Shown here in pieces: positions 1 to 64,000 of a DNA stretch of 64,000 bases (the stretch's first letter is position 1; the number at the start of each line of letters is the position of its first letter). The translations under genes were made by a program, and so were the position numbers. The DNA lies in NCBI RefSeq assembly GCF_006094695.1, contig NZ_CP035103.1, positions 1,550,001-1,614,000 of the forward strand, in the 5' to 3' direction. This DNA is from Kocuria rosea (GTDB taxonomy: Bacteria; Actinomycetota; Actinomycetes; Actinomycetales; Micrococcaceae). The notes below the pieces were generated by a model. That model saw nothing but the letters and a program-made list of their open reading frames with translations, ran no database searches and was not told the DNA's origin.

Positions 1-1
1 C

Positions 2-1928
<1,927 letters not shown>

Positions 1929-1930
1929 TC

Positions 1931-2206
1931 ATGGCTGAGATGATCGTCGAAATCGTCTCCCTCGAGCAGGCCGTGTGGACCGGCACCGCCCGGATGGTGC
2001 GGGTCCGCACGTCCGAGGGCGACATCGGTATCCTGCCCGGCCACGAGGCCGTGGCCGGCATCCTCAAGCCCGGCGACTTCGCGGTGGACCCCGTGGACGG
2101 CTCCCGGCTCGAGGGCACGATCGACGCCGGCTTCGTGTTCGTCGACAACGACCGGGTGACGATCGTGGCGGACAACGTGGAGCTGCCCGGCGCCGCCGCC
2201 GCCTGA
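1931..2206 (+). CDS. atpC: ATP synthase F1 epsilon subunit, short form
   Basis: Couples the rotor to F1 and in many bacteria inhibits ATP hydrolysis. The 91-residue product contains the N-terminal beta-sandwich (VSLEQAVW near the start, then GDIGILPGHEAV). It stops just after that domain (ADNVELPGAAAA). Epsilon subunits with the C-terminal two-helix inhibitory domain are about 120-140 residues, so that domain is absent here. The ATG lies 2 bases after the atpD stop, and a strong hairpin follows, so this is the last gene of the operon. Confidence 0.93.
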   Translation: MAEMIVEIVSLEQAVWTGTARMVRVRTSEGDIGILPGHEAVAGILKPGDFAVDPVDGSRLEGTIDAGFVFVDNDRVTIVADNVELPGAAAA

Positions 2207-2250
2207 TCCCGCCCGTCCGCGCGGGGCCCCGCCCCGCGCGCCCAGCACAT

Positions 2251-2283
2251 CGCGGCCTCCGCACCACCGGTGCGGAGGCCGCG
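2251..2283 (+). terminator. Hairpin terminator after atpC
   Basis: Perfect 15-bp GC-rich stem (2251-2265 with 2269-2283) and a 3-base loop, 44 bases after the atpC stop. There is no T-tract, as is common in high-GC actinobacteria. It separates the atp operon from murA. Confidence 0.7.
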
Positions 2284-2334
2284 GCCGTACCCGGGGCCCC
2301 GCAGGGACCCCGGCGAGACCGCCCAGGAGAGTGG

Positions 2335-3612
2335 ATGGAAGAGAAGATCGTCGTGCACGGACCCACCGCGGTCAACGGCACCCTGCGCGTCTCCGGCGCG
2401 AAGAACAGCGTGCTGAAGCTGATGGCGGCGACCCTGCTGGCCGAGGGCGAGTCGACCATCACGAACGTCCCCGAGATCCACGACGTCACGATCATGGCGG
2501 AGCTGCTGCGCCGGCTCGGCTGCGGGGTGGTCTACGAGCGCGCCGAGAAGACCGTCCGCATCGACGTCCCGGCGGTCCTGCACCACCAGGCGGACTACGA
2601 CCTGGTGCGGGCGATGCGCGCGTCGATCTCCGTGCTCGGTCCGCTGGTCGCCCGGTGCCACGTGGCCGAGGTCGCCCTGCCCGGCGGGGACGCCATCGGC
2701 TCCCGCGGCCTGGACATGCACCGGGCGGGCCTCGAGGCGATGGGCGCGGTGCTGCAGATCGAGCGCGGCTACCTCGTGGCGTCCGTGCCGCGCAGCCTGC
2801 GCGGGACGCACTTCCGCCTGGACTACCCCTCCGTGGGCGCCACGGAGAACCTGATGATGGCGGGGACGCTGGCCGAGGGCACCACCGTCATCGACAACGC
2901 GGCCCGCGAGCCGGAGATCGTGGACATCGGGCGGATGCTGCAGGCGATGGGCGCCCGGATCGAGGGGCTCGGCACGAGCACCGTGACGGTCGCCGGGGTG
3001 GCGTCCCTGCGCCCGGTGGAGCACCGGACGGTACCCGACCGGATCGTCGCGGGCACCTGGGCGTTCGCCGCGGCCGTGACCGGGGGGACGGTGGAGATCG
3101 AGGGCGCGGAGCCCGGCCACCTGACCGTGGTGCTGGACAAGCTGCGCTCCGCGGGCTGCCGCGTGGACACGGACGGGGGCCGCTTCGTGGTCGCCGGACC
3201 GCGGCGGCCGCGGGCGATCAACGTGTCCACGCTGCCGTACCCGGGCTTCCCCACCGATCTGCAGCCGTTCGTGGTGGCCCTCAATGCGGTGGCCGAGGGC
3301 TCCGGCATGGTCACGGAGAACGTCTTCGAGGCCCGCTGGGGCTTCACGGCCGAGCTCGAGCGGCTGGGCGCGAGCGTGCGCCTCGACGGCCACCACGCCC
3401 TGGTGGCGGGGATGCCGGTGCTCTCCGGGGCGCCGGTGGAGGCCATGGACATCCGGGCGGGCGCGGCCCTCGTGATCGCGGGCATGGCCGCCGTCGGCAC
3501 CACGGACGTGAGCGGCGTCCAGCACGTCGATCGCGGCTACGAGCACTTCGTCGAGCAGCTCGGGGCCGCGGGGGCCGCCGTCGAACGGCACCTGGTCGTC
3601 ACCGCGTACTGA
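2335..3612 (+). CDS. murA: UDP-N-acetylglucosamine 1-carboxyvinyltransferase (MurA)
   Basis: First committed step of peptidoglycan synthesis: transfers enolpyruvate from PEP to UDP-GlcNAc in the cytoplasm. The product is 425 residues, normal for the family. SGAKNS (Lys23, Asn24) forms the substrate site. The catalytic loop reads LPGGDAIGSR, so the residue equivalent to E. coli Cys115 is Asp119. Cys-to-Asp enzymes are active but are not alkylated by fosfomycin, as known for mycobacterial MurA. The start at ATG 2335 has AGGAGA at 2325-2330. The neighbours are atpC and a strong terminator, so it is probably monocistronic. Confidence 0.96.
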   Translation: MEEKIVVHGPTAVNGTLRVSGAKNSVLKLMAATLLAEGESTITNVPEIHDVTIMAELLRRLGCGVVYERAEKTVRIDVPAVLHHQADYDLVRAMRASISVLGPLVARCHVAEVALPGGDAIGSRGLDMHRAGLEAMGAVLQIERGYLVASVPRSLRGTHFRLDYPSVGATENLMMAGTLAEGTTVIDNAAREPEIVDIGRMLQAMGARIEGLGTSTVTVAGVASLRPVEHRTVPDRIVAGTWAFAAAVTGGTVEIEGAEPGHLTVVLDKLRSAGCRVDTDGGRFVVAGPRRPRAINVSTLPYPGFPTDLQPFVVALNAVAEGSGMVTENVFEARWGFTAELERLGASVRLDGHHALVAGMPVLSGAPVEAMDIRAGAALVIAGMAAVGTTDVSGVQHVDRGYEHFVEQLGAAGAAVERHLVVTAY

Positions 3613-3627
3613 GCACGCCGGCACGAC

Positions 3628-3660
3628 GGAGCCCCGCACCCGGGACGGGTGCGGGGCTCC
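3628..3660. terminator. Terminator between murA and cspA
   Basis: A 14-bp perfect stem (3628-3641 with 3647-3660) with a 5-base loop lies between convergent murA and cspA. It could stop both. Confidence 0.7.
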
Positions 3661-3687
3661 GTGCTCAGCCGGTGCGCGGGAAGCGGA

Positions 3688-3891
3688 TCAGATGAGCGTG
3701 ACGCCGGTGGCCTGCGGGCCCTTCTGGCCCTGGCCGATCTCGAACTCGACGCGCTGGTTCTCCTCGAGGGTGCGGAAGCCGCCCGACTGGATCTCCGAGT
3801 AGTGGACGAAGACGTCCGAGTCGGAGTCGTCGGGGGTGATGAAGCCGAAGCCCTTTTCGGCGTTGAACCACTTGACGGTGCCCTGGGCCAT
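3688..3891 (-). CDS. cspA: Cold-shock protein, CspA family
   Basis: A 67-residue single OB-fold protein that binds RNA and single-stranded DNA and melts RNA structure. The RNP1-like KGFGFI and RNP2-like VFVHYS motifs are present, and the length is exactly that of the family. The start ATG (3889-3891, [10 protein letters not shown]) has AGGAGAG seven bases upstream. A longer reading frame to 3957 adds a non-homologous N-terminus and is rejected. The gene is preceded by an unusually long non-coding upstream region, as is typical for cold-shock genes. Confidence 0.95.
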
Positions 3892-4215
3892 GAAGATCTC
3901 TCCTTGCGAGATGGTGCGAAACGTGTGCACAGGTCGTGCACTGAAGGGCGGTACCACGAGATGAGCCGAGGGCCGCGGTCTCCGTTCCCGAAGGAGGAGG
4001 ACCAGGGCCAGGGTCGAACGTCACGCTCGCTTACCCGTTCTGCGAGCATGCAAAACATGGAACGAAGAACACGTTCAGCTTCACACACTCCCCGGGGGCG
4101 GTCAACGTTGTTCGCCTGCTGATCATCGCGTGTTGCGGGCTGTTCGCCGAGCGCGTGACCCCGGCGGCGCCCGGCGCGGACCCGGGCCCGCGCCGGTGGG
4201 CCCGGAGGAGTGGGC
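3892..4215 (-). promoter_or_regulatory. cspA upstream region, probable promoter and long leader
   Basis: 324 bases with no convincing gene, between the start of cspA and the end of nucS. It is less GC-rich than its surroundings around 4020-4090. On the minus strand a TTGACC at 4105-4100 could be a -35 box, but the -10 is unclear. If used, it would give a cspA leader of well over 100 nt, as in cold-shock genes elsewhere. The promoter placement is weak. Confidence 0.35.
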
Positions 4216-4911
4216 TCAGAAGAGGCGCGAGCCGCTGTCGTCGAGCCCGCGCATCTCGTCGTAGTCGAGGGTCAGGCACGCGATGCCCCGGTCCTCGGCG
4301 AGCACCCGGGCCTGGGGCCGGATGAGCTGGGCGGCGTACACCCCGCGCACGGGCGCCAGGAGGGGGTCCCGGTTGAGCAGCTCGAGGTACCGGGTGAGCT
4401 GCTCGACGCCGTCGATGTCGCCGCGGCGCTTGAGCTCGACCGCCACGGTGGCGCCGGCGGCGTCGCGGGCCAGGATGTCCACGGGCCCGATCGCGGTGGG
4501 GTACTCGCGCCGGACCAGGGTGTGACCCGAGCCCAGGCGGTGGATCTGCTCGGCGAGCAGGCGCTGCAGGTCCGCCTCGACGCCGTCCTTCACCAGCCCG
4601 GGGTCGGTGCCCAGCTCGTGGGAGACGTCCTCGTGGATCTCGAACACCTGGATGACGAGGCGGTCGTCGCTCTTGGCGGCCTGGACGGTCCACGTCTGCA
4701 GCACGCCCTCGGCCGCGAGCTCGGCCTCCGGCTCGCCGACGTGCAGGCGGGCGGGCGGGCTCATCCAGTTCAGGGGCTTGTAGCTGCCGCCGTCCGAGTG
4801 GACGAGCACGGAACCGTCCGCCTTCACGAGGAGGAGACGCCGGGCGGCGGGCAGGTGGGCGCGCAGACGCCCTTCGTAGTCGACGGAGCAATCGGCAATG
4901 ACAAGACGCAC
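4216..4911 (-). CDS. nucS: Endonuclease NucS (non-canonical mismatch repair)
   Basis: Mismatch-specific nuclease that replaces MutS/MutL in most Actinobacteria and cuts both strands at mismatches. The 231-residue protein has the N-terminal domain ([16 protein letters not shown]) and a RecB-like nuclease domain with Asp145, Glu159 and Lys161 ([14 protein letters not shown]). It ends in RLF; NucS C-terminal tails are known to bind the DNA sliding clamp. The GTG start at 4911 is supported by TAGGCT ending 7 nt upstream, which implies a leaderless mRNA. The next gene is divergent. Confidence 0.95.
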
Positions 4912-4918
4912 GCGGACC

Positions 4919-4924
4919 AGCCTA
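4919..4924 (-). promoter_or_regulatory. -10 box of nucS
   Basis: TAGGCT on the minus strand, 7 nt before the GTG start of nucS. This is the leaderless spacing seen repeatedly in the window, and it fixes the start codon. Confidence 0.6.
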
Positions 4925-4980
4925 GCGCTCCGCGGGACCCGGCCCGGACCCGGAGGCCCCCGCTGTGAGACGATGGCGCG

Positions 4981-5322
4981 GTGCCACGCTCCAACCACTC
5001 CTCCCGACGCCGCCACGGCGGCCCCGGCAGCGGCCCGCGCGCGAGCAAGTGGCAGCGCGGCGCCGCCCAGGAGCCGTGGTCGGTCGAACGCGTCCTGGAG
5101 CCGGCGCCCACGGTGGAGCGCTCGGCGGACGGGGACTGGCTGGTCCGCCACGTCCGGCCCGCCAACGCGGTCAAGACCTACACCTGCCCCGGCTGCGGCC
5201 GGTCGATCCCGCCGGGGATCGCGCACCTGGTCGTCTGGCAGCAGGACTCCCTGCTGGGGGCGCGCAGCGCCTTCGAGGACCGCCGCCACTGGCACGAGCG
5301 CTGCTGGCGCACCCGCCGCTGA
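4981..5322 (+). CDS. Small zinc-ribbon-like protein, function unknown
   Basis: 113 residues, divergent from nucS. The first 30 residues are basic and of low complexity. The C-terminal half holds CPGCGRSI and, about 40 residues later, HWHERCW, a set that could bind one zinc ion. I believe homologues next to nucS in other actinobacteria are annotated as hypothetical or ATP/GTP-binding proteins, but no nucleotide-binding loop is visible here. The GTG start at 4981 lies 6 nt after a GACGAT that may be a weak -10. The position suggests a shared control region with nucS; function is not known. Confidence 0.7.
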
Positions 5323-5561
5323 GCCCGGCCCCGCCCGGCGCGGCCGCCGTCACGGCGTCACGCCGGGAGCGGACACGCGGGCGCACCGGTGGCCGAGCCG
5401 CCCCCAGCGGCCGATAATCGTGGAAGACCCGCGGCGCCCGCCGGGCGCCGTCCCGCCGCCGGCCGCCGCCCCGGCCCGGCGGACCGGACCACCGATCCCG
5501 CCCCGACACCGACGGCCCAGCGGACCGCCGTGCCCGTCGACGAGCCCTCAGGAGACGCCCC

Positions 5562-6524
5562 GTGAACGAGTTCCAGCACCAGCAGCCCCGCCGCACCGCC
5601 GAGACCGCTCCGCCGCCGCAGGAGGCCCCGCTCCCGTCGTCGGTGCGGGGCGCGGTGGACCTGGGCGCCGTGCCCGCCGCCGGGCCGGGCGGGCAGCCCG
5701 CGGGGGAGGGCCGGCCGGGCGGGTACCGCCGGGAGGTGACGGCGGCGGACTTCCAGGAGGTCGCCGAGCTCTCCACCCGGGTCCCCGTGGTCTTCGCCCT
5801 CTGGGCCCGCTTCAGCGAGCAGTCCGTGGCGTTCACCGACACCCTGGAGCAGGTCGTGGACCGCTACCGGGGACGGCTCCTGCTGGCCTCCGTGGACGCC
5901 GAGGCGGTCCCCGAGATCGCGCAGATGTTCCAGGCGCAGTCCGTGCCCACCGTGGTGGCGCTGCTCGGCGGGCGGCCCGTCCCGCTGTTCAACTCCACGG
6001 TCCCGGCCGAGCAGGTGACCCAGCTGCTGGACGAGCTGCTCGCGCTCGCCGAGCAGAACGGGATCACGGGCACCGTGGAGCCCGTCCGCCCCGACGACGA
6101 GCCGGAGCCCCTGCCCCCGCTGCACCAGGAGGCCGTGGACGCCCTCGAGGCCGGGGACGTCGACGCCGCCGAAGCCGCCTACCGGAAGGCGATCGCCGAG
6201 AACCCCGGGGACCGGGAGGCGAAGCTCGCCCTCGCCCAGGTGCACCTGCTCCAGCGGGTGCTGCCGCTGGACGCCGCGACGGTCCGCGCCGAGGCCGCCG
6301 CCGCCCCGGAGGACGTGGCGGCGCAGCTGGCCGTCGCCGACCTCGACGTCTCGGGCGGCCACGTGGAGGACGCCTTCCGCCGGCTGCTGGACCTGGTGCG
6401 GCGCACCGCCGGGGAGGAGCGGGACGCCGTCCGGCTGCGCCTGCTCGAGCTCTTCGACGTGGTGGGCGCCGAGGACCCGCGCACGGTGACCGCCCGGGGC
6501 GCCCTGATGCGTGCCCTGTTCTGA
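5562..6524 (+). CDS. Thioredoxin-like/TPR protein (CnoX/YbbN-like), redox-inactive
   Basis: 320 residues. An N-terminal Pro/Gly-rich stretch (about 1-55) is followed by a thioredoxin fold (about 58-165) and helical tetratricopeptide-like repeats (about 185-320). At the active site the usual WCGPC is replaced by WARFSEQS at residues 81-88, so the CxxC pair is missing, while the cis-Pro region SVPTVV is kept. YbbN/CnoX proteins act as holdase co-chaperones, and some lack a redox CxxC; a similar role here is an inference. GTG start with GGAGA 7 bases upstream. Cytoplasmic, with no signal peptide. Confidence 0.8.
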   Translation: MNEFQHQQPRRTAETAPPPQEAPLPSSVRGAVDLGAVPAAGPGGQPAGEGRPGGYRREVTAADFQEVAELSTRVPVVFALWARFSEQSVAFTDTLEQVVDRYRGRLLLASVDAEAVPEIAQMFQAQSVPTVVALLGGRPVPLFNSTVPAEQVTQLLDELLALAEQNGITGTVEPVRPDDEPEPLPPLHQEAVDALEAGDVDAAEAAYRKAIAENPGDREAKLALAQVHLLQRVLPLDAATVRAEAAAAPEDVAAQLAVADLDVSGGHVEDAFRRLLDLVRRTAGEERDAVRLRLLELFDVVGAEDPRTVTARGALMRALF

Positions 6525-6680
6525 GCCCCCGCCCCTGACGCCCCCCCCTGACCGCCCCGCCCGCACGGCCACCGTCCGCCGGCGCGCGGGGCGCGTCCTC
6601 CGCCGCACGGTGGAGCGCATCCCGCGCGCCGGTGGGGCCGGCTCCGCCGCGCGCCGGAGGCGCGCCCGGTCCCGCCTGCC

Positions 6681-6686
6681 TACGCT
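6681..6686 (+). promoter_or_regulatory. -10 box of the ABC transporter operon
   Basis: TACGCT with a 6-nt gap to ATG 6693, consistent with a leaderless transcript. Confidence 0.55.
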
Positions 6687-6692
6687 GGGGGC

Positions 6693-7550
6693 ATGAGCCA
6701 CCAGCACCTCCCGCAGGCCGCCCCGGAACGGACCGGCGCCCCCGCGCCGGACACCCCGGCGCCCCCGTCCGGCGGGCCGCCGGCGCTGAGCGTGCGCGGG
6801 CTCGTCCGGGTCTTCGGCCGCCCCGGCACCCTCGAGGCCAAGGTCGCCGTGGACCGCGTGGACCTCGACGTCCCCCGCGGCTCCTTCTTCGGCCTCGTGG
6901 GACGCAACGGCGCCGGCAAGACCACGATGCTGTCCATGGCGACCGGACTCCTCCGCCCCACGGCGGGCAGCGCCCGCGTGGCCGGTGTCGACGTCTGGGC
7001 CGAGCCCCGGCGGGCCAAGCAGCTCATGGGCGTGCTGCCGGACGGACTGCACCTGTTCGACCGGCTCACCGGACGCCAGCTCGTCACCTACGCCGGCCTG
7101 CTGCGCGGCATGGACCGGGACGTCGTGGCCGAGCGCACCGACGACCTGCTGCGGGCCATGGACCTCACGGCCGACGCCGGGACCCAGGTCCAGGACTACT
7201 CCGCCGGCATGACCAAGAAGATCGCGCTGGCCGGCGCCCTCATCCACGCCCCGAGCCTGCTCGTCCTCGACGAGCCGTTCGAGTCGGTCGACCCCGTCTC
7301 GGCGGCGAACATCCGCGAGATCCTGCACGGCTTCGTGTCCGCCGGCGGGACCGTGGTCGTCTCCAGCCATGTCATGGACCTCGTGCAGCGGATGTGCGAC
7401 CACGTCGCCGTGATGGACCGCGGCCGGGTGCTGGCCGCCGGGACGGTCGACGCGGTCCGGGCCGGTGCCACGCTCGAGGACCGGTTCGTCGAACTGGTCG
7501 GCGGGCGCCGGGAGACGGGGGAGGGCCTGCCGTGGCTGCGCCCGGAGTGA
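6693..7550 (+). CDS. ABC transporter ATP-binding protein
   Basis: 285-residue nucleotide-binding subunit. Walker A is GRNGAGKT, the signature motif is the unusual DYSAGMTKK (in place of LSGGQ), Walker B is LLVLDEPF, and the H-loop is SSHVMD. About 30 Pro-rich residues precede the domain. It is coupled to the next gene, a large membrane protein, with which it would form an exporter-type complex. The substrate cannot be told from sequence. The ATG at 6693 is backed by TACGCT six bases upstream. Confidence 0.9.
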   Translation: MSHQHLPQAAPERTGAPAPDTPAPPSGGPPALSVRGLVRVFGRPGTLEAKVAVDRVDLDVPRGSFFGLVGRNGAGKTTMLSMATGLLRPTAGSARVAGVDVWAEPRRAKQLMGVLPDGLHLFDRLTGRQLVTYAGLLRGMDRDVVAERTDDLLRAMDLTADAGTQVQDYSAGMTKKIALAGALIHAPSLLVLDEPFESVDPVSAANIREILHGFVSAGGTVVVSSHVMDLVQRMCDHVAVMDRGRVLAAGTVDAVRAGATLEDRFVELVGGRRETGEGLPWLRPE

Positions 7551-9187
7551 GCCCGGAGCTCGCCCCGGCCCCGGAGGGCCTCGCCCCCGCCCGGGCGGGC
7601 ACCGCCGCCCTGGCCGGGCGCCTCGTGGGCCTCAAGGCGAGGATCCTCGTCAACACCCTCACCCGCAGCACCTGGGTGCTCGTGGGGACCGTGCTGGGCG
7701 CCGCCTACTTCGTGTTCCTGCTGGGCCTGGCCGTCGTCGCGCTGTTCCTGCTGGGCCGTCAGGACCTGTCCCTGGTGCGCACCGTCCTCGTGCTGGCCGG
7801 GTCGGCGGCCGTGCTGGCCTGGTGGCTGCTGCCCATCCTCGCGGCGCGGGCCGACGCCACGCTGGACCCGGCCCGCCTCGCCCTCCTGCCCCTGTCCGTG
7901 GGCCAGGTGCAGTGGGGCCAGGCCCTCGGCGCGGTCGTCGGCGTGCCGGGTGCGCTCACCGTCGTGGCGCTCCTCGCCACGGTGAGCTCCTGGCGCTCGT
8001 CCGCGGCCGCGCTGATCGCGGCCCTCCTGTGCGTGCCGCTCGCGCTGGCCCTCGTGGTCACCGGATCCCGCTGCGTCACCGCCCTCGCCGTCGGTCTCGG
8101 CCGCCGCCGGCGCCTCACGGAGCTGGTCTCGCTGGCCGCGCTCGTGGCCCTGGTGCTGCTCGGCCCGATCCTCACCGGCCTGCTGAGCGGGCTGGAGCGG
8201 CTGTGGGACCGGCTGCCGCAGTACGCCGGCGTGCTCGCGTGGACACCGGTCGGAGCCGTCTGGGCGGTCCCGGCCGACGTCGCCGCCGGCCGGTGGGGCT
8301 CCGCCGCCGCCCGGCTGGCCGTCACGGTCCTGACCGTCGTCGTCCTCGTCCTCGTCTGGCGGGTCGCGCAGGAGCGGGCCCTCACCAGCACGGCCGGCGG
8401 GCGGACCGCGGCCCCGCGCGAGGGGGCCGCCGGCGCGGGGCTCCTCGACCTCGCGCCCCGGCGCCCGTGGGCGGCCGTCGCGGCCCGGTGCCTGGTCTAC
8501 TGGGTCAGGGACCCCCGCTACTCGGCCGGTCTGCTCGTCATCCCGGCCCTCGCCGTGCTCATGTGGTTCTCCCGGGACCCGGAGGGAGGCGGCGTCCTCC
8601 TCTACGCCCTGGGCCCGATGATCGCGGCGCTGCTCGCGTACCAGATCTCGGGCGACGTGTCCTACGACAACACCGCCCTGCACCTGCACGTCCTCACCGG
8701 TGTGCGGGGCGTCCACGACCGCGCGGGCCGGGTGCTCGCGCTGCTCGTGATCGCCGTGCCGCTCACGGCGGCCGGGCTGCTGCTGCCGTTCGCGGTCGAG
8801 GGCCGGTGGCAGCTGCTGCCCGGGGTCGCGGGCACCGCGCTGCTGGCGCTGCTGGGCGGGGCGGGCCTGTCCTCGGTGATGTCCGCCCGGTACACCTACC
8901 CCGTGGCCCCGCCGGGCGCGTCCCCGCTGAAGACGCCGCAGGGCTTCACCGTCCTGAACGTCCTCGTCCAGTTCGTGGCGCTGGGGCTGATCCTCGTCCT
9001 CGTGCTGCCGGCCGCCGTCCCCCTCCTCGTGCAGGTCTTCACCGGCGACCCCGTGTGGGGCTGGGCGGGGCTGGCCGCCGGGGCGGTGCTCGGCCCGCTG
9101 CTGTGCTGGGGCGGGATCGTCCTCGGCGGGCGCTGGTACGACCGGCGGGCCCCCGAGCTGCTCCAGGAGGTCGCCCAGTTCCGCTGA
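7532..9187 (+). CDS. ABC transporter permease, multi-spanning membrane protein
   Basis: About 551 residues with a dozen or so hydrophobic segments spread along its length (for example TWVLVGTVLGAAYFVFLLGL near residue 50). It overlaps or abuts the ATPase gene and is its likely membrane partner. GTG 7532 has a good ribosome site (GGGGGAGGG at about 7515-7523). GTG 7547 makes a 4-base GTGA overlap with the ATPase stop but has a weaker site. I prefer 7532. The substrate is unknown; the domain plan resembles large actinobacterial ABC exporters rather than importers. Confidence 0.82.
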   Translation: MAAPGVSPELAPAPEGLAPARAGTAALAGRLVGLKARILVNTLTRSTWVLVGTVLGAAYFVFLLGLAVVALFLLGRQDLSLVRTVLVLAGSAAVLAWWLLPILAARADATLDPARLALLPLSVGQVQWGQALGAVVGVPGALTVVALLATVSSWRSSAAALIAALLCVPLALALVVTGSRCVTALAVGLGRRRRLTELVSLAALVALVLLGPILTGLLSGLERLWDRLPQYAGVLAWTPVGAVWAVPADVAAGRWGSAAARLAVTVLTVVVLVLVWRVAQERALTSTAGGRTAAPREGAAGAGLLDLAPRRPWAAVAARCLVYWVRDPRYSAGLLVIPALAVLMWFSRDPEGGGVLLYALGPMIAALLAYQISGDVSYDNTALHLHVLTGVRGVHDRAGRVLALLVIAVPLTAAGLLLPFAVEGRWQLLPGVAGTALLALLGGAGLSSVMSARYTYPVAPPGASPLKTPQGFTVLNVLVQFVALGLILVLVLPAAVPLLVQVFTGDPVWGWAGLAAGAVLGPLLCWGGIVLGGRWYDRRAPELLQEVAQFR

Positions 9188-9231
9188 GCGGGACGGGCGC
9201 TTCCGGCGCACGGGGGTCGGCGGGGACGGGG

Positions 9232-9237
9232 TAAACT
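9232..9237 (+). promoter_or_regulatory. -10 box of the DUF3039 gene
   Basis: TAAACT, 7 nt before ATG 9245; leaderless spacing. Confidence 0.6.
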
Positions 9238-9244
9238 GGCGCCC

Positions 9245-9580
9245 ATGCATGTCTCAGCGGCGACCACCGGCACCCCGACGAACGGCCCGGACGACACCCC
9301 GTACGGTGCCGATCCGGCGCAGCCGGCCGGGGGCACCTCGACGATCGAGCGGGAGGAGACCAGGGAGCTCCAGGAGCCGGGCGACCATGAGCGCTTCGCG
9401 CACTACGTGCGCAAGGAGAAGATCATGGAGTCCGCCCTCTCCGGCGAGCCCGTGATCGCCCTGTGCGGCAAGGTCTGGGTCCCCGGCCGCGACCCGCAGC
9501 GGTTCCCGGTGTGCCCGACCTGCAAGGAGATCTACGACGGACTCCGCCCCCCGAACGACCAGGGCGACGACCAGGGCTGA
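9245..9580 (+). CDS. DUF3039 family protein
   Basis: 111 residues. The conserved part is about residues 45-100: ERFAHYVRKEKI, then ALCGKVWVP and CPTCKEIYDGL. The Cys and CxxC could form a zinc site. DUF3039 is, to my knowledge, restricted to Actinobacteria and has no assigned function. The N-terminal 40 residues are low-complexity. A leaderless start at ATG 9245 is supported by TAAACT. A good intrinsic terminator follows, so it is not co-transcribed with the downstream helicase, although the two genes sit side by side. Confidence 0.88.
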   Translation: MHVSAATTGTPTNGPDDTPYGADPAQPAGGTSTIEREETRELQEPGDHERFAHYVRKEKIMESALSGEPVIALCGKVWVPGRDPQRFPVCPTCKEIYDGLRPPNDQGDDQG

Positions 9581-9596
9581 GCACCCCCGGCCGAGC

Positions 9597-9623
9597 AAGC
9601 GCCCGCCGCCGGCGGGCGCTTTT
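9597..9623 (+). terminator. Intrinsic terminator after the DUF3039 gene
   Basis: 11-bp stem (9597-9607 with 9611-9621), 3-base loop, then a short T run (9620-9623). Confidence 0.85.
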
Positions 9624-9701
9624 GCGTGGCCCGCCGCCGCGCCCCCGTCATCCACCGCGGCCACGAGGCCGCGGCACCACGAGCGAAAGGACGTCGCCAG
9701 A

Positions 9702-11504
9702 GTGTCCCAGGACGACCAGCTCTCCTTGTTCGGCGCAGCCGCCGCCGACCTCCCCCCGGCCTATCCGGACCGCGCCGCGTGGGGCACGGCCCCCAAGCTG
9801 CGCGCCTGGCAGGCGGAGGCGCTGCAGCGCTACTTCGAGGCACAGCCCCGGGACTACATGGCCGTCGCGACCCCCGGGGCCGGCAAGACGACCTTCGCGC
9901 TGCGCGTGGCCAAGGAGCTCTTCGACCGCGGGACCGTCAACCGGATCACGGTGGTGACACCCACGGACCACCTCAAGCGGCAGTGGGCGGACGCCGCCGC
10001 CCGCGTGGGCCTGGCGATCGACCCGAACTTCAAGAACGCGGACGGCTCCCACGGCCGGGACTACCTGGGCGCCGCCGTGACCTACTCGCAGGTGGCCATG
10101 AAGCCGCTCCTGCACCGGGCCCGCACCGAGGCGGGCCGGACCCTGGTGATCATGGACGAGATCCACCACGCCGGGGACTCCCTCACGTGGGGCGACGGGC
10201 TCCAGGAGGCCTTCGACCCCGCCGCCCGCCGGCTCGCCCTGACCGGCACCCCCTTCCGCTCGGACACCGCGCCGATCCCGTTCGTGCGCTACCTGGAGGA
10301 CGGGGACGGCATCCGCCGCTCGAGCGCCGACTACACCTACGGCTACGGCGACGCGCTCAAGGACCACGTGGTCCGGCCCGTGATCTTCCTCGCCTACTCG
10401 GGGCAGATGCGCTGGCGCACCAGCGCGGGGGAGGAGATGGCCGCGGAGCTCGGCGAGGGCTTCACGAAGGACATCACCGCCCACGCGTGGCGCACGGCGC
10501 TCGACCCGAACGGGCAGTGGATCCCGTCGGTGCTCCAGGCCGCGGACCAGCGGCTCACGGAGGTGCGGCGCACCGTGCCGGACGCCGGAGCGATGGTCAT
10601 CGCGACCGACCACCAGGACGCGAAGGCCTACGCCGCGCAGCTGCGCCGGATCACCGGGGAGAACCCCACCGTGGTCCTCTCCGACGACAAGGGCGCCTCG
10701 GACCGGATCGACGAGTTCTCCGCGGGGGACAGCCGCTGGATGGTGGCCGTGCGGATGGTCTCCGAGGGCGTCGACGTCCCCCGGCTCGCCGTGGGCGTCT
10801 ACGCGACGTCCACGTCCACGCCGCTGTTCTTCGCCCAGGCGGTCGGCCGCTTCGTGCGCGCCCGCAAGCGCGGGGAGACGGCCTCCGTGTTCCTGCCGTC
10901 CGTGCCGGCGCTGATGCAGCTCGCCAACGAGATGGAGGCCGAGCGGGAGCACGCCCTCGACAAGCCCGCCGCGGAGGAGACCGGCCTGCCGGCCGACCCG
11001 CTCGAGGAGGGCTGGGACGACGACCTGCTCGAGGAGGCCAACCGGGAGGAGAAGGCGTCCGCGGCCCTCGCCCAGGGCCGGTTCGAGGCCATCGGCTCGG
11101 ACGCGTCCTTCCACGGGGTCCTCTTCGACGGCGGCGCCTTCGGCGGCGGCGTGGCGGTGGGCTCGGAGGAGGAGGCGGACTTCCTCGGCATCCCGGGACT
11201 GCTCGAGGCCGACCAGGTCTCGGCGCTGCTGCGGGAGCGGCAGTCCCAGCACGCCCGGCGGCGCCCCGGCGCCGCCCGCGCCCCGGAGCAGCCGGCGGTG
11301 CCCGACCACCGGCGGCTCAAGGAGCTGCGCGCCACCCTGTCCAAGAACGTCTCGGCCTGGGCGTCCCGCACCGGCACCCCGCACGGCATGGTCCACAACG
11401 AGCTGCGCCGGGTGTGCGGCGGACCCGCGGTGGCGCAGGCGAACGAGGCGCAGCTCCAGGCGCGGGTGAAGAAGCTGCAGGACTGGTTCATCGGGCGCAA
11501 GTGA
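9702..11504 (+). CDS. SF2 DEAD/DEAH-family helicase with N-terminal sliding-clamp motif
   Basis: 600 residues. Walker A is TPGAGKT (residues 57-63), Walker B is DEIH (152-155), motif III is TGTPFRS, and the C-terminal RecA domain ends with an arginine-finger region (QAVGRFVRARKRGE). Residues 6-10 read QLSLF, an exact match to the known bacterial beta-clamp-binding consensus QL[SD]LF. That suggests the protein is brought to replication or repair sites. The last 90 residues form a separate helical domain. GTG start at 9702, with AAAGGA 11 bases upstream. The substrate (DNA or RNA) is not proven; the clamp motif favours DNA. Confidence 0.88.
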   Translation: MSQDDQLSLFGAAAADLPPAYPDRAAWGTAPKLRAWQAEALQRYFEAQPRDYMAVATPGAGKTTFALRVAKELFDRGTVNRITVVTPTDHLKRQWADAAARVGLAIDPNFKNADGSHGRDYLGAAVTYSQVAMKPLLHRARTEAGRTLVIMDEIHHAGDSLTWGDGLQEAFDPAARRLALTGTPFRSDTAPIPFVRYLEDGDGIRRSSADYTYGYGDALKDHVVRPVIFLAYSGQMRWRTSAGEEMAAELGEGFTKDITAHAWRTALDPNGQWIPSVLQAADQRLTEVRRTVPDAGAMVIATDHQDAKAYAAQLRRITGENPTVVLSDDKGASDRIDEFSAGDSRWMVAVRMVSEGVDVPRLAVGVYATSTSTPLFFAQAVGRFVRARKRGETASVFLPSVPALMQLANEMEAEREHALDKPAAEETGLPADPLEEGWDDDLLEEANREEKASAALAQGRFEAIGSDASFHGVLFDGGAFGGGVAVGSEEEADFLGIPGLLEADQVSALLRERQSQHARRRPGAARAPEQPAVPDHRRLKELRATLSKNVSAWASRTGTPHGMVHNELRRVCGGPAVAQANEAQLQARVKKLQDWFIGRK

Positions 11505-11522
11505 GTCGCACCCGGGACGCGA

Positions 11523-11542
11523 ACCGCCCGGGACGGGGCGGT
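11523..11542. terminator. Hairpin between the helicase and pncA
   Basis: 7-bp stem (11523-11529 with 11536-11542) between convergent genes; it may act in both directions. Modest strength. Confidence 0.45.
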
Positions 11543-11559
11543 CCGCTGCCGGGCACGGG

Positions 11560-12171
11560 TCAGGACCGGACGACCTCGACCCCCGCCTCGGCCATCTCCC
11601 GCAGGGCGCGCTCCGTGGACTCCGCGGCGACGCCCGCGGTGAGCTCCACCAGCACCCGGGTGTCGTAGCCGGCCTCGACGGCGTCCAGGGCGGTCGCCCG
11701 CACGCAGTGGTCGGTCGCCAGGCCCACGATGTCCACGGCTTCGATCTCGTGCTCCCGCAGCCAGTCGTCGAGGCTCACGTCCGGCTCGTCGTCGACGTCC
11801 TCGTCGTCGCCCATCGGCACGTCCGCGTCCGGGGCGAGCAGCCCCTCGAAGCCGGAGTAGGCGGCGTCGTGCTCGCCCTTGCGGAACCACGCCTGGATCC
11901 AGTCCGTGTCCAGGTCCGGGTGGGAGTGGGCCCCGCGGGACTCGGCGACGCAGTGCACGGGCCAGGAGTCCACGTAGTCCGGCTCGTCGGAGAAGTGCGC
12001 CCCGGGGTCGACGTGCCAGTCCTGGGTGGCCGCGACGGCCGCGTAGTCCCCGTGGTGGTCCTCCAGGTGCTCCGACACGGCGGCGGCCACCGCCGCGCCT
12101 CCGGCGACGGGCAGCGAGCCGCCCTCGCAGAAGTCGTTCTGCACGTCGACGACGATCAGTGCGGTCCTCAT
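11560..12171 (-). CDS. pncA: Nicotinamidase (isochorismatase-like hydrolase)
   Basis: Converts nicotinamide to nicotinate for NAD salvage, and in mycobacteria also activates pyrazinamide. 203 residues. The catalytic triad is Asp9, Lys98 and Cys156 (VDVQNDF, FRKGEHD, TDHCVRA). The metal ligands Asp51, His53, His59 and His73 are present. An acidic insertion of about 15 residues (119-135) sits before the nucleophile region. It lies 112 bases downstream of pncB on the same strand, so the two consecutive salvage enzymes are probably co-expressed. The symbol follows family function. Confidence 0.9.
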   Translation of the reverse strand: MRTALIVVDVQNDFCEGGSLPVAGGAAVAAAVSEHLEDHHGDYAAVAATQDWHVDPGAHFSDEPDYVDSWPVHCVAESRGAHSHPDLDTDWIQAWFRKGEHDAAYSGFEGLLAPDADVPMGDDEDVDDEPDVSLDDWLREHEIEAVDIVGLATDHCVRATALDAVEAGYDTRVLVELTAGVAAESTERALREMAEAGVEVVRS

Positions 12172-12283
12172 GGTGTTCCTCCCTCTGTTCGGTGCTTCAC
12201 GCTCGTGCTTCTCGCCCGGTGGTGCTCCTCCGGCGGGTGCCGCCGGGCGGATCCCGCCCGGCGCGCGCCGCCCGGACGGCCGC

Positions 12284-13624
12284 TCAGGCCGGGGCCTCGG
12301 GCCCCAGGACGGTCGGGATCACGGGGTCGCCCTCGCTGAGCCGCCGGGCCGAGCGGGGCAGCTCCGCCACGGACGTCGCGTGCCGCTCCCGGGCCCGGCG
12401 GACCCCCTCCGGGCCCGTCCAGCCGTCCAGCAGCTCGCCGCGGCGGACGAAGTCCTCCAGCAGCGGCCGGTCGTCGCCGTCGTCGTCGGGCAGCCGGCCG
12501 ATGCCGACCATCTCGTGGGTCGCCGTGCCCCGCTCGTCCCGGCGCCGCAGGGCGTGCTTGCGCCCGCCCACGGACACCTTGCCCTTCGCGGCCTTCGCCA
12601 CGGGCCGCAGCTCGCCGGAGGAGTCCTCTCGGGCCACCAGCTTGTAGACCATCGACGACGTCGGCGCGCCGGAGCCGGTGACCACTCGGGTGCCCACGCC
12701 GAACGCGTCGACGGGCGCGGCGTTCAGGGCCGCGATCGCGTACTCGTCCAGGTCCGAGGTGACGGTGATGCGGGTGTCCGGGTTGCCGAGCTCGTCGAGG
12801 AGCCCGCGCACCCAGGCGGCCTGGGTCACGAGGTCGCCCGAGTCCAGGCGCACGCCGCCCAGACCGGGACCCGCGAGCTCCACGGCCTTGCGCACCGCGG
12901 TCTCGACGTCGTAGGTGTCGACGAGCAGGGTGGTGTCCCGGCCCATGGACTGGAGCTGGGCGCGGAAGGCGTCCTCCTCCGTGTCGTGCAGGAGCGTGAA
13001 GGAGTGGGCGGCCGTCCCGACCGTCCGGATCCCGTAGCGGTGCCCGGCCTCGAGGTTCGACGTCGAGTCGAAGCCGCCGATGACCGCCGCCCGCGCGGCC
13101 GCGACGGCGGCCTCCTCGTGGGCGCGCCGGGAGCCCATCTCGATGCATGGGCGCCCCGCCGCGGCACCCACCATGCGGGAGGCGGCCGAGGCCACGGCGC
13201 TGTCGTAGTTGAGCACCGACAGGAAGTACGTCTCGAGCACGCACGCCTCGGCGAAGGTGGCCTCGACCACGAGCAGCGGCGACGAGGGGAAGTACGCCTC
13301 GCCCTCGGCGTAGCCGGAGATCGAGCCGGTGAAGCGGAAGTCGGCGAGGTAGTCCAGGGTGGCTCGGTTGACCACGCCGGTGTCCGACAGGAAGCGCAGC
13401 TGCTCGTCGCCGAAGCGGAAGCTCCCGAGCCCCTCGAGGAGGCGCCCCGTGCCCGCCACCACGCCGTAGCGCCGCCCAGCGGGGAGCCGCCGGGCGAAGA
13501 CCTCGAACACGCTGCGCCGCTGCGCGGTGCCGGCGTGCAGGGCGGCCTGCAGCATGGTCAGCTCGTAGTGGTCGGTCATCAGGGACGTGGGCGGCGGGGC
13601 CCACCGGTGGCTGCGCTGGTTCAC
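12284..13624 (-). CDS. pncB: Nicotinate phosphoribosyltransferase
   Basis: Forms nicotinate mononucleotide from nicotinate and PRPP, using ATP. 446 residues. Recognised by TDHYELTML at the N-terminus, HSFTLLHDTE (with the His that is phosphorylated in the family), RLDSGDL and GVGTRVVTGSG. I place the start at GTG 13624 (VNQRSHRW) because TAGAGT ends 7 nt upstream, giving a leaderless mRNA. The longer frame to 13669 would run across that promoter. It is divergent from clpS and followed by pncA. Confidence 0.92.
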   Translation of the reverse strand: MNQRSHRWAPPPTSLMTDHYELTMLQAALHAGTAQRRSVFEVFARRLPAGRRYGVVAGTGRLLEGLGSFRFGDEQLRFLSDTGVVNRATLDYLADFRFTGSISGYAEGEAYFPSSPLLVVEATFAEACVLETYFLSVLNYDSAVASAASRMVGAAAGRPCIEMGSRRAHEEAAVAAARAAVIGGFDSTSNLEAGHRYGIRTVGTAAHSFTLLHDTEEDAFRAQLQSMGRDTTLLVDTYDVETAVRKAVELAGPGLGGVRLDSGDLVTQAAWVRGLLDELGNPDTRITVTSDLDEYAIAALNAAPVDAFGVGTRVVTGSGAPTSSMVYKLVAREDSSGELRPVAKAAKGKVSVGGRKHALRRRDERGTATHEMVGIGRLPDDDGDDRPLLEDFVRRGELLDGWTGPEGVRRARERHATSVAELPRSARRLSEGDPVIPTVLGPEAPA

Positions 13625-13631
13625 GGGCACC

Positions 13632-13679
13632 ACTCTAGCGACGCCGCCGGTGCGCCCCGTCTCCGGCACTCGCTACGAT
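13632..13679. promoter_or_regulatory. Divergent -10 boxes of pncB and clpS
   Basis: On the minus strand TAGAGT (13637-13632) precedes the pncB GTG by 7 nt. On the plus strand TACGAT (13674-13679) precedes the clpS ATG by 9 nt. The two boxes are about 36 bp apart, so the two polymerases would compete for overlapping DNA. Confidence 0.55.
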
Positions 13680-13688
13680 GGACGGACC

Positions 13689-14027
13689 ATGCACTGCGCT
13701 ACTCCCGCCGCCGCCCGCCCCGCGGCCACCGCCACCCCGGAGACCGGCACCCGGCCCACCGGCGCGACGTCCGTGGCCACTGAGACCGAGACCCCGTGGA
13801 ACGTGGTCGTGTGGGACGACCCCGTCAACCTCATGAGCTACGTCACCTACGTGTTCCGCTCCTACTTCGGCTACCCGGAGGAGAAGGCCCGCTCCCTGAT
13901 GCTGGAGGTCCACCACCACGGGCGCTCCGTGGTGGCCAGCGGCTCCCTCGAGGAGGCCGAGACCCACACCGCGGCGATGCACGGCTTCGGACTGTGGGCC
14001 ACCTTCGAGCAGGCGGGGGGCCACTGA
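13689..14027 (+). CDS. clpS: ATP-dependent Clp protease adaptor ClpS
   Basis: Delivers N-degron substrates to ClpAP/ClpCP. 112 residues, with a 37-residue Ala/Thr/Pro-rich tail before the folded core, which begins at PWNVVVWDDPVNLM. The core holds HHHGRSVVASG and the usual C-terminal helix. The stop overlaps the next start by one base (TGATG), so translation of clpS and the DUF2017 gene is coupled. Leaderless start at ATG 13689. Confidence 0.93.
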   Translation: MHCATPAAARPAATATPETGTRPTGATSVATETETPWNVVVWDDPVNLMSYVTYVFRSYFGYPEEKARSLMLEVHHHGRSVVASGSLEEAETHTAAMHGFGLWATFEQAGGH

Positions 14028-14587
14028 TGGCGCAGGGCTTCCGGTCCACCCGCCGGGGCATCACCGCCCGCTTCGAGGAGCCCGAGAAGGAGCTGCTCCA
14101 GAAGCTGTTCGCGGACGTCGCCCAGGCGCTCGCCCCCGAGCAGCCGGCCTCGGAGGACTCGCTCGAGCGGATGCTCGGCGTGTCCGGGGACGCCACCGTC
14201 CCCGACGACTCCGCGCTGCGGCGGCTGCTGCCCGACGGGAGCCTGGACCCCGAGCGCGCCGCCGAGTTCCGCCGGTACACGGAGCGGGGGCTGCGGGAGA
14301 CCAAGCGCGGCGTGCTGCAGCAGGCGGCCCTCGCGCTGGAGGCCCAGCCCGTGCGGCTGGACCCCGCCCAGGCGCAGGCCTTCGGGCAGGCCCTCAACGA
14401 CGTGCGGCTGGTGCTGGCGGACCGGCTCGGGATCCGCAGCGAGGCCGACGCCGAGCGCGTGGGTCGCTACGACGACTGGTCCGCGATCGAGGACGTCGAG
14501 ACGTACATGTCGCTCCTGTACAACTTCGTCTCGTGGTTGCAGGAGACCCTCATGGAGGCCCTCCTCCACGACCTGCCCCGGGACTGA
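14027..14587 (+). CDS. DUF2017 family protein
   Basis: 186 residues, helical and soluble, with no catalytic motif I can name. Begins [20 protein letters not shown] and ends with a helical region ([20 protein letters not shown]). DUF2017 genes follow clpS across Actinobacteria, which hints at a role with ClpS-dependent proteolysis; this is inference from position. The start is the ATG of a TGATG overlap with clpS. Confidence 0.88.
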
Positions 14588-14687
14588 CCGGGCACGACAC
14601 CCCGGGCGGCCCCCGCCCCGGCCGGGGGTGACGCGGCTCACGGCGGCACGGCCGCGGCGCGGTTTGGGACGGCGGCACGCCCGGGAC

Positions 14688-14693
14688 TACGCT
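14688..14693 (+). promoter_or_regulatory. -10 box of murI
   Basis: TACGCT, 9 nt before ATG 14703. Confidence 0.5.
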
Positions 14694-14702
14694 CTTGACG
14701 AT

Positions 14703-15647
14703 ATGCAGGATGACGACGTCTTCGGGGCCGGCGGCCGGGCCGCCCGGCGCCCCAACCCCGGTTCACCCATCGGCGTGTTCGACTCCGGGGTGGGCGGTCT
14801 CACCGTGGCCCGCGCCATCATCGACCAGCTGCCCCACGAGGAGATCGTGTACGTGGGGGACACCGCCCACGGGCCCTACGGGCCGCTGCCGATCGCCGAG
14901 GTCAGGGCGCACGCCCTGCGGATCATGGACGAGCTCGTCGACTCCGGCGTCAAGCTGCTCGTGATCGCCTGCAACACGGCGTCCGCGGCGGTGCTGCGCG
15001 ACGCCCGGGAGCGCTACACCCGGGTCTACGGGATCCCGGTGGTCGAGGTCATCCAGCCGGCGGTGCGCCGGGCGGTCGCCTCGACCCGCAACGGCCGGAT
15101 CGGCGTCATCGGCACGGAGGCGACGGTCGGTTCCCGCGCCTACGACGACACGTTCGCCGCCGCCCCCCACCTGCGGATCGACTCGGTGGCCTGCCCCGCG
15201 TTCGTCGACTACGTGGAGGCGGGCGTCACCACGGGGCCCGGCCTGCTGGCCACGGCCCAGGCCTACCTGGACCCGCTGCGCGAGGCCGACGTGGACACGC
15301 TGGTGCTGGGCTGCACCCACTACCCCCTGCTCACCGGCGTGATCTCCTACGTCATGGGCGACGCCGTCACGCTGGTCTCCAGCGCGGAGGAGACCGCCAA
15401 GGACGTCTACCGGGCGCTCGTCAGCCACGGGCTCGAGCGCGAGCCGGGGGTGCCGGGCGGGCCCGCCCGGCACGAGTTCCTCGCCACCGGGGACGCCGCG
15501 TCCTTCGAGGTCCTCGCCCGGCGGTTCCTGGGGCCGGAGGTCGCCCGCGTCCGGCACACCAGCTCCGTGGCGGAGCAGTACCCCACGGGCTCGCTCGCGC
15601 GGATCACCCCGGAGATGATCGGGGGAGCGGGCCCGTCCGCGCCCTGA
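14703..15647 (+). CDS. murI: Glutamate racemase
   Basis: Makes D-glutamate for peptidoglycan. 314 residues, with a 24-residue N-terminal extension before [13 protein letters not shown]. The two catalytic cysteines lie in IACNTASA and LGCTHYP, and [12 protein letters not shown] is also conserved. Start ATG 14703 (MQDDDVFG) rather than ATG 14628, because TACGCT lies 9 nt upstream. It precedes the MBL, rph and rdgB genes in an order I recall from related genomes. Confidence 0.95.
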
Positions 15648-15706
15648 GCAGCTCCGCGGCCGGTGCGGCCGCCGTCCCACCGGCACCTCCTGGAAGGCTC
15701 TCGCCC

Positions 15707-16550
15707 ATGAAACTCACCATCATCGGATGCACCGGCTCCTTCGCGGGGCCGAACTCCCCGGCCTCCTGCTACCTCGTCAGCGGTGAGGACGCCGAGGGAC
15801 GGACCTGGCGCATCCTGCTGGACATGGGCAACGGCGCCCTCGGGGTGCTGCAGCGTCACATCGACCTGCACGACATCGACGCCGTGCTCGTCAGCCACCT
15901 GCACCCCGACCACTGCATCGACCTGGCCGGGCTGCACGTGGCCATCAAGTGGGACCCGCGCGGCTGGGGCCGACCCCCGATCCCGCTGTGGGCGCCCACC
16001 GGCCTCCACGAGTACCTCAGCAGCACCCACGGGCTCCCCACGGAGCCCGGGATGCACGGGGAGTTCGACTTCCACACCTGGGTCCCGGAGGAGCCCGTGC
16101 GGGTGGGGCCGTTCGCGATCACGCCCTTCCGGGTGGAGCACCCCACCCCCGAGCCCTACGCCCTGCGCATCGACTACGACGGCGTCATGGGCCCCAGCAC
16201 CCTGGCCTACTCGGGGGACACCGACGCGTGCGAGGGGCTCGTGCGCGCCGCGCGGGACGCCGACGTCTTCCTGTGCGAGGCCGCCTACCACGAGGGCCGC
16301 CTACCACGAGGGCCGCGACGACGCGCTGCGCGGCATCCACCTGACCGGCCGGCGCGCGGCGGAGGCCGCCCGGGACGCCGGGGCCCGCCAGCTGCTGCTG
16401 ACGCACCTGCCGGTGTGGAACTCCCCGACGCGGGCCGTGGAGGAGGCGCAGGAGGTCTTCGCGGGACCCATCGGGGTGGCCGATCCCGCCTACACCTACC
16501 GGATCGTCCGGCGGGGGAGCGGCCGTCCCGCGGCCGCCGTCGGGCCGTGA
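15707..16550 (+). pseudogene. Metallo-beta-lactamase-fold hydrolase, frameshifted by a 16-bp duplication
   Basis: RNase Z/MBL-superfamily protein. The N-terminal 195 residues are intact: [11 protein letters not shown], the metal motif [10 protein letters not shown], and AYSGDTDAC. After CEAAYHEGR a direct 16-bp duplication (16283-16314) shifts the frame. The normal C-terminus ([13 protein letters not shown], then [10 protein letters not shown], ending near 16550) is found in another frame. Without the extra 16 bp the gene would encode 275 residues. The shifted frame instead runs on, without a stop, into rph. ATG 15707 has GGAAGG 9 bases upstream. It is a pseudogene, a phase-variable allele or a sequencing error. 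Confidence 0.85.
16283..16314 (+). repeat. 16-bp perfect tandem duplication inside the MBL gene
   Basis: The unit GCCTACCACGAGGGCC occurs at 16283-16298 and again at 16299-16314, and the match extends a few bases on both sides. Removing one copy restores a continuous MBL protein. Confidence 0.95.
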
Positions 16551-16593
16551 GCCCCGCCGCCGGCGGCCGGGCCGGGCGGTCGGTGCCGCGGGG

Positions 16594-16599
16594 TAAGGT
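16594..16599 (+). promoter_or_regulatory. -10 box of rph
   Basis: TAAGGT, 7 nt before ATG 16607. It gives rph its own leaderless promoter, independent of the disrupted upstream gene. Confidence 0.55.
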
Positions 16600-16606
16600 G
16601 GACCAC

Positions 16607-17392
16607 ATGGATTCCCCCGTCGACCAGACCGCACCGGCCCTCTCGACCTCGGGGGTGACCCGGTCGGACGGCCGTTCGCCCGGTGAGCTGCGACCCATCA
16701 CGATCACCCGCGGCTGGTCCCAGCAGGCGGAGGGCTCCGCCCTCATCGAGTTCGGCAGCACCCGGGTGCTGTGCACCGCGTCCGTGACCGAAGGCGTCCC
16801 GCGCTGGCTCAAGGGGGAGGGCCGCGGCTGGGTGACCGCCGAGTACGCGATGCTCCCGCGGGCCACGTCCACCCGGTCCGCTCGAGAGTCCGTGAAGGGC
16901 AAGATCGGCGGGCGCACCCACGAGATCTCCCGGCTCATCGGCCGCTCCCTGCGCTCGGTCATCGACCTCTCCGCCCTCGGCGAGAACACCGTGGTCCTCG
17001 ACTGCGACGTCCTCCAGGCCGACGGCGGCACCCGCACCGCGGCCATCACCGGCGCCTACGTGGCCCTCGCCGAGGCGATCGGGTGGGCCCGGGCCGAGGG
17101 GCTCGTCGCCCGTCGCGCGCAGCCGCTCACCGACACGGTGGCCGCCGTGTCCGTGGGCATCATCGACGGCGTGCCGATGCTGGACCTCCCGTACGTCGAA
17201 GACGTGCGGGCCGAGACCGACATGAACGTGGTGGTCACCGGGTCCGGCGACTTCGTGGAGGTGCAGGGCACCGCCGAGGGCGCCCCCTTCGACCGCGCCG
17301 AGCTGGACGCCCTGCTCGACCTCGCGCTGGCCGGCTGCGCCCAGCTCACCCAGATCCAGGTCGAGACCCTGCGCGAGGCCGGCGATGGGTGA
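16607..17392 (+). CDS. rph: Ribonuclease PH
   Basis: Phosphorolytic 3'-5' exonuclease that trims tRNA 3' ends. 261 residues. [15 protein letters not shown] at the N-terminus, the EYAMLPRAT stretch, [19 protein letters not shown] in the core and [18 protein letters not shown] near the C-terminus are typical. The start at ATG 16607 is supported by a -10 box 7 nt upstream. The upstream MBL frame is open into this gene only because of its frameshift. The end overlaps rdgB by 8 bases, so the two are co-translated. Confidence 0.95.
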
Positions 17393-18029
17393 CCACCACG
17401 GCGCCCGGGTGGTGCTCGCCACGCACAACCGGGGCAAGCTCGCCGAGCTGCGGGACCTGCTCGCGCCCGCGCTGCCCGGAGCCGACGTCGAGCGGCTGGT
17501 CGTGGACGCCGCCGCGGCCGGGGCGCCCGACGTCGTCGAGGACGGCACCACCTTCGAGGCCAACGCCCTGCTCAAGGCCCGCGCCGCCACCGCCGCGACC
17601 GGGCTGATCGCCGTGGCCGACGACTCCGGCCTGGCCGTCGACGTGCTGGGCGGGGCCCCCGGGATCTTCTCCGCGCGCTGGTCCGGCCGGCACGGCGACG
17701 ACGCCGCGAACCTGCGGCTGCTGCTCGCCCAGCTCTCCGACGTCCCCGACGCCCATCGCGGCGCGCAGTTCGTGTGCGCCGCCGCGCTCGTCACCCCGGA
17801 CGGCCGCGAGCACGTGGAGACCGGGACGCTGCGCGGCGCCCTGCTGCGGGAGCCCGTGGGGGACGGCGGCTTCGGCTACGACCCCGTGCTGCGCCCCGAC
17901 GGGTCCGACCGGACCTGCGCCGAGCTCACGCGCGCGGAGAAGAACGCCATCAGCCACCGCGGGCGCGCGATGCGGGCCCTGCTCCCGCACCTGCTGACCG
18001 CCCTCGACCCCGCCGCCGTCCCCGACTGA
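17385..18029 (+). CDS. rdgB: dITP/XTP pyrophosphatase (RdgB/HAM1)
   Basis: Hydrolyses non-canonical purine nucleotides (dITP, XTP) to prevent their incorporation. 214 residues. [11 protein letters not shown] (nucleotide binding), [21 protein letters not shown] (catalytic Asp) and GFGYDPV are all present. ATG 17385 overlaps the rph stop by 8 bases. The rph-rdgB pair is a widely conserved bacterial arrangement. Confidence 0.95.
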
Positions 18030-18056
18030 CCCACGTCCGAACCGAGGAAGTTGACC

Positions 18057-18929
18057 ATGCCCTGGTCGCAGCTCCACCACCTGCCGTTCGCCGGCGCCGT
18101 CGAGGCCGTGCTGCGCGAAGCCGGCATGAGCGCCGACCCCGGCCAGTGGGAGGTCCACGCCGGCGGGTCCGCCCACGTGGTGGTGAACGTGGGCCACGTG
18201 ATCTCCGTGCGGATCGCCAAGAACGCCACGGTCTGCGAGCACGTCCAGCGCCGCACGGAGGTGCTGCGGAGGCTGCCCCGCTTCTCGTTCGCGACCCCGC
18301 GGCCGCTCACCGGCGTGGTGGTCTCCCACGGCTACACCGGGGTGGGCCTGACGTGGCTGCCCGGGCACCCGCACCCGCCCGGGCACGGCGACCCGGCCGT
18401 GCTGCACCGGGTGCTGACCGAGCTGGCCGAGGTCGACACCTCCGGCTTCGCGCGGTACCTCGACCGTCCCGGCCAGCACTGGGGCGGCCACCGGCGGCGG
18501 CACGTGCTGCTCGACGAGGTCATCCCGCGGCTGCTGCCCCGCAACCAGGAGGCCGCGCGGCGGGCCGTCGCCGAGCTCGCGGCGCTGCCGACCGTGGTGC
18601 CGACCCTGGTGCACGGGGACCTCATGGGGCACAACATGCTGTGGGACGGTGACGGGGACGAGCTCACGGGCATCATCGACTGGGACCACGCCTGTCTGTC
18701 CGACCCCGCGCACGACGCCGCGTCCCTCGGGCTGTGGTACGGCTGGGACACCCTGCGCGCCGCCGTCTCGGAGACCGTCTACGAGCGGGCCCGGCTGCAC
18801 GCGCGCACGTTCCCGCTGCAGGCGGTCGCCTACGCGCTGCACCACGACCTCGACACCGCCCAGGTCAACCAGTCCATCGCCCGGGCCGACGACTGGATCG
18901 AGACCAACCTGCGCGGTGTCTCCGCCTGA
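18057..18929 (+). CDS. Aminoglycoside phosphotransferase-family kinase
   Basis: 290 residues with a protein-kinase-like fold of the APH/choline kinase type. The catalytic loop is LVHGDLMGHNMLW and the metal-binding segment is GIIDWDHACLSDPAHD. The N-terminal strand HAGGSAHVVVNVG takes the place of the nucleotide loop. The substrate is unknown: the family includes antibiotic, sugar and choline kinases, and nothing here points to resistance. ATG 18057 follows AGGAAG; a TTG 6 bases earlier is in frame but less likely. 27 bases after rdgB, so possibly in the same operon. Confidence 0.85.
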   Translation: MPWSQLHHLPFAGAVEAVLREAGMSADPGQWEVHAGGSAHVVVNVGHVISVRIAKNATVCEHVQRRTEVLRRLPRFSFATPRPLTGVVVSHGYTGVGLTWLPGHPHPPGHGDPAVLHRVLTELAEVDTSGFARYLDRPGQHWGGHRRRHVLLDEVIPRLLPRNQEAARRAVAELAALPTVVPTLVHGDLMGHNMLWDGDGDELTGIIDWDHACLSDPAHDAASLGLWYGWDTLRAAVSETVYERARLHARTFPLQAVAYALHHDLDTAQVNQSIARADDWIETNLRGVSA

Positions 18930-18939
18930 GCGGGCGCAG

Positions 18940-18945
18940 TAGGCT
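18940..18945 (+). promoter_or_regulatory. -10 box of the exonuclease gene
   Basis: TAGGCT, 6 nt before GTG 18952. Confidence 0.6.
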
Positions 18946-18951
18946 GTTCCG

Positions 18952-19599
18952 GTGCCTCGTCCCGCTTCCCCCGACACGACCACCGACCGGCCCGCCGCGG
19001 ATCCGTCGTCCCTCTCCTTCACCGCCATCGACTTCGAGACCGCGAACCGCTTCATCGGCTCGCCGTGCGCCGTGGGCCTCGTGCGGGTCCGCGGCGGCCG
19101 GGTGGTGGCGGAGCGCTCCGCCTACATGCGCCCGCCGCGCACCCGCGCGGACTTCGACCCCGGGAACACGCGCATCCACGGGATCACCGAGCACACGGTG
19201 GCGGGCCACCCCGGCTTCGCCGAGCTGTGGCCGCGGATCGAGGACTGGATCCTGGCCGAGGACCCCGACGAGCTCGTGGTGGCGCACAACGCGGCCTTCG
19301 ACATGGGCGTGATCCGCGCCGCGTGCGCGGAGACGGACACGCGGCACGCCCCGCTGGCGTACGCGTGCAGCCTGGCGCTGGCCCGGCGCGGCTACGACCT
19401 GCCGTCCTACGCGCTGCCCCGGGCGGCCGAGGCCGCCGGGGTGCCGCTGCGCCGCCACCACGACGCCCTCGAGGACGCCCGGGCCTGCGCGGGGATCGTG
19501 GTGGACCTGGTCCACCGGGCCGGTGCGGGCACCGTCCGGGAGCTGCTCGCCGGCGCGGGACTGAACGTCAAGCGGCTGGCGGCGCCCCCACTTCCCTGA
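18952..19599 (+). CDS. DnaQ-like 3'-5' exonuclease (DEDDh)
   Basis: 215 residues with the three exonuclease motifs: AIDFETAN (Exo I), VAHNAAFDMGV (Exo II) and HHDALEDARACAG (Exo III, DEDDh type). Such proteins serve as proofreading subunits or repair/RNA exonucleases. Its small size and lack of other domains do not distinguish these. The GTG start is set by TAGGCT six bases upstream. The 3' end overlaps the convergent ADP-ribosylglycohydrolase gene by 32 bases. Confidence 0.9.
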   Translation: MPRPASPDTTTDRPAADPSSLSFTAIDFETANRFIGSPCAVGLVRVRGGRVVAERSAYMRPPRTRADFDPGNTRIHGITEHTVAGHPGFAELWPRIEDWILAEDPDELVVAHNAAFDMGVIRAACAETDTRHAPLAYACSLALARRGYDLPSYALPRAAEAAGVPLRRHHDALEDARACAGIVVDLVHRAGAGTVRELLAGAGLNVKRLAAPPLP

Positions 19600-20695
19600 G
19601 CCAGCGCTCGGCCGTCTCCGACACCACGTCCCCGGCGTCCAGCCGGGCGCGCCACTCCGGCGGCAGCGCGGCCGTCCCGAGGGCCGCGCCCGTCACGGCG
19701 CCGGCGATCGCCCCCGCCGCGCCCGGGTGGCCGGTGCCGGCGGTGGCCAGCTCCACCGCGCGGCGGAACACGGCCTGCGGGTCCCCGGCGCCCGGGGCCT
19801 CGGCCTCCGCGCGCAGGGCCGCGCCGAGGCCGCCCGCCAGGGTCTCCGGGGCGGCCCCGCCCGCGCCGAGCAGCCGGTCGAGCGCCGCGGGGTCGGGGTC
19901 CTCCCGCATGGCGGCGCGCACGGCGTCCTCGAGCCGGGCGAGGGTCTCGGCCACCGGGCGCGTGAGGTTCCCGGCGGTCTCGCGGGCGGCGGCCACGGCG
20001 GCCGCGACCGGCCGCGGCAGGCCCTCCCGGCGGGCGCGCACGGCGGCGTGGACCACGAAGCCCTGGACGGCCGCCGCGGTCTGCGCCTCGGGGTGCCCGT
20101 GGGTCAGGGCGGCGCCGTTGATGGCCAGGGGCGCGAGCGTGCGCCAGCCGACGTGGGGGAGCAGACCGAACGGCGAGGAGCGCAGCACCGGTCCGGCGCC
20201 CTTGGCCTCCGGCTGCAGGGGGCGTTCGACCTCGCCCATCCGGCCGGAGCGGAGGGCCGCCAGCACCGTTCCGTCCGGCTCCCGCACGGCGTGCAGGACC
20301 TCGTGCTCGTCGATCGGGCGGGGCAGGGGCCGCGGCGCCTCGGCCGGGTGGCGCTCGCCCTGGGTCCCCAGCCAGCGCAGGTAGGCCAGCCACAGGCACG
20401 CGGTCTCGTCGGCGCCGTGGCCCTGGTTCGCCCACTCGACGACCTCCTGCAGGGCGTCCAGGGTGTAGAGGGTCAGCTGGGTGGCGTCGGAGATCCGCAG
20501 CACCGCGGTGCCGTCGGCGGCCTCGGCGAGGGCGTCCGCGCCGGCCGCCGCGGAGCGGGAGCGCGGACCGGAGCTCGCGCGGCCGCCCAGCGCGTCCCCG
20601 AGGGCTCCGCCCAGCAGGGCGGCGCGCACGGAGTCGGCGTACTCGGGCCAGGCGGGGTCGAGGCCGGCGTCGGGCGAGAGCAGGGGTGCGGGCAT
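19568..20695 (-). CDS. ADP-ribosylglycohydrolase-family protein with degenerate metal sites
   Basis: 375 residues of the DraG/ARH fold: AALLGGALGDALGG at the N-terminus, THGHPEAQTAAA in the middle, and GHPGAAGAIAGAVTGAALG near the C-terminus. Active members read TDDTQ and GGDxDT at the two magnesium sites. Here they are SDATQ and a GTGHPGAAG segment, so several metal-binding Asp residues are gone. It may bind ADP-ribose without hydrolysing it (inference). The start ATG at 20695 lies 6 nt after TACACT on the minus strand; the in-frame extension to 20740 is rejected. Monocistronic, convergent with the exonuclease. Confidence 0.8.
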   Translation of the reverse strand: MPAPLLSPDAGLDPAWPEYADSVRAALLGGALGDALGGRASSGPRSRSAAAGADALAEAADGTAVLRISDATQLTLYTLDALQEVVEWANQGHGADETACLWLAYLRWLGTQGERHPAEAPRPLPRPIDEHEVLHAVREPDGTVLAALRSGRMGEVERPLQPEAKGAGPVLRSSPFGLLPHVGWRTLAPLAINGAALTHGHPEAQTAAAVQGFVVHAAVRARREGLPRPVAAAVAAARETAGNLTRPVAETLARLEDAVRAAMREDPDPAALDRLLGAGGAAPETLAGGLGAALRAEAEAPGAGDPQAVFRRAVELATAGTGHPGAAGAIAGAVTGAALGTAALPPEWRARLDAGDVVSETAERWLREVGAPPAA

Positions 20696-20701
20696 GCGGT
20701 C

Positions 20702-20707
20702 AGTGTA
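20702..20707 (-). promoter_or_regulatory. -10 box of the ADP-ribosylglycohydrolase gene
   Basis: TACACT on the minus strand, 6 nt before the ATG at 20695. Confidence 0.55.
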
Positions 20708-20837
20708 GTCGGCGGCCGACACGGCCCGGGGCGGGTTCAACCGCCCTTCAGGTCACTGTGGTTGCATGGCACGGGCGCCCGGCGCCCCGCCGGCACGGCA
20801 CCCCCACCGTGCCGCCCCGATCCCTGAGGAGAAATCC

Positions 20838-21770
20838 ATGAGTCACCACGTTCCCGGCACCACCGCGCGCCCCGGCGCCGACGCGGCCGACAGCACCGCC
20901 CACGACGGCGCCGCCCCCGGCACGGCGGGCCTCGCGGCGCCCGTGCCCGTCGCCGCGCGCAAGGACACCGTGCCCGCCGGCGCCCCGGAGGCCGCGTCCG
21001 CGCCGGCCCAGTGGGCCGCCGAGTTCGCCGGGACGGCGCTGCTGGTCTTCGCCGGGCTGGGCACGGGCATGTTCGCCACCGAGGTCATCGACTCCGCGCT
21101 CGGCTTCGGGCTCGGCCTGGTCGCCGCGATCGTCGCCTTCGGGCACGTCTCCGGGGGGCACTTCAACCCCGCGGTGACGCTCGCCGCGGTCGTGGCCGGG
21201 CGCACGCCCGCGCGGGCCGCGATCGGCTACGTGGTGGCCCAGGTGCTCGGCGCCCTGGCCGCGGCCGGCGTGCTGTGGGCGGTGCTCATCAGCCTGCTCG
21301 ACTCCTCGACCACCGCGCAGGTCCTCGGCGCGGTCTCCAACGGCTTCGGGGAGAACTCCACCTCCCAGGCCGGGTGGACCACCGTGCTGCTCGTCGAGTT
21401 CGTGGCGACCGCCCTGTTCGCCCTCGTGGTCCTGGGCTCCACCGCGCCGCGGGCCAACGCGGTGCTCGCCCCCGTGGCCATCGGTGCGGCCCTCGCGTTC
21501 CTGCTCACGATCACCGCGCCGTTCGACGGCGGGTCGCTGAACCCCGCCCGCTCGACCGGCGCCGCCGTGGTCGCCGGCGCCGGCCACCTGGGCCAGCTGT
21601 GGCTGTTCTGGGTGGCCCCGCTGCTCGGCGGCCTCGTGGCCGGTCTGGTCCACCGCTCGGCGACGCTCTCCCGGCCGCGCCGCGGCGCCGGGGCGCCCGC
21701 CGCGGAGGAGGACGCCCCGGCCGCGGAGGCGACGCCCGCCGCGTCCGCCGCGCCGGTCCGGGAGCGGTGA
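20838..21770 (+). CDS. Aquaporin (MIP family)
   Basis: Membrane channel for water or small neutral solutes. 310 residues. An Ala/Pro-rich N-terminal tail of about 55 residues precedes six membrane helices. The two half-helix signatures are HFNPAVT and LNPARST, and the second carries the selectivity Arg. A charged 35-residue C-terminal tail follows. The narrow-filter composition was not resolved enough to choose between AqpZ and GlpF types. ATG 20838 has GAGGAGA upstream. No glycerol kinase gene is nearby, which slightly favours a water channel. Confidence 0.9.
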   Translation: MSHHVPGTTARPGADAADSTAHDGAAPGTAGLAAPVPVAARKDTVPAGAPEAASAPAQWAAEFAGTALLVFAGLGTGMFATEVIDSALGFGLGLVAAIVAFGHVSGGHFNPAVTLAAVVAGRTPARAAIGYVVAQVLGALAAAGVLWAVLISLLDSSTTAQVLGAVSNGFGENSTSQAGWTTVLLVEFVATALFALVVLGSTAPRANAVLAPVAIGAALAFLLTITAPFDGGSLNPARSTGAAVVAGAGHLGQLWLFWVAPLLGGLVAGLVHRSATLSRPRRGAGAPAAEEDAPAAEATPAASAAPVRER

Positions 21771-21774
21771 GCCC

Positions 21775-21802
21775 GCGGCCCTGCCGGGTCCGGCAGGGCC
21801 GC
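21775..21802 (+). terminator. Terminator after the aquaporin gene
   Basis: 13-bp perfect stem (21775-21787 with 21790-21802) and a 2-base loop, directly after the stop codon. Confidence 0.65.
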
Positions 21803-21909
21803 CGGATCCTCCGCCCGCCGCGGGGGGCCGTCGCTTTCCGTCATCCTCCGGGCGGCGGGGCTAGGCTGGTCCGTGCACGGCCGCCGTCGGGAGGATGCGG
21901 AGGTACCTC

Positions 21910-23217
21910 GTGAGCAGTGCGCGCGCCGCCGAGCCCCTCGGGGGTTTCAGCACGGCCGCCCGCTCGCCCCTGGCCGACTCCCGGGAGCTCGCCGCCGTCA
22001 GCGGCGCGCTGTACCCCGTGCTGACCCTGCTCGTGCGGCTGCCCCAGACCATGGTGCCTCTCGGCGTGCTGACCACGGTGGCGCTGATCTCCGGGTCCCC
22101 GGCCCTGGGCGCCTTCTGCGCCGCCGCCGTGACGTTCGGCTCGGCGGTGTGCGGGCTGGCCATGGGCGCGGCCGCCTCGTGGCGCCGGCGCCAGCTCGGC
22201 CTGGTGCTGCTCACCCTCGTGAACCCGCTGGTGGTGTGGTGGCTCGTGCGCCGGCTCCCGGACCTCGCCGCCGACCCCGGGGCGGCCCCCGCCCAGCTGG
22301 TGCTCCCGTGCCTGCTCGCCGGGCTCGTGCTGCCGCAGATGGGCGTGGCGTGCCGGCTGCGCTGGTGGTCCCTGCTGCGCCGGGACTCCCGGGAGGACCT
22401 CTTCGACACCGCGCTGCGCCACGAGAGCGTCATGGACTCGCTGGCCACCGTCCTGGCGGCCGCGGTGACCGGGCTCGTGGCCGTGACCCTCGGGCCGGTG
22501 GCCGTGCTGGTGCTCGCGGCCACCCTGACCCTCGTGGGCACCACCGTGTTCCTGCTGCACTGCTCGGCCCGCCTGCCGCGGGGGCTCGTCCACTTCCTGC
22601 CGCCCGTCGCGGCCGCACCGAACCGGGCGGCCCGCAACCGCCGCCGCCGGGCGCGGCAGCTCCGGCTGCTCCCCGTGCTGGGGATGGGGGCGCTGGGGGC
22701 CCTCGTGGGGTCGACCCTGGGAGCGGTCCTCGTCTTCGCGACCGCCGTGGACGCGGTGGTCTCGGTCAGCTGGCTGTACGCGGTCTCGGGGTTCACCTCG
22801 GCGCTGGCCGCGGTGGCCGCGTCCGCCCGCACCGAGGAGCTGCGGCTGTGGAACCACTGGGTGGCGGCGGCCGCCGGGGCCGTGCTCGCCGCGATGCTCC
22901 TGACCATCCCGGACGACTCCGCGGGGATGGTGGTCGTGCTGGCGCTGGCTGGGCTGACCACCGGGCCGTGCCTGGTGGCGGTCTACGAGATCGCCCGGGT
23001 CGTGGCCCCGAGCTCCCGGGTCACGGCCCTGACCACCGTCATGACCGCGGTGATGAGCGTGGGGCTGACCGGGGGGCTCGCCCTGTCCGGGTGGTGGGGG
23101 GAGTCCTGGGGCTACCGGAGCGCCGCACTGGTGCCGGTGCTCTCCGCGGCGGTCCTGCTGGCCACGGCCCTGACCTTCGTGCACCGCTGGCGGCGCATCG
23201 GTCCCGGGGACCTCTGA
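21910..23217 (+). CDS. Polytopic membrane protein, MFS-like, function unknown
   Basis: 435 residues with about 12 hydrophobic segments and an Arg-rich loop in the middle (NRAARNRRRRARQL), the usual two-bundle plan of major-facilitator transporters. No specific signature was found, so substrate and direction are unknown. I start it at GTG 21910 (MSSARAAEP), because GGAGG at 21899-21903 is well placed for it. ATG 21895 has its purine run directly abutting and is less likely. A TAGGCT at 21862-21867 would start an mRNA with a leader of about 37 nt. Confidence 0.7.
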   Translation: MSSARAAEPLGGFSTAARSPLADSRELAAVSGALYPVLTLLVRLPQTMVPLGVLTTVALISGSPALGAFCAAAVTFGSAVCGLAMGAAASWRRRQLGLVLLTLVNPLVVWWLVRRLPDLAADPGAAPAQLVLPCLLAGLVLPQMGVACRLRWWSLLRRDSREDLFDTALRHESVMDSLATVLAAAVTGLVAVTLGPVAVLVLAATLTLVGTTVFLLHCSARLPRGLVHFLPPVAAAPNRAARNRRRRARQLRLLPVLGMGALGALVGSTLGAVLVFATAVDAVVSVSWLYAVSGFTSALAAVAASARTEELRLWNHWVAAAAGAVLAAMLLTIPDDSAGMVVVLALAGLTTGPCLVAVYEIARVVAPSSRVTALTTVMTAVMSVGLTGGLALSGWWGESWGYRSAALVPVLSAAVLLATALTFVHRWRRIGPGDL

Positions 23218-23225
23218 GCCCACCG

Positions 23226-23266
23226 GGCCCGGGACAGTGCCGGCAGGGGCACCGCCGTCCCGGGCC
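23226..23266. terminator. Hairpin between convergent genes
   Basis: 10-bp stem (23226-23235 with 23257-23266) enclosing a GC-rich loop with further pairing; it lies between the membrane protein gene and the MBL gene. Confidence 0.45.
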
Positions 23267-23309
23267 ACCCGCCGGGCCCGGAGGCCGCGGCGGGTGGCCG
23301 GGGTCGCGG

Positions 23310-24050
23310 TCAGTGGCCCCGGTCGATCCACTCCTGCAGGTGCGGGGCCTCGGCGCCGATCGTGGTGGTGTCGCCGTGGCCGGTGAGCACCTCCGTGGAC
23401 TCGGGCAGCGTCAGCAGCCGCTCGCGGATGGAGTCGACGATCGTGGGGAAGTCCGACCAGGACCGGCCCGTGGCGCCGGGACCGCCCTGGAACAGGGTGT
23501 CCCCGGAGAACAGTACCCCGCCCTCGCCCAGGCCCGGGGCCCAGAAGCACACGGACCCGGGGGAGTGGCCCGGGGTGTGCAGCGCGGTGAGGGTCGTCCC
23601 CGCCACGGTGAACTCGTCCCCGTCGGCGATCGCCGCGTCGAAGGGCGTCTTCGGGTAGACCTGCTCCCACAGGACCGTGTCCTCCGGGTGCAGGTGGATC
23701 GTCCCGCCCACCTGCCCGGCCACCTCCTTGACGGAGCGGATGTGGTCGTCGTGGGCGTGGGTGAGCAGGACCGCGGTCACCGTGCGCCCGGCGACGGCCT
23801 CCACCACCGCGGCGGGGTCGTGGGCCGGGTCGATCACCACGCACTCGTCGTCGTCGCCCACGATCCACACGTTGTTCTCGACGTCCCAGGTCCCGCCGTC
23901 GAGGGAGAACGTCCCGGAGGTGACCAGCCGGTCGATGCGGGCCCGGCCGGCGCCCGCGGCGGGCCGCACCGGGACGGCGCCGCGGTCGGCGGGGTGGGCG
24001 CGCTCCCGGTCGGGCAGGGCCTCGCCGTCGTGGCCGTCGACGGCGCTCAT
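23310..24050 (-). CDS. MBL-fold hydrolase coupled to formaldehyde dehydrogenase
   Basis: 246 residues. The first 35 residues are variable, then comes a glyoxalase-II-like MBL domain: [12 protein letters not shown] (metal ligands), [21 protein letters not shown] and [11 protein letters not shown]. Its ATG overlaps the stop of the upstream mycothiol-dependent dehydrogenase gene (ATGA). The pairing suggests it hydrolyses the thioester made by that enzyme (S-formylmycothiol) or a related mycothiol conjugate. This is inference from context; the same pairing occurs in mycobacteria, as I recall. Confidence 0.85.
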
Positions 24051-25144
24051 CGGCCGAGCTCCACGACGGAGCGCAGCACCTTGCCGGCGGTCATCCGCTC
24101 GAAGGCGGGCTCGACGTCCTCGATCCCGATCCGTTCGGTGACGAAGCCGTCGAGGTCCAGCCGGCCCAGCCGGTACTGGTCCACGAGCATCGGGAAGTCC
24201 CGGTTCGGCAGGGTGTCGCCGTACCAGGCGGACTTGATGGCCCCGCCGCGGCCGAAGACCTCGTCCAGCGGGATCTCCCACGTGGTGCCGGGGGCGGGCA
24301 CGCCCACCAGGACCAGCCGTCCGGCGAGATCGCGGGCCTCGAAGGCCTGCTGGAAGGTCGCGGCGACGCCCACGGCGTCGACCACGACGTCGGCGCCGTG
24401 CCCGCCCGTGAGCTCCTGGATCGCCGCGACGGGGTCCTGCTCCTTCGAGTTCACCGTGTGGGTGGCGCCGAACTTCTGCGCCGTGGCGAGCTTCTCGTCG
24501 TCGAGGTCCACGGCGATGATCGTGGTGGCCCCGGCGAGCTGGGCCCCGGCGATCGCCGCGGTGCCGACGCCGCCGCAGCCGATCACGGCCACGGACTCCC
24601 CGCGCCGGACGTTCGCGGTGTTGAGGACGGCGCCGATGCCGGCCATCACGCCGCAGCCGAGCAGGCCGACCGCGGCGTACTGGTGGTCCTCGAGCTCGCC
24701 CTCGATCTTGGTGCACTGACCGGCCGCGACCAGGGTCTTCTCGGCGAACGCCCCGATGCCCAGGGCGGGGGAGAGCTCCGTGCCGTCGGCGAGCGTCATC
24801 TTCTGGGTGGCGTTGTGGGTGGCGAAGCAGTACCAGGGCTCGCCCCTGCGGCAGGCTCGGCACTCCCCGCACACGGCGCGCCAGTTGAGGATGACCTTGT
24901 CCCCGACGGCGACCTCGGTGACGCCCTCGCCGACCGCGGCGACCACGCCGGAGGCCTCGTGGCCGAGCAGGTAGGGGTAGTCGTCGCCCACGGCACCGAC
25001 CTTGTAGTGCAGGTCGGTCTGGCAGACCCCGCAGGTGAGGACGTCCACGAGCGCCTCCCCGGGCCCGGGGTCCGGGACGAGGATCGTCTCGAGGGTGGCT
25101 GGTGCGTTCTTCGCCGTGACGACGACGGCTCTGACCTCGTGCAT
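24047..25144 (-). CDS. mscR: S-(hydroxymethyl)mycothiol dehydrogenase (mycothiol-dependent formaldehyde dehydrogenase)
   Basis: Zinc-dependent medium-chain dehydrogenase, 365 residues. [10 protein letters not shown] and GHEASGVV hold the catalytic zinc ligands. A cysteine cluster ([15 protein letters not shown]) holds the structural zinc. The NAD site is [11 protein letters not shown]. The overall match, especially [15 protein letters not shown], fits the class III/mycothiol type that detoxifies formaldehyde and may also reduce S-nitrosomycothiol. ATG at 25144 has AGGAAGG upstream. Coupled to the MBL hydrolase by a 4-base overlap. Confidence 0.9.
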
Positions 25145-25270
25145 GAGTGGGACCTTCCTGCGGACGACGTGACGGTTCCGGTCCGGAACACCGCTCCCCA
25201 GTCTAGGGAAGGACGCCGGGGGCGCGCGGTGCGGCGCCGGAGCGCGGCGGCCACGGTCCGGGCAGAACGA

Positions 25271-25307
25271 AGCGGCGGACCCGTGGATCAGCACCACGGG
25301 TCCGCCG
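25271..25307 (-). terminator. Terminator after yihY
   Basis: 15-bp perfect stem (25271-25285 with 25293-25307), 7-base loop, 14 bases beyond the yihY stop. Confidence 0.7.
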
Positions 25308-25320
25308 CCGGGGTCGGCCG

Positions 25321-26436
25321 TCAGCTCCTGCCGGAGGCCTTGTCGGCGTCCTTCCCGGAGTCGTCCGAGGAGTAGTCGAGGTGCTCGTGCTCGAGGCGCA
25401 GCTTCCGGCCCTGGTCCACGAGCTTCTCCGCCTTCTTGTCCTTCTTGTCGACCTGACGGGTGTCGCGCGGCGGGAGCTGGATGGTCTCCTCGGCCTTGAT
25501 CCCGCCCTGCAGCTGGCGGCCGCGCTCCACCTCGGCGTCGATCTCCGCGCCCAGCAGCAGCACGTTGTTGATGATCCACAGACCGAGCAGCAGGACGATG
25601 ACGGAGCCGATGATGCCGTAGGTGGCGTTGTAGGACGCGAAGTTGACCACGTACCAGGTGAACGCCGCCGCGGCCACGGCCGCCACGACCAGGGCGACGA
25701 TCGAGCCCATGCTGATCCAGCGGAACTTGGGCTGCTGGACATTGGGGGTGAAGTAGTAGAGCACCGCGATGAGGACGATGGCGAGGAGCACGATGACGGG
25801 CCACTTGGCGATGTTCCACACCGTCACGGCCGTGGCGCCGAGGCCCACGAGGTCGCCCACCCACTGGGCGACGCCGCCGGAGAGCAGCACCATGAGCATG
25901 ATGAGGACCACGATGAGGACCAGCATCAGCGTGACGAGGAGGTTCACCGGCCGCAGCTTCCAGATGGGCCGTCCCTCCTCGACCTCGTAGATGCGGTTCA
26001 TGGCCCGGCCGAAGGCCCCCGTGTAGCCGGAGGCGGTCCACAGTGCGCCGACGATGCCGACGACGAGGGCGAGCCCGGCGCCCGTGCTGGTGGTGAGGTT
26101 GTTGATGGGCTCCTCGAGGAGGGTCACGAGCGCCGCCGGTGCGTACTGGTCGAGGAAGTCCAGGATCGCCTGGGTGGTAGCCTCGCCCTGGCCGAACACG
26201 CCGAGCAGGGACACGATGGCGAGCAGCGCGGGGAAGAGGGAGAGCACCGCGAAGTACGTCAATGACGCGGCGAGGTCGGTGCAGTCGTCCTTGGAGAACT
26301 CGGAGATCGCACGCTTGACGACGTAGCCCCACGAGGGCTTGCTGATCTCGGTGGGACTGTCCGGCTTGCGGGGATCCTCGGGATCCGGTGCGGTGCGCTC
26401 CTTGGAGCGGCTGTCCTGGGTGGTGTCCTGGGCCAT
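25321..26436 (-). CDS. YihY/virulence factor BrkB family membrane protein
   Basis: 371 residues. A charged N-terminal tail (1-35) and the family opening ([27 protein letters not shown], positions about 47-73) are followed by six membrane helices and a highly charged C-terminal tail of about 80 residues rich in Lys, Asp and Glu. The family was once taken for RNase BN, but its members are inner-membrane proteins of uncertain function. ATG at 26436 with GAAGGA upstream. Monocistronic, with its own terminator. Confidence 0.88.
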
Positions 26437-26607
26437 GCTGCGTCCTTCGCGGTCGGCCGCCGGGTGCAGCGCGCGGGCTCCGGCCGGCGGCGGGGCGTGT
26501 GGGGGATGTCTCGTGGATCAGTGTACTGATGAATCGCCCCCGTGAGCGACAATGGAGCGGACGGGCCACCGGTCCGCCGCACATTCCCCCCGACCAGGAG
26601 GCCCTTC

Positions 26608-27432
26608 GTGCCCACCACTCGGCGCACCGTTTCCGCGGAGGTCGACTTCGCCTCGGAGACCGACCACCTGGCGGTGTTCTCCCTCGCGGCCGCCCGCCCC
26701 GGCGGAGGCGCCCGCCCCGGCGAGCACCTGAGCCTGCGCGTGGACGGGACCGAGGTCGCGCTCGAGGAGGCGGAGGACCTGCACGGCACGCGGCTGCACC
26801 TGGCCCGGGTGCCGGGCGGCACGCAGTGCACGGTGTCCTATGCCCTGGAGCTGGACGGCCCGGCGGGGTCACCGCCTCCGGCGGAGCCGGTCGACTTCGT
26901 CCGCTACACCCGGCCCAGCCGGTTCTGCCCCTTCGACGAGATGGCCGGCACCCCCGACGCCCTCTTCCCCGGGGCCCGCGGCGGCGGCTACGAGACGCTC
27001 CAGCGGGTGCGGGACTGGGTGCACGAGCACCTGGACTACGTGGTCGGCTCCTCGACGGCCACCGACACCGCGGTGCACACGTTCCTCACCCGGCAGGGCG
27101 TATGCCGGGACTACGCCCACCTGCTCATCACCCTGCTGCGGGGACTCGGGGTGCCGGCGCGGCTCGCGTCGGTCTACGCGCCCGGGCTGTCCCCCATGGA
27201 CTTCCACGCGGTGGTCGAGGCCTGGCACGACGGCGCCTGGTACGTCCTCGACGCCACCGGGCTCGCCCCGCGCACGGAGTTCGTGCGCATCGCCACGGGC
27301 GCCGACGCCTCCGAGACGGCGTTCCTGACCACGCTCCAGGGGAAGATCACGCTGGGCGGGATGCGGGTCGCCGCGGAGTCCTCCGTCCCCGGCCGCGAGG
27401 ACCCGGGAGCCAGGGTCGTCCTCCCGCTGTAG
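26608..27432 (+). CDS. Transglutaminase-like (papain-fold) protein
   Basis: 274 residues. An N-terminal beta domain (about 1-100) and a transglutaminase-like core carry the Cys166, His200, Asp215 triad ([29 protein letters not shown]). Proteins with this architecture act as peptidases or amide hydrolases in bacteria; the substrate is unknown. No signal peptide, so probably cytoplasmic. GTG 26608 is chosen because AGGAGG lies 6 bases upstream; a GTG at 26542 is in frame but has no such site. Convergent with the marR gene. Confidence 0.85.
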
Positions 27433-27451
27433 CGCGGCGGGGGAGCGCGGC

Positions 27452-27910
27452 TCAGAGCTCGTTGACGGCTTCCCGCAGGCGGTCGGCGAGCCGGGTCAGG
27501 ATGCGCAGCTCCTCCGGGTCCAGGCCCGCGGACATCAGCTCGTGCACGTGCACCCGGAACTGCTCGGCGATCTGCACCTGCATCTGCCGGCCCCGGTCGG
27601 TCAGCCGGATCCGCAGCCCCCGCAGGTCCTGCGGGTCCTGCCAGCGGTGCACCAGCCCCTTGAGCTCGAGACGCTCCAGCATCCGGCTGAGACTCGACTG
27701 GGTGAGCAGCACGTACTCGTTGAGCTCGTTGAGCCGCATGCCGGCCTCGTCGGAGCGGGAGAGGTTGAAGAGGACGTCGTACTCGCGGGCGGAGAGCTCC
27801 GCGAACTCGGGTTGGCGCTGGAGACGCCGCATGACCGTCACCTGGGCCCTGAAGAGGGCCTCCCAGGCGTCGGCGCTGTTCTGCACACGATCTGTTTCTC
27901 TGCGGGTCAC
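27452..27910 (-). CDS. MarR-family transcriptional regulator
   Basis: 152 residues. The winged helix-turn-helix is centred on LNELNEYVLLTQSSLSRMLERLELKGLV, with the wing DLRGLRIRLTDRG, flanked by dimerisation helices. The GTG start lies 6 nt after TAGCAT, so the mRNA is leaderless and autoregulation is possible. The RND pump gene lies 232 bp upstream on the same strand. MarR proteins often control neighbouring efflux pumps, so that pump is a plausible target (inference). Confidence 0.9.
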   Translation of the reverse strand: MTRRETDRVQNSADAWEALFRAQVTVMRRLQRQPEFAELSAREYDVLFNLSRSDEAGMRLNELNEYVLLTQSSLSRMLERLELKGLVHRWQDPQDLRGLRIRLTDRGRQMQVQIAEQFRVHVHELMSAGLDPEELRILTRLADRLREAVNEL

Positions 27911-27916
27911 AGGATA

Positions 27917-27922
27917 ATGCTA
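27917..27922 (-). promoter_or_regulatory. -10 box of marR
   Basis: TAGCAT on the minus strand, 6 nt before the GTG at 27910. Confidence 0.5.
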
Positions 27923-28142
27923 CGGCCCGGTTACATCGGTGCACCGGGCCCCGGTGTCCCCCCTTTCGGGGGATGCCTCCCGGGGGCTCCCGGCACGCCA
28001 CCCGCTCCACAGCACCGAATCCCCCTGTGACCAGCGGCGATGATACCTTCTGCACCCTGCGGACGGGGAGTGACCGGGGTGCGCCCGCGAGTTTTTTCAG
28101 AAGCAAACGTCCACGAAAGAGCGCACGGTGACGAGTGTCACG

Positions 28143-31100
28143 TCACCTTCTGCGGGCGCCGCGCCCCGGGGCCGCGGCCAGCGCCGCGATCCGCTCCTCC
28201 CGGCGCCGGAGCCGCGCCTCCTTGCGCGCCTCCACGAGCCGGTACAGCACCGGCACGAGCACCAGGGTCAGCAGGGTCGAGGAGATCAGCCCGCCGATCA
28301 CCACGACCGCCAGCGGCTGGGAGATGAAGCTGCCCTGCCCCGTGATCCCCAGCGCCATGGGCGTCATCGCCAGGATGGTCGCCAGGGCCGTCATCACGAT
28401 GGGGCGCAGCCGGCGGGTCGCCCCCTTCTCGATGGCCTCCTCCAGGTCCATGCGGTGCTCCCGGCCCCGGTACTGGTTGATGAGGTCGATCAGCACGACC
28501 GCGTTGGTCACCACGATGCCCACGAGCATCAGCACGCCCACCAGCGAGGCGAGGCCCAGCGGCACCCCGGAGGCCAGCAGCGCGAGCACCGCGCCCGTCG
28601 CCGCGAAGGGGATCGAGACCAGCAGGACCAGCGGCTGGACGAGGGACTTGAAGGTCGCCACGAGCACCACGTAGACGATCGCGATCGCGGCGAGCACGGC
28701 GAGGCCCAGCTGCCGGAACGTGGTCTCCTGCTCCGTGGCGGCCCCGCCCAGCTCGGCCGCCGCGCCCTGCGGCAGGTCCAGGCCCGCGAGCGCGTCCCGG
28801 ACCTCCGCGCTCGTGGCGCCGAGGTCGTCGCCGCCCGGGGTGACGGCCACGGTGGCGGTGCGCTGGTCGTTGCTCGAGGTGATGGTCTCGACCGTGAGCG
28901 CCTCCTCGACCTCGGCCAGCTCGTCGAGGCGGACGGTCCCGCCCGCGGCCGGCACCGGCAGGGCGCGCAGCGCCTCGAGGTCCTCGACGGCGCGGCCCTC
29001 GCCGATCGTCACCGCCACCGAGTCGGCGTCCAGGTCGATGGACCCGGCGGGGAGGGGGTTCACGGTACCGGCGAGCGCCCCCGTGACCTGCTCCTCGCTC
29101 AGGCCGCGGGCGGCGGCGGCCGCCCGGTCGACCGTGACCACGACGGTGGGCTGGGTGGCGGCCAGGTTGCTCGTGACCTGCCCGGCGGAGTCGAGCCCCC
29201 GCATGGCCCGCACCACGGCGTCGTCGGCCTCCGCCAGCGTCGCCTGGTCCGTGGCGGTGACGGAGATCTCGACGTCGTTGCTCGTGAAGCCCTGGGCGCC
29301 CCGCACCGAGAACTCGCCGGCGCCGTCCAGCCGGTCCAGGCGCTCGCCGACGGTGCGGCGCAGCCGCTCCTGGTCGACCGCGGCGTCCGTCGTCACGGAG
29401 AACGTGGCGCTGTTGGTGCCGCTGCCGGGCAGGAACGCGGAGAAGCCGCCGCCGGGGCCCATGGTGACCTGGACGTCCTCGATGCCCTCGGTCCAGTCGA
29501 GCACCTCCTCGGCGCGGCCCGCCTGCTCGGAGGTCACCGCGAGCGCGGTGCCGGGCGGCAGGTCCTGTTCGATCGTCATGGTGTTCTGCCCGGTGTCCCC
29601 GAGCAGGTTGGTGGGCAGCACCGGCAGCAGGGCGGCCGTGCCGCCGAGGATCAGGACGCTCACCCCGAGGGTGGCCCACGGGTGGCGCTGCGTGCCGCGC
29701 AGGACCGGCAGGTAGCCCTGGGCCAGCCGGGGCGGCGTCCCGGCCGCGGCGCCGGGCGGGGGACCGGCCGTGCCGTCGGCCCAGGGGGCGGGGCGCCCCG
29801 CCGGCGCCCGGCGGGCCCGCCGCGCGAGGCGGGGGTCCCGGAGGAACCAGAACGCCAGCACGGGCACGATGGTCAGGGACACCACGAGCGAGGACAGCAG
29901 CGCGATGGTCGTGGTCAGGGCGAAGGGCCGGAACAGCTCGCCGGTCACGTCCCCCACGAACGCGATGGGCACGAACACCGCGACCGTGATGAGGGTGGAG
30001 GCGGTGATCGCCCCCGCGACCTCGCGCACGGCGGTGAGGATGGCCCGGCGCTTCGCGTTGGCGGGGTCGGTGCTCAGGTCGACCGTCCCGTAGTGGCGCT
30101 TGATGTTCTCGATCACCACGATCGAGTCGTCCACGACCCGCCCCACGGACAGGGTGATGGCCGCGAGGGTCAGCAGGTTCAGCGAGTAGCCCAGGGCGTT
30201 GATCCCGATGAACGTGGCGAGCAGGGACAGCGGGATGGAGATCGCGGTGACCAGGGTCGAGCGCAGCGACGCCAGGAACACCAGGATCACGAGCACGGCG
30301 AACGCGAGCCCCAGGAGACCCTCGACCGTGAGGTCCTCGATCGACTGCTCGATGTAGGGGGCCTGGTCGAAGACCGCCGTGATCTCGGCGCCGTTGCCGA
30401 GGTCCTCCTCGAGCTCGGGGATCATCTCGCCGACCGCCTGGGAGATCCCGACCGTGTCCCCGTCCGGGGTCTTGGTGACGGACAGGGCGAGCGTCGGGGC
30501 CCCGTTGGTGCGGGTGATCGAGGTCTGCTCCTGCTCGGCGAGCTCCACGGCGGCCACGGCGCCCACCGTGGTGGGCTCGGCGCCGTCGGGCGCGTCCTCG
30601 GGGAGGGGCAGCGGGACGTTCTCCACGGCCTCGAGGGAGTCGAGCGGGGAGCCGGCCTGGACGGGCAGGGCCGTGGCCCCGTCGTCCACGGTGCCCACGG
30701 GCACCAGCCCGCCGCTCTCCTCCAGGGCGGTGCGGATGTCCGCGGGCGTGGCGCCCGCCCGGGCGAGGTCGGCGCGGTCCGGCAGGATCGAGACGACCTG
30801 CTCGGGGGCGCCGCTGACCTCGGCGGAGCGCACGCCCTCGATCCGCTGCAGGTCCGGGACCGTGAGCCGTTCCAGGTCGGCGGCGAGCGGGCTGAGGTCC
30901 TCGTCGGAGGACACGGCCAGGAAGACGATGGGGAAGTCGGCGACGGAGCCGGCGAACGCGGTGGGCTCGACGTCGTCGGGCAGCTGGGTGCGCACGTTGG
31001 AGATCGCCCGCTCCACCTGGTTGCGGGCCCGGTCCAGGTCGGTGCCGTACTCGAAGCCGAGCCGGATCTCGGACAGTCCGCTGCGCGAGGTGGACGCCGA

Positions 31101-31340
31101 GCTCTCGAGGCCCTCCACGATGTTGAGCGCCCGCTCCAGGGGCCGGCCCACCTGCTCGTCGACGACCTCCGCGGACGCGCCGGGCATCGCCGAGACCACG
31201 CTGATGGCGGGGATCTCCAGGGACGGGATGAGCTCCTGCTTCATGGAGCGCATGCTGAGCACCCCGAAGAGGGCGACGAACAGCGTGATGAGCACGATCA
31301 GGGCGCGGTTGGCCATCGACGCGCGGGCGAGGAGAAACAC
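28143..31340 (-). CDS. RND-superfamily efflux transporter (HAE1/SwrC-like)
   Basis: 1065 residues, the normal AcrB/SwrC length, with two homologous halves. TM1 lies near the N-terminus (ANRALIVLITLFVALFGVL), a large extracytoplasmic porter domain follows, then TM2-6 (about 340-520), a second large domain, and the last TM cluster (about 870-1020). The GRVVDDSIVVIEN segment in TM4 carries the acidic residues used for proton coupling. No membrane-fusion or outer-membrane partner is encoded here, as expected for a Gram-positive host; SwrC of Bacillus also works alone. Start GTG 31340 with AAGGAG. Drug, lipid or peptide export is likely; the substrate is unknown. Confidence 0.9.
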   Translation of the reverse strand: MFLLARASMANRALIVLITLFVALFGVLSMRSMKQELIPSLEIPAISVVSAMPGASAEVVDEQVGRPLERALNIVEGLESSASTSRSGLSEIRLGFEYGTDLDRARNQVERAISNVRTQLPDDVEPTAFAGSVADFPIVFLAVSSDEDLSPLAADLERLTVPDLQRIEGVRSAEVSGAPEQVVSILPDRADLARAGATPADIRTALEESGGLVPVGTVDDGATALPVQAGSPLDSLEAVENVPLPLPEDAPDGAEPTTVGAVAAVELAEQEQTSITRTNGAPTLALSVTKTPDGDTVGISQAVGEMIPELEEDLGNGAEITAVFDQAPYIEQSIEDLTVEGLLGLAFAVLVILVFLASLRSTLVTAISIPLSLLATFIGINALGYSLNLLTLAAITLSVGRVVDDSIVVIENIKRHYGTVDLSTDPANAKRRAILTAVREVAGAITASTLITVAVFVPIAFVGDVTGELFRPFALTTTIALLSSLVVSLTIVPVLAFWFLRDPRLARRARRAPAGRPAPWADGTAGPPPGAAAGTPPRLAQGYLPVLRGTQRHPWATLGVSVLILGGTAALLPVLPTNLLGDTGQNTMTIEQDLPPGTALAVTSEQAGRAEEVLDWTEGIEDVQVTMGPGGGFSAFLPGSGTNSATFSVTTDAAVDQERLRRTVGERLDRLDGAGEFSVRGAQGFTSNDVEISVTATDQATLAEADDAVVRAMRGLDSAGQVTSNLAATQPTVVVTVDRAAAAARGLSEEQVTGALAGTVNPLPAGSIDLDADSVAVTIGEGRAVEDLEALRALPVPAAGGTVRLDELAEVEEALTVETITSSNDQRTATVAVTPGGDDLGATSAEVRDALAGLDLPQGAAAELGGAATEQETTFRQLGLAVLAAIAIVYVVLVATFKSLVQPLVLLVSIPFAATGAVLALLASGVPLGLASLVGVLMLVGIVVTNAVVLIDLINQYRGREHRMDLEEAIEKGATRRLRPIVMTALATILAMTPMALGITGQGSFISQPLAVVVIGGLISSTLLTLVLVPVLYRLVEARKEARLRRREERIAALAAAPGRGARRR

Positions 31341-31468
31341 TCTGCTCCTTGGGGAGGGATGGGCGAGGGCGTCCCGGCCGGGCCGGGGCGCACGCCCCTC
31401 AGCGTACCGCCGCGTACCGACAGGTCACCCGGGCCTGCTGGGCCGGGGGGCCGGGGCGGACCGGACGA

Positions 31469-31506
31469 CGACGAGGCCCCGGACCGGCCGGTCCGGGGCC
31501 TCGTCG
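31469..31506 (-). terminator. Terminator after mqo
   Basis: 17-bp perfect stem (31469-31485 with 31490-31506) and a 4-base loop, 44 bases past the mqo stop. Confidence 0.75.
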
Positions 31507-31549
31507 CGCGGGCACCGCGGCGTGCGGCGCGGTGCCCGTCGGGGCGGTG

Positions 31550-33034
31550 TCAGCTGATGCCGAGCACCTGGGCGGTGCGGCCCATGACCTCGTCCGCGAG
31601 CTGCGGGTTGTCGTTGAGCTTCACGCCGTAGGAGGGGATGAGCTCCTTGATCCGCGGCTCCCACCCGGACATCCGCGCCGGGAAGGACTTCGCCAGGAGG
31701 TTGAGCATGATGGGCACCGCGGTGGACGCGCCGGGGGAGGCTCCCAGCAGGCCGGCGATGGAGCCGTCCGCGGCGGTGATCAGCTCGGTGCCGAACTGGA
31801 GCACGCCGCCCTTCTGCTTGTCCCGCTTCATGACCTGCACGCGCTGGCCGGCCTCGATCAGCTCCCACTGCGAGCCGTCGGTGGTCGGGTAGAACTGCTG
31901 CAGCGCCTCGACCCGCTGGCCCTTGGACTTGGCCAGCTCGCTCAGCAGGTACTTCACGAGATCCAGGTTGGCCAGGCCCGCGCGGGTCATCGGGTAGAGG
32001 TTGTGCGGGCGCACGGACAGGGGCAGGTCCAGGTAGGACCCCTGCTTCAGGAAGTTGGGCTTGAACCCGCCGTAGGGGCCGAACAGCAGCGCGCGCCGCC
32101 CGTGCTCGTAGCGGGTGTCCAGGTGCGGGACGGACATGGGCGGGGCGCCCACGGAGGCCTGGCCGTAGACCTTGGCGTTGTGCTGGGCCGCCACGTCCTC
32201 GTCGGAGTTGCGCAGCCACAGGCCGGAGACCGGGAACCCGCCGTAGCCCTTGGCCTCCCGGATGCCGGACTTCTGCAGCAGCGGCAGGGCGCCGCCGCCG
32301 GCCCCCACGAACACGAACTTCGCGCGCACGAGCCGGTCGCCCTCGGTGTTGAGGCGGTTCTTGACCCTCGCCACCCAGGTGCCGTCGCCCTGCCGGTCGA
32401 GGTCCGTGACCTGCTGGCCGTAGCGCACCTCCCCGCCCCGGGCCTGCAGGTGGGCGACCTGCTGCCGGGTCAGCTCGCCGAAGTCGACGTCGGTGCCCTC
32501 GGGGGACCAGGAGGCCGCCACGCGACCCGCGCCGCGGCCGTGCATGGTCAGCGGCGCCCACTCCGCGATCTTCTCACGGTCCTCGGTGTACTCCATGCGC
32601 TCGAAGAGCTTGTTCGGCTGCAGGGCCTCCCAGCGGCGGCGCAGGTAGTCGCTGTGCGCGTCGCCGAAGACGAGGGACATGTGCGGCACCGGGTTGATGA
32701 AGGAGCCGGGCTCGCGCAGCTTGCCCTCCGACACGAGAGAGGCCCAGAACTGGCGGGAGAGCTGGAACTGCTCGTTGATGCCGAGCGACTTCTCCGGGCT
32801 CACGGACCCGTCGGCGGCCTGGGGCGCGTAGTTGAGCTCGCAGAGCGCGGAGTGGCCGGTGCCGGCGTTGTTCCAGACGTTGGAGCTCTCCGCGCCCACC
32901 TGGTCGAGGCGCTCGAGCATCGTGATGTCCCACTGCGGCTCGAGCTCCTTGAGGAACACGCCGAGGGTGGCGCTCATGATGCCTCCGCCGATCAGGAGGA
33001 CGTCGGTCGATTCCGTTGTCTGAGGTGATGTCAC
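31550..33034 (-). CDS. mqo: Malate:quinone oxidoreductase
   Basis: FAD-dependent, membrane-associated TCA-cycle enzyme that passes electrons from malate straight to the quinone pool. 494 residues, normal length. The FAD-binding [10 protein letters not shown] starts at about residue 16. [25 protein letters not shown] and [14 protein letters not shown] are family hallmarks. GTG start at 33034 with GGGAG upstream. Flanked by unrelated genes on the same strand and ended by a strong hairpin, so probably monocistronic. Confidence 0.96.
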
Positions 33035-33146
33035 AGTCGATGCTCCCGTTGAACGCCCGGCGCTGCGCCGGTGAATGGTCGGGATCAGACTATCGCCACG
33101 CCCGGACGAACCCCGAATGCGGCCGGGCGCGCGCCGGGGCCGGTGC

Positions 33147-34754
33147 TCACGGCGCGGCGCCGAGGTCCACCCGGTTGAAGACCTCGTTGCCGGTGGAGCT
33201 CAGGGGGAAGGACGTCACGGAGTCCCCGACGGCGACCGCGGAGATCGGGTGGGCCAGCGGGACGGCGGGCAGCAGCCGCGAGACGCGGTTGTTGATCGAC
33301 ACGTACGCGCTCGAGCGGTCCTCGCCGTCGGGCAGCGCCGCCGCGCGGTTGACGGCGCCGAACAGTGACACGGCGTCCACGCCGAACTCCCCGCGGGGGG
33401 CGCCGAACAGGGCGGCCGTGAAGTAGTCCGGGTCGCGGTAGCCGCCGTTGAGGCCGAGCAGGTGCAGGGCGTGGTCGCCCTCCGGGTCCTGGACCTGCTG
33501 CACGTAGCCGTCCGACCAGTCCACCGGGACGGGCTCGATCACGAACCCCGCCCGCACGAGCTGGGCCGCGATGTCGGCGTAGATCTTCTCGGGCTCCTGC
33601 ATGTAGGTGCGGGAGGTGCCGCGGGGGTAGTAGAACCGCAGCGGCTCGCCGGCGTAGGAGGACGCCGCCAGCAGCTCGCGCGCCCGCTGCGGGTTGTAGG
33701 ACGGGACCTGCAGGTCGGTCCCGTCCATCGCGAAGCGGGCGGGCAGGAACTGGTTCGCCACCCGGGTGCCGTCGGGGTAGTGCTCGCGCACGATCGCGCC
33801 GCGGTCCACGGCGGCGGCGATCGCCTCCCGCACCTCGGGGTCGTCCAGGGGCTCCACGTCCTGGTTGATGCCGAGGTAGGACACGGAGTACGGGTCGCGC
33901 TGGAGGACCTGCACGCCCTCGCGCGCGAGCGGGGCGAAGGAGTCCAGGCCCACCTGGTCGTAGCCGTCCACCTGGCCGAGGCGCAGCGCCACGTAGCGCA
34001 GCTCCGGCTCGGCGATCGTGCGGAACTCGAGCCGGCCGATGTCCCCGAGCTCGCCCCAGTAGTCGGGGTTCGCGACCAGCACCACGTTCGTCCCGTCCCC
34101 CGACTCGTAGCGGAAGGGGCCGGTGCCCACGGGGTGCGTCTCGTGCGTGCCGGCCGCCAGGGCCGCGGGGGACGCGATCCCGAACGCGGGCTGCGTCAGC
34201 GCCCGGAGCAGGGGCGTGTGCGGCGCGGTCAGCGAGAGCTCCACCGTGGACTCCGACGCCGCGGCGCACCCCGCGTAGAGGGAATCGATGCCGGGGGCGC
34301 CGGTGCGCAGGACCGTGGCGAAGGGGGTCCGTGCCCCGTCGGCGGCGAGGGCCTCCCAGCGCTCGAAGTTCGCGCACACCGCCGCCGCGTCCAGGGCGGT
34401 GCCGTCGTGGAAGCGCACGTCCCGGCGGAGGTCGAAGGTGTAGGTGAGCCCGTCCTCGGAGGTCTCCCACGACCGCGCCAGGGCCGGCACCGCCTCGCCC
34501 GTGGAGGGGTCGGCGGAGACGAGCCCCTCGAGCATCTGGGCCCCGATCCGGGACGTCTCCAGGATGTTGACCGTGGCCGGGTCCAGGGTGGGGGCGGCGG
34601 CGGCGTTGGCGAACACGAACTCCCCGCTCGGCACGGACCGGGAGGCGGTGGGGGTGCCGGGTCCCTCGCCCGCAGGGGCGCACCCGCCGAGGGCGAGGAG
34701 CCCCGCGACGAGCGCGAGCGCGGCCGCGGTGCGGGGGGTTCGCCTGGGCGCCAT
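33147..34754 (-). CDS. ABC transporter substrate-binding lipoprotein, family 5 (peptide/nickel type)
   Basis: 535 residues. A signal peptide ends in the lipobox LALGGC (Cys25), so the protein is lipid-anchored outside the membrane. The mature protein follows the family 5 plan: [39 protein letters not shown], and [12 protein letters not shown]. Members bind oligopeptides, nickel or sugars. No permease or ATPase gene is adjacent, so it is an orphan here and must borrow a transporter encoded elsewhere. ATG at 34754 with AAGGA upstream. Confidence 0.9.
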
Positions 34755-34832
34755 GGGTCCTTCGCCGCCTCACCGGATCTGTCGTGGGTGTCGTCGTGGG
34801 CCGGCCCCGGGGCGTGCCCGGGGACGGCGGGG

Positions 34833-34916
34833 TGCGCGAGGCGGGACTCGAACCCGCACGCCGGTCAGGGCACAGGAACCTAAATCCTGCGTGTCTGCCA
34901 GTTCCACCACTCGCGC
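34833..34916 (-). tRNA. tRNA-Leu (anticodon UAG)
   Basis: 84 nt. The acceptor GCGCGAG pairs with CTCGCGC. The anticodon stem CAGGA/TCCTG encloses TTTAGGT, with anticodon TAG. A long variable arm is present, as in leucine tRNAs, and GGTTCGAGTCC forms the T-loop. The 3' CCA is not encoded (ACCC). A TAGGAT at 34948-34943 on the minus strand may be its -10 box. It lies between bcp and the lipoprotein gene. Confidence 0.95.
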
Positions 34917-34951
34917 CGAAGGGCCCGTCCGGGCCCCCGCCCATCCTAGCC

Positions 34952-35425
34952 TCAGCCCTCCAGGCCGAGGTCGCGGCGCAGCTTCGCCACGTGGCCCGCG
35001 GCGCGCACGTTGTACTGCGCGAGCTCCACCTCGCCCTCGGGCCCGACCACCACGGTGGAGCGCACCAGGCCCTCGTAGGTCTTGCCGTAGTTCTTCTTCT
35101 CGCCCCAGGCGCCGTACGCCTCGGCGACCCGGTGGTCCGGGTCGGAGAGCAGCGGGAAGGTGAGGGACTCGGCCTCGGCGAACCGCGCGAGGGCCTCCGG
35201 GGAGTCCGGGGAGATGCCGAGCACGGCGAACCCGTCCGCGGCGAAGCGCTCCAGACTGTCGCGGAAGTCGCACGCCTGCGTGGTGCAGCCGGGGGTCGAG
35301 GCCTTCGGGTAGAAGTAGACGACCACCCGCCGCCCGCGGTGGTCGGCGAGGGAGACGGTCCCGCCCCGGGCGTCGGGCAGGGAGAAGTCGGGGGCCGGGC
35401 TGCCGGGTTCGAGACGTGCTGCCAT
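34952..35425 (-). CDS. bcp: Thioredoxin-dependent peroxiredoxin (Bcp/PrxQ type)
   Basis: Reduces hydrogen peroxide and organic hydroperoxides. 157 residues. The peroxidatic Cys47 lies in KASTPGCTTQACDFRD and the probable resolving Cys52 is five residues later, the PrxQ arrangement. GISPDSPEALARFAE and YGKTYEGLVRSTVVV follow the family. ATG at 35425 with GGAGGA upstream. An operon partner is not evident. Confidence 0.95.
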   Translation of the reverse strand: MAARLEPGSPAPDFSLPDARGGTVSLADHRGRRVVVYFYPKASTPGCTTQACDFRDSLERFAADGFAVLGISPDSPEALARFAEAESLTFPLLSDPDHRVAEAYGAWGEKKNYGKTYEGLVRSTVVVGPEGEVELAQYNVRAAGHVAKLRRDLGLEG

Positions 35426-35610
35426 GGGGATGTTCCTCCGTCGGTTCGGTGGTGCCGTCCGGGCCGGGCCCGGGCCCGGGCGTGGGTCCGGTGCCGCGGG
35501 ACGGCCCCGGACCACGAACACTACCGGCGCTCGTCCCGGTGGTCCCGGCCGTCCCGGGGGAGCGCTCAGGACCGCCGCGGATCCGCCCGCGGAGAAATGC
35601 TCGTCAGTTT

Positions 35611-35662
35611 GCTTAGCATGGTGCTGTATTCCGTGGTGCAGGTCGGTAGACTGCTTTGCATG
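35611..35662 (+). promoter_or_regulatory. Direct repeats and -10 box ahead of the second marR gene
   Basis: GCTTAGCATG (35611-35620) and GCTTTGCATG (35653-35662) match at 9 of 10 bases, with starts 42 bp apart, about four helical turns. The second covers the start codon. TAGACT (35647-35652) lies 7 nt before ATG 35660 and is the likely -10. The repeats could be operator half-sites for autoregulation, or chance. Confidence 0.4.
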
Positions 35663-36196
35663 CCTTTCACCACTCAATGGCCGACCAACCGACTGCTCTC
35701 CACCGCGGCCCGGCTCGTGGAGCACGCGTGGAACGAGCGCCTGGCCACGCTCGGGGTGACCCACGCGGGCGTCATGGCGCTGGACGTGCTGAAGACGGCG
35801 GGGAGCATGACGCAGGCCCAGCTGGCGCACCGCGTCCGGGTGCAGGCCCAGACCATGGGCAAGACGCTGCACCGGCTCGAGCTGCACGGCCACGTCAACC
35901 GGTCCAAGAACGTCCACGACCGCCGCAGCCACCTCGTGTCGATCACCCCGGAGGGCCTGCGCATTCTCGAGGCCGCCACCCAGCTCGAGGACGAGCTGGT
36001 GGACCACGGGCTGCTCACGGACGAGAACCTGCGCCGCACGCTGGCCGACATCATCACCACGCTCGGCGGCGCCCGCTGGAAGCTGCGGGTCCAGCCGGAC
36101 GGGACCGTCACCGACGCCGGGTCCGCCGACGCGACCACGCCCGAGCAGTCGCGCGACATCGCCGAGGCCGGCACGGCGGGGGACACCGCGTCCTGA
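35660..36196 (+). CDS. MarR-family transcriptional regulator
   Basis: 178 residues. Winged helix core: MTQAQLAHRVRVQAQTMGKTLHRLELHGHV with wing NVHDRRSHLVSITPEG. The C-terminal 30 residues are Asp/Thr/Ala-rich and probably disordered. ATG 35660 is set by TAGACT seven bases upstream. Open frame extends further upstream, but the added residues are hydrophobic and unlike MarR proteins. It is divergent from bcp, a peroxidase gene, so a redox-linked role is possible but unproven. Confidence 0.88.
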   Translation: MPFTTQWPTNRLLSTAARLVEHAWNERLATLGVTHAGVMALDVLKTAGSMTQAQLAHRVRVQAQTMGKTLHRLELHGHVNRSKNVHDRRSHLVSITPEGLRILEAATQLEDELVDHGLLTDENLRRTLADIITTLGGARWKLRVQPDGTVTDAGSADATTPEQSRDIAEAGTAGDTAS

Positions 36197-36313
36197 GACG
36201 GCCGCGGCCCGCGGTCCCGGCACGGACGGGCGCGGGGCGGGTCGGCACGGGGTCGAGGACGACCCCGGCACGAGGGCGCGCGAGGTCGCCGGACGGCGGC
36301 CTCCGGCGGGAGC

Positions 36314-36342
36314 ACCCGGGGCACGACGACCCCGGGTTTTTT
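36314..36342 (+). terminator. Intrinsic terminator, plus strand
   Basis: 8-bp stem (36314-36321 with 36330-36337) followed by six T residues (36337-36342); it ends the marR transcript. One of the few textbook T-tract terminators in the window. Confidence 0.85.
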
Positions 36343-36377
36343 CGTGCCCGCGGGCCGCCGTGCCCCGGGGACGACAA

Positions 36378-36411
36378 AGGACCCCACCGCGGTGCTCCGC
36401 GGTGGGGTCCT
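36378..36411 (-). terminator. Terminator of tRNA-Lys
   Basis: 15-bp perfect stem (36378-36392 with 36397-36411), 4-base loop, followed on the minus strand by TTTG. It lies just downstream of tRNA-Lys. Confidence 0.75.
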
Positions 36412-36415
36412 CCTG

Positions 36416-36491
36416 TGGTGCGCCCCCTCGGACTCGAACCGAGAACCCATTGATTAAGAGTCAATTGCTCTGCCAATTGAGCTAGAGGCGC
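36416..36491 (-). tRNA. tRNA-Lys (anticodon CUU)
   Basis: 76 nt including an encoded 3' CCA. The acceptor GCGCCTC pairs with GGGGCGC (one G-U pair). The anticodon stem ATTGA/TCAAT encloses CTCTTAA, with anticodon CTT. GGTTCGAGTCC is the T-loop. It is transcribed from its own promoter. Confidence 0.96.
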
Positions 36492-36583
36492 TGGTGGTGC
36501 GGCAAGAACACTAGCACGCTCCCGGCCCGGGGCCGAATCGCGCCGGCCGGCTTCCGCCGGGTCCCGCCTCGCAACGAGAAAGT

Positions 36584-36611
36584 ACTCTACCAGCTCGTCC
36601 CGCCTTGTCCA
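36584..36611 (-). promoter_or_regulatory. Promoter of tRNA-Lys
   Basis: On the minus strand TGGACA (36611-36606), a 16-bp spacer and TAGAGT (36589-36584). Transcription would start near 36577, about 85 nt before the mature tRNA end. Confidence 0.5.
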
Positions 36612-36644
36612 TTCCGCCGCCGCCGTCCGGACGGCGGCGGCGTC

Positions 36645-36650
36645 TAGCAT
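36645..36650 (+). promoter_or_regulatory. -10 box of the 2-hydroxyacid dehydrogenase gene
   Basis: TAGCAT, 7 nt before ATG 36658. It overlaps an earlier in-frame ATG (36649), which is therefore not the start. Confidence 0.55.
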
Positions 36651-36657
36651 GGCCGTC

Positions 36658-37665
36658 ATGCCCTCCGCACAGACCCCCGCGCCGTCCGCCCCGTCCGTCC
36701 CGCTCTCCGAGCTCCGCGTGGTCTCCCTCCCGGAGCAGGAGCTCGTGGACCACCTGAGCGCCCGCGTCCCGGGCTTCCGCTACGTCCTGTGGGACATGGC
36801 CGGGGACCCGGTCGGGGCCCGCGCCGATGAGATCGACGTGGCGGTGGCTCCGTACTTCACCGGCCGCTGGGTGGGGGCCCTGCCCGCCGCGACCCGCCTG
36901 CGGCTCGTGCAGCTGCAGAGCACCGGCTTCGACGGCGTGCCGGAGGCCATCGGGCCCGACCTCGCCCTCTCGACGGCGGGCTGGGTGCACGCCGCCGGGA
37001 CCGCCGAGCTGGCCCTGGGGCTGATGATCGCCGCCCAGCGGGAGCTCGACCGCGCCGTCCTGCAGCAGCGCGACGGGATCTGGCGCCGCTTCGAGACCCG
37101 GACACTGGCCGACAGCCGCGTCCTGGTGCTGGGCGTGGGCGAGATCGGCTCCGCCGTGGTCGACCGGCTGCTCCCCTTCGAGGTCGAGGTCACGAGGGTG
37201 GCCTCCCGGGCCCGGACCGACGAGCGCGGCCCCGTGCACGGCATCGACGAGCTGCCGGCCCTGCTGCCTGACGCCGACGTGCTCGTGGTGGCCCTCCCCG
37301 CGAGCCCGGCGACCGACGGCCTCGTCGACGCCCGCGTGCTGTCCCTGCTGCCCGACGACGCCCTGGTGGTCAACGTGGGCCGCGGCCGGGTGGTCGACAC
37401 CCCCGCGCTGACCGCGGAGGTCGTGTCCGGGCGGCTCCGCTGCGCCCTCGACGTCGTCGAGCCCGAGCCCTTCCCCGGCGACCACCCGCTGTTCCGTGCC
37501 CCCGGGGCGATCCTCACCCCGCACACCGGTGGTTCCTGCACGTCCTACAAGCCGCGCGTGCGGCGGCTGCTGCGGACCCAGCTCGAGCGCATCGCCGCGG
37601 GGGAGCGGCCCCTGTTCCTGCAGCAGGAGGGGCGGCTGGACGTCCCGGCGGACGCGGAGGAGTGA
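36658..37665 (+). CDS. D-isomer-specific 2-hydroxyacid dehydrogenase
   Basis: 335 residues, NAD(P)-dependent. The Rossmann motif is LGVGEIGSAV. The catalytic Arg lies in NVGRGRVVD, the Glu in DVVEPEPFPGDHPL and the His in LTPHTGGS. Substrate preference (phosphoglycerate, glyoxylate or another hydroxyacid) cannot be told. The lack of an ACT domain and the short length argue against SerA. The leaderless start is at ATG 36658. A hairpin starts 11 bases after the stop. Confidence 0.88.
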   Translation: MPSAQTPAPSAPSVPLSELRVVSLPEQELVDHLSARVPGFRYVLWDMAGDPVGARADEIDVAVAPYFTGRWVGALPAATRLRLVQLQSTGFDGVPEAIGPDLALSTAGWVHAAGTAELALGLMIAAQRELDRAVLQQRDGIWRRFETRTLADSRVLVLGVGEIGSAVVDRLLPFEVEVTRVASRARTDERGPVHGIDELPALLPDADVLVVALPASPATDGLVDARVLSLLPDDALVVNVGRGRVVDTPALTAEVVSGRLRCALDVVEPEPFPGDHPLFRAPGAILTPHTGGSCTSYKPRVRRLLRTQLERIAAGERPLFLQQEGRLDVPADAEE

Positions 37666-37675
37666 TCCGGACGTG

Positions 37676-37700
37676 CCGTGTCTCACATCGTGGGACACGG
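37676..37700 (+). promoter_or_regulatory. Palindromic hairpin/operator-like element ahead of ilvB
   Basis: 10-bp stem with one G-T pair (37676-37685 with 37691-37700, 5-base loop). It sits 11 bases past the dehydrogenase stop and ends 11 bases before the ilvB -35 box. It can be a terminator, but its core GTCTCACATCGTGG (37680-37693) matches, in reverse complement, 12 of 14 bases of an element ahead of leuB (44108-44121). An operator for branched-chain amino acid genes is therefore possible. Confidence 0.5.
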
Positions 37701-37710
37701 AGTCCGAAGA

Positions 37711-37739
37711 TTGACACGCCCGGCCGGGCGGCAGAGCAT
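37711..37739 (+). promoter_or_regulatory. Promoter of the ilvBNC operon
   Basis: TTGACA (37711-37716), a 17-bp spacer and GAGCAT (37734-37739). The start of transcription would fall at or next to ATG 37746, so the leader peptide would be translated from a leaderless mRNA. Confidence 0.6.
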
Positions 37740-37745
37740 GGGAGC

Positions 37746-37808
37746 ATGCAACTCAGCCACGGTGTCGTCCAGCTCACGGTACGCGTCCTCGTCGGACGCG
37801 GGGCCTGA
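37746..37808 (+). CDS. Branched-chain amino acid leader peptide (attenuator)
   Basis: 20-codon reading frame too short for normal gene finding. It has Val at positions 7, 8, 12, 14 and 16 and Leu at 3, 10 and 15, so 8 of 20 residues are branched-chain. It sits between the promoter and a T-tailed hairpin, upstream of ilvB. This is the layout of ribosome-mediated attenuation, known for ilvBNC of Corynebacterium glutamicum. Slow reading of Val/Leu codons in starvation would let transcription pass the hairpin. No Ile codon is present, so Val and Leu would be the signals. Confidence 0.7.
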   Translation: MQLSHGVVQLTVRVLVGRGA

Positions 37809-37831
37809 GCCGACGACCGGTCGAGCGCACG

Positions 37832-37870
37832 GGCCCTGTCGCACCTCCCGGTGCCGCGAGGGCCTTTTTT
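37832..37870 (+). terminator. Attenuator terminator of ilvBNC
   Basis: GGCCCT (37832-37837) pairs with AGGGCC (37859-37864), and GCACC with GGTGC inside, separated by a small internal loop. Six T residues follow (37865-37870). It lies 23 bases after the leader-peptide stop and about 80 bases before ilvB. Confidence 0.75.
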
Positions 37871-37952
37871 CTTGCCCGGCGCCCACGGCGGAGCGACAGT
37901 CGAGCCGGAACAGCAGCACCAGCCCAGAAGGCCAGACCAGAAGGACAGTGAC

Positions 37953-39845
37953 ATGAGCAAGGGACAGCCGATCAGCCCAGCGCTGATGGCCACCAAGCGC
38001 GCGGAGACCGCCGCTGACCACCGGCCCCCGGGGGCCCCGGAGAAGTCCGTCCCCGCCGTCCCGTCCGTCATGGGCCCGGGCAGCACGGTGGCCCCCACGG
38101 AGATGACCGGCTCCCAGGCCGTCATCCGGGCGCTGGAGGAGCTCGGCGTCACCGACGTCTTCGGCCTCCCGGGCGGCGCGATCCTGCCGACCTACGACCC
38201 GCTCCTGGACTCGGACCGGATCAACCACATCCTGGTCCGCCACGAGCAGGGCGCCGGCCACGCCGCCGAGGGCTACGCCCTCGCCTCGGGCCGCGTGGGC
38301 GTCTGCATCGCGACCTCCGGCCCCGGCGCCACGAACCTCGTCACCGCCCTCGCCGACGCGCACATGGACTCCATCCCCATGGTCGCGATCACCGGGCAGG
38401 TCTCGTCCAAGGTGATCGGCTCCGACGCCTTCCAGGAGGCGGACATCGTGGGGATGACGATGCCGGTCACCAAGCACTCCTACCTGGTGACGCACGCCGA
38501 GGACATCCCGCGGGTGCTCGCCGAGGCGTTCCACCTGGCCTCGACCGGGCGCCCGGGACCGGTGCTCGTGGACATCGCCAAGGACGCCCAGCAGGACACC
38601 ATGACGTTCTCCTGGCCGCCCCGGATGGACCTGCCCGGCTACCGGCCCGTGACGCGCGGGCACGCCAAGCAGATCCGGGAGGCCGCCAAGCTCATCGCGG
38701 CGGCCCAGCGGCCCGTGCTCTACGTGGGCGGCGGGACGGTGCGCGCCGACGCGGCCGCCGAGCTCATGGAGCTGGCCGAGCTGACCGGCGCCCCCGTGGT
38801 GACCACGCTGACCGCCCGGGGCGTGTTCCCGGACTCCCACGAGCAGAACCTGGGGATGCCAGGGATGCACGGCACCGTCCCGGCGGTGTACTCGATGCAG
38901 CAGGCCGACCTGCTGGTGACCCTCGGCGCGCGCTTCGACGACCGCGTCACGGGCCACCTGGAGACCTTCGCCCCCACGGCCAAGATCATCCACGCGGACA
39001 TCGACCCCGCCGAGATCTCCAAGAACCGCACCGCCGACGTCCCGATCGTGGGCGACGTCAAGGAGATCCTGCCGGACCTCGTGACCGCCGTGCGCCAGGA
39101 GTTCGAGCGCAGCGGCAGCCCCGACCTCTCCTCGTGGTGGACCGCGCTCAGCAGCCTGCAGGCCACCTACCCGCTGGGCTACCCCAAGCCGGCGGACGGG
39201 CTGGGCTCGCCGCAGCACGTCATCGAGCGGATCTCCGCCCTGACCGGCCCGGAGGCCGTCTACGTCTCCGGCGTGGGCCAGCACCAGATGTGGAGCTCCC
39301 ACTTCGTCCAGTACGAGCGGCCCCGGCAGTGGCTGAACTCGGCCGGACTGGGGACCATGGGCTTCGCCGTGCCCGCCGCGATGGGGGCCAAGGTCTCCCA
39401 GCCCGACCGCGTGGTCTGGGCGATCGACGGCGACGGCTGCTTCCAGATGACCAACCAGGAGCTCGCCACCTGCACGATCAACAAGATCCCGATCAAGGTG
39501 GCGGTGATCAACAACTCCTCGCTGGGCATGGTGCGCCAGTGGCAGACCCTGTTCTACGACGGCCGGTACTCCAACACCGACCTGAACACGGGCCACGACA
39601 GCATCATGGTGCCGGACTTCGTCAAGCTCGCCGACGCCTACGGGTGCGCCGCCCTGCGCTGCACCCGGGACGAGGACGTGGACGACGTCATCCGGCAGGC
39701 CCTCGAGATCAACGACCGCCCCGTGGTGATCGACTTCGTGGTCTCCGCCGACGCGATGGTGTGGCCGATGGTGCCCACCGGCGTGTCCAACGACCAGATC
39801 CAGATCGCCCGCAACATGACCCCCGACTGGGACGAGGAGGACTGA
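37953..39845 (+). CDS. ilvB: Acetolactate synthase large subunit
   Basis: Thiamine-diphosphate enzyme making acetolactate and acetohydroxybutyrate, the first common step to Val, Leu and Ile. 630 residues, with an N-terminal stretch of about 45 residues before the TPP domain. The catalytic Glu is in [16 protein letters not shown] and TPP segments include [21 protein letters not shown] followed by INN. ATG 37953 with AAGGA upstream. First gene of ilvBNC; ilvN follows after 3 bases. Confidence 0.97.
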
Positions 39846-39848
39846 CCC

Positions 39849-40358
39849 ATGAGCCGACACACCCTCTCCGTGCTGGTCGAGGACAAGCCGGGCGTGCTGA
39901 CCCGGGTGGCCGGACTGTTCGCGCGCCGCGCCTTCAACATCGACTCGCTCGCCGTGGGACCCACGGAGCTCGACGGCGTCTCCCGCATCACCGTGGTGGT
40001 GGACGCCGAGGGCGAGCTGCTCGAACAGGTCACCAAGCAGCTGAACAAGCTCATCAACGTGATCAAGATCGTCGAGCTCACCCCCGACTCGTCGGTGCAG
40101 CGGGACCACATCATGGTCAAGGTCCGCGCCGACGCCGCGACGCGTCTGCAGGTCACCCAAGCCGCGGACCTGTTCCGGGCCACCGTTGTCGACGTCTCCA
40201 CCGAGTCGCTCGTCATCGAGGCCACCGGCGCCCCGGAGAAGCTCCGGGCGCTGCTGGACATCCTGGAGCCCTTCGGCGTCCGGGAGATCGTCCGGGCCGG
40301 TACGCTGGCCCTCGGACGTGGTCCCAAGTCGATGAGCGACCGCGCCCTGCGCCACTGA
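39849..40358 (+). CDS. ilvN: Acetolactate synthase small (regulatory) subunit
   Basis: 169 residues. The N-terminal ACT domain ([24 protein letters not shown], then FNIDSLAVG) binds valine for feedback inhibition and activates the large subunit. The C-terminal domain (about 80-165) is the usual second ALS regulatory domain. It starts 3 bases after the ilvB stop, so expression is coupled. Confidence 0.97.
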
Positions 40359-40461
40359 CGCCCCCGGGCGGCGGTGGACGCGGGCGCCGGCCCACAGACA
40401 CCCCAACCACCTCGCGGCGGTGCCCCCGCCGCGCCCACCCATGCTTCAAGGAGACAATCCC

Positions 40462-41487
40462 ATGGCAGAGATCTTCTACGACGACGACGCCGACCTCTCG
40501 ATCATCCAGGACCGCTCCGTGGCCGTCATCGGCTACGGCTCGCAGGGCCACGCCCACGCGCTGAACCTGCGCGACTCCGGCGTGGACGTGCGCATCGGCC
40601 TCGCCGAGGGCTCGCGCTCCCGGGCCAAGGCCGAGGCCGAGGGCCTGCGGGTGCTCACCGTCGCGGACGCCGTCAAGGAAGCCGACGTCATCATGATCCT
40701 GACGCCGGACCAGGTCCAGCGCCACGTCTACGCCGAGTCGATCGCCCCGAACCTGGAGCAGGGCGACGCCATCTTCTTCGCCCACGGGTTCAACATCCGC
40801 TACGGCTACATCGAGGCCCCCGCGGGCGTCGACGTCGTCATGGTCGCCCCGAAGGGCCCGGGCCACACCGTGCGCCGCGAGTTCGAGGCCGGCCGCGCCG
40901 TGCCCGCCCTCGTGGCCGTGGAGAAGGACGCCTCCGGCAAGGCCCTCGAGCTGGGCCTGTCCTACGCCAAGGGCATCGGCGGCACCCGCGCGGGCGTCAT
41001 CAAGACCACCTTCACCGAGGAGACCGAGTCCGACCTCTTCGGCGAGCAGGCGGTCCTGTGCGGCGGCATGTCCCACCTGGTCCAGTACGGCTTCGAGACC
41101 CTGACCGAGGCCGGCTACCAGCCGGAGATCGCCTACTTCGAGGTCCTGCACGAGCTCAAGCTCATCGTGGACCTCATGGTCGAGGGCGGCATCGCCAAGC
41201 AGCGCTGGTCCATCTCGGACACCGCCGAGTACGGCGACTACGTCTCCGGCCCCCGGGTGATCAGCCCCACGGTCAAGGAGAACATGAAGGCCGTGCTGGC
41301 CGACATCCAGGACGGCACCTTCGCCAAGCGCTTCATCGAGGACCAGGACAACGGGGGCGCCGAGTTCAAGAAGCTGCGCGAGAAGGAGGAGTCCCACCCG
41401 ATCGAGGTCACCGGCCGGGAGCTGCGCAAGCTCTTCGCGTGGACCTCGCCGGACGCCGACTACGTCGAGGGCACCGCGGCCCGCTGA
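40462..41487 (+). CDS. ilvC: Ketol-acid reductoisomerase (class I)
   Basis: Isomerises and reduces acetolactate to dihydroxyisovalerate with NADPH and Mg2+. 341 residues, the short class I form. [17 protein letters not shown] binds the cofactor; Ser and Arg in the following loop (EGSRSRAKA) suit NADPH. Catalytic residues lie in [13 protein letters not shown] and in [16 protein letters not shown], where the metal-binding acids lie. ATG 40462 with AAGGAGA upstream. It ends the ilvBNC operon before a long hairpin. Confidence 0.97.
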
Positions 41488-41530
41488 TCCGCACCCGCCC
41501 CACCGCCGCGACCGGCGCGGGGGCACCGGC

Positions 41531-41587
41531 CGAGGGGTCGCGTCCGCACGTCATGCGCCGAGCATTCCGTGCGGACGCGGCCCCTCG
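41531..41587 (+). terminator. Terminator of the ilvBNC operon
   Basis: 20-bp stem with one G-T pair (41531-41550 with 41568-41587) and a 17-base loop, 43 bases after the ilvC stop. Confidence 0.75.
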
Positions 41588-41640
41588 CCGCGTCCGGCGT
41601 CCTACCCTGGGGGCGGAGCCGGTCGCCGCGATCCCGGGGG

Positions 41641-42456
41641 GTGGTCCGCACGGCGGACGTCGGAGCACGGGCACAGCAGCCCGGGCCGGGCCTGCGGGGG
41701 CGGGTCGCCCGGCACCAGCTGCCGGCCTTCTTCGTCCTGACGTACGCGTGGTCCTGGACGTGCTGGGCGCCCCTGCTGCTCGGGGCGGGCGGCACGCCGC
41801 TGCTCCTGCTCGGCGGCCTCGGCCCGTTCGTGGCGGCGTGGGCCGTCACGTGGCTGTCGGGGGAGCCGGTGCGGGACTGGGCCCGGGCGATCGTGCGGTG
41901 GCGGGTCCCGGCCCGCTGGTGGGCCTGGGCGCTGGGGCTGCCCGCGCTGCTGTACGCCGTCGTCAACGCCCTGCTCGCGGCGCTGGGCCGGGAGGTCGAC
42001 TGGTCCCTGGCCCTCGAGCGGGCCCCCGCCTACCTGGCGACCTTCGTCTTCGTGGCGGTGCTCGGGGGCGGCCTGGAGGAACCCGGCTGGCGCGGCTTCG
42101 CGCTGCCCCGGCTGCAGGAGCGGCTGGGCCCGCTCCGGGCGACCGCGCTGCTCGGTCTGCTGTGGGGGGTGTGGCACGTCCCGCTCTACGGGCCGCTGGG
42201 CTTCGCGGTGCCGTTCGTCCTCGCGTTCCTCTACACGCCGCTGTACAACCGCACGGGCAGCGTGCTGCTGTGCGTGCTGCTGCACGCGAGCTTCACGCCG
42301 GCCCAGGACCACCTCGTCCTGCTGGCCGCGGAGCCGGTGCACACCGGGCTGCTGGACACCGTGGACCTCGTCCTGTTCGGCACCTACGCCGGGGCCGCGC
42401 TGCTCGTCGTGGCCCTCACCCGCGGGCGGCTGGGCGCGGGGCGCCCCCGGCGGTGA
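41641..42456 (+). CDS. CPBP-family intramembrane metalloprotease (CAAX/ABI type)
   Basis: About 271 residues with seven or so membrane helices. The motifs are [13 protein letters not shown] (EExxxR), [13 protein letters not shown] and the later HASF, together the metal site of the family. Such proteins are linked to prenyl-protein processing in eukaryotes and to bacteriocin immunity or unknown roles in bacteria. The start is uncertain: GTG 41641 is preceded by a G-run, and open frame continues to 41569 (ATG). A TACCCT at 41603-41608 could be its -10. Confidence 0.8.
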
Positions 42457-42516
42457 GCCGACCCGGCCGGGCCCCGAGCGCCGGCCGCCCCGGGCGCGCA
42501 CGGCCCCCGCGGTCGG

Positions 42517-42522
42517 TAGAGT
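42517..42522 (+). promoter_or_regulatory. -10 box of metG
   Basis: TAGAGT, 7 nt before GTG 42530; it also excludes the in-frame GTG at 42521. Confidence 0.6.
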
Positions 42523-42529
42523 GGAGGCC

Positions 42530-44092
42530 GTGACTTCCTCCCACCGCACCCCGTACTACATCACCACGGCCATCGCGTACCCCAACGGCACCCCGCACAT
42601 CGGGCACGCCTACGAGGTCATCGCGACCGACGTCATGGCCCGGTTCAAGCGGCTGGACGGCTACGACGTCCGCTTCCTGACCGGCACCGACGAGCACGGC
42701 CAGAAGATGCAGCAGACCGCGGAGAAGGAGGGCCTCACGGCCCGGGAGCTCGCGGACCGCAACTCGGCGCGCTTCCGCGAGATGGACGACGCCCTGAACA
42801 TCTCCTACGACCGCTTCATCCGCACCACGGACGCCGACCACTACGCGGCGTCGGCGGCCCTCTGGCGCCGGATGGAGGAGGCCGGGGACATCTACCTCGG
42901 CAAGTACGCCGGCTGGTACTCCGTGCGCGACGAGGCGTTCTACGGCGAGGACGAGACCGAGCTCCGCGCGGACGGCGTGCGGTGCTCGACGGGCACCGGC
43001 ACGGAGGTCACCTGGACCGAGGAGGAGTCCTACTTCTTCCGCCTCTCCGCCTACCAGGACCGGCTGCTGGAGCTCTACGAGCGGGAGGGCTTCGTCCACC
43101 CCGAGACCCGGCGCAACGAGATCGCGTCCTTCGTGCGCTCGGGCCTGGAAGACCTCTCCATCTCCCGCACCACCTTCGACTGGGGCGTGCCCGTGCCCGG
43201 CAACCCGGACCACGTGATGTACGTGTGGGTGGACGCCCTCACCAACTACCTCACCGGCGTGGGCTTCCCGGACACCGCGTCCGAGACGTTCCAGCGGTAC
43301 TGGCCCGCCGACGCCCACGTGATCGGCAAGGACATCGCCCGCTTCCACGCCGTGTACTGGCCGGCGTTCCTGATGTCCGCCGGCCTGCCCCTGCCCCGGC
43401 GCGTCTTCGCCCACGGCTTCCTGTTCAACCAGGGCGAGAAGATGTCCAAGTCCGTGGGCAACGTCATCGACCCGCACGCCCTCGTGGCCGAGTACGGCCT
43501 CGACCCGCTGCGCTTCTTCCTGCTGCGCGAGGTGCCGTTCGGCCAGGACGGCAGCTACTCGCACGACGGGATCAAGAACCGCATCAACTCCGACCTCGCC
43601 AACGACCTCGGCAACCTCGCCCAGCGCTCGCTGTCGATGGTCGCCAAGAACTGCGAGGGCCGGGTCCCCGCGCCGGGGGAGCTCACCCCCGAGGACCGGG
43701 CCATGCTCGCCGCGGCCGCCGGGCTCTGCGCGCCGGTGCGCGCCGAGTTCGACGAGCAGCAGTTCCACCGGGCGCTCGAGCGGATCTGGCGGGTGGTCGC
43801 CGAGGCCAACCGGTACTTCACCGCCATGGAGCCCTGGAAGCTGCGCAAGACCGACGCCGGGCGGATGGCCACCGTGCTCTGGGTGACGCTCGAGGTGGTG
43901 CGCACGGTCGGCATCCTGGTCCAGCCGGTGGTGCCGGACGCCGCCGCCCGGCTGCTCGACGTGCTCGGCCAGGCCGAGGGCGACGCCCGCCTGTTCACCG
44001 CCCTGGACACGCCCCTCGTGGCGGGCACGGAGCTGCCCCCGCCCGCGCCGGTGTTCCCGCGCTACGAGGAGCCCGCCGCACTCCAGTCCTGA
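42530..44092 (+). CDS. metG: Methionyl-tRNA synthetase
   Basis: Class I synthetase, 520 residues. The HIGH motif appears as [14 protein letters not shown] as GEKMSKSVG, and [11 protein letters not shown] is conserved. The connective peptide lacks the paired CxxC zinc knuckles (only one Cys near [10 protein letters not shown]), and there is no C-terminal tRNA-binding domain, so this is the compact zinc-free type. The GTG start at 42530 follows TAGAGT by 7 nt. leuB follows after a palindromic region. Confidence 0.96.
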
Positions 44093-44107
44093 GCGGCGAT
44101 CGGCTGT

Positions 44108-44145
44108 CCATCATGTGAGACGTCCGTCCACACCGTGGTCGGACG
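44108..44145 (+). promoter_or_regulatory. leuB upstream control elements
   Basis: Two elements lie next to each other. CCATCATGTGAGAC (44108-44121) resembles the palindrome ahead of ilvB. An inverted repeat (CGTCCG, CCAC, GTGG, CGGACG with single T mismatches, 44121-44145) overlaps the expected -35 position of leuB. The repeat may end metG transcription, serve as an operator, or both. Confidence 0.45.
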
Positions 44146-44159
44146 TGTCGGTCGGCTCC

Positions 44160-44165
44160 TATCCT
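44160..44165 (+). promoter_or_regulatory. -10 box of leuB
   Basis: TATCCT, 6 nt before ATG 44172. Confidence 0.6.
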
Positions 44166-44171
44166 GGGGCC

Positions 44172-45248
44172 ATGAGCCAGCCGACGCCCGCAGCCGCCCC
44201 CGCCCACCTGAAGATCGCCCTCGTCCCCGGTGACGGCATCGGCCCCGAGGTCGTGGCCGAGGCGGTGAAGGTCCTCGACGCGGTGACCGCCGCGGCCGGC
44301 GTCACGGTGGAGAGGACGGAGTTCGGCCTCGGCGCGCAGCACTGGCTGGACACGGGGGAGACCCTCACGGACCGGACGCTGGACGAGCTGCGGACCCACG
44401 ACGCCATCCTGTTCGGCGCGGTCGGCGCCGCCCCCGGGGACCGGCGGGTCCCGTCCGGGATCATCGAGCGCGACGTGCTGCTGAAGATGCGCTTCAGCCT
44501 CGACCACTTCGTCAACCTCCGCCCGTCCAAGCTCTTCCCGGGCACCACCAGCCCGCTCTCCCACCCCGGGGACATCGACTTCGTGGTGGTGCGCGAGGGC
44601 ACCGAGGGCCCGTACGCCGGCAACGGCGGGGTGCTGCGCGGCGGCACCGACGCCGAGATCGCCACCGAGGTCTCGCTCAACACCGCCTACGGCGTGCGCC
44701 GCCTCGTGCGCTACGCCTTCGAGCTCGCCGCCGGGCGGGAGCGCAAGCGGCTGACCCTCGTCCACAAGCACAACGTGCTCGTCAACGCGGGCCGCCTCTA
44801 CGCGCGCCTCGTCGAGGAGATCGGTGCCGAGTTCCCCGACGTCGCCGTCGACTACCTGCACGTGGACGCGGCCACGATCTTCCTCACGACCGACCCGGCG
44901 CGCTTCGACGTCATCGTCACCGACAACCTCTTCGGGGACATCCTCACCGACCTCGCCGGCGCGGTGACGGGCGGCATCGGACTGGCCCCGGCCGGCAACA
45001 TCAACGCGGACCGCACGGCGCCCTCGATGTTCGAGCCCGTGCACGGCTCCGCACCGGACATCGCCGGGCAGCAGAAGGCGAACCCCGTGGCGGCGATCCT
45101 CGCCACCGCCATGATGCTGGAGCACCTCGGCCACTCCGGGCCGGCGGCCCGGATCGAGGCCGCCGTGCAGCAGGACCTCGCGGCCCACGGCAACGAGTCC
45201 CGCACCACCGCCCAGGTGGGCGACGGCGTGCTCGCCGCCCTCGCCTGA
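44172..45248 (+). CDS. leuB: 3-isopropylmalate dehydrogenase
   Basis: Third step of leucine synthesis: NAD-dependent oxidation and decarboxylation. 358 residues. [13 protein letters not shown] at the N-terminus, [15 protein letters not shown], the substrate Lys/Asn/Asp set ([22 protein letters not shown]) and [12 protein letters not shown] are all present. The actinobacterial form lacks a few insertions of the enterobacterial enzyme. leuA and leuCD are not in this window. Leaderless start at ATG 44172. Confidence 0.95.
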
Positions 45249-45346
45249 GCCGATCCGGCCGTGCTCCGGGGATAGGCTGGGGCACGGAACCAACAGCTGA
45301 GCCCCGCGTGCCGGTCGCCACGGGGTCGACCTCGCAGGGAGACGCA

Positions 45347-46456
45347 GTGACCACACAGCCCACCACCTTCGCCCACCACCTCAGCCAGGACCCGGTCCCG
45401 GAGGAGGTCCGGGCGGCCATCCTCGCCGAGCCGGGCTTTGGCACGAACTTCACGGACCACATGGTGAAGATCGACTGGTTCGGGGACGTCGAGAAGGGCA
45501 CGGGCCGCTGGAGCGACCCGCGGGTCGAGCCGTACGGTCCGCTGGTGCTGGACCCCGCCGCGGCCGTGCTGCACTACGGCCAGGAGATCTTCGAGGGGCT
45601 CAAGGCCTACCGGCACGCGGACGGCTCCGTGTGGACGTTCCGGGCCGAGGCCAACGCCGCCCGGCTCAACCTGTCGGCCCGCCGGCTGGCGCTGCCGGAG
45701 CTGCCCGAGCAGCTGTTCCTGGACTCGCTGCGCGAGCTCGTGTCGGTGGACGAGCAGTGGGTGCCCGACGGGGACGGGGAGTCCCTGTACCTGCGCCCGT
45801 TCATGATCGCCACGGAGGCGTTCCTGGGCGTGCGCCCGTCCCGCCAGGTGCTGTACTCCGTGATCGCCTCCCCGGCCGGCAACTACTTCGGCGGCCCGGT
45901 GAAGCCCGTGGACATCTGGCTCTCCCGCGACTGGGCCCGCGCCGGCCGCGGCGGCACGGGAGCGGCCAAGTGCGGCGGCAACTACGCCGCCTCCCTGATC
46001 GCCCAGATGGAGGGCGACGCCCACGGGTGCCAGCAGGTGATGTTCCTGGACCGCGACCGCGGCGACGCCGTCGAGGAGCTGGGCGGCATGAACGTGTTCT
46101 TCGTCTACGACGACGGCCGCCTGGTGACCCCCGAGCTCACCGGCACGATCCTCGAGGGCGTCACCCGCCGCTCGATCATCCAGCTCGCGAAGGACCGCGG
46201 GATGACCGTCGAGGAGCGCCGCTTCACCCTCGACGAGTGGCGCGAGGGCTGGCAGGCCGGGACCATCACCGAGGCGTTCGCGTGCGGGACCGCCGCCGTC
46301 ATCACCCCCATCGGCCGGCTCGTCTCCACCGAGGAGACCATCGGCGACGAGGGCGCCCGGCCCGGCGAGGTCACCATGGACATCCGCCGGCAGCTCCTGG
46401 AGATCCAGACGGGCCGCGCGGAGGACCCGCACGGCTGGCTCACCCGCCTGGTCTGA
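45347..46456 (+). CDS. ilvE: Branched-chain amino acid aminotransferase
   Basis: Final transamination of Val, Leu and Ile. 369 residues, the long fold-type-IV PLP form common in Actinobacteria. The PLP lysine lies in [45 protein letters not shown] and [14 protein letters not shown] are hallmark segments. GTG 45347 with AGGGAG upstream. A TAGGCT at 45273-45278 would start a leader of about 60 nt. A strong hairpin follows. Confidence 0.96.
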
Positions 46457-46460
46457 GCCC

Positions 46461-46494
46461 CGCGCGGCCCCGGTGGCGCCACCGGGGCCGCGCG
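46461..46494 (+). terminator. Terminator after ilvE (34-bp perfect palindrome)
   Basis: 17 bases on each side match perfectly around 46477/46478. Folded, it gives a long GC stem directly after the ilvE stop. Confidence 0.75.
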
Positions 46495-46514
46495 GCCGCC
46501 CGCGGACCGTGGGA

Positions 46515-46520
46515 TAGCCT
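46515..46520 (+). promoter_or_regulatory. -10 box of the FAH-family gene
   Basis: TAGCCT, 6 nt before ATG 46527. Confidence 0.6.
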
Positions 46521-46526
46521 GGTCCC

Positions 46527-47300
46527 ATGCGAATTGCCAGGTTCACGGTCGACAGCGAGATCCACTTCGGCGCGGTGCAGGGCGCCGCCGGCGAGGAGAC
46601 GGTCACCGTCCTCGCGGGCGACCCCTTCTACACCGGGATCAACCCCACCCAGCAGCGCCACGACATCGCCGACGTCCGCCTCCTCGCCCCCGTGATCCCG
46701 CGCTCCAAGATCGTGTGCGTCGGCCGCAACTACGCCGACCACGCCGCGGAGCTGGGCAACGAGTTGCCCACCTCGCCGATGCTGTTCTTCAAGCCCAACA
46801 CGTCCGTCGCCGGCCCCGGCGACCCCGTGACCCTGCCCGCATGGACCGAGCAGGTCTCCTACGAGGCCGAGCTCGCCGTCGTCATCGGACGGATGTGCAA
46901 GGACGTCCCCGTGGAGCGCGTGCCCGAGGTGGTCTTCGGCTACACCGCCGCCAACGACCTCACCGGCCGCGACGTGCAGAAGACCGACGGGCAGTGGGCG
47001 CGCGCCAAGGGCTTCGACGGGGCCTGCCCGCTCGGGCCCTGGATCGAGACGGACCTCGACACCTCCGCCCTCGCCGTGCGCAGCCGCGTCAACGGCGAGA
47101 CCAAGCAGGACGGCAACACCCGGGACATGGTCTTCGACGTCCCGTTCCTCGTCTCCTACGTCTCCCAGGCGTTCACGCTCCTGCCCGGCGACGTCATCCT
47201 CACGGGCACGCCCGCCGGCGTCGGCATCGTCGACGAGGGCGACCGGATCGAGGTGGAGGTCGAGGGCATCGGCGTCCTGCCGACCGTCCTGCGCCGCTGA
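46527..47300 (+). CDS. Fumarylacetoacetate hydrolase-family protein
   Basis: 257 residues. [28 protein letters not shown] (metal-binding Glu) and [14 protein letters not shown] (metal-binding Asp) define the family. Members include fumarylpyruvate hydrolases and oxaloacetate decarboxylases; which one this is cannot be told. Its place directly before gltX is, as I recall, conserved in Micrococcales and says little about substrate. The leaderless start follows TAGCCT. Confidence 0.9.
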
Positions 47301-47409
47301 CCCGCACCGCCGGCCGGCGCCGGTCCGCACCGCCGACCCGTGCGGGCACCGCGGCGCCCCGCACCACCGCACGACCCCGCCCAGACCCCGACCGATCCAC
47401 GAAAGAGCC

Positions 47410-48924
47410 ATGACCGACACGCCCGCCACCCCTGCCACCGCCTCGACCACCTCCTCGCCCGTGCGCGTGCGCTTCTGCCCGTCCCCGACGGGCACCCCGC
47501 ACGTGGGGCTGATCCGCACCGCGCTGTTCAACTGGGCCCACGCCCGCCACACCGGCGGCACCATGGTCTTCCGCGTCGAGGACACCGACACCCTGCGCGA
47601 CTCGGAGGAGAGCTACCAGCAGCTGCTCGAGGCGCTCGCGTGGCTGGGGATCGACTGGGACGAGGGCGTCGAGACCGGCGGTCCGCACGCCCCGTACCGG
47701 CAGTCGCAGCGCCTGGACGTCTACCGCGACGTGGCCGCCCGGCTCCGGGAGCACGGGGCGGTCTACGAGGCGTACTCCACCCCGGAGGAGGTCGAGGCCC
47801 GGCACCGGGCGGCCGGCCGCGACCCCAAGCTCGGCTACGACAACTTCGACCGCGACCTCACCGAGGAGCAGATCGCGGCGTACCGGGCGGAGGGCCGGGA
47901 GCCCGTGCTGCGGCTGCGGATGCCGGACGAGGACATCGTGGTCCACGACATGATCCGCGGCGAGATCGTCTTCCGGGCCGGCTCCATCCCGGACTACGTG
48001 GTGGTGCGCGCCAACGGCCAGCCGCTGTACACGCTGACCAACCCCGTGGACGACGCCCTCATGGAGATCACCCACGTGCTGCGCGGCGAGGACCTGCTCT
48101 CCTCGACACCGCGCCAGATCGCGCTGTTCCGCGTCCTGGTCGAGATCGGCTTCGCGAAGTACGTGCCCGAGTACGGCCACCTGCCCTACGTCATGGGCGA
48201 GGGCAACAAGAAGCTGTCCAAGCGCGACCCCGAGTCCAGCCTCTTCCACCTCAGGGACAGCGGCTTCGTCCCCGAGGGCCTGCTCAACTACCTGGCCCTG
48301 CTGGGCTGGTCCCTGTCCGCGGACGAGGACGTCTTCACCGTGGAGCAGCTCGTGGAGCACTTCGACGTCCACGACGTCCTGGCGAACCCCGCGCGCTTCG
48401 ACCTCAAGAAGGCCACCGCGATCAACGGCACCCACGTCCGCAGGCTCGCCCCCGAGGACTTCCGCGACCGGCTCGTCCCCTACCTGCAGGCCGGCGGCGT
48501 GCTGGGGGACACCCTGGACGAGCGCCAGCGGGACATCCTCGACCGGGCCGCCCCGCTGGTCCAGGAGCGGATGAACCTGCTCGGCGAGGCCCCCGAGCTG
48601 CTGTCCTTCCTCTTCGCCGCCGACGACGAGATCGAGGTCGCCGACGACGCCCGCAAGCAGCTCAAGGACTCCGCCGGCGACGTCCTGCGGGCCGCGCTCG
48701 CCGCCCTGGAGCCGCTCGAGGACTGGAGCGCCGCCGCCCTCGAGACCGCGCTCCGCGAAGCCATCGTGGACGGGCTGGGCATCAAGCCGCGACTGGCCTT
48801 CGGCCCCGTCCGCACCGCCGTCTCGGGCCGGCGGATCTCGCCGCCCCTGTTCGAGTCCCTCGAGATCCTCGGCAAGGACTCCTCCCTGACCCGCCTGCGC
48901 GCCCTCGCCGCCCAGCTCGGCTGA
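47410..48924 (+). CDS. gltX: Glutamyl-tRNA synthetase
   Basis: 504 residues, class Ib. The HIGH counterpart is [18 protein letters not shown] and the KMSKS counterpart is [11 protein letters not shown]. Actinobacteria usually lack GlnRS, charge tRNA-Gln with Glu and correct it with GatCAB, so this enzyme is probably non-discriminating. tRNA-Gln and two tRNA-Glu genes lie just downstream, which fits. ATG 47410 has GAAAGAG upstream. Ended by a very long hairpin. Confidence 0.96.
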
Positions 48925-48939
48925 GCGCCCTCCCCGCCG

Positions 48940-48991
48940 ACGACGACGGTCCGGCCCGCCCTCCGCGGAGGGCGGGCCGGACCGTCGTCGT
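48940..48991 (+). terminator. Terminator after gltX (52-base perfect palindrome)
   Basis: 26 bases on each side are perfectly self-complementary around 48965/48966, the longest perfect palindrome I noticed in the window. It lies 15 bases after the gltX stop. Confidence 0.8.
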
Positions 48992-49051
48992 GGACGTCAT
49001 CTGCACACACCCGGGCGCTCCGGCGTAGCCTGGGACACGGGGGCGATCAGC

Positions 49052-49630
49052 ATGGACCGGACGGACGACCAGATCGAGACGATGCGCGCGGGACGCCCGC
49101 AGCACCGCAATCCCGTGCAGCGCGACACCATCACGTGGTTGCGCACCGGCGCGGAGACCGGGGGCGAGCACGCCCTGCTGCACGTCGAGCTGGAGGCCGG
49201 GGGAGAGGTGCTCGCCCACTACCACCGCCGGTTCGGGATGCGCGTTCGGGTCCTCGAGGGCGTGCTGCGGGTCCAGGTCGGCCACGTCGTGCGGGACCTC
49301 GGGGCGGGCGGCGAGGTCGAGGTGCCCCCGGAGCACCTGTTCCGCTGGAAGAACCCGAGTGGGTCGCCGGCCCGCTTCGTGGTCGAGGTGCGGCCCGCCC
49401 ACGAGGGCTTCGAGAAGGGCCTGGTGGCCCTGTACGGGCTCGCCCGGGACGGGCGCACCCGCCGGGACGGCCGGCCGCGGAGCCTGCTCCGCACGGCGCT
49501 GCTCATCCAGTGGACCGACATCAACCTCCCGCGGCTCTACCGCTGGCTGGGGCCGGTCGTCCGGGCGCTGGCGGGCATCGCCCGCCGCCGGGGGATCGAC
49601 GGGGAGCTCGAGGACCGCTACTGCCGTTGA
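49052..49630 (+). CDS. Cupin-domain protein
   Basis: 192 residues. A cupin barrel spans about 40-120: AHYHRRFGMRVRVLEGVLRVQVG with His residues that could bind a metal, then VPPEHLFRWKNPS. The C-terminal 70 residues are helical (LIQWTDINLPRLYRWLGPVVRAL) and may touch the membrane. Function unknown. ATG 49052; a TAGCCT at 49026-49031 would give a short leader of about 14 nt. Confidence 0.8.
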   Translation: MDRTDDQIETMRAGRPQHRNPVQRDTITWLRTGAETGGEHALLHVELEAGGEVLAHYHRRFGMRVRVLEGVLRVQVGHVVRDLGAGGEVEVPPEHLFRWKNPSGSPARFVVEVRPAHEGFEKGLVALYGLARDGRTRRDGRPRSLLRTALLIQWTDINLPRLYRWLGPVVRALAGIARRRGIDGELEDRYCR

Positions 49631-49637
49631 GCCCGAT

Positions 49638-49666
49638 TTGCCGCCCCGCCGGAAGGCCGGTATAGT
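49638..49666 (+). promoter_or_regulatory. Promoter of the tRNA-Gln/tRNA-Glu unit
   Basis: TTGCCG (49638-49643), a 17-bp spacer and TATAGT (49661-49666). This is the closest match to the housekeeping consensus in this part of the window, as expected for stable RNA genes. Confidence 0.7.
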
Positions 49667-49680
49667 TCTTTTGCGTTGCG

Positions 49681-49709
49681 CCGGTCGCCGCGGGAAACCG
49701 CCGGACCGG
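49681..49709 (+). other. Leader hairpin with GAAA tetraloop before tRNA-Gln
   Basis: CCGGTC (49681-49686) pairs with GACCGG (49704-49709), and an inner GCGG/CCGC stem is capped by GAAA (49694-49697). A near copy precedes the second tRNA-Glu (50007-50031). It lies 10 bases before the mature tRNA and may be read by processing enzymes. Confidence 0.6.
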
Positions 49710-49718
49710 GGACGACAG

Positions 49719-49790
49719 TGGGATATGGTGTAATTGGCAACACTACGGTTTCTGGTACCGTCATTCTAGGTTCGAGTCCTGGTATCCCAG
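49719..49790 (+). tRNA. tRNA-Gln (anticodon CUG)
   Basis: 72 nt, CCA not encoded. The acceptor TGGGATA pairs with TATCCCA, so the first pair is U-A, as is typical of glutamine tRNAs. The anticodon stem ACGGT/ACCGT encloses TTCTGGT, with anticodon CTG. Followed 22 bases later by tRNA-Glu in the same transcript. Confidence 0.96.
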
Positions 49791-49812
49791 CGCTGCTCCA
49801 TCGGATCAGTAC

Positions 49813-49888
49813 GGCCCCATCGTATAGCGGCCTAGTACGCCGCCCTCTCACGGCGGTAACGCGGGTTCGAATCCCGCTGGGGTCACCA
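49813..49888 (+). tRNA. tRNA-Glu (anticodon CUC), copy 1
   Basis: 76 nt including encoded CCA. The acceptor GGCCCCA pairs with TGGGGTC (one G-U pair). The anticodon stem CCGCC/GGCGG encloses CTCTCAC, with anticodon CTC. Identical to copy 2. Confidence 0.97.
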
Positions 49889-49892
49889 CCGC

Positions 49893-49928
49893 AGAACACC
49901 CCCGGACCACACGGTCCGGGGGTGTTCT
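49893..49928 (+). terminator. Terminator of the tRNA-Gln/tRNA-Glu unit
   Basis: 16-bp perfect stem (49893-49908 with 49913-49928), loop ACAC. It separates the two tRNA-Glu genes into two transcription units. Confidence 0.8.
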
Positions 49929-49951
49929 CGTGTCCGGGGTGCGCTGCGCTG

Positions 49952-49982
49952 CCGGAACAGGGCCGGCGTCCGGAACAGGGCC
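49952..49982 (+). repeat. 13-bp direct repeats before tRNA-Glu copy 2
   Basis: CCGGAACAGGGCC at 49952-49964 and 49970-49982, starts 18 bp apart. They sit directly upstream of a TACAGT (49993-49998) that may be the -10 box of the second unit, so they could be regulator sites or a slippage product. Confidence 0.5.
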
Positions 49983-50006
49983 CGGGACCTGGTACAGTGT
50001 ACGAGG

Positions 50007-50031
50007 CCGGTCGCGGGAAACCGCGGACCGG
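50007..50031 (+). other. Leader hairpin with GAAA tetraloop before tRNA-Glu copy 2
   Basis: CCGGTC (50007-50012) pairs with GACCGG (50026-50031), the inner stem is GCGG/CCGC, the loop is GAAA (50017-50020), and there is one bulged G. It is the counterpart of the hairpin before tRNA-Gln. Confidence 0.6.
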
Positions 50032-50039
50032 ATCGGTGC

Positions 50040-50115
50040 GGCCCCATCGTATAGCGGCCTAGTACGCCGCCCTCTCACGGCGGTAACGCGGGTTCGAATC
50101 CCGCTGGGGTCACCA
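50040..50115 (+). tRNA. tRNA-Glu (anticodon CUC), copy 2
   Basis: Identical over all 76 nt to copy 1, including the encoded CCA. It has its own likely promoter (TACAGT at 49993-49998) and its own terminator. Confidence 0.97.
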
Positions 50116-50120
50116 CGGAA

Positions 50121-50154
50121 GACGTCCCCCGGACCACACGGTCCGGGGGACGTC
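50121..50154 (+). terminator. Terminator of tRNA-Glu copy 2
   Basis: 15-bp perfect stem (50121-50135 with 50140-50154), loop ACAC as in the first unit, then GTCGTTT. The core of the stem is the same as in terminator 1. Confidence 0.8.
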
Positions 50155-50341
50155 GTCGTTTCCCCACGACGAGCACCGGCACCGCCCGGTCCGGCGCTGC
50201 CCCGCCCGGGGGAGGGGCGCCCGCCGAATGCTCCGGCGCCGCCTACAATCAGCAGGCTTACATCCCCGTCTCGGCACTGCTACGTTGGCAGAGCGGCGCA
50301 GGACTGCTGCCGGGACCGGTTCCGGGACGGGGGAAGGCACG

Positions 50342-51310
50342 ATGGACGAGAGCTACGACGTGGTCGTCGTCGGCGGGGGGCCCGCGGGCCTCGCCGGGGC
50401 GCTGTGCCTGGCCCGCGCCCGGCGCACGGTCCTCGTGGTGGACGCCGGGGCCCCGCGCAACGACCCCGCGGAGCACGTGCACAACTACCTCGGCCGCGAC
50501 GGCGACGCCCCGGGCGCGCTGCTCGCGGACGGGCGTGCCGAGGTCACCGCCTACGGAGCGGACGTCGTCGACGGCACGGTGGTCTCCGCCCGCCCGGCCG
50601 AGGACGACGGCCACGGCCTCCGGTTCGTGCTGGTGCTCGAGGACGGCCGGTCGGTGCGGGCGCGCCGCGTGCTGATCACCACCGGACTCACCGACGAGCT
50701 GCCGGACGTCCCGGGCGTGGCGCCGCGGTGGGGCCGGGACGTCGTCCACTGCCCGTACTGCCACGGCTGGGAGTGGCGGGACGAGCCGCTGGCGGTGCTG
50801 GGCACCGGCCCCCTGGGCGTGCAGCAGGCGCAGCTGTTCCGGCAGTGGAGCCCCGACATCACCTTCGTGCAGCACACCGCCCCGGCGCCGGACGACGAGG
50901 AGCGCGAGCACCTGGCGGCCCTCGGCATCGCGTGCGTGGCGGGCGAGGTGGGGCGCGTGGAGGTGACCGGGGACCGGATCACCGGTCTGCGGCTGGTCTC
51001 CGGCGAGCTCGTGCCGTGCCGGGCCGTGGTCGTGGTGCCGCGCTTCACGGTCCGCTCCGCCCTCATCGACTCCCTCGGGCTGCGCACCGCCCAGGTGGAG
51101 GAGAAGGGCCATGCCGTCGGCACGTACGTGCCCTCGGCGCCCACGGGCGGCACGGACGTGCCGGGCGTCTACGTGGCGGGCAACGTCACGGACCTCCACG
51201 CCCAGGTCCTCGCCGCGGCGGCGGCCGGGCTCACGACCGCCACGGCCGTCAACGCCGACCTGCAGGCCGAGGACCTCGACCGGGCGCTCGCCGAACGCCA
51301 CCGCGCCTGA
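50342..51310 (+). CDS. NAD(P)/FAD-dependent oxidoreductase, thioredoxin-reductase-like
   Basis: 322 residues. The FAD site is VVVGGGPAGLAGALCLARA, and ITTGLTDELPDVPG separates the domains. A redox CPYC pair (Cys137, Cys140) is followed by a second nucleotide site (AVLGTGPLGVQQAQLF) and the C-terminal FAD segment VPGVYVAGNV. The second loop (GTGPLG) differs from the classic GGGDSA of TrxB, so this is one of the divergent small paralogues. ATG 50342 with GGGGGAAGG. TACAAT (50244-50249) is a likely -10, giving a leader of about 85 nt. Confidence 0.88.
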   Translation: MDESYDVVVVGGGPAGLAGALCLARARRTVLVVDAGAPRNDPAEHVHNYLGRDGDAPGALLADGRAEVTAYGADVVDGTVVSARPAEDDGHGLRFVLVLEDGRSVRARRVLITTGLTDELPDVPGVAPRWGRDVVHCPYCHGWEWRDEPLAVLGTGPLGVQQAQLFRQWSPDITFVQHTAPAPDDEEREHLAALGIACVAGEVGRVEVTGDRITGLRLVSGELVPCRAVVVVPRFTVRSALIDSLGLRTAQVEEKGHAVGTYVPSAPTGGTDVPGVYVAGNVTDLHAQVLAAAAAGLTTATAVNADLQAEDLDRALAERHRA

Positions 51311-51427
51311 CGTCACGGATCCGGCCGGCCGGGGGCGGGGATCCACGAGGAGCGGGAGAGGGCGGGCGCGACCTGCCACGCCGTCGCCGCCCGGGCCGCC
51401 GTCCGCCGCCGTCACCGACACGCGGCG

Positions 51428-51466
51428 GGCCCCGCCGGCCGGGGCAGTGCCCGGGCCGGCGGGGCC
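51428..51466 (-). terminator. Terminator after the OsmC gene
   Basis: 13-bp outer stem (51428-51440 with 51454-51466), one mismatch, then a 4-bp inner stem with a 3-base loop. It lies 11 bases past the OsmC stop. Confidence 0.65.
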
Positions 51467-51476
51467 GGGCGCCGGA

Positions 51477-51908
51477 TCAGGCCAGCGAGGCGTTCAGGGT
51501 GATGTCCACGGACAGGGCCTGGGAGACCGGGCAGCCGGCCTTGGCCTCCTCGGCGATGCGCGCGAAGTCCTCCGCGGAGATGTTCTCCACCTGCGCCACC
51601 ACGGTCAGCTCGACCCCCTTGATGCCCTCGCCCGCCACGAAGGTCACCTCGGCCGAGGAGTCCATCCGGGTCGGCGGGGTCTCGTTCTGGGCGAGCATGT
51701 TGGAGAACGCCATGGCGTAGCAGGTGGCGTGCGCGGAGGCCAGGAGCTCCTCGGGGCTCGTCTTGGCGCCGGCGCCGCTCTCCGCGCGGGTGTCCCAGTC
51801 CACGTCGAAGGGGCCCAGGCCCGAGCCGGTCAGGCTGGTGGTGCCCGAGCCGTTGAAGAGATCGCCGGTCCAGACGGTGCTGGCCTTGCTGATGACGGGT
51901 TTCGGCAT
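51477..51908 (-). CDS. OsmC-family peroxidase
   Basis: 143 residues, thiol-dependent hydroperoxidase fold. The two active cysteines are Cys63 (SAHATCYAMAFS) and Cys126 (AKAGCPVSQAL), spaced as in the OsmC subgroup. TSPEELLASAHATC is the family signature. The start ATG at 51908 has a strong AGGAGGAAC site. It is convergent with the flavoprotein gene; whether that flavoprotein helps to reduce OsmC is an open question. Confidence 0.93.
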   Translation of the reverse strand: MPKPVISKASTVWTGDLFNGSGTTSLTGSGLGPFDVDWDTRAESGAGAKTSPEELLASAHATCYAMAFSNMLAQNETPPTRMDSSAEVTFVAGEGIKGVELTVVAQVENISAEDFARIAEEAKAGCPVSQALSVDITLNASLA

Positions 51909-52054
51909 GGTTCCTCCTGAGGTCCACGGCAGGCGGGCGCTCCGACTGCCGGCGCCGGGCGGCGCTGCTGTCACGCTAACGGATCCGTGCGGCCCGCGAG
52001 CGGCCGGGGCCGTGTTTCAGCCGTCGGCGCGCGTCCGGCCGGCGGAGGCACGTG

Positions 52055-53311
52055 CTACCCCAGGGGCCTCCTGGGGGTCTCCGGGCCGCGGGGCGTCCCC
52101 CGATCGGCGACGGCACGGGTGGTCGCGTGCGCGGCCGCGGACACGAGCCGTTCCAGCGGACCCCGTCCGAAGGCGTGCCGCCAGGCGAGCGCCACGAGCG
52201 CCGAGACGAGGAGGCAGGCGGCGAACCAGAGCAGCGGGCTGCTGTAGTGGACCTCGGTGGCCAGCAGGACCAGCTGTCCTGTGTACAGGGACAGGGTCAT
52301 GGCCCCCATGGCCGTGAGCGGCAGCAGCCACTTGCCGAACTCGCGGCCGGCGAGCAGGAAGGCGCCGAGCACGGCCGTGCTCACTCCGAGGCTCCAGGCC
52401 ACCGAGAGGAGCGTGTTGGTGTGCGGGGCGGAGAGCGCCTGCCACCACAGCGAGGACGTCGGCAGGGGCCCGTCGGCGCCGAAGACGACGAGGTGGTCCA
52501 GGTCCGCCCGGGTGAGGGAGACGATGCTGTAGAGCAGCACGTTGTAGCCGTCCATGCCGTAGAGGAGCACCCAGGAGACGAGCTTGGCGAGGGCCGCGAG
52601 GCCGAGTCCCGCGGCCAGGAGGCGGCTCTGCAGACGCAGGCTCTTGAGGTTGAGGCGGCCGAGGGCCAGCCCGGCGAGCAGGTACGCCATGTACGTCACG
52701 GCCGGGTACGTGCCGGTCAGCGTCAGCTGCCAGAAGAGCGCGACCGGTTCGGTGACGAGGTGGGCGAACGTCGGGTTGGCGGCGCTGTGCTCGGGCACCA
52801 CGTCGCCCAGCCAGTGGATCAGGAGGGGCCCGAGGAGCAGGAACGCGCCCGAGCACAGGAGCAGGGTCCGTGCCCGCAGCCCCAGGAAGGGCAGCGCGAG
52901 CAGGAAGAAGAGCCCGTAGTGGACCAGGATGCCGACGGCCGGCGGGTCCGCCGGCATCAGGTACCCGACGGTCAGCCCGATCACCATGATCAGCAGCGCG
53001 CGCACCGCGATCCCCGCGCGGGCGGCGGTCAGGTCCCGGCCCCTGCGGGGTCTGCGCGCTCCGGTGGAGAAGGCGAGGCCGACCCCGGCGAGCAGCGCGA
53101 ACAGCGCCGCGGAGTCCCCGGCGAACAGCAGCCAGGACAGCGTCGGCCGGTCGTTGTCGGGATAGGACTGCGGCAGGAAGTGGACCGCCGTCAGCCCGAC
53201 GAGAGCCAGTCCCCGGGCGGCGTCCACGGCGACCAGACGCCCGGCCGACCGGCGGGGGTCGAGCCCGCCGGTGGCCTCCGCGGCCCGATCTCTCGTGGGG
53301 TGGTCGTTCAT
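52055..53311 (-). CDS. Acyltransferase-like membrane protein (heparan-alpha-glucosaminide N-acetyltransferase domain)
   Basis: 418 residues with about ten membrane helices. It opens with VAVDAARGLALVGLTAVHFLP, the signature found at the start of DUF1624/DUF418-type membrane acyltransferases, followed by short loops and a C-terminal basic tail. Such proteins may acylate cell-surface sugars; the substrate is unknown. I start at ATG 53311 (MNDHPTRD), with upstream in-frame ATG and GTG codons as alternatives because no ribosome site is decisive. Confidence 0.75.
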   Translation of the reverse strand: MNDHPTRDRAAEATGGLDPRRSAGRLVAVDAARGLALVGLTAVHFLPQSYPDNDRPTLSWLLFAGDSAALFALLAGVGLAFSTGARRPRRGRDLTAARAGIAVRALLIMVIGLTVGYLMPADPPAVGILVHYGLFFLLALPFLGLRARTLLLCSGAFLLLGPLLIHWLGDVVPEHSAANPTFAHLVTEPVALFWQLTLTGTYPAVTYMAYLLAGLALGRLNLKSLRLQSRLLAAGLGLAALAKLVSWVLLYGMDGYNVLLYSIVSLTRADLDHLVVFGADGPLPTSSLWWQALSAPHTNTLLSVAWSLGVSTAVLGAFLLAGREFGKWLLPLTAMGAMTLSLYTGQLVLLATEVHYSSPLLWFAACLLVSALVALAWRHAFGRGPLERLVSAAAHATTRAVADRGTPRGPETPRRPLG

Positions 53312-53331
53312 GGGTCCCGCCGTCCTGTTCC

Positions 53332-53574
53332 TCATCCCCGGCCCCACGGTGGGTCGCGCTCAGGATGTCGTGTGCACTGCCGCCAATCTTCGCATCCGGG
53401 CCGTCGGTCGCGGCAACGTTGCGCCGGAAGGCTCAGGAGGCCTCGCGCAGCGCCGGCCCCGGCCGCGGCGTGGAGGGCCTGCTGGTTCGCGCGGGTCAGG
53501 GGACCGGTCACGCTGACCCGGACGAACCGGCCGTCGGGGTCCACCTCGACGAGGACGGAGAGCTTGCGGTGCAC
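53332..53574 (-). CDS. Small ORF downstream of terC, possible STAS-like remnant
   Basis: 80 codons from GTG 53574, with AAGGAG 8 bases upstream, 56 bases after the terC stop on the same strand. Residues 4-36 (LSVLVEVDPDGRFVRVSVTG then LTRANQQAL) look like the first strands and helix of a small alpha/beta domain such as STAS. After the Ala/Gly run the sequence turns to Arg- and Pro-rich text that looks out of frame. It may be a real short protein or a frameshifted fragment. It fills most of the 318 bases between terC and the acyltransferase gene. Confidence 0.4.
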   Translation of the reverse strand: MHRKLSVLVEVDPDGRFVRVSVTGPLTRANQQALHAAAGAGAARGLLSLPAQRCRDRRPGCEDWRQCTRHPERDPPWGRG

Positions 53575-53629
53575 GGGGTCGGCTCCTTCACGGGGCGGCG
53601 ACCCTCCCACGGGGCGCGGTCCGCGCCCC

Positions 53630-54685
53630 TCAGGGGCCGCTCCGGCCGTCCTCGCCCCGGTCCGCGGAGGCGGCCCGGGACGGCCGCAGGGGTTGGAGCG
53701 CCGCGAGCTCGGCGGGGGTCGCGGTCCGGAACGGCGGGGCCTCCGGGCACTGCGGCGCCCGCCGCCCCTGCCCGCGGGTGGCGCGCAGGCTCGTGCCGAC
53801 CGACACGACCAGGACGGCCGTGATCACCGCGAGGGAGACTCCCGTGGGGATGTCGACCACGTCGACCTTGAGCGCCATCTTCACCCCCACCCACACCAGG
53901 ACCAGGGCCAGCCCGGCGCGCAGGTGCACGAAACGGTGCATCAGGTCCGCCAGCAGGAAGTACATGGCCCGCAGCCCCAGCACGGCGAAGGCGTTGGCGG
54001 TGAAGACGATGTAGACCTCGTCGGTGACCGCGAAGACGGCCGGGATCGAGTCGACGGCGAAGACCACGTCGGTGGCCTCGATCAGCACCAGCACCGCCAG
54101 CAGCGGCGTGGCCCGCAGCGTCCCGCCGACGCGCACCACGAGCCGCTGCCCGTAGAACACCTCGGTCATCGGCACGCAGCGGCGGAAGACCCGCAGCACC
54201 GCCGACCGGTCCGGGTCAAGACGCGCCTCCCGCTGCCGGAGCATCCGCCACCCGGTGCAGAGCAGGAACGCGGCGAAGAGGTAGAGCACTCCCTCGAAGG
54301 CGTGGATCAGCGCCGCGCCCGCGGCGATGAAGGCGCCGCGCAGCACCAGCGCCCCGAAGACGCCCAGGAACAACACCTGGTGCTGGTAGGCGCGGGGGAC
54401 GGCGAAGTACGTGAGCAGGACCGCCCAGACGAACACGTTGTCCACGGAGAGCGACTTCTCGATCAGGTACCCGGCGAAGTACTGCTGGCCGGCCTGCGAC
54501 CCGAAGACGGCCCAGACCACCACCCCGAAGCCCGTTCCGCAGGCCACCCACACCGCCGTCCACACCGCGGCCTCGCGCAGCCCGATCGCGTGCGGGCGCC
54601 GGTGGGCGAGCAGGTCCACGGCCAGCAGGACCACGATGCCGCCGATCACCGCGGCCCACCCCCAGAACGGGACGTCCATCGCCAC
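53630..54685 (-). CDS. TerC-family membrane protein (manganese efflux)
   Basis: 351 residues with about nine membrane helices and a 45-residue charged C-terminal tail. The core motif is IEATDVVFAVDSIPAVFAVT, with SLSVDNVFVWAVL in the first half; acidic residues in both would bind a divalent cation. TerC/Alx proteins export Mn2+, and some load metal onto secreted enzymes. The manganese riboswitch directly upstream makes a manganese role here very likely. GTG 54685 with GGAGG 7 bases upstream; an ATG two codons later is less well spaced. Confidence 0.92.
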   Translation of the reverse strand: MAMDVPFWGWAAVIGGIVVLLAVDLLAHRRPHAIGLREAAVWTAVWVACGTGFGVVVWAVFGSQAGQQYFAGYLIEKSLSVDNVFVWAVLLTYFAVPRAYQHQVLFLGVFGALVLRGAFIAAGAALIHAFEGVLYLFAAFLLCTGWRMLRQREARLDPDRSAVLRVFRRCVPMTEVFYGQRLVVRVGGTLRATPLLAVLVLIEATDVVFAVDSIPAVFAVTDEVYIVFTANAFAVLGLRAMYFLLADLMHRFVHLRAGLALVLVWVGVKMALKVDVVDIPTGVSLAVITAVLVVSVGTSLRATRGQGRRAPQCPEAPPFRTATPAELAALQPLRPSRAASADRGEDGRSGP

Positions 54686-54692
54686 CAGCCAC

Positions 54693-54801
54693 CCTCCGGT
54701 TCCCGACCGGAGGTCTCTCCCGGCCCGTTCCGGGCCCGCGCGCCGGATCCTGCGGGGGACCGTCGTGACGACGCTGCGCGGGGGGATACTCCCCTCCTGG
54801 C
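54693..54801 (-). ncRNA. yybP-ykoY manganese riboswitch
   Basis: Read on the minus strand, the leader contains the conserved blocks of this class in order. GGGGAGTA is at 54794-54787, GTCGTCA lies within the 54773-54761 element, and GAGACC is in the 3' strand (54717-54712). P1 pairs CC(A)GGAGG (54800-54793) with CCTCCGG (54713-54707). The same CCTCCGG can pair with CCGGAGG (54699-54693), which contains the terC ribosome site. Mn2+ binding would hold P1 and free the site, so translation turns on when manganese is high. The class and its link to TerC are established; the fold here is read by eye. Confidence 0.85.
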
Positions 54802-54807
54802 CCCTCC

Positions 54808-54836
54808 AGCGAACCCCGCCCCGCCCTCCGCGTCAA
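54808..54836 (-). promoter_or_regulatory. Promoter of the terC riboswitch transcript
   Basis: TTGACG (54836-54831), a 17-bp spacer and TTCGCT (54813-54808) on the minus strand. Transcription would start near 54801, directly at the 5' side of P1. Confidence 0.55.
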
Positions 54837-54970
54837 GAGGCGTGGCGAGCTCCCGCAGCGGCGCTGCGCGGGTCCCCGGTGCTACGCTCCGCAGTGAGCC
54901 GGGGGATCCGCCCGGCGACGACGGCGGGGCCTCCCGCCCAGCCCGTCCGCACCGCTCCAGCCCCTCCCGG

Positions 54971-56131
54971 ATGGTGGTGATCACCGTTTTCCCGCACCCG
55001 TCCCCCGCAGCGACCACCGGCCCCACCCGCACCTTCGGCGTGGAGGAGGAGCTGCTCCTCGTGGACGCCGTGACGCTGGAGCCCGCCCCCGCCGGCCCGG
55101 ACGCCGTGGACGCGCACGCCGCCGGCGTCCGCTCCTCCCCGGCGACGGCACCGGCGCACCAGGTCACCACCGAGCTGCAGCAGGAGCAGATCGAGGTCGC
55201 GAGTCCTCCGCTGACCGGCCTCGCGGAGCAGATCGCCGCGATCCGTCAGGGGCGCCGCCTGGCCGACGCCGCCGCCCGCGCGGTGGGTGCCCGCGCCGTC
55301 GCCCTCGCCTCACCGGTCACGGCGGGCGCCCCGCACCTCGTGCCCGCACCGCGCTTCCGGTGGCTCCAGGAGCGCTTCGGGCTGGTGGCCGCCGAGCAGC
55401 TGACCTGCGGCCTCCACGTCCACGTGGGCGTCGGCAGCCGCGAGGAGGGCGTGGCCGTGCTGGACCGCATCCGGGTGTGGCTGCCCGTCCTGCTCGCCCT
55501 GAGCGGCAACTCCCCGTTCTGGTACGGCCGGGAGAGCGGCTTCAGCAGCTACCGCTACCAGGCCTGGGTCCGCTGGCCCACCTCCGGTCCCACGGAGGTC
55601 TTCGGCTCGGTCGAGGAGCACGACCGGCAGCGCGAGGCCCTGCTGCGCTCCGGGGTGCCCCTCGACCTCGGCATGATCTACTTCGACGCCCGGCTCTCGG
55701 CCCGCTACCCCACCGTGGAGATCCGGATCACCGACATGTGCCTGGACGCGGAGCACGCCGGGGTGCTGGCCGCCCTCGGCCGGGCGCTGGTCGAGACTGC
55801 CGCCCGCCAGTGGCGGGCGGGCCTCCCTGCGCCGCCGGTGAGCGCGGCGCAGCTGCGGACCTGGTCCTGGCAGGCCAGCAGGGACGGCGTCGAGGGGCCG
55901 TTGATCAGCCCGGCCTCCGGCGCGCCCGCCCCGGCCGCGGACGTCGTGGCGGAGCTGCTGGCCGTCGTGCGCCCCGTGCTCGCCGAGTGGGACGAGGCCG
56001 CGCAGGTGGAGTCCGTGGTGGCCGGCGTCCTGCGGGACGGCTCCGGCGCCCGGCGGCAGCTGGCGGCCCACGCCGTGCGGCGGGACCCGCTCGACGTCGT
56101 GCGCCTGGCGCTCGAGGCGACCCACCGGTGA
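54971..56131 (+). CDS. Carboxylate-amine ligase, YbdK family (GCS2)
   Basis: 386 residues. RTFGVEEELLLVDA at the N-terminus, TCGLHVHVGV, LALSGNSPFWYGRESGFSSYRYQ and PTVEIRITDMCLD are the glutamate-cysteine-ligase type 2 signatures. YbdK enzymes have weak gamma-glutamyl-cysteine ligase activity in vitro, but mycothiol users do not need glutathione, so the true acid and amine are unknown. The start is uncertain among ATG 54971 and GTG 54974/54977; no good ribosome site is seen. The stop overlaps the next start (GTGA). Confidence 0.88.
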   Translation: MVVITVFPHPSPAATTGPTRTFGVEEELLLVDAVTLEPAPAGPDAVDAHAAGVRSSPATAPAHQVTTELQQEQIEVASPPLTGLAEQIAAIRQGRRLADAAARAVGARAVALASPVTAGAPHLVPAPRFRWLQERFGLVAAEQLTCGLHVHVGVGSREEGVAVLDRIRVWLPVLLALSGNSPFWYGRESGFSSYRYQAWVRWPTSGPTEVFGSVEEHDRQREALLRSGVPLDLGMIYFDARLSARYPTVEIRITDMCLDAEHAGVLAALGRALVETAARQWRAGLPAPPVSAAQLRTWSWQASRDGVEGPLISPASGAPAPAADVVAELLAVVRPVLAEWDEAAQVESVVAGVLRDGSGARRQLAAHAVRRDPLDVVRLALEATHR

Positions 56132-56907
56132 GGGCGCGGGGGCACCCGGGGCTCGAGCGGCGGCGCGTCGTCGCCGGCACCCACGCGGTCGACGTGCGGG
56201 GGACCTTCGACCGCGCGCGGCCCCCGGTGGTCCTCGTGCACGGCATCGGCATGTCGGGCCGGTACTTCCTGCGGCTCGCTGACGCGCTCGCGGCCACGCA
56301 CGACGTCTACGCCGTCGACCTGCCGGGCTGCGGGTCCTCGCCGCGCCCCGCCCGGCCCCTGTCGGTGCCCGAGCTCGGCCGCGTGGTTGCGGGGGCCGTC
56401 GAGGCGCTGGGGCTGCGGGCTCCCGTGGTCGTGGGGCACTCCATGGGCTGCCAGGTCGTCGTGGACGCCGTCAGGGACCACCCCGGGCTGTGCGCCGGCT
56501 ACGTGCTGGTGGGACCGACCGTCGACCCCACCGCGCGCAGTCTGCTCGGCCAGGGACGGCGGCTGCTGCGGGACACCGCGCGCGAGCCCCTGCGCACCAA
56601 CGCCGTGGTCGTCCGCGACTACCTCCGGATGGGCCCGCTCCGCTATCTGCGCACTGCCCGGCACATGCTCCGCGACCGGATCGAGGAGGACATCCGGGGC
56701 TGCACGCCCCCCGGGCTGGTGGTGCGCGGGTCCCGGGACCCCATCGCCCGGCGGGACTGGTCCCGCCGGCTGGCCCGGGCGGCCCCCGACGCCCGCTTCC
56801 TGGAGATCCCCGGGGCCCCGCACAACGTCCAGCACACCGACCCCCGGGAGCTCGCCGCCGCCTGCGCGCCCTTCCTCGCCGCCTGCCGTCCCGGGAGCCC
56901 GGTGTGA
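56128..56907 (+). CDS. Alpha/beta hydrolase
   Basis: 259 residues. VVLVHGIGMSGRYF forms the oxyanion loop, VVGHSMGCQVV carries the nucleophile Ser, the acid lies in RGSRDPIAR, and the His in APHNVQHTD. Typical of small esterase/lyase-type hydrolases; the substrate is unknown. It is sandwiched between ybdK and a second hydrolase with 4-base GTGA overlaps on both sides, so the three proteins are made together. Confidence 0.88.
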   Translation: MRARGHPGLERRRVVAGTHAVDVRGTFDRARPPVVLVHGIGMSGRYFLRLADALAATHDVYAVDLPGCGSSPRPARPLSVPELGRVVAGAVEALGLRAPVVVGHSMGCQVVVDAVRDHPGLCAGYVLVGPTVDPTARSLLGQGRRLLRDTAREPLRTNAVVVRDYLRMGPLRYLRTARHMLRDRIEEDIRGCTPPGLVVRGSRDPIARRDWSRRLARAAPDARFLEIPGAPHNVQHTDPRELAAACAPFLAACRPGSPV

Positions 56908-57605
56908 TCCCGCGGCCGGGCGCGGCGGCCGCGAATCTCGCGGCCTGGGCCCGCGACTACGTCTACGCGGTCCGGTGGCAGGCCGCGGGCGTCCTCGGCC
57001 GGTGGGAGCCCGCCCACTACCGGGGCCGGGGAGAGCCGGGGCGGACGCCGGTCGTGCTGATCCCCGGGATCTACGAGTCGTGGACGTTCATGCTCCCGGT
57101 GGCCGGGCTGCTGCGGGAGCACGGCCACGACGTCCACGTGGTGGAGGACCTGAGGTTCAACACCGGGACCATCGAGGACATGGCGGCGCTGGTCGACGAG
57201 CACATCCGCCGGGAGGGGATCGAGCGCTGCGTGCTGGTGGCGCACAGCAAGGGCGGGCTGATCGGCAAGCACCTCCTGGCCCACCACAACAAGGGCACCG
57301 TGATCCGGGGGCTCGTGGCCGTCAACACCCCCTTCACGGGCTCCGAGCTCGCCCGGCTCCTGCCCCTCCCGACGATCCGGGTGTTCCTGCCCCACTCCCC
57401 GGAGCTCACCGCGCTGACCACCCGCCGGGAGGTCAACCAGCACATCGTCTCCGTCTACGGCCTGTTCGACCCCCACATCCCGGGCGGCAGCCACCTGGAA
57501 GGGGCGCGCAACGTCCGGCTCGGCACGCGCGGTCACTTCCTGCCGCTCAGCGACCCGCGCGTGCACGCGGCGATCATCGAGGGCATCGGCACGCTCACCC
57601 GCTGA
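56904..57605 (+). CDS. Lipase-like alpha/beta hydrolase
   Basis: 233 residues. PVVLIPGIYESWTFMLPVAGLL, the nucleophile elbow VAHSKGGLIGKHLL and NTPFTGSELARLLPLP resemble triacylglycerol-lipase/esterase families. The C-terminal His is probably in TRGHFLPLS. No signal peptide. The GTG start overlaps the previous stop by 4 bases, with GGGAG upstream. Third gene of the ybdK cluster. Confidence 0.85.
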   Translation: MIPRPGAAAANLAAWARDYVYAVRWQAAGVLGRWEPAHYRGRGEPGRTPVVLIPGIYESWTFMLPVAGLLREHGHDVHVVEDLRFNTGTIEDMAALVDEHIRREGIERCVLVAHSKGGLIGKHLLAHHNKGTVIRGLVAVNTPFTGSELARLLPLPTIRVFLPHSPELTALTTRREVNQHIVSVYGLFDPHIPGGSHLEGARNVRLGTRGHFLPLSDPRVHAAIIEGIGTLTR

Positions 57606-57763
57606 CCCCTCCGGCGCCCCGTGGGCCCGGCGGCCGCCGGCCCCTCCCGACCGGACCGCCCCGGCGTCGGAGGCGACTGCTACTCTTCGGCCACCGAGCG
57701 CGCCCCGGACGGCGCGCCGCCGGAGACAGGAACGACGGACGACGCCGGAGGGACGGTGGGACC

Positions 57764-58039
57764 GTGGGCGAACTGGGACTGACCCCCTTCCAGGGCTGGG
57801 AGGTGATGTCCTGGGCCCTGCTGGCCGCCGCCGCCGTGTGGACCGTGGCCCGGGGCGTCCGGTGGCTCGTGGGACGCTACGGGCAGAACACCCGCTGGGG
57901 CCGCAGGTCGCGCACCCGGCTCGGCCTGCGGCGGGCCCGTGACGGCCTGCTGGAGCGCCACGCCGCCGGAGAGCTCACCGAGGACGAGTACCGGGAGCGG
58001 CTGCGGCTGCTCGAGCAGGAGGGCCGCTCCGGCCCCTGA
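57764..58039 (+). CDS. Small membrane protein with SHOCT-like C-terminus
   Basis: 91 residues. One membrane helix (MSWALLAAAAVWTVARGVRWLV, about 15-36), a basic stretch, and the C-terminal LLERHAAGELTEDEYRERLRLLE, which fits the short C-terminal SHOCT domain often found on membrane or oligomerising proteins. Function unknown. GTG 57764 with GGAGGGA about 10 bases upstream. It is 158 bases from the ybdK cluster and may have its own promoter. Confidence 0.7.
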   Translation: MGELGLTPFQGWEVMSWALLAAAAVWTVARGVRWLVGRYGQNTRWGRRSRTRLGLRRARDGLLERHAAGELTEDEYRERLRLLEQEGRSGP

Positions 58040-58107
58040 CCGCCCCGGGACGGCGGGCGGGAACGTGCGAGCACCGGGCCCGGCGCAGCGCCACCGCGCC
58101 GTGCGGT

Positions 58108-58467
58108 TCACGCCTCCGGGCCGGCCGGTCCCCGGCGGTCGTCGTCGCCCAGGGCCTCGGTCCCGCGGACGTCCGCGAGCGCGGACCCGTCGCCGTAGGA
58201 GCTCGATGTGATGACGCTGAGCTTGCCGTTGGTCTCGAGCACGACCGCCTCGACCCGGGAGAGGTCCCCGGTGCCCTGCATGCGCACCGCCTGACGGATC
58301 TCCGACTCCGTGAGCCGGTTGCGGCGCAGCGCCTCGCCCCGGATCCGGCCATCGGCCAGCAGCAGGACGGGGTCCGAGGTGAAGAAGCGCCGGGCCCCCG
58401 GACGGCGCGCCGAGACGAGGGCCACGAGCAGCTGGAGAGCCGCGAGCAGGGCCAGGGCGGTGGCGCC
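58108..58467 (-). pseudogene. DUF421 (YetF-type) protein, N-terminally truncated remnant
   Basis: The frame encodes the end of a membrane helix (GATALALLAALQLLVALVSA), then the soluble DUF421 domain: FFTSDPVLLLADGRIRGEALRR, LTESEIRQAVRMQG and SRVEAVVLETNGKLSVI. Complete members have two or three more membrane helices before this point, but here a TAG (58470-58468) stops the frame upstream. An ATG at 58425 could still give a 105-residue soluble piece. It is most likely the remnant of a deletion next to nhaP. Confidence 0.75.
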
Positions 58468-58542
58468 CTATGCCCGGGAGTCAAACCACACGGCGGGCCT
58501 CCCGGTCCGTGATGAGGGGTCCGGGACAGGGGTGCTGCGGGC

Positions 58543-59790
58543 TCATGCGGGGGTCTCCTCCTCCTGTTTGCGCTCCGGCTCCCGGTGCTGGAGCCACGCG
58601 CTCAGCGGTGCGGTGGACAGCCCGTGGACGAGCACGGACAGGGTGACGGCCAGGGTGGTGTGGACGAAGATCTCGTGGTTGCCGGTGTGCCGTTCGGCCA
58701 GCGTCGCGTAGAACAGGGCGGAGACGCCGATGGGTCCGAACCAGCTCAGGACGAGCGTCTCGGCGCGGTCGTGCACGCCCCGCAGCAGCGGCCGGAGCGC
58801 CCACAGGGCGACGAAGCGGCGCAGCAGCAGCGCCGCGCCGAGGACCAGGGGAGCACCCCAGCCCAGTTCCGCCCACTCACCGACCGGCAGCGCCAGACCG
58901 AGCAGGATGAACACCGGCAGCAGGAACAGCCGGGCCACGGCGTCCTGGACCTTGTCCTCCTGCGCCTCGTCCCGCTGGGGGATCACCTGCCCGAAGACCG
59001 CGACGCCCACGAAGACGGCCAGCAGGGCGTCGGTGCCCAGCAGCTTGCCGGTCCCGAGCAGCACGAGTGCCAGCGGCACCACGAAGGCCAGGTAGGAGCT
59101 CTCCTCCATGAGCCCGTGCCGGCGGACGACGACGAACAGCCTGCCCAGCAGGAAGCCCGCCAGCGCCCCGAACACCGCCGCGCCGAGCACCTCCCACAGC
59201 AGGACGGTGGTCAGCAGCTCGTGCCACGCCCGGTCCGGCTCGGTCAGCAGCAGCACCGGGAGGAGGACGAAGAGGTAGGCCAGTCCGTCGTTGAGCCCGC
59301 TCTCGGCCGAGAGATTGTGCCGGACCCGCTCGGGAATCCGCTCCTCGGCCAGGGAACCCGTGACGATCGGGGTGGTGACCACGGGGTCGGTCGGGGTGAT
59401 GATCGCGCCCAGCAGCAGCGCCACCAGGAACGGCACACCCAGCGCCGCCCACAGCACGCCGGTGGCCACGACGAGCATCAGGGCCATGCCCAGCCCGATG
59501 ACCACGGCGATCCAGCGGGCGTCGCTGCGCCAGTAGCCGTGCGGCAGGCGCAGGGCGACCCCGGCCAGGCCCACCGCCAGGGTGATCCGCGCCGCCTGCT
59601 CCAGCAGCGTTCCCGGGGGCAGGCCGAAGTCCTCGATCCGCACGAGGTCCAGCGCGTAGGGGCCGATCAGCGCGCCGAACGCGAGGGCGAGCACCGGGCC
59701 GGGGAGACTGATCCGCTGCAGCAGCGTCGAGAACGCCGAGATCAGCAGGACGGCTCCGGCGAAGAGCGCCAGCACCAGGTTGATGTCCAT
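58543..59790 (-). CDS. Cation:proton antiporter, CPA1/NhaP type
   Basis: 415 residues with about 12 membrane helices. GAIITPTDPVVTTPI and NLSAESGLNDGLAYLFV carry the conserved acidic residues of the ion path. Exchanges Na+ or K+ for H+ across the membrane. The start ATG at 59790 has GGAAGGAC upstream. Divergent from a potassium channel gene, which suggests a shared control region for cation balance. The much longer reading frame to 62229 is an overlap with other genes and is rejected. Confidence 0.92.
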   Translation of the reverse strand: MDINLVLALFAGAVLLISAFSTLLQRISLPGPVLALAFGALIGPYALDLVRIEDFGLPPGTLLEQAARITLAVGLAGVALRLPHGYWRSDARWIAVVIGLGMALMLVVATGVLWAALGVPFLVALLLGAIITPTDPVVTTPIVTGSLAEERIPERVRHNLSAESGLNDGLAYLFVLLPVLLLTEPDRAWHELLTTVLLWEVLGAAVFGALAGFLLGRLFVVVRRHGLMEESSYLAFVVPLALVLLGTGKLLGTDALLAVFVGVAVFGQVIPQRDEAQEDKVQDAVARLFLLPVFILLGLALPVGEWAELGWGAPLVLGAALLLRRFVALWALRPLLRGVHDRAETLVLSWFGPIGVSALFYATLAERHTGNHEIFVHTTLAVTLSVLVHGLSTAPLSAWLQHREPERKQEEETPA

Positions 59791-59967
59791 CGTCGTCCTT
59801 CCGTCCCTGTGGGGGCCGCGTCGCCGTCCGGGGCAGCGGATGCTTCCACCGTAACCCTGCTGATGGTCCCCGGGGCAAGCACGGAGGCCGAACCTCCGGG
59901 ACGGGCCCGGGCGCCACCGGGTAAGGTCCCCGGGAAGGACGGTCATCGACTGGGACGGAGCGACGAC

Positions 59968-60843
59968 GTGGACGTGCTGCTGACGCTGCTGGGGACCACG
60001 GTGATCGTGCTCGGCCTGCGGGACATGTACCACAGCCTGCTGCACCCCAGCGGCTCGGGCGCCGTCGGCGGCCGGGTGCAGTCGGGCGTCTGGTGGGTCT
60101 CCCGGCGCACCGGGCACCGCTTCGGCTCGGCCGTGGGCCCGGGCTCGATGATCACGGTGGTGCTCCTGTGGGTGCTCCTGCAGGGCCTCGGCTGGGCCCT
60201 GATCTACCTGCCGCACGTCCCCGAGGGCTTCACGTACTCGCCGGGGGTGGACCCCGCCGCCTACCCCGATCTCCTCGAGGCCCTCTACCTCTCGTTCGTC
60301 ACCCTGGCGACGCTGGGGTTCGGGGACGTCGTGGCCACCGACCCCTGGATCCGGCTGGCCACCCCGCTGGAGGCGCTGACCGGGTTCGCCCTGCTCACGG
60401 CGGCCCTGACGTGGTTCACCCAGATCTATCCGCCGCTGTCCCGCCGCCGGGCCCTGGCGCTCGAGCTGACGTCCCTCGCCGAGGTGGAGTACGCGGACGG
60501 GATCGCGGAGGAGGACCCCGTGACGGCGGCCCGGGTGCTGGACGGGCTGACCGCGGAGGTGTCCCGGGCCCGGATCGACTTCACCCAGCACGGCGAGACG
60601 TACTACTTCCAGGAGGAGGACCCGGACCTCTCCCTGGCCCGGCAGCTGGCCTACGCCCTCGAGCTGCGCGACCGTGCCGCCGCGTCCTCGGCGCCGCCGG
60701 TGCGCACGAGCGCCCGCCGCCTGGGCCTGGCCCTGGAGCAGCTCGCGCGAAAGCTGCGGGAGGACTTCGTCAGCACGGGGGAGGCCCCCGGGGAGGTGTT
60801 CGCCGCCTACGCCGCGGATCACCTGCGGGAGCCGGGCCGCTGA
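59968..60843 (+). CDS. Two-TM potassium channel-like protein
   Basis: 291 residues. Membrane helices lie near residues 1-20, 52-72 and 123-150, with a pore loop LSFVTLATLGFGDVV before the last. The filter reads TLGFGD, a known variant of TxGYGD. The cytoplasmic C-terminal 140 residues are helical and charged, with no RCK domain. GTG 59968 has GGAG 7 bases upstream; GTG 59974 is also in frame. It is divergent from the NhaP antiporter gene. Confidence 0.85.
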   Translation: MDVLLTLLGTTVIVLGLRDMYHSLLHPSGSGAVGGRVQSGVWWVSRRTGHRFGSAVGPGSMITVVLLWVLLQGLGWALIYLPHVPEGFTYSPGVDPAAYPDLLEALYLSFVTLATLGFGDVVATDPWIRLATPLEALTGFALLTAALTWFTQIYPPLSRRRALALELTSLAEVEYADGIAEEDPVTAARVLDGLTAEVSRARIDFTQHGETYYFQEEDPDLSLARQLAYALELRDRAAASSAPPVRTSARRLGLALEQLARKLREDFVSTGEAPGEVFAAYAADHLREPGR

Positions 60844-60850
60844 CCCGCGG

Positions 60851-60868
60851 CCGGGAACAGATTCCCGG
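60851..60868 (+). terminator. Short hairpin after the channel gene
   Basis: 7-bp stem (60851-60857 with 60862-60868) and a 4-base loop, 7 bases past the stop; a weak terminator. Confidence 0.4.
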
Positions 60869-60888
60869 GACCGCCGGTTGCGCGGAGC

Positions 60889-61809
60889 ATGAAGGCATTG
60901 ACGTACGCCCGCTACGGCGGCCCCGAAGTCCTCGAGCTCACCGACCTCCCCGAGCCCAAGGTCCCCCCGGGCTGGGTGCTCCTGAAGGTGCGCAGCGCCG
61001 CGATCAACCCCGTGGACTGGAAGATCATGGCCGGCGGCCTCGATCCGCTGATGGAGGTCCAGTTCCCGGTGGTGCCCGGCTGGGACGTGTCCGGGGTCGT
61101 GGAGGCCGTCGGCATCGACGTCCCGGAGTGGGCCCCGGGCGACGAGGTGATCTCCTACGCCCGCACGGACTGGGTGCACGGCGGGACGATGGCCGAGTAC
61201 GTCGCCCTGCCCGCACGCCTGCTCGCGCCGAAGCCGGCCTCCGTGGACTGGGACCGGGCGGCCGCGCTGCCGCTCGCCGGGCTCACGGCCTACCAGGTCC
61301 TCGGCCGCCTGGAGGCGGCCGCGGGAGAGACCGTGCTCGTGCACAACGCCTCCGGGGGCGTGGGCGGCTACGCCGTCCAGCTCGCCGCGGCCCGGGGCGC
61401 CCGCGTGATCGGCACGGCGTCGGAGGCCAACCACGAGTACCTGCGCGGTCTCGGCGCGGAGCCCGTGGCCTACGGGGACGGGCTGCCCGAGCGGGTCCGG
61501 GAGCTGGCTCCGGACGGCGTGGACGTCGTGGTCGACCTCGTAGGCGGGGTCGTGGAGCAGACGCTCGCCGTCCTGAAGGACGGGGGGCGGCACGCCTCCG
61601 TGGCCGACGACGCGGTCGAGGCCCACGGCGGGACGTGGATGTGGGTGCGTCCCTCCGCCGAGGACCTCACCGAGCTGGGCCGTCTGGTGGACCGGGGCGC
61701 GCTGCGGATAGAGCTCGCCCGCAGCGTGCCCCTGGCCGAGGGTGTGGAGGCCTACCGGCTCAGCCAGGAGGGGCATGTCCGCGGCAAGATCGCCGTCCGG
61801 ATGGCGTGA
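60889..61809 (+). CDS. NADP-dependent quinone oxidoreductase-like protein
   Basis: 306 residues, zinc-free medium-chain dehydrogenase family. MKALTYARYGGPEVLEL, AINPVDWKIMAGG, VPGWDVSGVVEAVG and the nucleotide motif HNASGGVGGYAVQLA are typical of quinone reductases and zeta-crystallins. No zinc-binding Cys clusters. The natural substrate (quinone or enone) is unknown. ATG 60889; GGAG lies very close upstream. Confidence 0.88.
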   Translation: MKALTYARYGGPEVLELTDLPEPKVPPGWVLLKVRSAAINPVDWKIMAGGLDPLMEVQFPVVPGWDVSGVVEAVGIDVPEWAPGDEVISYARTDWVHGGTMAEYVALPARLLAPKPASVDWDRAAALPLAGLTAYQVLGRLEAAAGETVLVHNASGGVGGYAVQLAAARGARVIGTASEANHEYLRGLGAEPVAYGDGLPERVRELAPDGVDVVVDLVGGVVEQTLAVLKDGGRHASVADDAVEAHGGTWMWVRPSAEDLTELGRLVDRGALRIELARSVPLAEGVEAYRLSQEGHVRGKIAVRMA

Positions 61810-61866
61810 GCCCCCGGCGACCCGCGCCGCGTAGGTGCACAGCAGGCTGACTGGCACAATGTCCCT

Positions 61867-63630
61867 GTGACCGACCAGACAGAGATCCTGAGCGCCCTCG
61901 AGGACGCGCGGGCGCTGCTCGCGGCGTCGACCCTCCCGCTGTCCACGACCGACGTGCTGCGCGAGCGCGAGGACATCGACCGTGCCGTCGCCCAGCTCGA
62001 CGACTACGTGCTGCCCCGGGTGCGCTCCCTCGACGCGCCGCTGCTCGCGGTGGTCGGCGGCTCCACGGGCGCCGGCAAGTCGACCCTGGTCAACGCGGTC
62101 GTGGGGCACCCCGTGACCCGGTCCGGGGCCATCCGCCCGACCACCCGGCAGCCCATCCTGATCCACCACCCGCGCGACGCCGAGGCGTTCTCGACCCAGC
62201 GGGTGCTCCCGCACCTGAGCCGGATCCACGCGCGGAAGGTCATCCCCGCCGGCTCGACCGCAGCGGACACCGCCTCCCCGTCCGCGCTGCCCGGCACCGC
62301 GGACGGCCAGGCCCTCGTGCTGCTCGCCGAGCCGCGGATCCCCGAGGGCGTCGCCCTGCTCGACGCCCCGGACGTCGACTCGATCTCCGACGAGAACCGC
62401 CGGCTCGCGGGGCAGCTGCTGGCCGCCGCCGACCTGTGGCTGTTCGTGACCACCGCGAACCGCTACGCCGACGCCGTGCCGTGGCGGCTGCTCGTCGAGG
62501 CCGCCCAGCGGGACATCACGGTGGCCGTGGTCCTCGACCGGGTCCCGCAGGGGCTCGAGGCCGAGATCGAGGACGACCTCCGGCGGATGCTCGCCGAGCA
62601 GGGCCTCGGGGACGCCCCGGTGTTCACCGTCCCGGAGTCACCGCTCAACGAGATGGGCATGCTCCCGCCCCACGTCGTCGCCCCCGTGGTGGACTTCCTG
62701 GCCGAACTGGGGCGCAACGCCGCCTCCCGCTCGGAGATCGCCCGCCGGACCCTCGGCGGCGCGGTCCGCTCCATCGCGGAGCGCACCGGCGCGGCCGGGA
62801 CGGCGGTGCTCTCCCAGCACCGCGTCGAGGCGCAGCTGCGCCACGACGTGGACCGCGCCTTCGACGAGGCGCTCGCCGCCGTCATCGAGTCGACCCGGGA
62901 CGGGACCCTGCTGCGCGGCGAGGTCCTCGCCCGCTGGCAGGACTTCGTGGGCACCGGCGAGTTCTTCCGCAACCTCGAGGCCGGGATCGGCCGGATGCGG
63001 GACCGGCTCACCGCCTTCTTCAGCGGGCGGCCGGCACCCGAGGTCCAGGTCGAGGAGGCCATCGAGACCGGTCTGCAGACCGTGATCGTTGAGGAGGCCG
63101 CGCGCGCCTCCGAGACCGCGGAGCGCCGCTGGCTGGACGAGCCTGCGGGCCGGGTCCTGCTCGGCGGGTCCGACCTCGGCTCGCTGCCCCCGGACTTCCG
63201 CGAGCGCACGGCAGAGCAGGTGCGCGCCTGGCAGGGCGACCTCATGGAGCTGATCCAGCGCGAGGGCGCGGACAAGCGGACCAGGGCGCGGGCCATGTCG
63301 CTGGGTGTGAACGCGCTCACCGTGATCCTCATGATCGGCGTGTTCTCCATGACGGGCGGGCTCACCGGGCTGGAGGTCGGCATCGCCGGAGGCTCCGGCG
63401 TGGTGGGCACCAAGCTGCTCGAGGCGGTCTTCGGGGAGGACGCCGTGCGGCGGATGGCCGAGGACGCCCGCAAGAACCTCGAGTCCCGGATCCACACGGT
63501 CATGGACCAGCAGGCGTCCGTGTTCCTGCGGCGCCTCGACGTCCTGGACGGGCACCCGGAGGCCGACGAGCTCGTGGCCGTGGCCGAGCGCATCCGCGCC
63601 GCCGGGCGGACGCTGGGGGAGAGCGCATGA
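61867..63630 (+). CDS. Dynamin-like GTPase with membrane hairpin
   Basis: 587 residues. The P-loop is GGSTGAGKSTLVN (about residues 62-74), the switch region is RPTTRQPILI, the G3-like motif is LLDAPDVDS, followed by a long helical stalk. A hydrophobic hairpin (ALTVILMIGVFSMTGGLTGLEVG, about 480-500) could insert into membrane. The plan resembles bacterial dynamin-like proteins such as the mycobacterial IniA/IniC and Streptomyces DynA/DynB pairs; a membrane-remodelling role is an inference. The GTG start lies 6 nt after CACAAT. The stop overlaps the next start (ATGA). Confidence 0.8.
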   Translation: MTDQTEILSALEDARALLAASTLPLSTTDVLREREDIDRAVAQLDDYVLPRVRSLDAPLLAVVGGSTGAGKSTLVNAVVGHPVTRSGAIRPTTRQPILIHHPRDAEAFSTQRVLPHLSRIHARKVIPAGSTAADTASPSALPGTADGQALVLLAEPRIPEGVALLDAPDVDSISDENRRLAGQLLAAADLWLFVTTANRYADAVPWRLLVEAAQRDITVAVVLDRVPQGLEAEIEDDLRRMLAEQGLGDAPVFTVPESPLNEMGMLPPHVVAPVVDFLAELGRNAASRSEIARRTLGGAVRSIAERTGAAGTAVLSQHRVEAQLRHDVDRAFDEALAAVIESTRDGTLLRGEVLARWQDFVGTGEFFRNLEAGIGRMRDRLTAFFSGRPAPEVQVEEAIETGLQTVIVEEAARASETAERRWLDEPAGRVLLGGSDLGSLPPDFRERTAEQVRAWQGDLMELIQREGADKRTRARAMSLGVNALTVILMIGVFSMTGGLTGLEVGIAGGSGVVGTKLLEAVFGEDAVRRMAEDARKNLESRIHTVMDQQASVFLRRLDVLDGHPEADELVAVAERIRAAGRTLGESA

Positions 63631-64000
63631 GCCCCGCCCGGCAGGCGGCGCCGACTCTCTCCGAACGGCTCACCGCGCTCGCGCGCGCCACGGAGCTGGC
63701 CTCCGGCCGGCTCGACGACGTGGCCGTGGCGGCGTCCCGCACCGTCCTGGACCGCGCCGCCGAGCGGCGCTCCCTGTCCGCCGACCACACCGTGGTGGGC
63801 TTCTTCGGGGCGACCGGGTCCGGGAAGTCCACCCTGTTCAACGCGGTCGTGGGACGGGACATCGCCCGGGCCGCCGCCCGCCGCCCCACCACCTCCGAGC
63901 CGCTGGCCGCCGTCTGGGGGGAGCCGGGCAGCGAGGCCCTGCTGGACTGGCTCGGTGTCACCCAGCGCCACCACGTCGACACGCCCCTGCCCACCGGGCA
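63627..64000 (+). CDS. Second P-loop GTPase of the pair, 3' end outside window
   Basis: The first 124 codons are visible. The P-loop is GFFGATGSGKSTLFN (about 58-72), followed by ARRPTTSEPLAAVW, the same arrangement as in the upstream GTPase. It starts at the ATG of an ATGA overlap, so the two are translated together and may form a heteromer. The gene continues past base 64000. Confidence 0.85.
   Translation, partial: MSPARQAAPTLSERLTALARATELASGRLDDVAVAASRTVLDRAAERRSLSADHTVVGFFGATGSGKSTLFNAVVGRDIARAAARRPTTSEPLAAVWGEPGSEALLDWLGVTQRHHVDTPLPTG

Follow-up and report, generated by a model that had tools for sequence, protein, structure and literature searches.

The leader of the terC gene on the minus strand of the window (the whole stretch of 64,000 nucleotides of Kocuria rosea DNA analysed here) is very probably a riboswitch of the yybP-ykoY type at 54797-54693. 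It is likely to bind Mn2+, and terC translation is predicted to be turned ON by locking of an anti-ribosome-site strand into helix P1. What is new is this particular member; Mn2+ sensing and the ON direction, like the class itself, are already established, as described in the available portions of PMC6754395 and PMC11647493. In the open-licence papers searched, neither a VIT1-linked member nor an actinobacterial platform of P1 and the ribosome site was found described. The direct coupling, in which a single strand serves P1 and the ribosome-site hairpin alike, is notable for its compactness: the start codon follows the predicted transcript start by about 115-120 nt. Such a leader would lend itself well to tests of how Mn2+ turns translation ON in high-G+C bacteria.

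Conserved yybP-ykoY blocks, alternative pairing strands and promoter hexamers had been named in this leader by the first-pass annotation, and reading of the sequence verified the minus-strand positions of all of them (Table 1). Two features of the class are present: the L1 blocks GGGGAGUA and GAGACC are enclosed by P1, and L3 (UCGUCACGAC) carries an adenosine, A54766, which is the counterpart of the Mn2+-sensing A41 of L. lactis (UCA41AU43UC; position according to the available text of PMC6754395). Helices P1.2, P3 and P4 are predicted and covary; P2 is absent, and a three-way junction is predicted. Judged from the sequence, a local L3 hairpin CGTCG-TCA-CGACG could also be formed in the window, which is a point against the riboswitch reading.

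Table 1. Features of the terC leader and related elements. Positions are those of the window, except for the last two rows (genome or locus positions). R2, A1 and A5 are the covariance model and alignments described in the text.
Feature	Position	Strand	Basis
terC leader with yybP-ykoY aptamer blocks	54797-54693	minus	sequence
P1/L1 block GGGGAGTA		minus	sequence
L3 block GTCGTCA		minus	sequence
L1/P1 block GAGACC		minus	sequence
P1 5' strand GGAGG	54793..54797	minus	sequence; A5 helix 1; RNAalifold on A1
L1 5' side GGAGTAT	54786..54792	minus	A1: GGAGTA invariant, T nearly so
P1.2 5' strand CCC, partner 54721-54719	54783..54785	minus	A5 helix 2, 97.7% paired
P3.1 5' strand CGC-A-GCG	54772..54778	minus	A5 helices 3 and 4; bulged A from reading of the sequence
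L3 5' side UCGUCACGAC	54762..54771	minus	alignment A1
P3.2 hairpin GGTCC/GGATC	54746..54761	minus	sequence; A5 helix 6, 86.6% paired
L3 3' side CGG	54743..54745	minus	sequence, alignment A1
P3.1 3' strand CGCGCG	54737..54742	minus	sequence; A5 covariation
P4 hairpin GGCCCG-GAA-CGGGCC	54722..54736	minus	sequence; A5 helix 7, 78.0% paired
P1.2 3' strand GGG	54719..54721	minus	A5 covariation
L1 3' side AGAGA	54714..54718	minus	alignment
P1 3' strand CCTCC, the switching strand	54709..54713	minus	partners 54797-54793 or 54697-54693
CCTCCGG	54713-54707	minus	sequence
Alternative OFF hairpin CCTCCGGT-CGGGA-ACCGGAGG over the ribosome site (predicted)	54693..54713	minus	-13.5 kcal/mol; kept in relatives
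terC ribosome binding site GGAGGG (by position)	54692..54697	minus	sequence; contains GGAGG 54697-54693
Likely promoter: TTGACG 54836-54831, 17-nt spacer, TTCGCT 54813-54808	54808..54836	minus	sequence
terC, TerC/Alx-family membrane protein, 351 aa from GTG	53630..54685	minus	PF03741; TIGR03718
Fourth copy, before a VIT1-family gene (PF01988)	2943423-2943537 (L233:924-1038; gene L233:1112-2254)	plus	R2, Pfam
Loci of the two-form L3 comparison	L095, L098, L105, L106, L109, L111, L234-L263, L265-L290		

The check proposed by the first-pass annotation was a search with the Rfam yybP-ykoY model. This model, RF00080 (Rfam 15, gathering cut-off 45 bits), produced zero matches in the window at the cut-off and none within 54650-54950 even up to E 10, which is formally the outcome that the annotation had named as refuting its reading. 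In searches run with stricter filters, RF00080 was above the cut-off in 0/149 genomes of the window's family and in 1/296 genomes of the phylum (13/296 at E 0.01), while some match at E 10 appeared in 47/149 family genomes, the best of them at 23 bits. Among 14 well-known genomes searched as controls, 2 had matches above the cut-off. E. coli alx and mntP are reported Mn-sensing riboswitches (PMC9603457, in the part of that paper available); in 7.5 kb of E. coli K-12 DNA, RF00080 gave mntP 41.6 bits, which is under the cut-off, and listed nothing for alx up to E 1. In its alignment with mntP, RF00080 leaves the GAGACC side unmatched, and its structure line marks no pairing for P1. Because mntP is sub-threshold and alx is unlisted, the silence of RF00080 is weak evidence against the class, the 45-bit cut-off does not define the class, and RF00080 was abandoned as the deciding test. 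For the terC-leader riboswitch there is a notable, near-complete blind spot of Rfam 15 in the window's family, and Mn control of many actinobacterial genes would stay unannotated under the current model.

The reading of the leader as a member of the riboswitch class is upheld by independent models which find both the window and E. coli alx. Covariance model R1 comprises 21 leaders, the window included, and model R2 comprises 72 actinobacterial relatives, none from the window's genome, aligned using R1. At E 0.01, R1 has matches in 141/149 family genomes (seed genomes among them) and 65/296 phylum genomes, compared with the 0/149 and 1/296 reached by RF00080. When R2 is run on the whole genome (3.95 Mb), the window holds the best match with 66.2 bits and an E-value of 1.0e-12, the E-values of these models being rough; within the window this match is the single clear one, with a runner-up at 15.4 bits. 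In the same 7.5 kb of E. coli DNA, alx is first and mntP second with both models, at 28.8 and 11.4 bits by R1 and at 40.3 bits (E 5.8e-9) and 15.2 bits (E 0.011) by R2. Recovery of alx and mntP by models made from actinobacteria only is the strongest membership test available here.

The helices are supported by covariation. In alignment A5, which is that of R2 and is fitted to the R1 structure, 90.5% of cells are paired (69.7% in shuffles), two-sided changes occur in 19/22 pairs, and the covariation score is 0.566 (0.186 shuffled; 0/500 shuffles as high). None of the 500 shuffles attains any of the five measures, and column slides of 1-3 lower the pairing to 33-54%. P1 (helix 1) has 98.3% of cells paired with two-sided changes in four of its five pairs, and P3.1 (helices 3 and 4) is 89% paired with two-sided changes in 6/6 pairs. 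RNAalifold on the unfitted MAFFT alignment A1 of 21 leaders yields 17 pairs, 9 of them changing on both sides, P1 included. Alignment A3, in which the P1.2 strand was split, was left unused for the models. The stability of the whole leader is no greater than that of shuffles (z +0.90); being uninformative, it was discarded as evidence.

One strand with two exclusive partners, P1 and the terC ribosome site, had also been proposed, and the sequence confirms it. CCTCC could pair either with GGAGG at 54797-54793 (P1) or with the ribosome-side strand, in the latter case as part of a helix of 8 bp between CCTCCGGT (54713-54706) and ACCGGAGG (54700-54693), calculated at -13.5 kcal/mol. This competition is conserved in most leaders. 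Unique aptamers having P1 and the L. lactis-type L3 (159 in number) were collected by regular expression, and the 124 with a TerC start 20-80 nt downstream were used for the count of the platform, 35 being dropped. The 9-nt P1 3' region scores at least 6 against its own downstream strand in 103/124 terC leaders, compared with 7.9% when shuffled. Mean pairing with the own strand is 6.86 versus 5.15 +/- 0.10 with swapped downstream strands (maximum 5.54 of 10,000), a difference inflated by the mutual relatedness of the 124 leaders, many of which come from a pattern fixing the AGGGGAGTATCCC and CGTCGTCA blocks. Nucleotides 5-9 alone, mostly outside P1, reach 4.24 with the own strand versus 3.48 +/- 0.06 with swapped ones; since this extension shows the same excess, the pairing signal is not only ribosome-site consensus. 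The strands also change together: CCTTC is accompanied by P1 GAAGG and ribosome-side GAA (L002, L066, L137, L210), and CTTGT by GCAAG and ACAAG (L051, L055, L056). Scores below 6 are found in 21/124 leaders; the window's family contributes 18 of these 21, and CTTGT/CTTGC arms are present in 14. The predicted P1-coupled translational platform is present in the window and is conserved with co-change, and it is not universal.

Strong as the OFF hairpin is by itself, it is highly improbable that the leader lacks a metal aptamer and is a plain hairpin over the ribosome site (a thermosensor or a protein target). Conservation and covariation in the 5' 85 nt go far beyond the needs of such a hairpin, and the switching strand and the P1 5' strand change together.

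In the preferred reading as a metal-responsive translational switch, CCTCCGGT would pair with ACCGGAGG when metal is lacking, and GGAGG would be hidden (OFF state). Mn2+ held between L1 and L3, at A54766, would cause the docked aptamer to stabilise P1 (54797-54793 with 54713-54709). Formed P1 would block the OFF hairpin, ribosomes could reach GGAGG (ON state), and TerC could then handle excess Mn2+. The calculated energetics fit an OFF default: the free minimum-energy fold of the leader contains the OFF hairpin and lies at -64.5 kcal/mol versus -53.3 kcal/mol with P1 forced, which is about 11 kcal/mol against P1. The five ribosome-site pairs of the OFF hairpin have a mean probability of only 0.46 in the free ensemble, in which the site is covered by alternative pairings as well. 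Forcing P1 opens the ribosome site incompletely, its bases being unpaired with probabilities of 0.41-0.98. Since the free fold is favoured over P1, switching would have to depend on the metal, on tertiary contacts and on co-transcriptional folding, and the window's copy could be mostly OFF.

Transcription could be the main output of the same Mn2+ aptamer, if ribosomes were kept off the mRNA by the closed site and its synthesis were terminated by Rho, translational control making up only part of the effect. For E. coli mntP, whose Mn2+ riboswitch is translational, Rho termination at the riboswitch is likewise described in the available text of PMC11647493. No intrinsic terminator was found at the terC leader, which is compatible with Rho, and intrinsic termination was dropped as an output. 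In 96/124 leaders, however, the paired downstream strand contains an SD-like word or has one no more than 4 nt away. A conserved strand that coincides with the ribosome site or adjoins it suggests that translation is the step controlled first; a mainly Rho-dependent output appears unlikely.

For the translational switch favoured here, the transcript would start near P1, at a predicted position close to 54800. The promoter claimed by the first-pass annotation holds in part: both hexamers and the 17-nt spacing are in place, but a strict sigma-70 consensus scan found no promoter at the terC leader. Hexamers resembling a -10 element lie 7-12 nt 5' of P1 in 52/56 orthologue-like leaders (3.9% in shuffles), as counted with a hexamer list derived from these very 56 leaders, and one further leader of the 56 has such a hexamer 20 nt before P1. 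The terC product matches PF03741 at E 3.1e-51 and TIGR03718 (R_switched_Alx) with 381.7 bits (cut-off 246.4). Two start codons are candidates: GTG at 54685, 6 nt past GGAGGG, and ATG at 54679, which is 12 nt past GGAGGG and is aligned with M[DN]VP of the relatives.

Separately from the riboswitch, a palindrome TGAA-N6/7-TTCA overlapping the -10 region is found within 60 nt upstream of P1 in 35/56 orthologue-like terC leaders (e.g., L006, L010, L134 and L178) and is absent from the window; 50 mononucleotide shuffles of each leader contained 0. It is possibly the operator of a metal-dependent repressor, by which terC would come under double control.

A TerC query has matches in 149/149 family genomes. 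TerC orthologues at 65-70% identity are present in 10 family genomes besides the window's own, and the blocks stand directly before the start codon in 10/10 of these orthologue leaders and also in the leaders of more distant TerC genes. Among the 30 best TerC loci, the motif was found by pattern in 25, those without it being L013, L015, L016, L023 and L030. The exact core pattern occurs in at least 118 stretches, 80 of which are listed by name; among the matches listed are Arthrobacter, Citricoccus, Kocuria, Blastococcus, Modestobacter, Pseudonocardia, Rhodococcus, Dietzia, Corynebacterium, Thermoleophilia and Acidimicrobiia, and the sole listed record from outside the phylum (L162) has no complete aptamer. 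This version of the leader, with P1 competing for the ribosome site, was thought worth describing by the first-pass annotation; it is common in Actinomycetota and no peculiarity of the window's genome.

Outside the window's family, R1 has 81 matches in phylum genomes, and 49 of them were examined (29 fetched automatically, 20 hand-chosen), 3 being situated at contig ends. The 46 readable downstream regions comprise 28 TerC, 7 P-type ATPase and 6 GDT1 genes, 3 of the latter assigned by the AELGDKSQ motif only, which makes 41/46 for these three families. The rest are one Na/Ca exchanger, two M50 peptidases, one PGPGW protein and one gene without a Pfam family. In total, 64/87 R1 matches examined precede TerC (tblastn), many of the 87 loci having been picked via TerC or as family top matches and the extra-family set being less biased. 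The available part of a review (PMC7380456) reports a UPF0016/GDT1 member under yybP-ykoY control in 328/333 screened strains having one. In L081 and L103 the aptamer precedes M50-family peptidase genes with CBS domains. Two divergent aptamers separated by 143 nt occur in L052 (1265-1357, minus strand, and 1501-1596, plus strand); a P-type ATPase gene follows one of them and a baeRF_family3 gene the other.

Several known systems resemble the terC leader. The solved aptamers of L. lactis and X. oryzae share with it the L1/L3 blocks, the Mn2+-sensing A and the P1.1 switch helix, whose stabilisation by Mn2+ in X. oryzae requires A48, but they have a four-way junction in place of the predicted three-way one (PMC6754395, available portion). 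According to the same portion, the output of the X. oryzae riboswitch is antitermination, unlike the translational output predicted for terC. E. coli mntP is likewise a translational Mn2+ riboswitch whose ribosome site is inaccessible without Mn (PMC11647493, in the text available); it differs in the presence of a P2 hairpin, in the GUCAACAUAC form of L3 and in having no obvious P1-strand/ribosome-site hairpin by eye. In C. glutamicum, the cg2157 (terC) leader was already listed as yybP-ykoY with a transcript start observed by RNA-seq (PMC3890552, accessible part); it belongs to the same phylum and gene family.

The closest likeness is to the E. coli alx leader, which has P1, GGGGAGUA, an UCGUCANUACG L3 and GAGACC, and precedes a TerC-family gene annotated as the Mn2+ exporter Alx. 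Its gap from GGAGUA to GUCA is short (19 nt) and leaves no room for a P2 hairpin. Across the 159 aptamers the median gap between GGAGUA and CGUCA is 17 nt (range 3-30, with 4 at 26-30), so most of them also lack room for P2. Since alx shares this architecture, a four-way junction is not class-defining, and the short-gap form is an existing sub-type. Unlike that of the window, the alx P1 3' strand is opposite GGCGAGGTC, some 65 nt upstream of the annotated start (by eye), and not opposite the ribosome site of its own gene. E. coli alx is responsive to alkaline pH. With alx as the best cross-phylum match, and with an alkalization circuit for mntP named in the title of PMC9603457 (the part considered here), the physiological signal of an alx-like leader could be mainly alkaline pH or another divalent metal and not Mn2+. 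L3, however, retains the Mn2+-sensing A in its L. lactis form, and the genes of the relatives are mostly cation transporters of Mn-tied kinds; such a signal is quite unlikely. Sensing of Mn2+ is the favoured reading, although the identity of the metal, the ON direction and the role of TerC are presumptive for the window locus.

Four R2 copies are present in the window's genome: the window's own, two before terC paralogues and one before a VIT1-family gene. The paralogues are in tandem, each with its own R1/R2 match (2276590-2276719 and 2275039-2275168, L092). One of their leaders has a CTTAC arm and pairs weakly with the ribosome-site region (score 5); the other, with a CTTGC arm, was left out of the 124, its called start being 89 nt away. 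The VIT1-gene copy contains a P2 hairpin (by eye) and shows UCGCCAUC in L3 where its relatives show UCGACAUAC. Complete VIT1-type leaders were found at 17/30 VIT1 loci in family genomes.

Two forms of L3 can be distinguished. The L. lactis-type form UCGUCANNNC (after GGAGUA[UC]) is situated before TerC in 141 cases and before P-type ATPases in 10 (by motif), and the X. oryzae-type form UCG[AC]CA (after GGAGUAG) before GDT1 in 10 cases (mostly by motif) and VIT1 in 15. No crossing of the forms was found among TerC, P-type ATPase, GDT1 and VIT1, a result in which the pattern-found loci force the first form. Both forms occur within the window's own genome. Of 39 further elements without a gene call, 7 were read by eye, giving 2 GDT1-like and 5 Na/Ca exchanger-like genes with the second form. 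Na/Ca exchangers thus stand behind both forms, the first in L084 and the second in L277 and others. An A-to-G change at the Mn2+-sensing base of VIT1/GDT1 leaders, read from TCGACATAC, was considered and rejected: the X. oryzae sensing A is placed within ACA48UACU by the available text of PMC6754395, and the sensing base is therefore kept in these leaders. It is conceivable, although rather doubtful, that Actinomycetota possess two gene-matched lineages of the Mn2+ aptamer, and that the TerC leaders of Actinomycetota share a single ancient lineage with E. coli alx. The L3 form would then be a dial separating TerC from the GDT1/VIT1 exporters by metal threshold or metal. The presence of Na/Ca exchangers behind both forms makes this less likely, and the split by gene is only partial.

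Elsewhere in the window, two tRNA genes (49813-49885 and 50040-50112, plus strand) lie 227 nt apart; they have an equal Rfam score, and their aligned sequence is identical.
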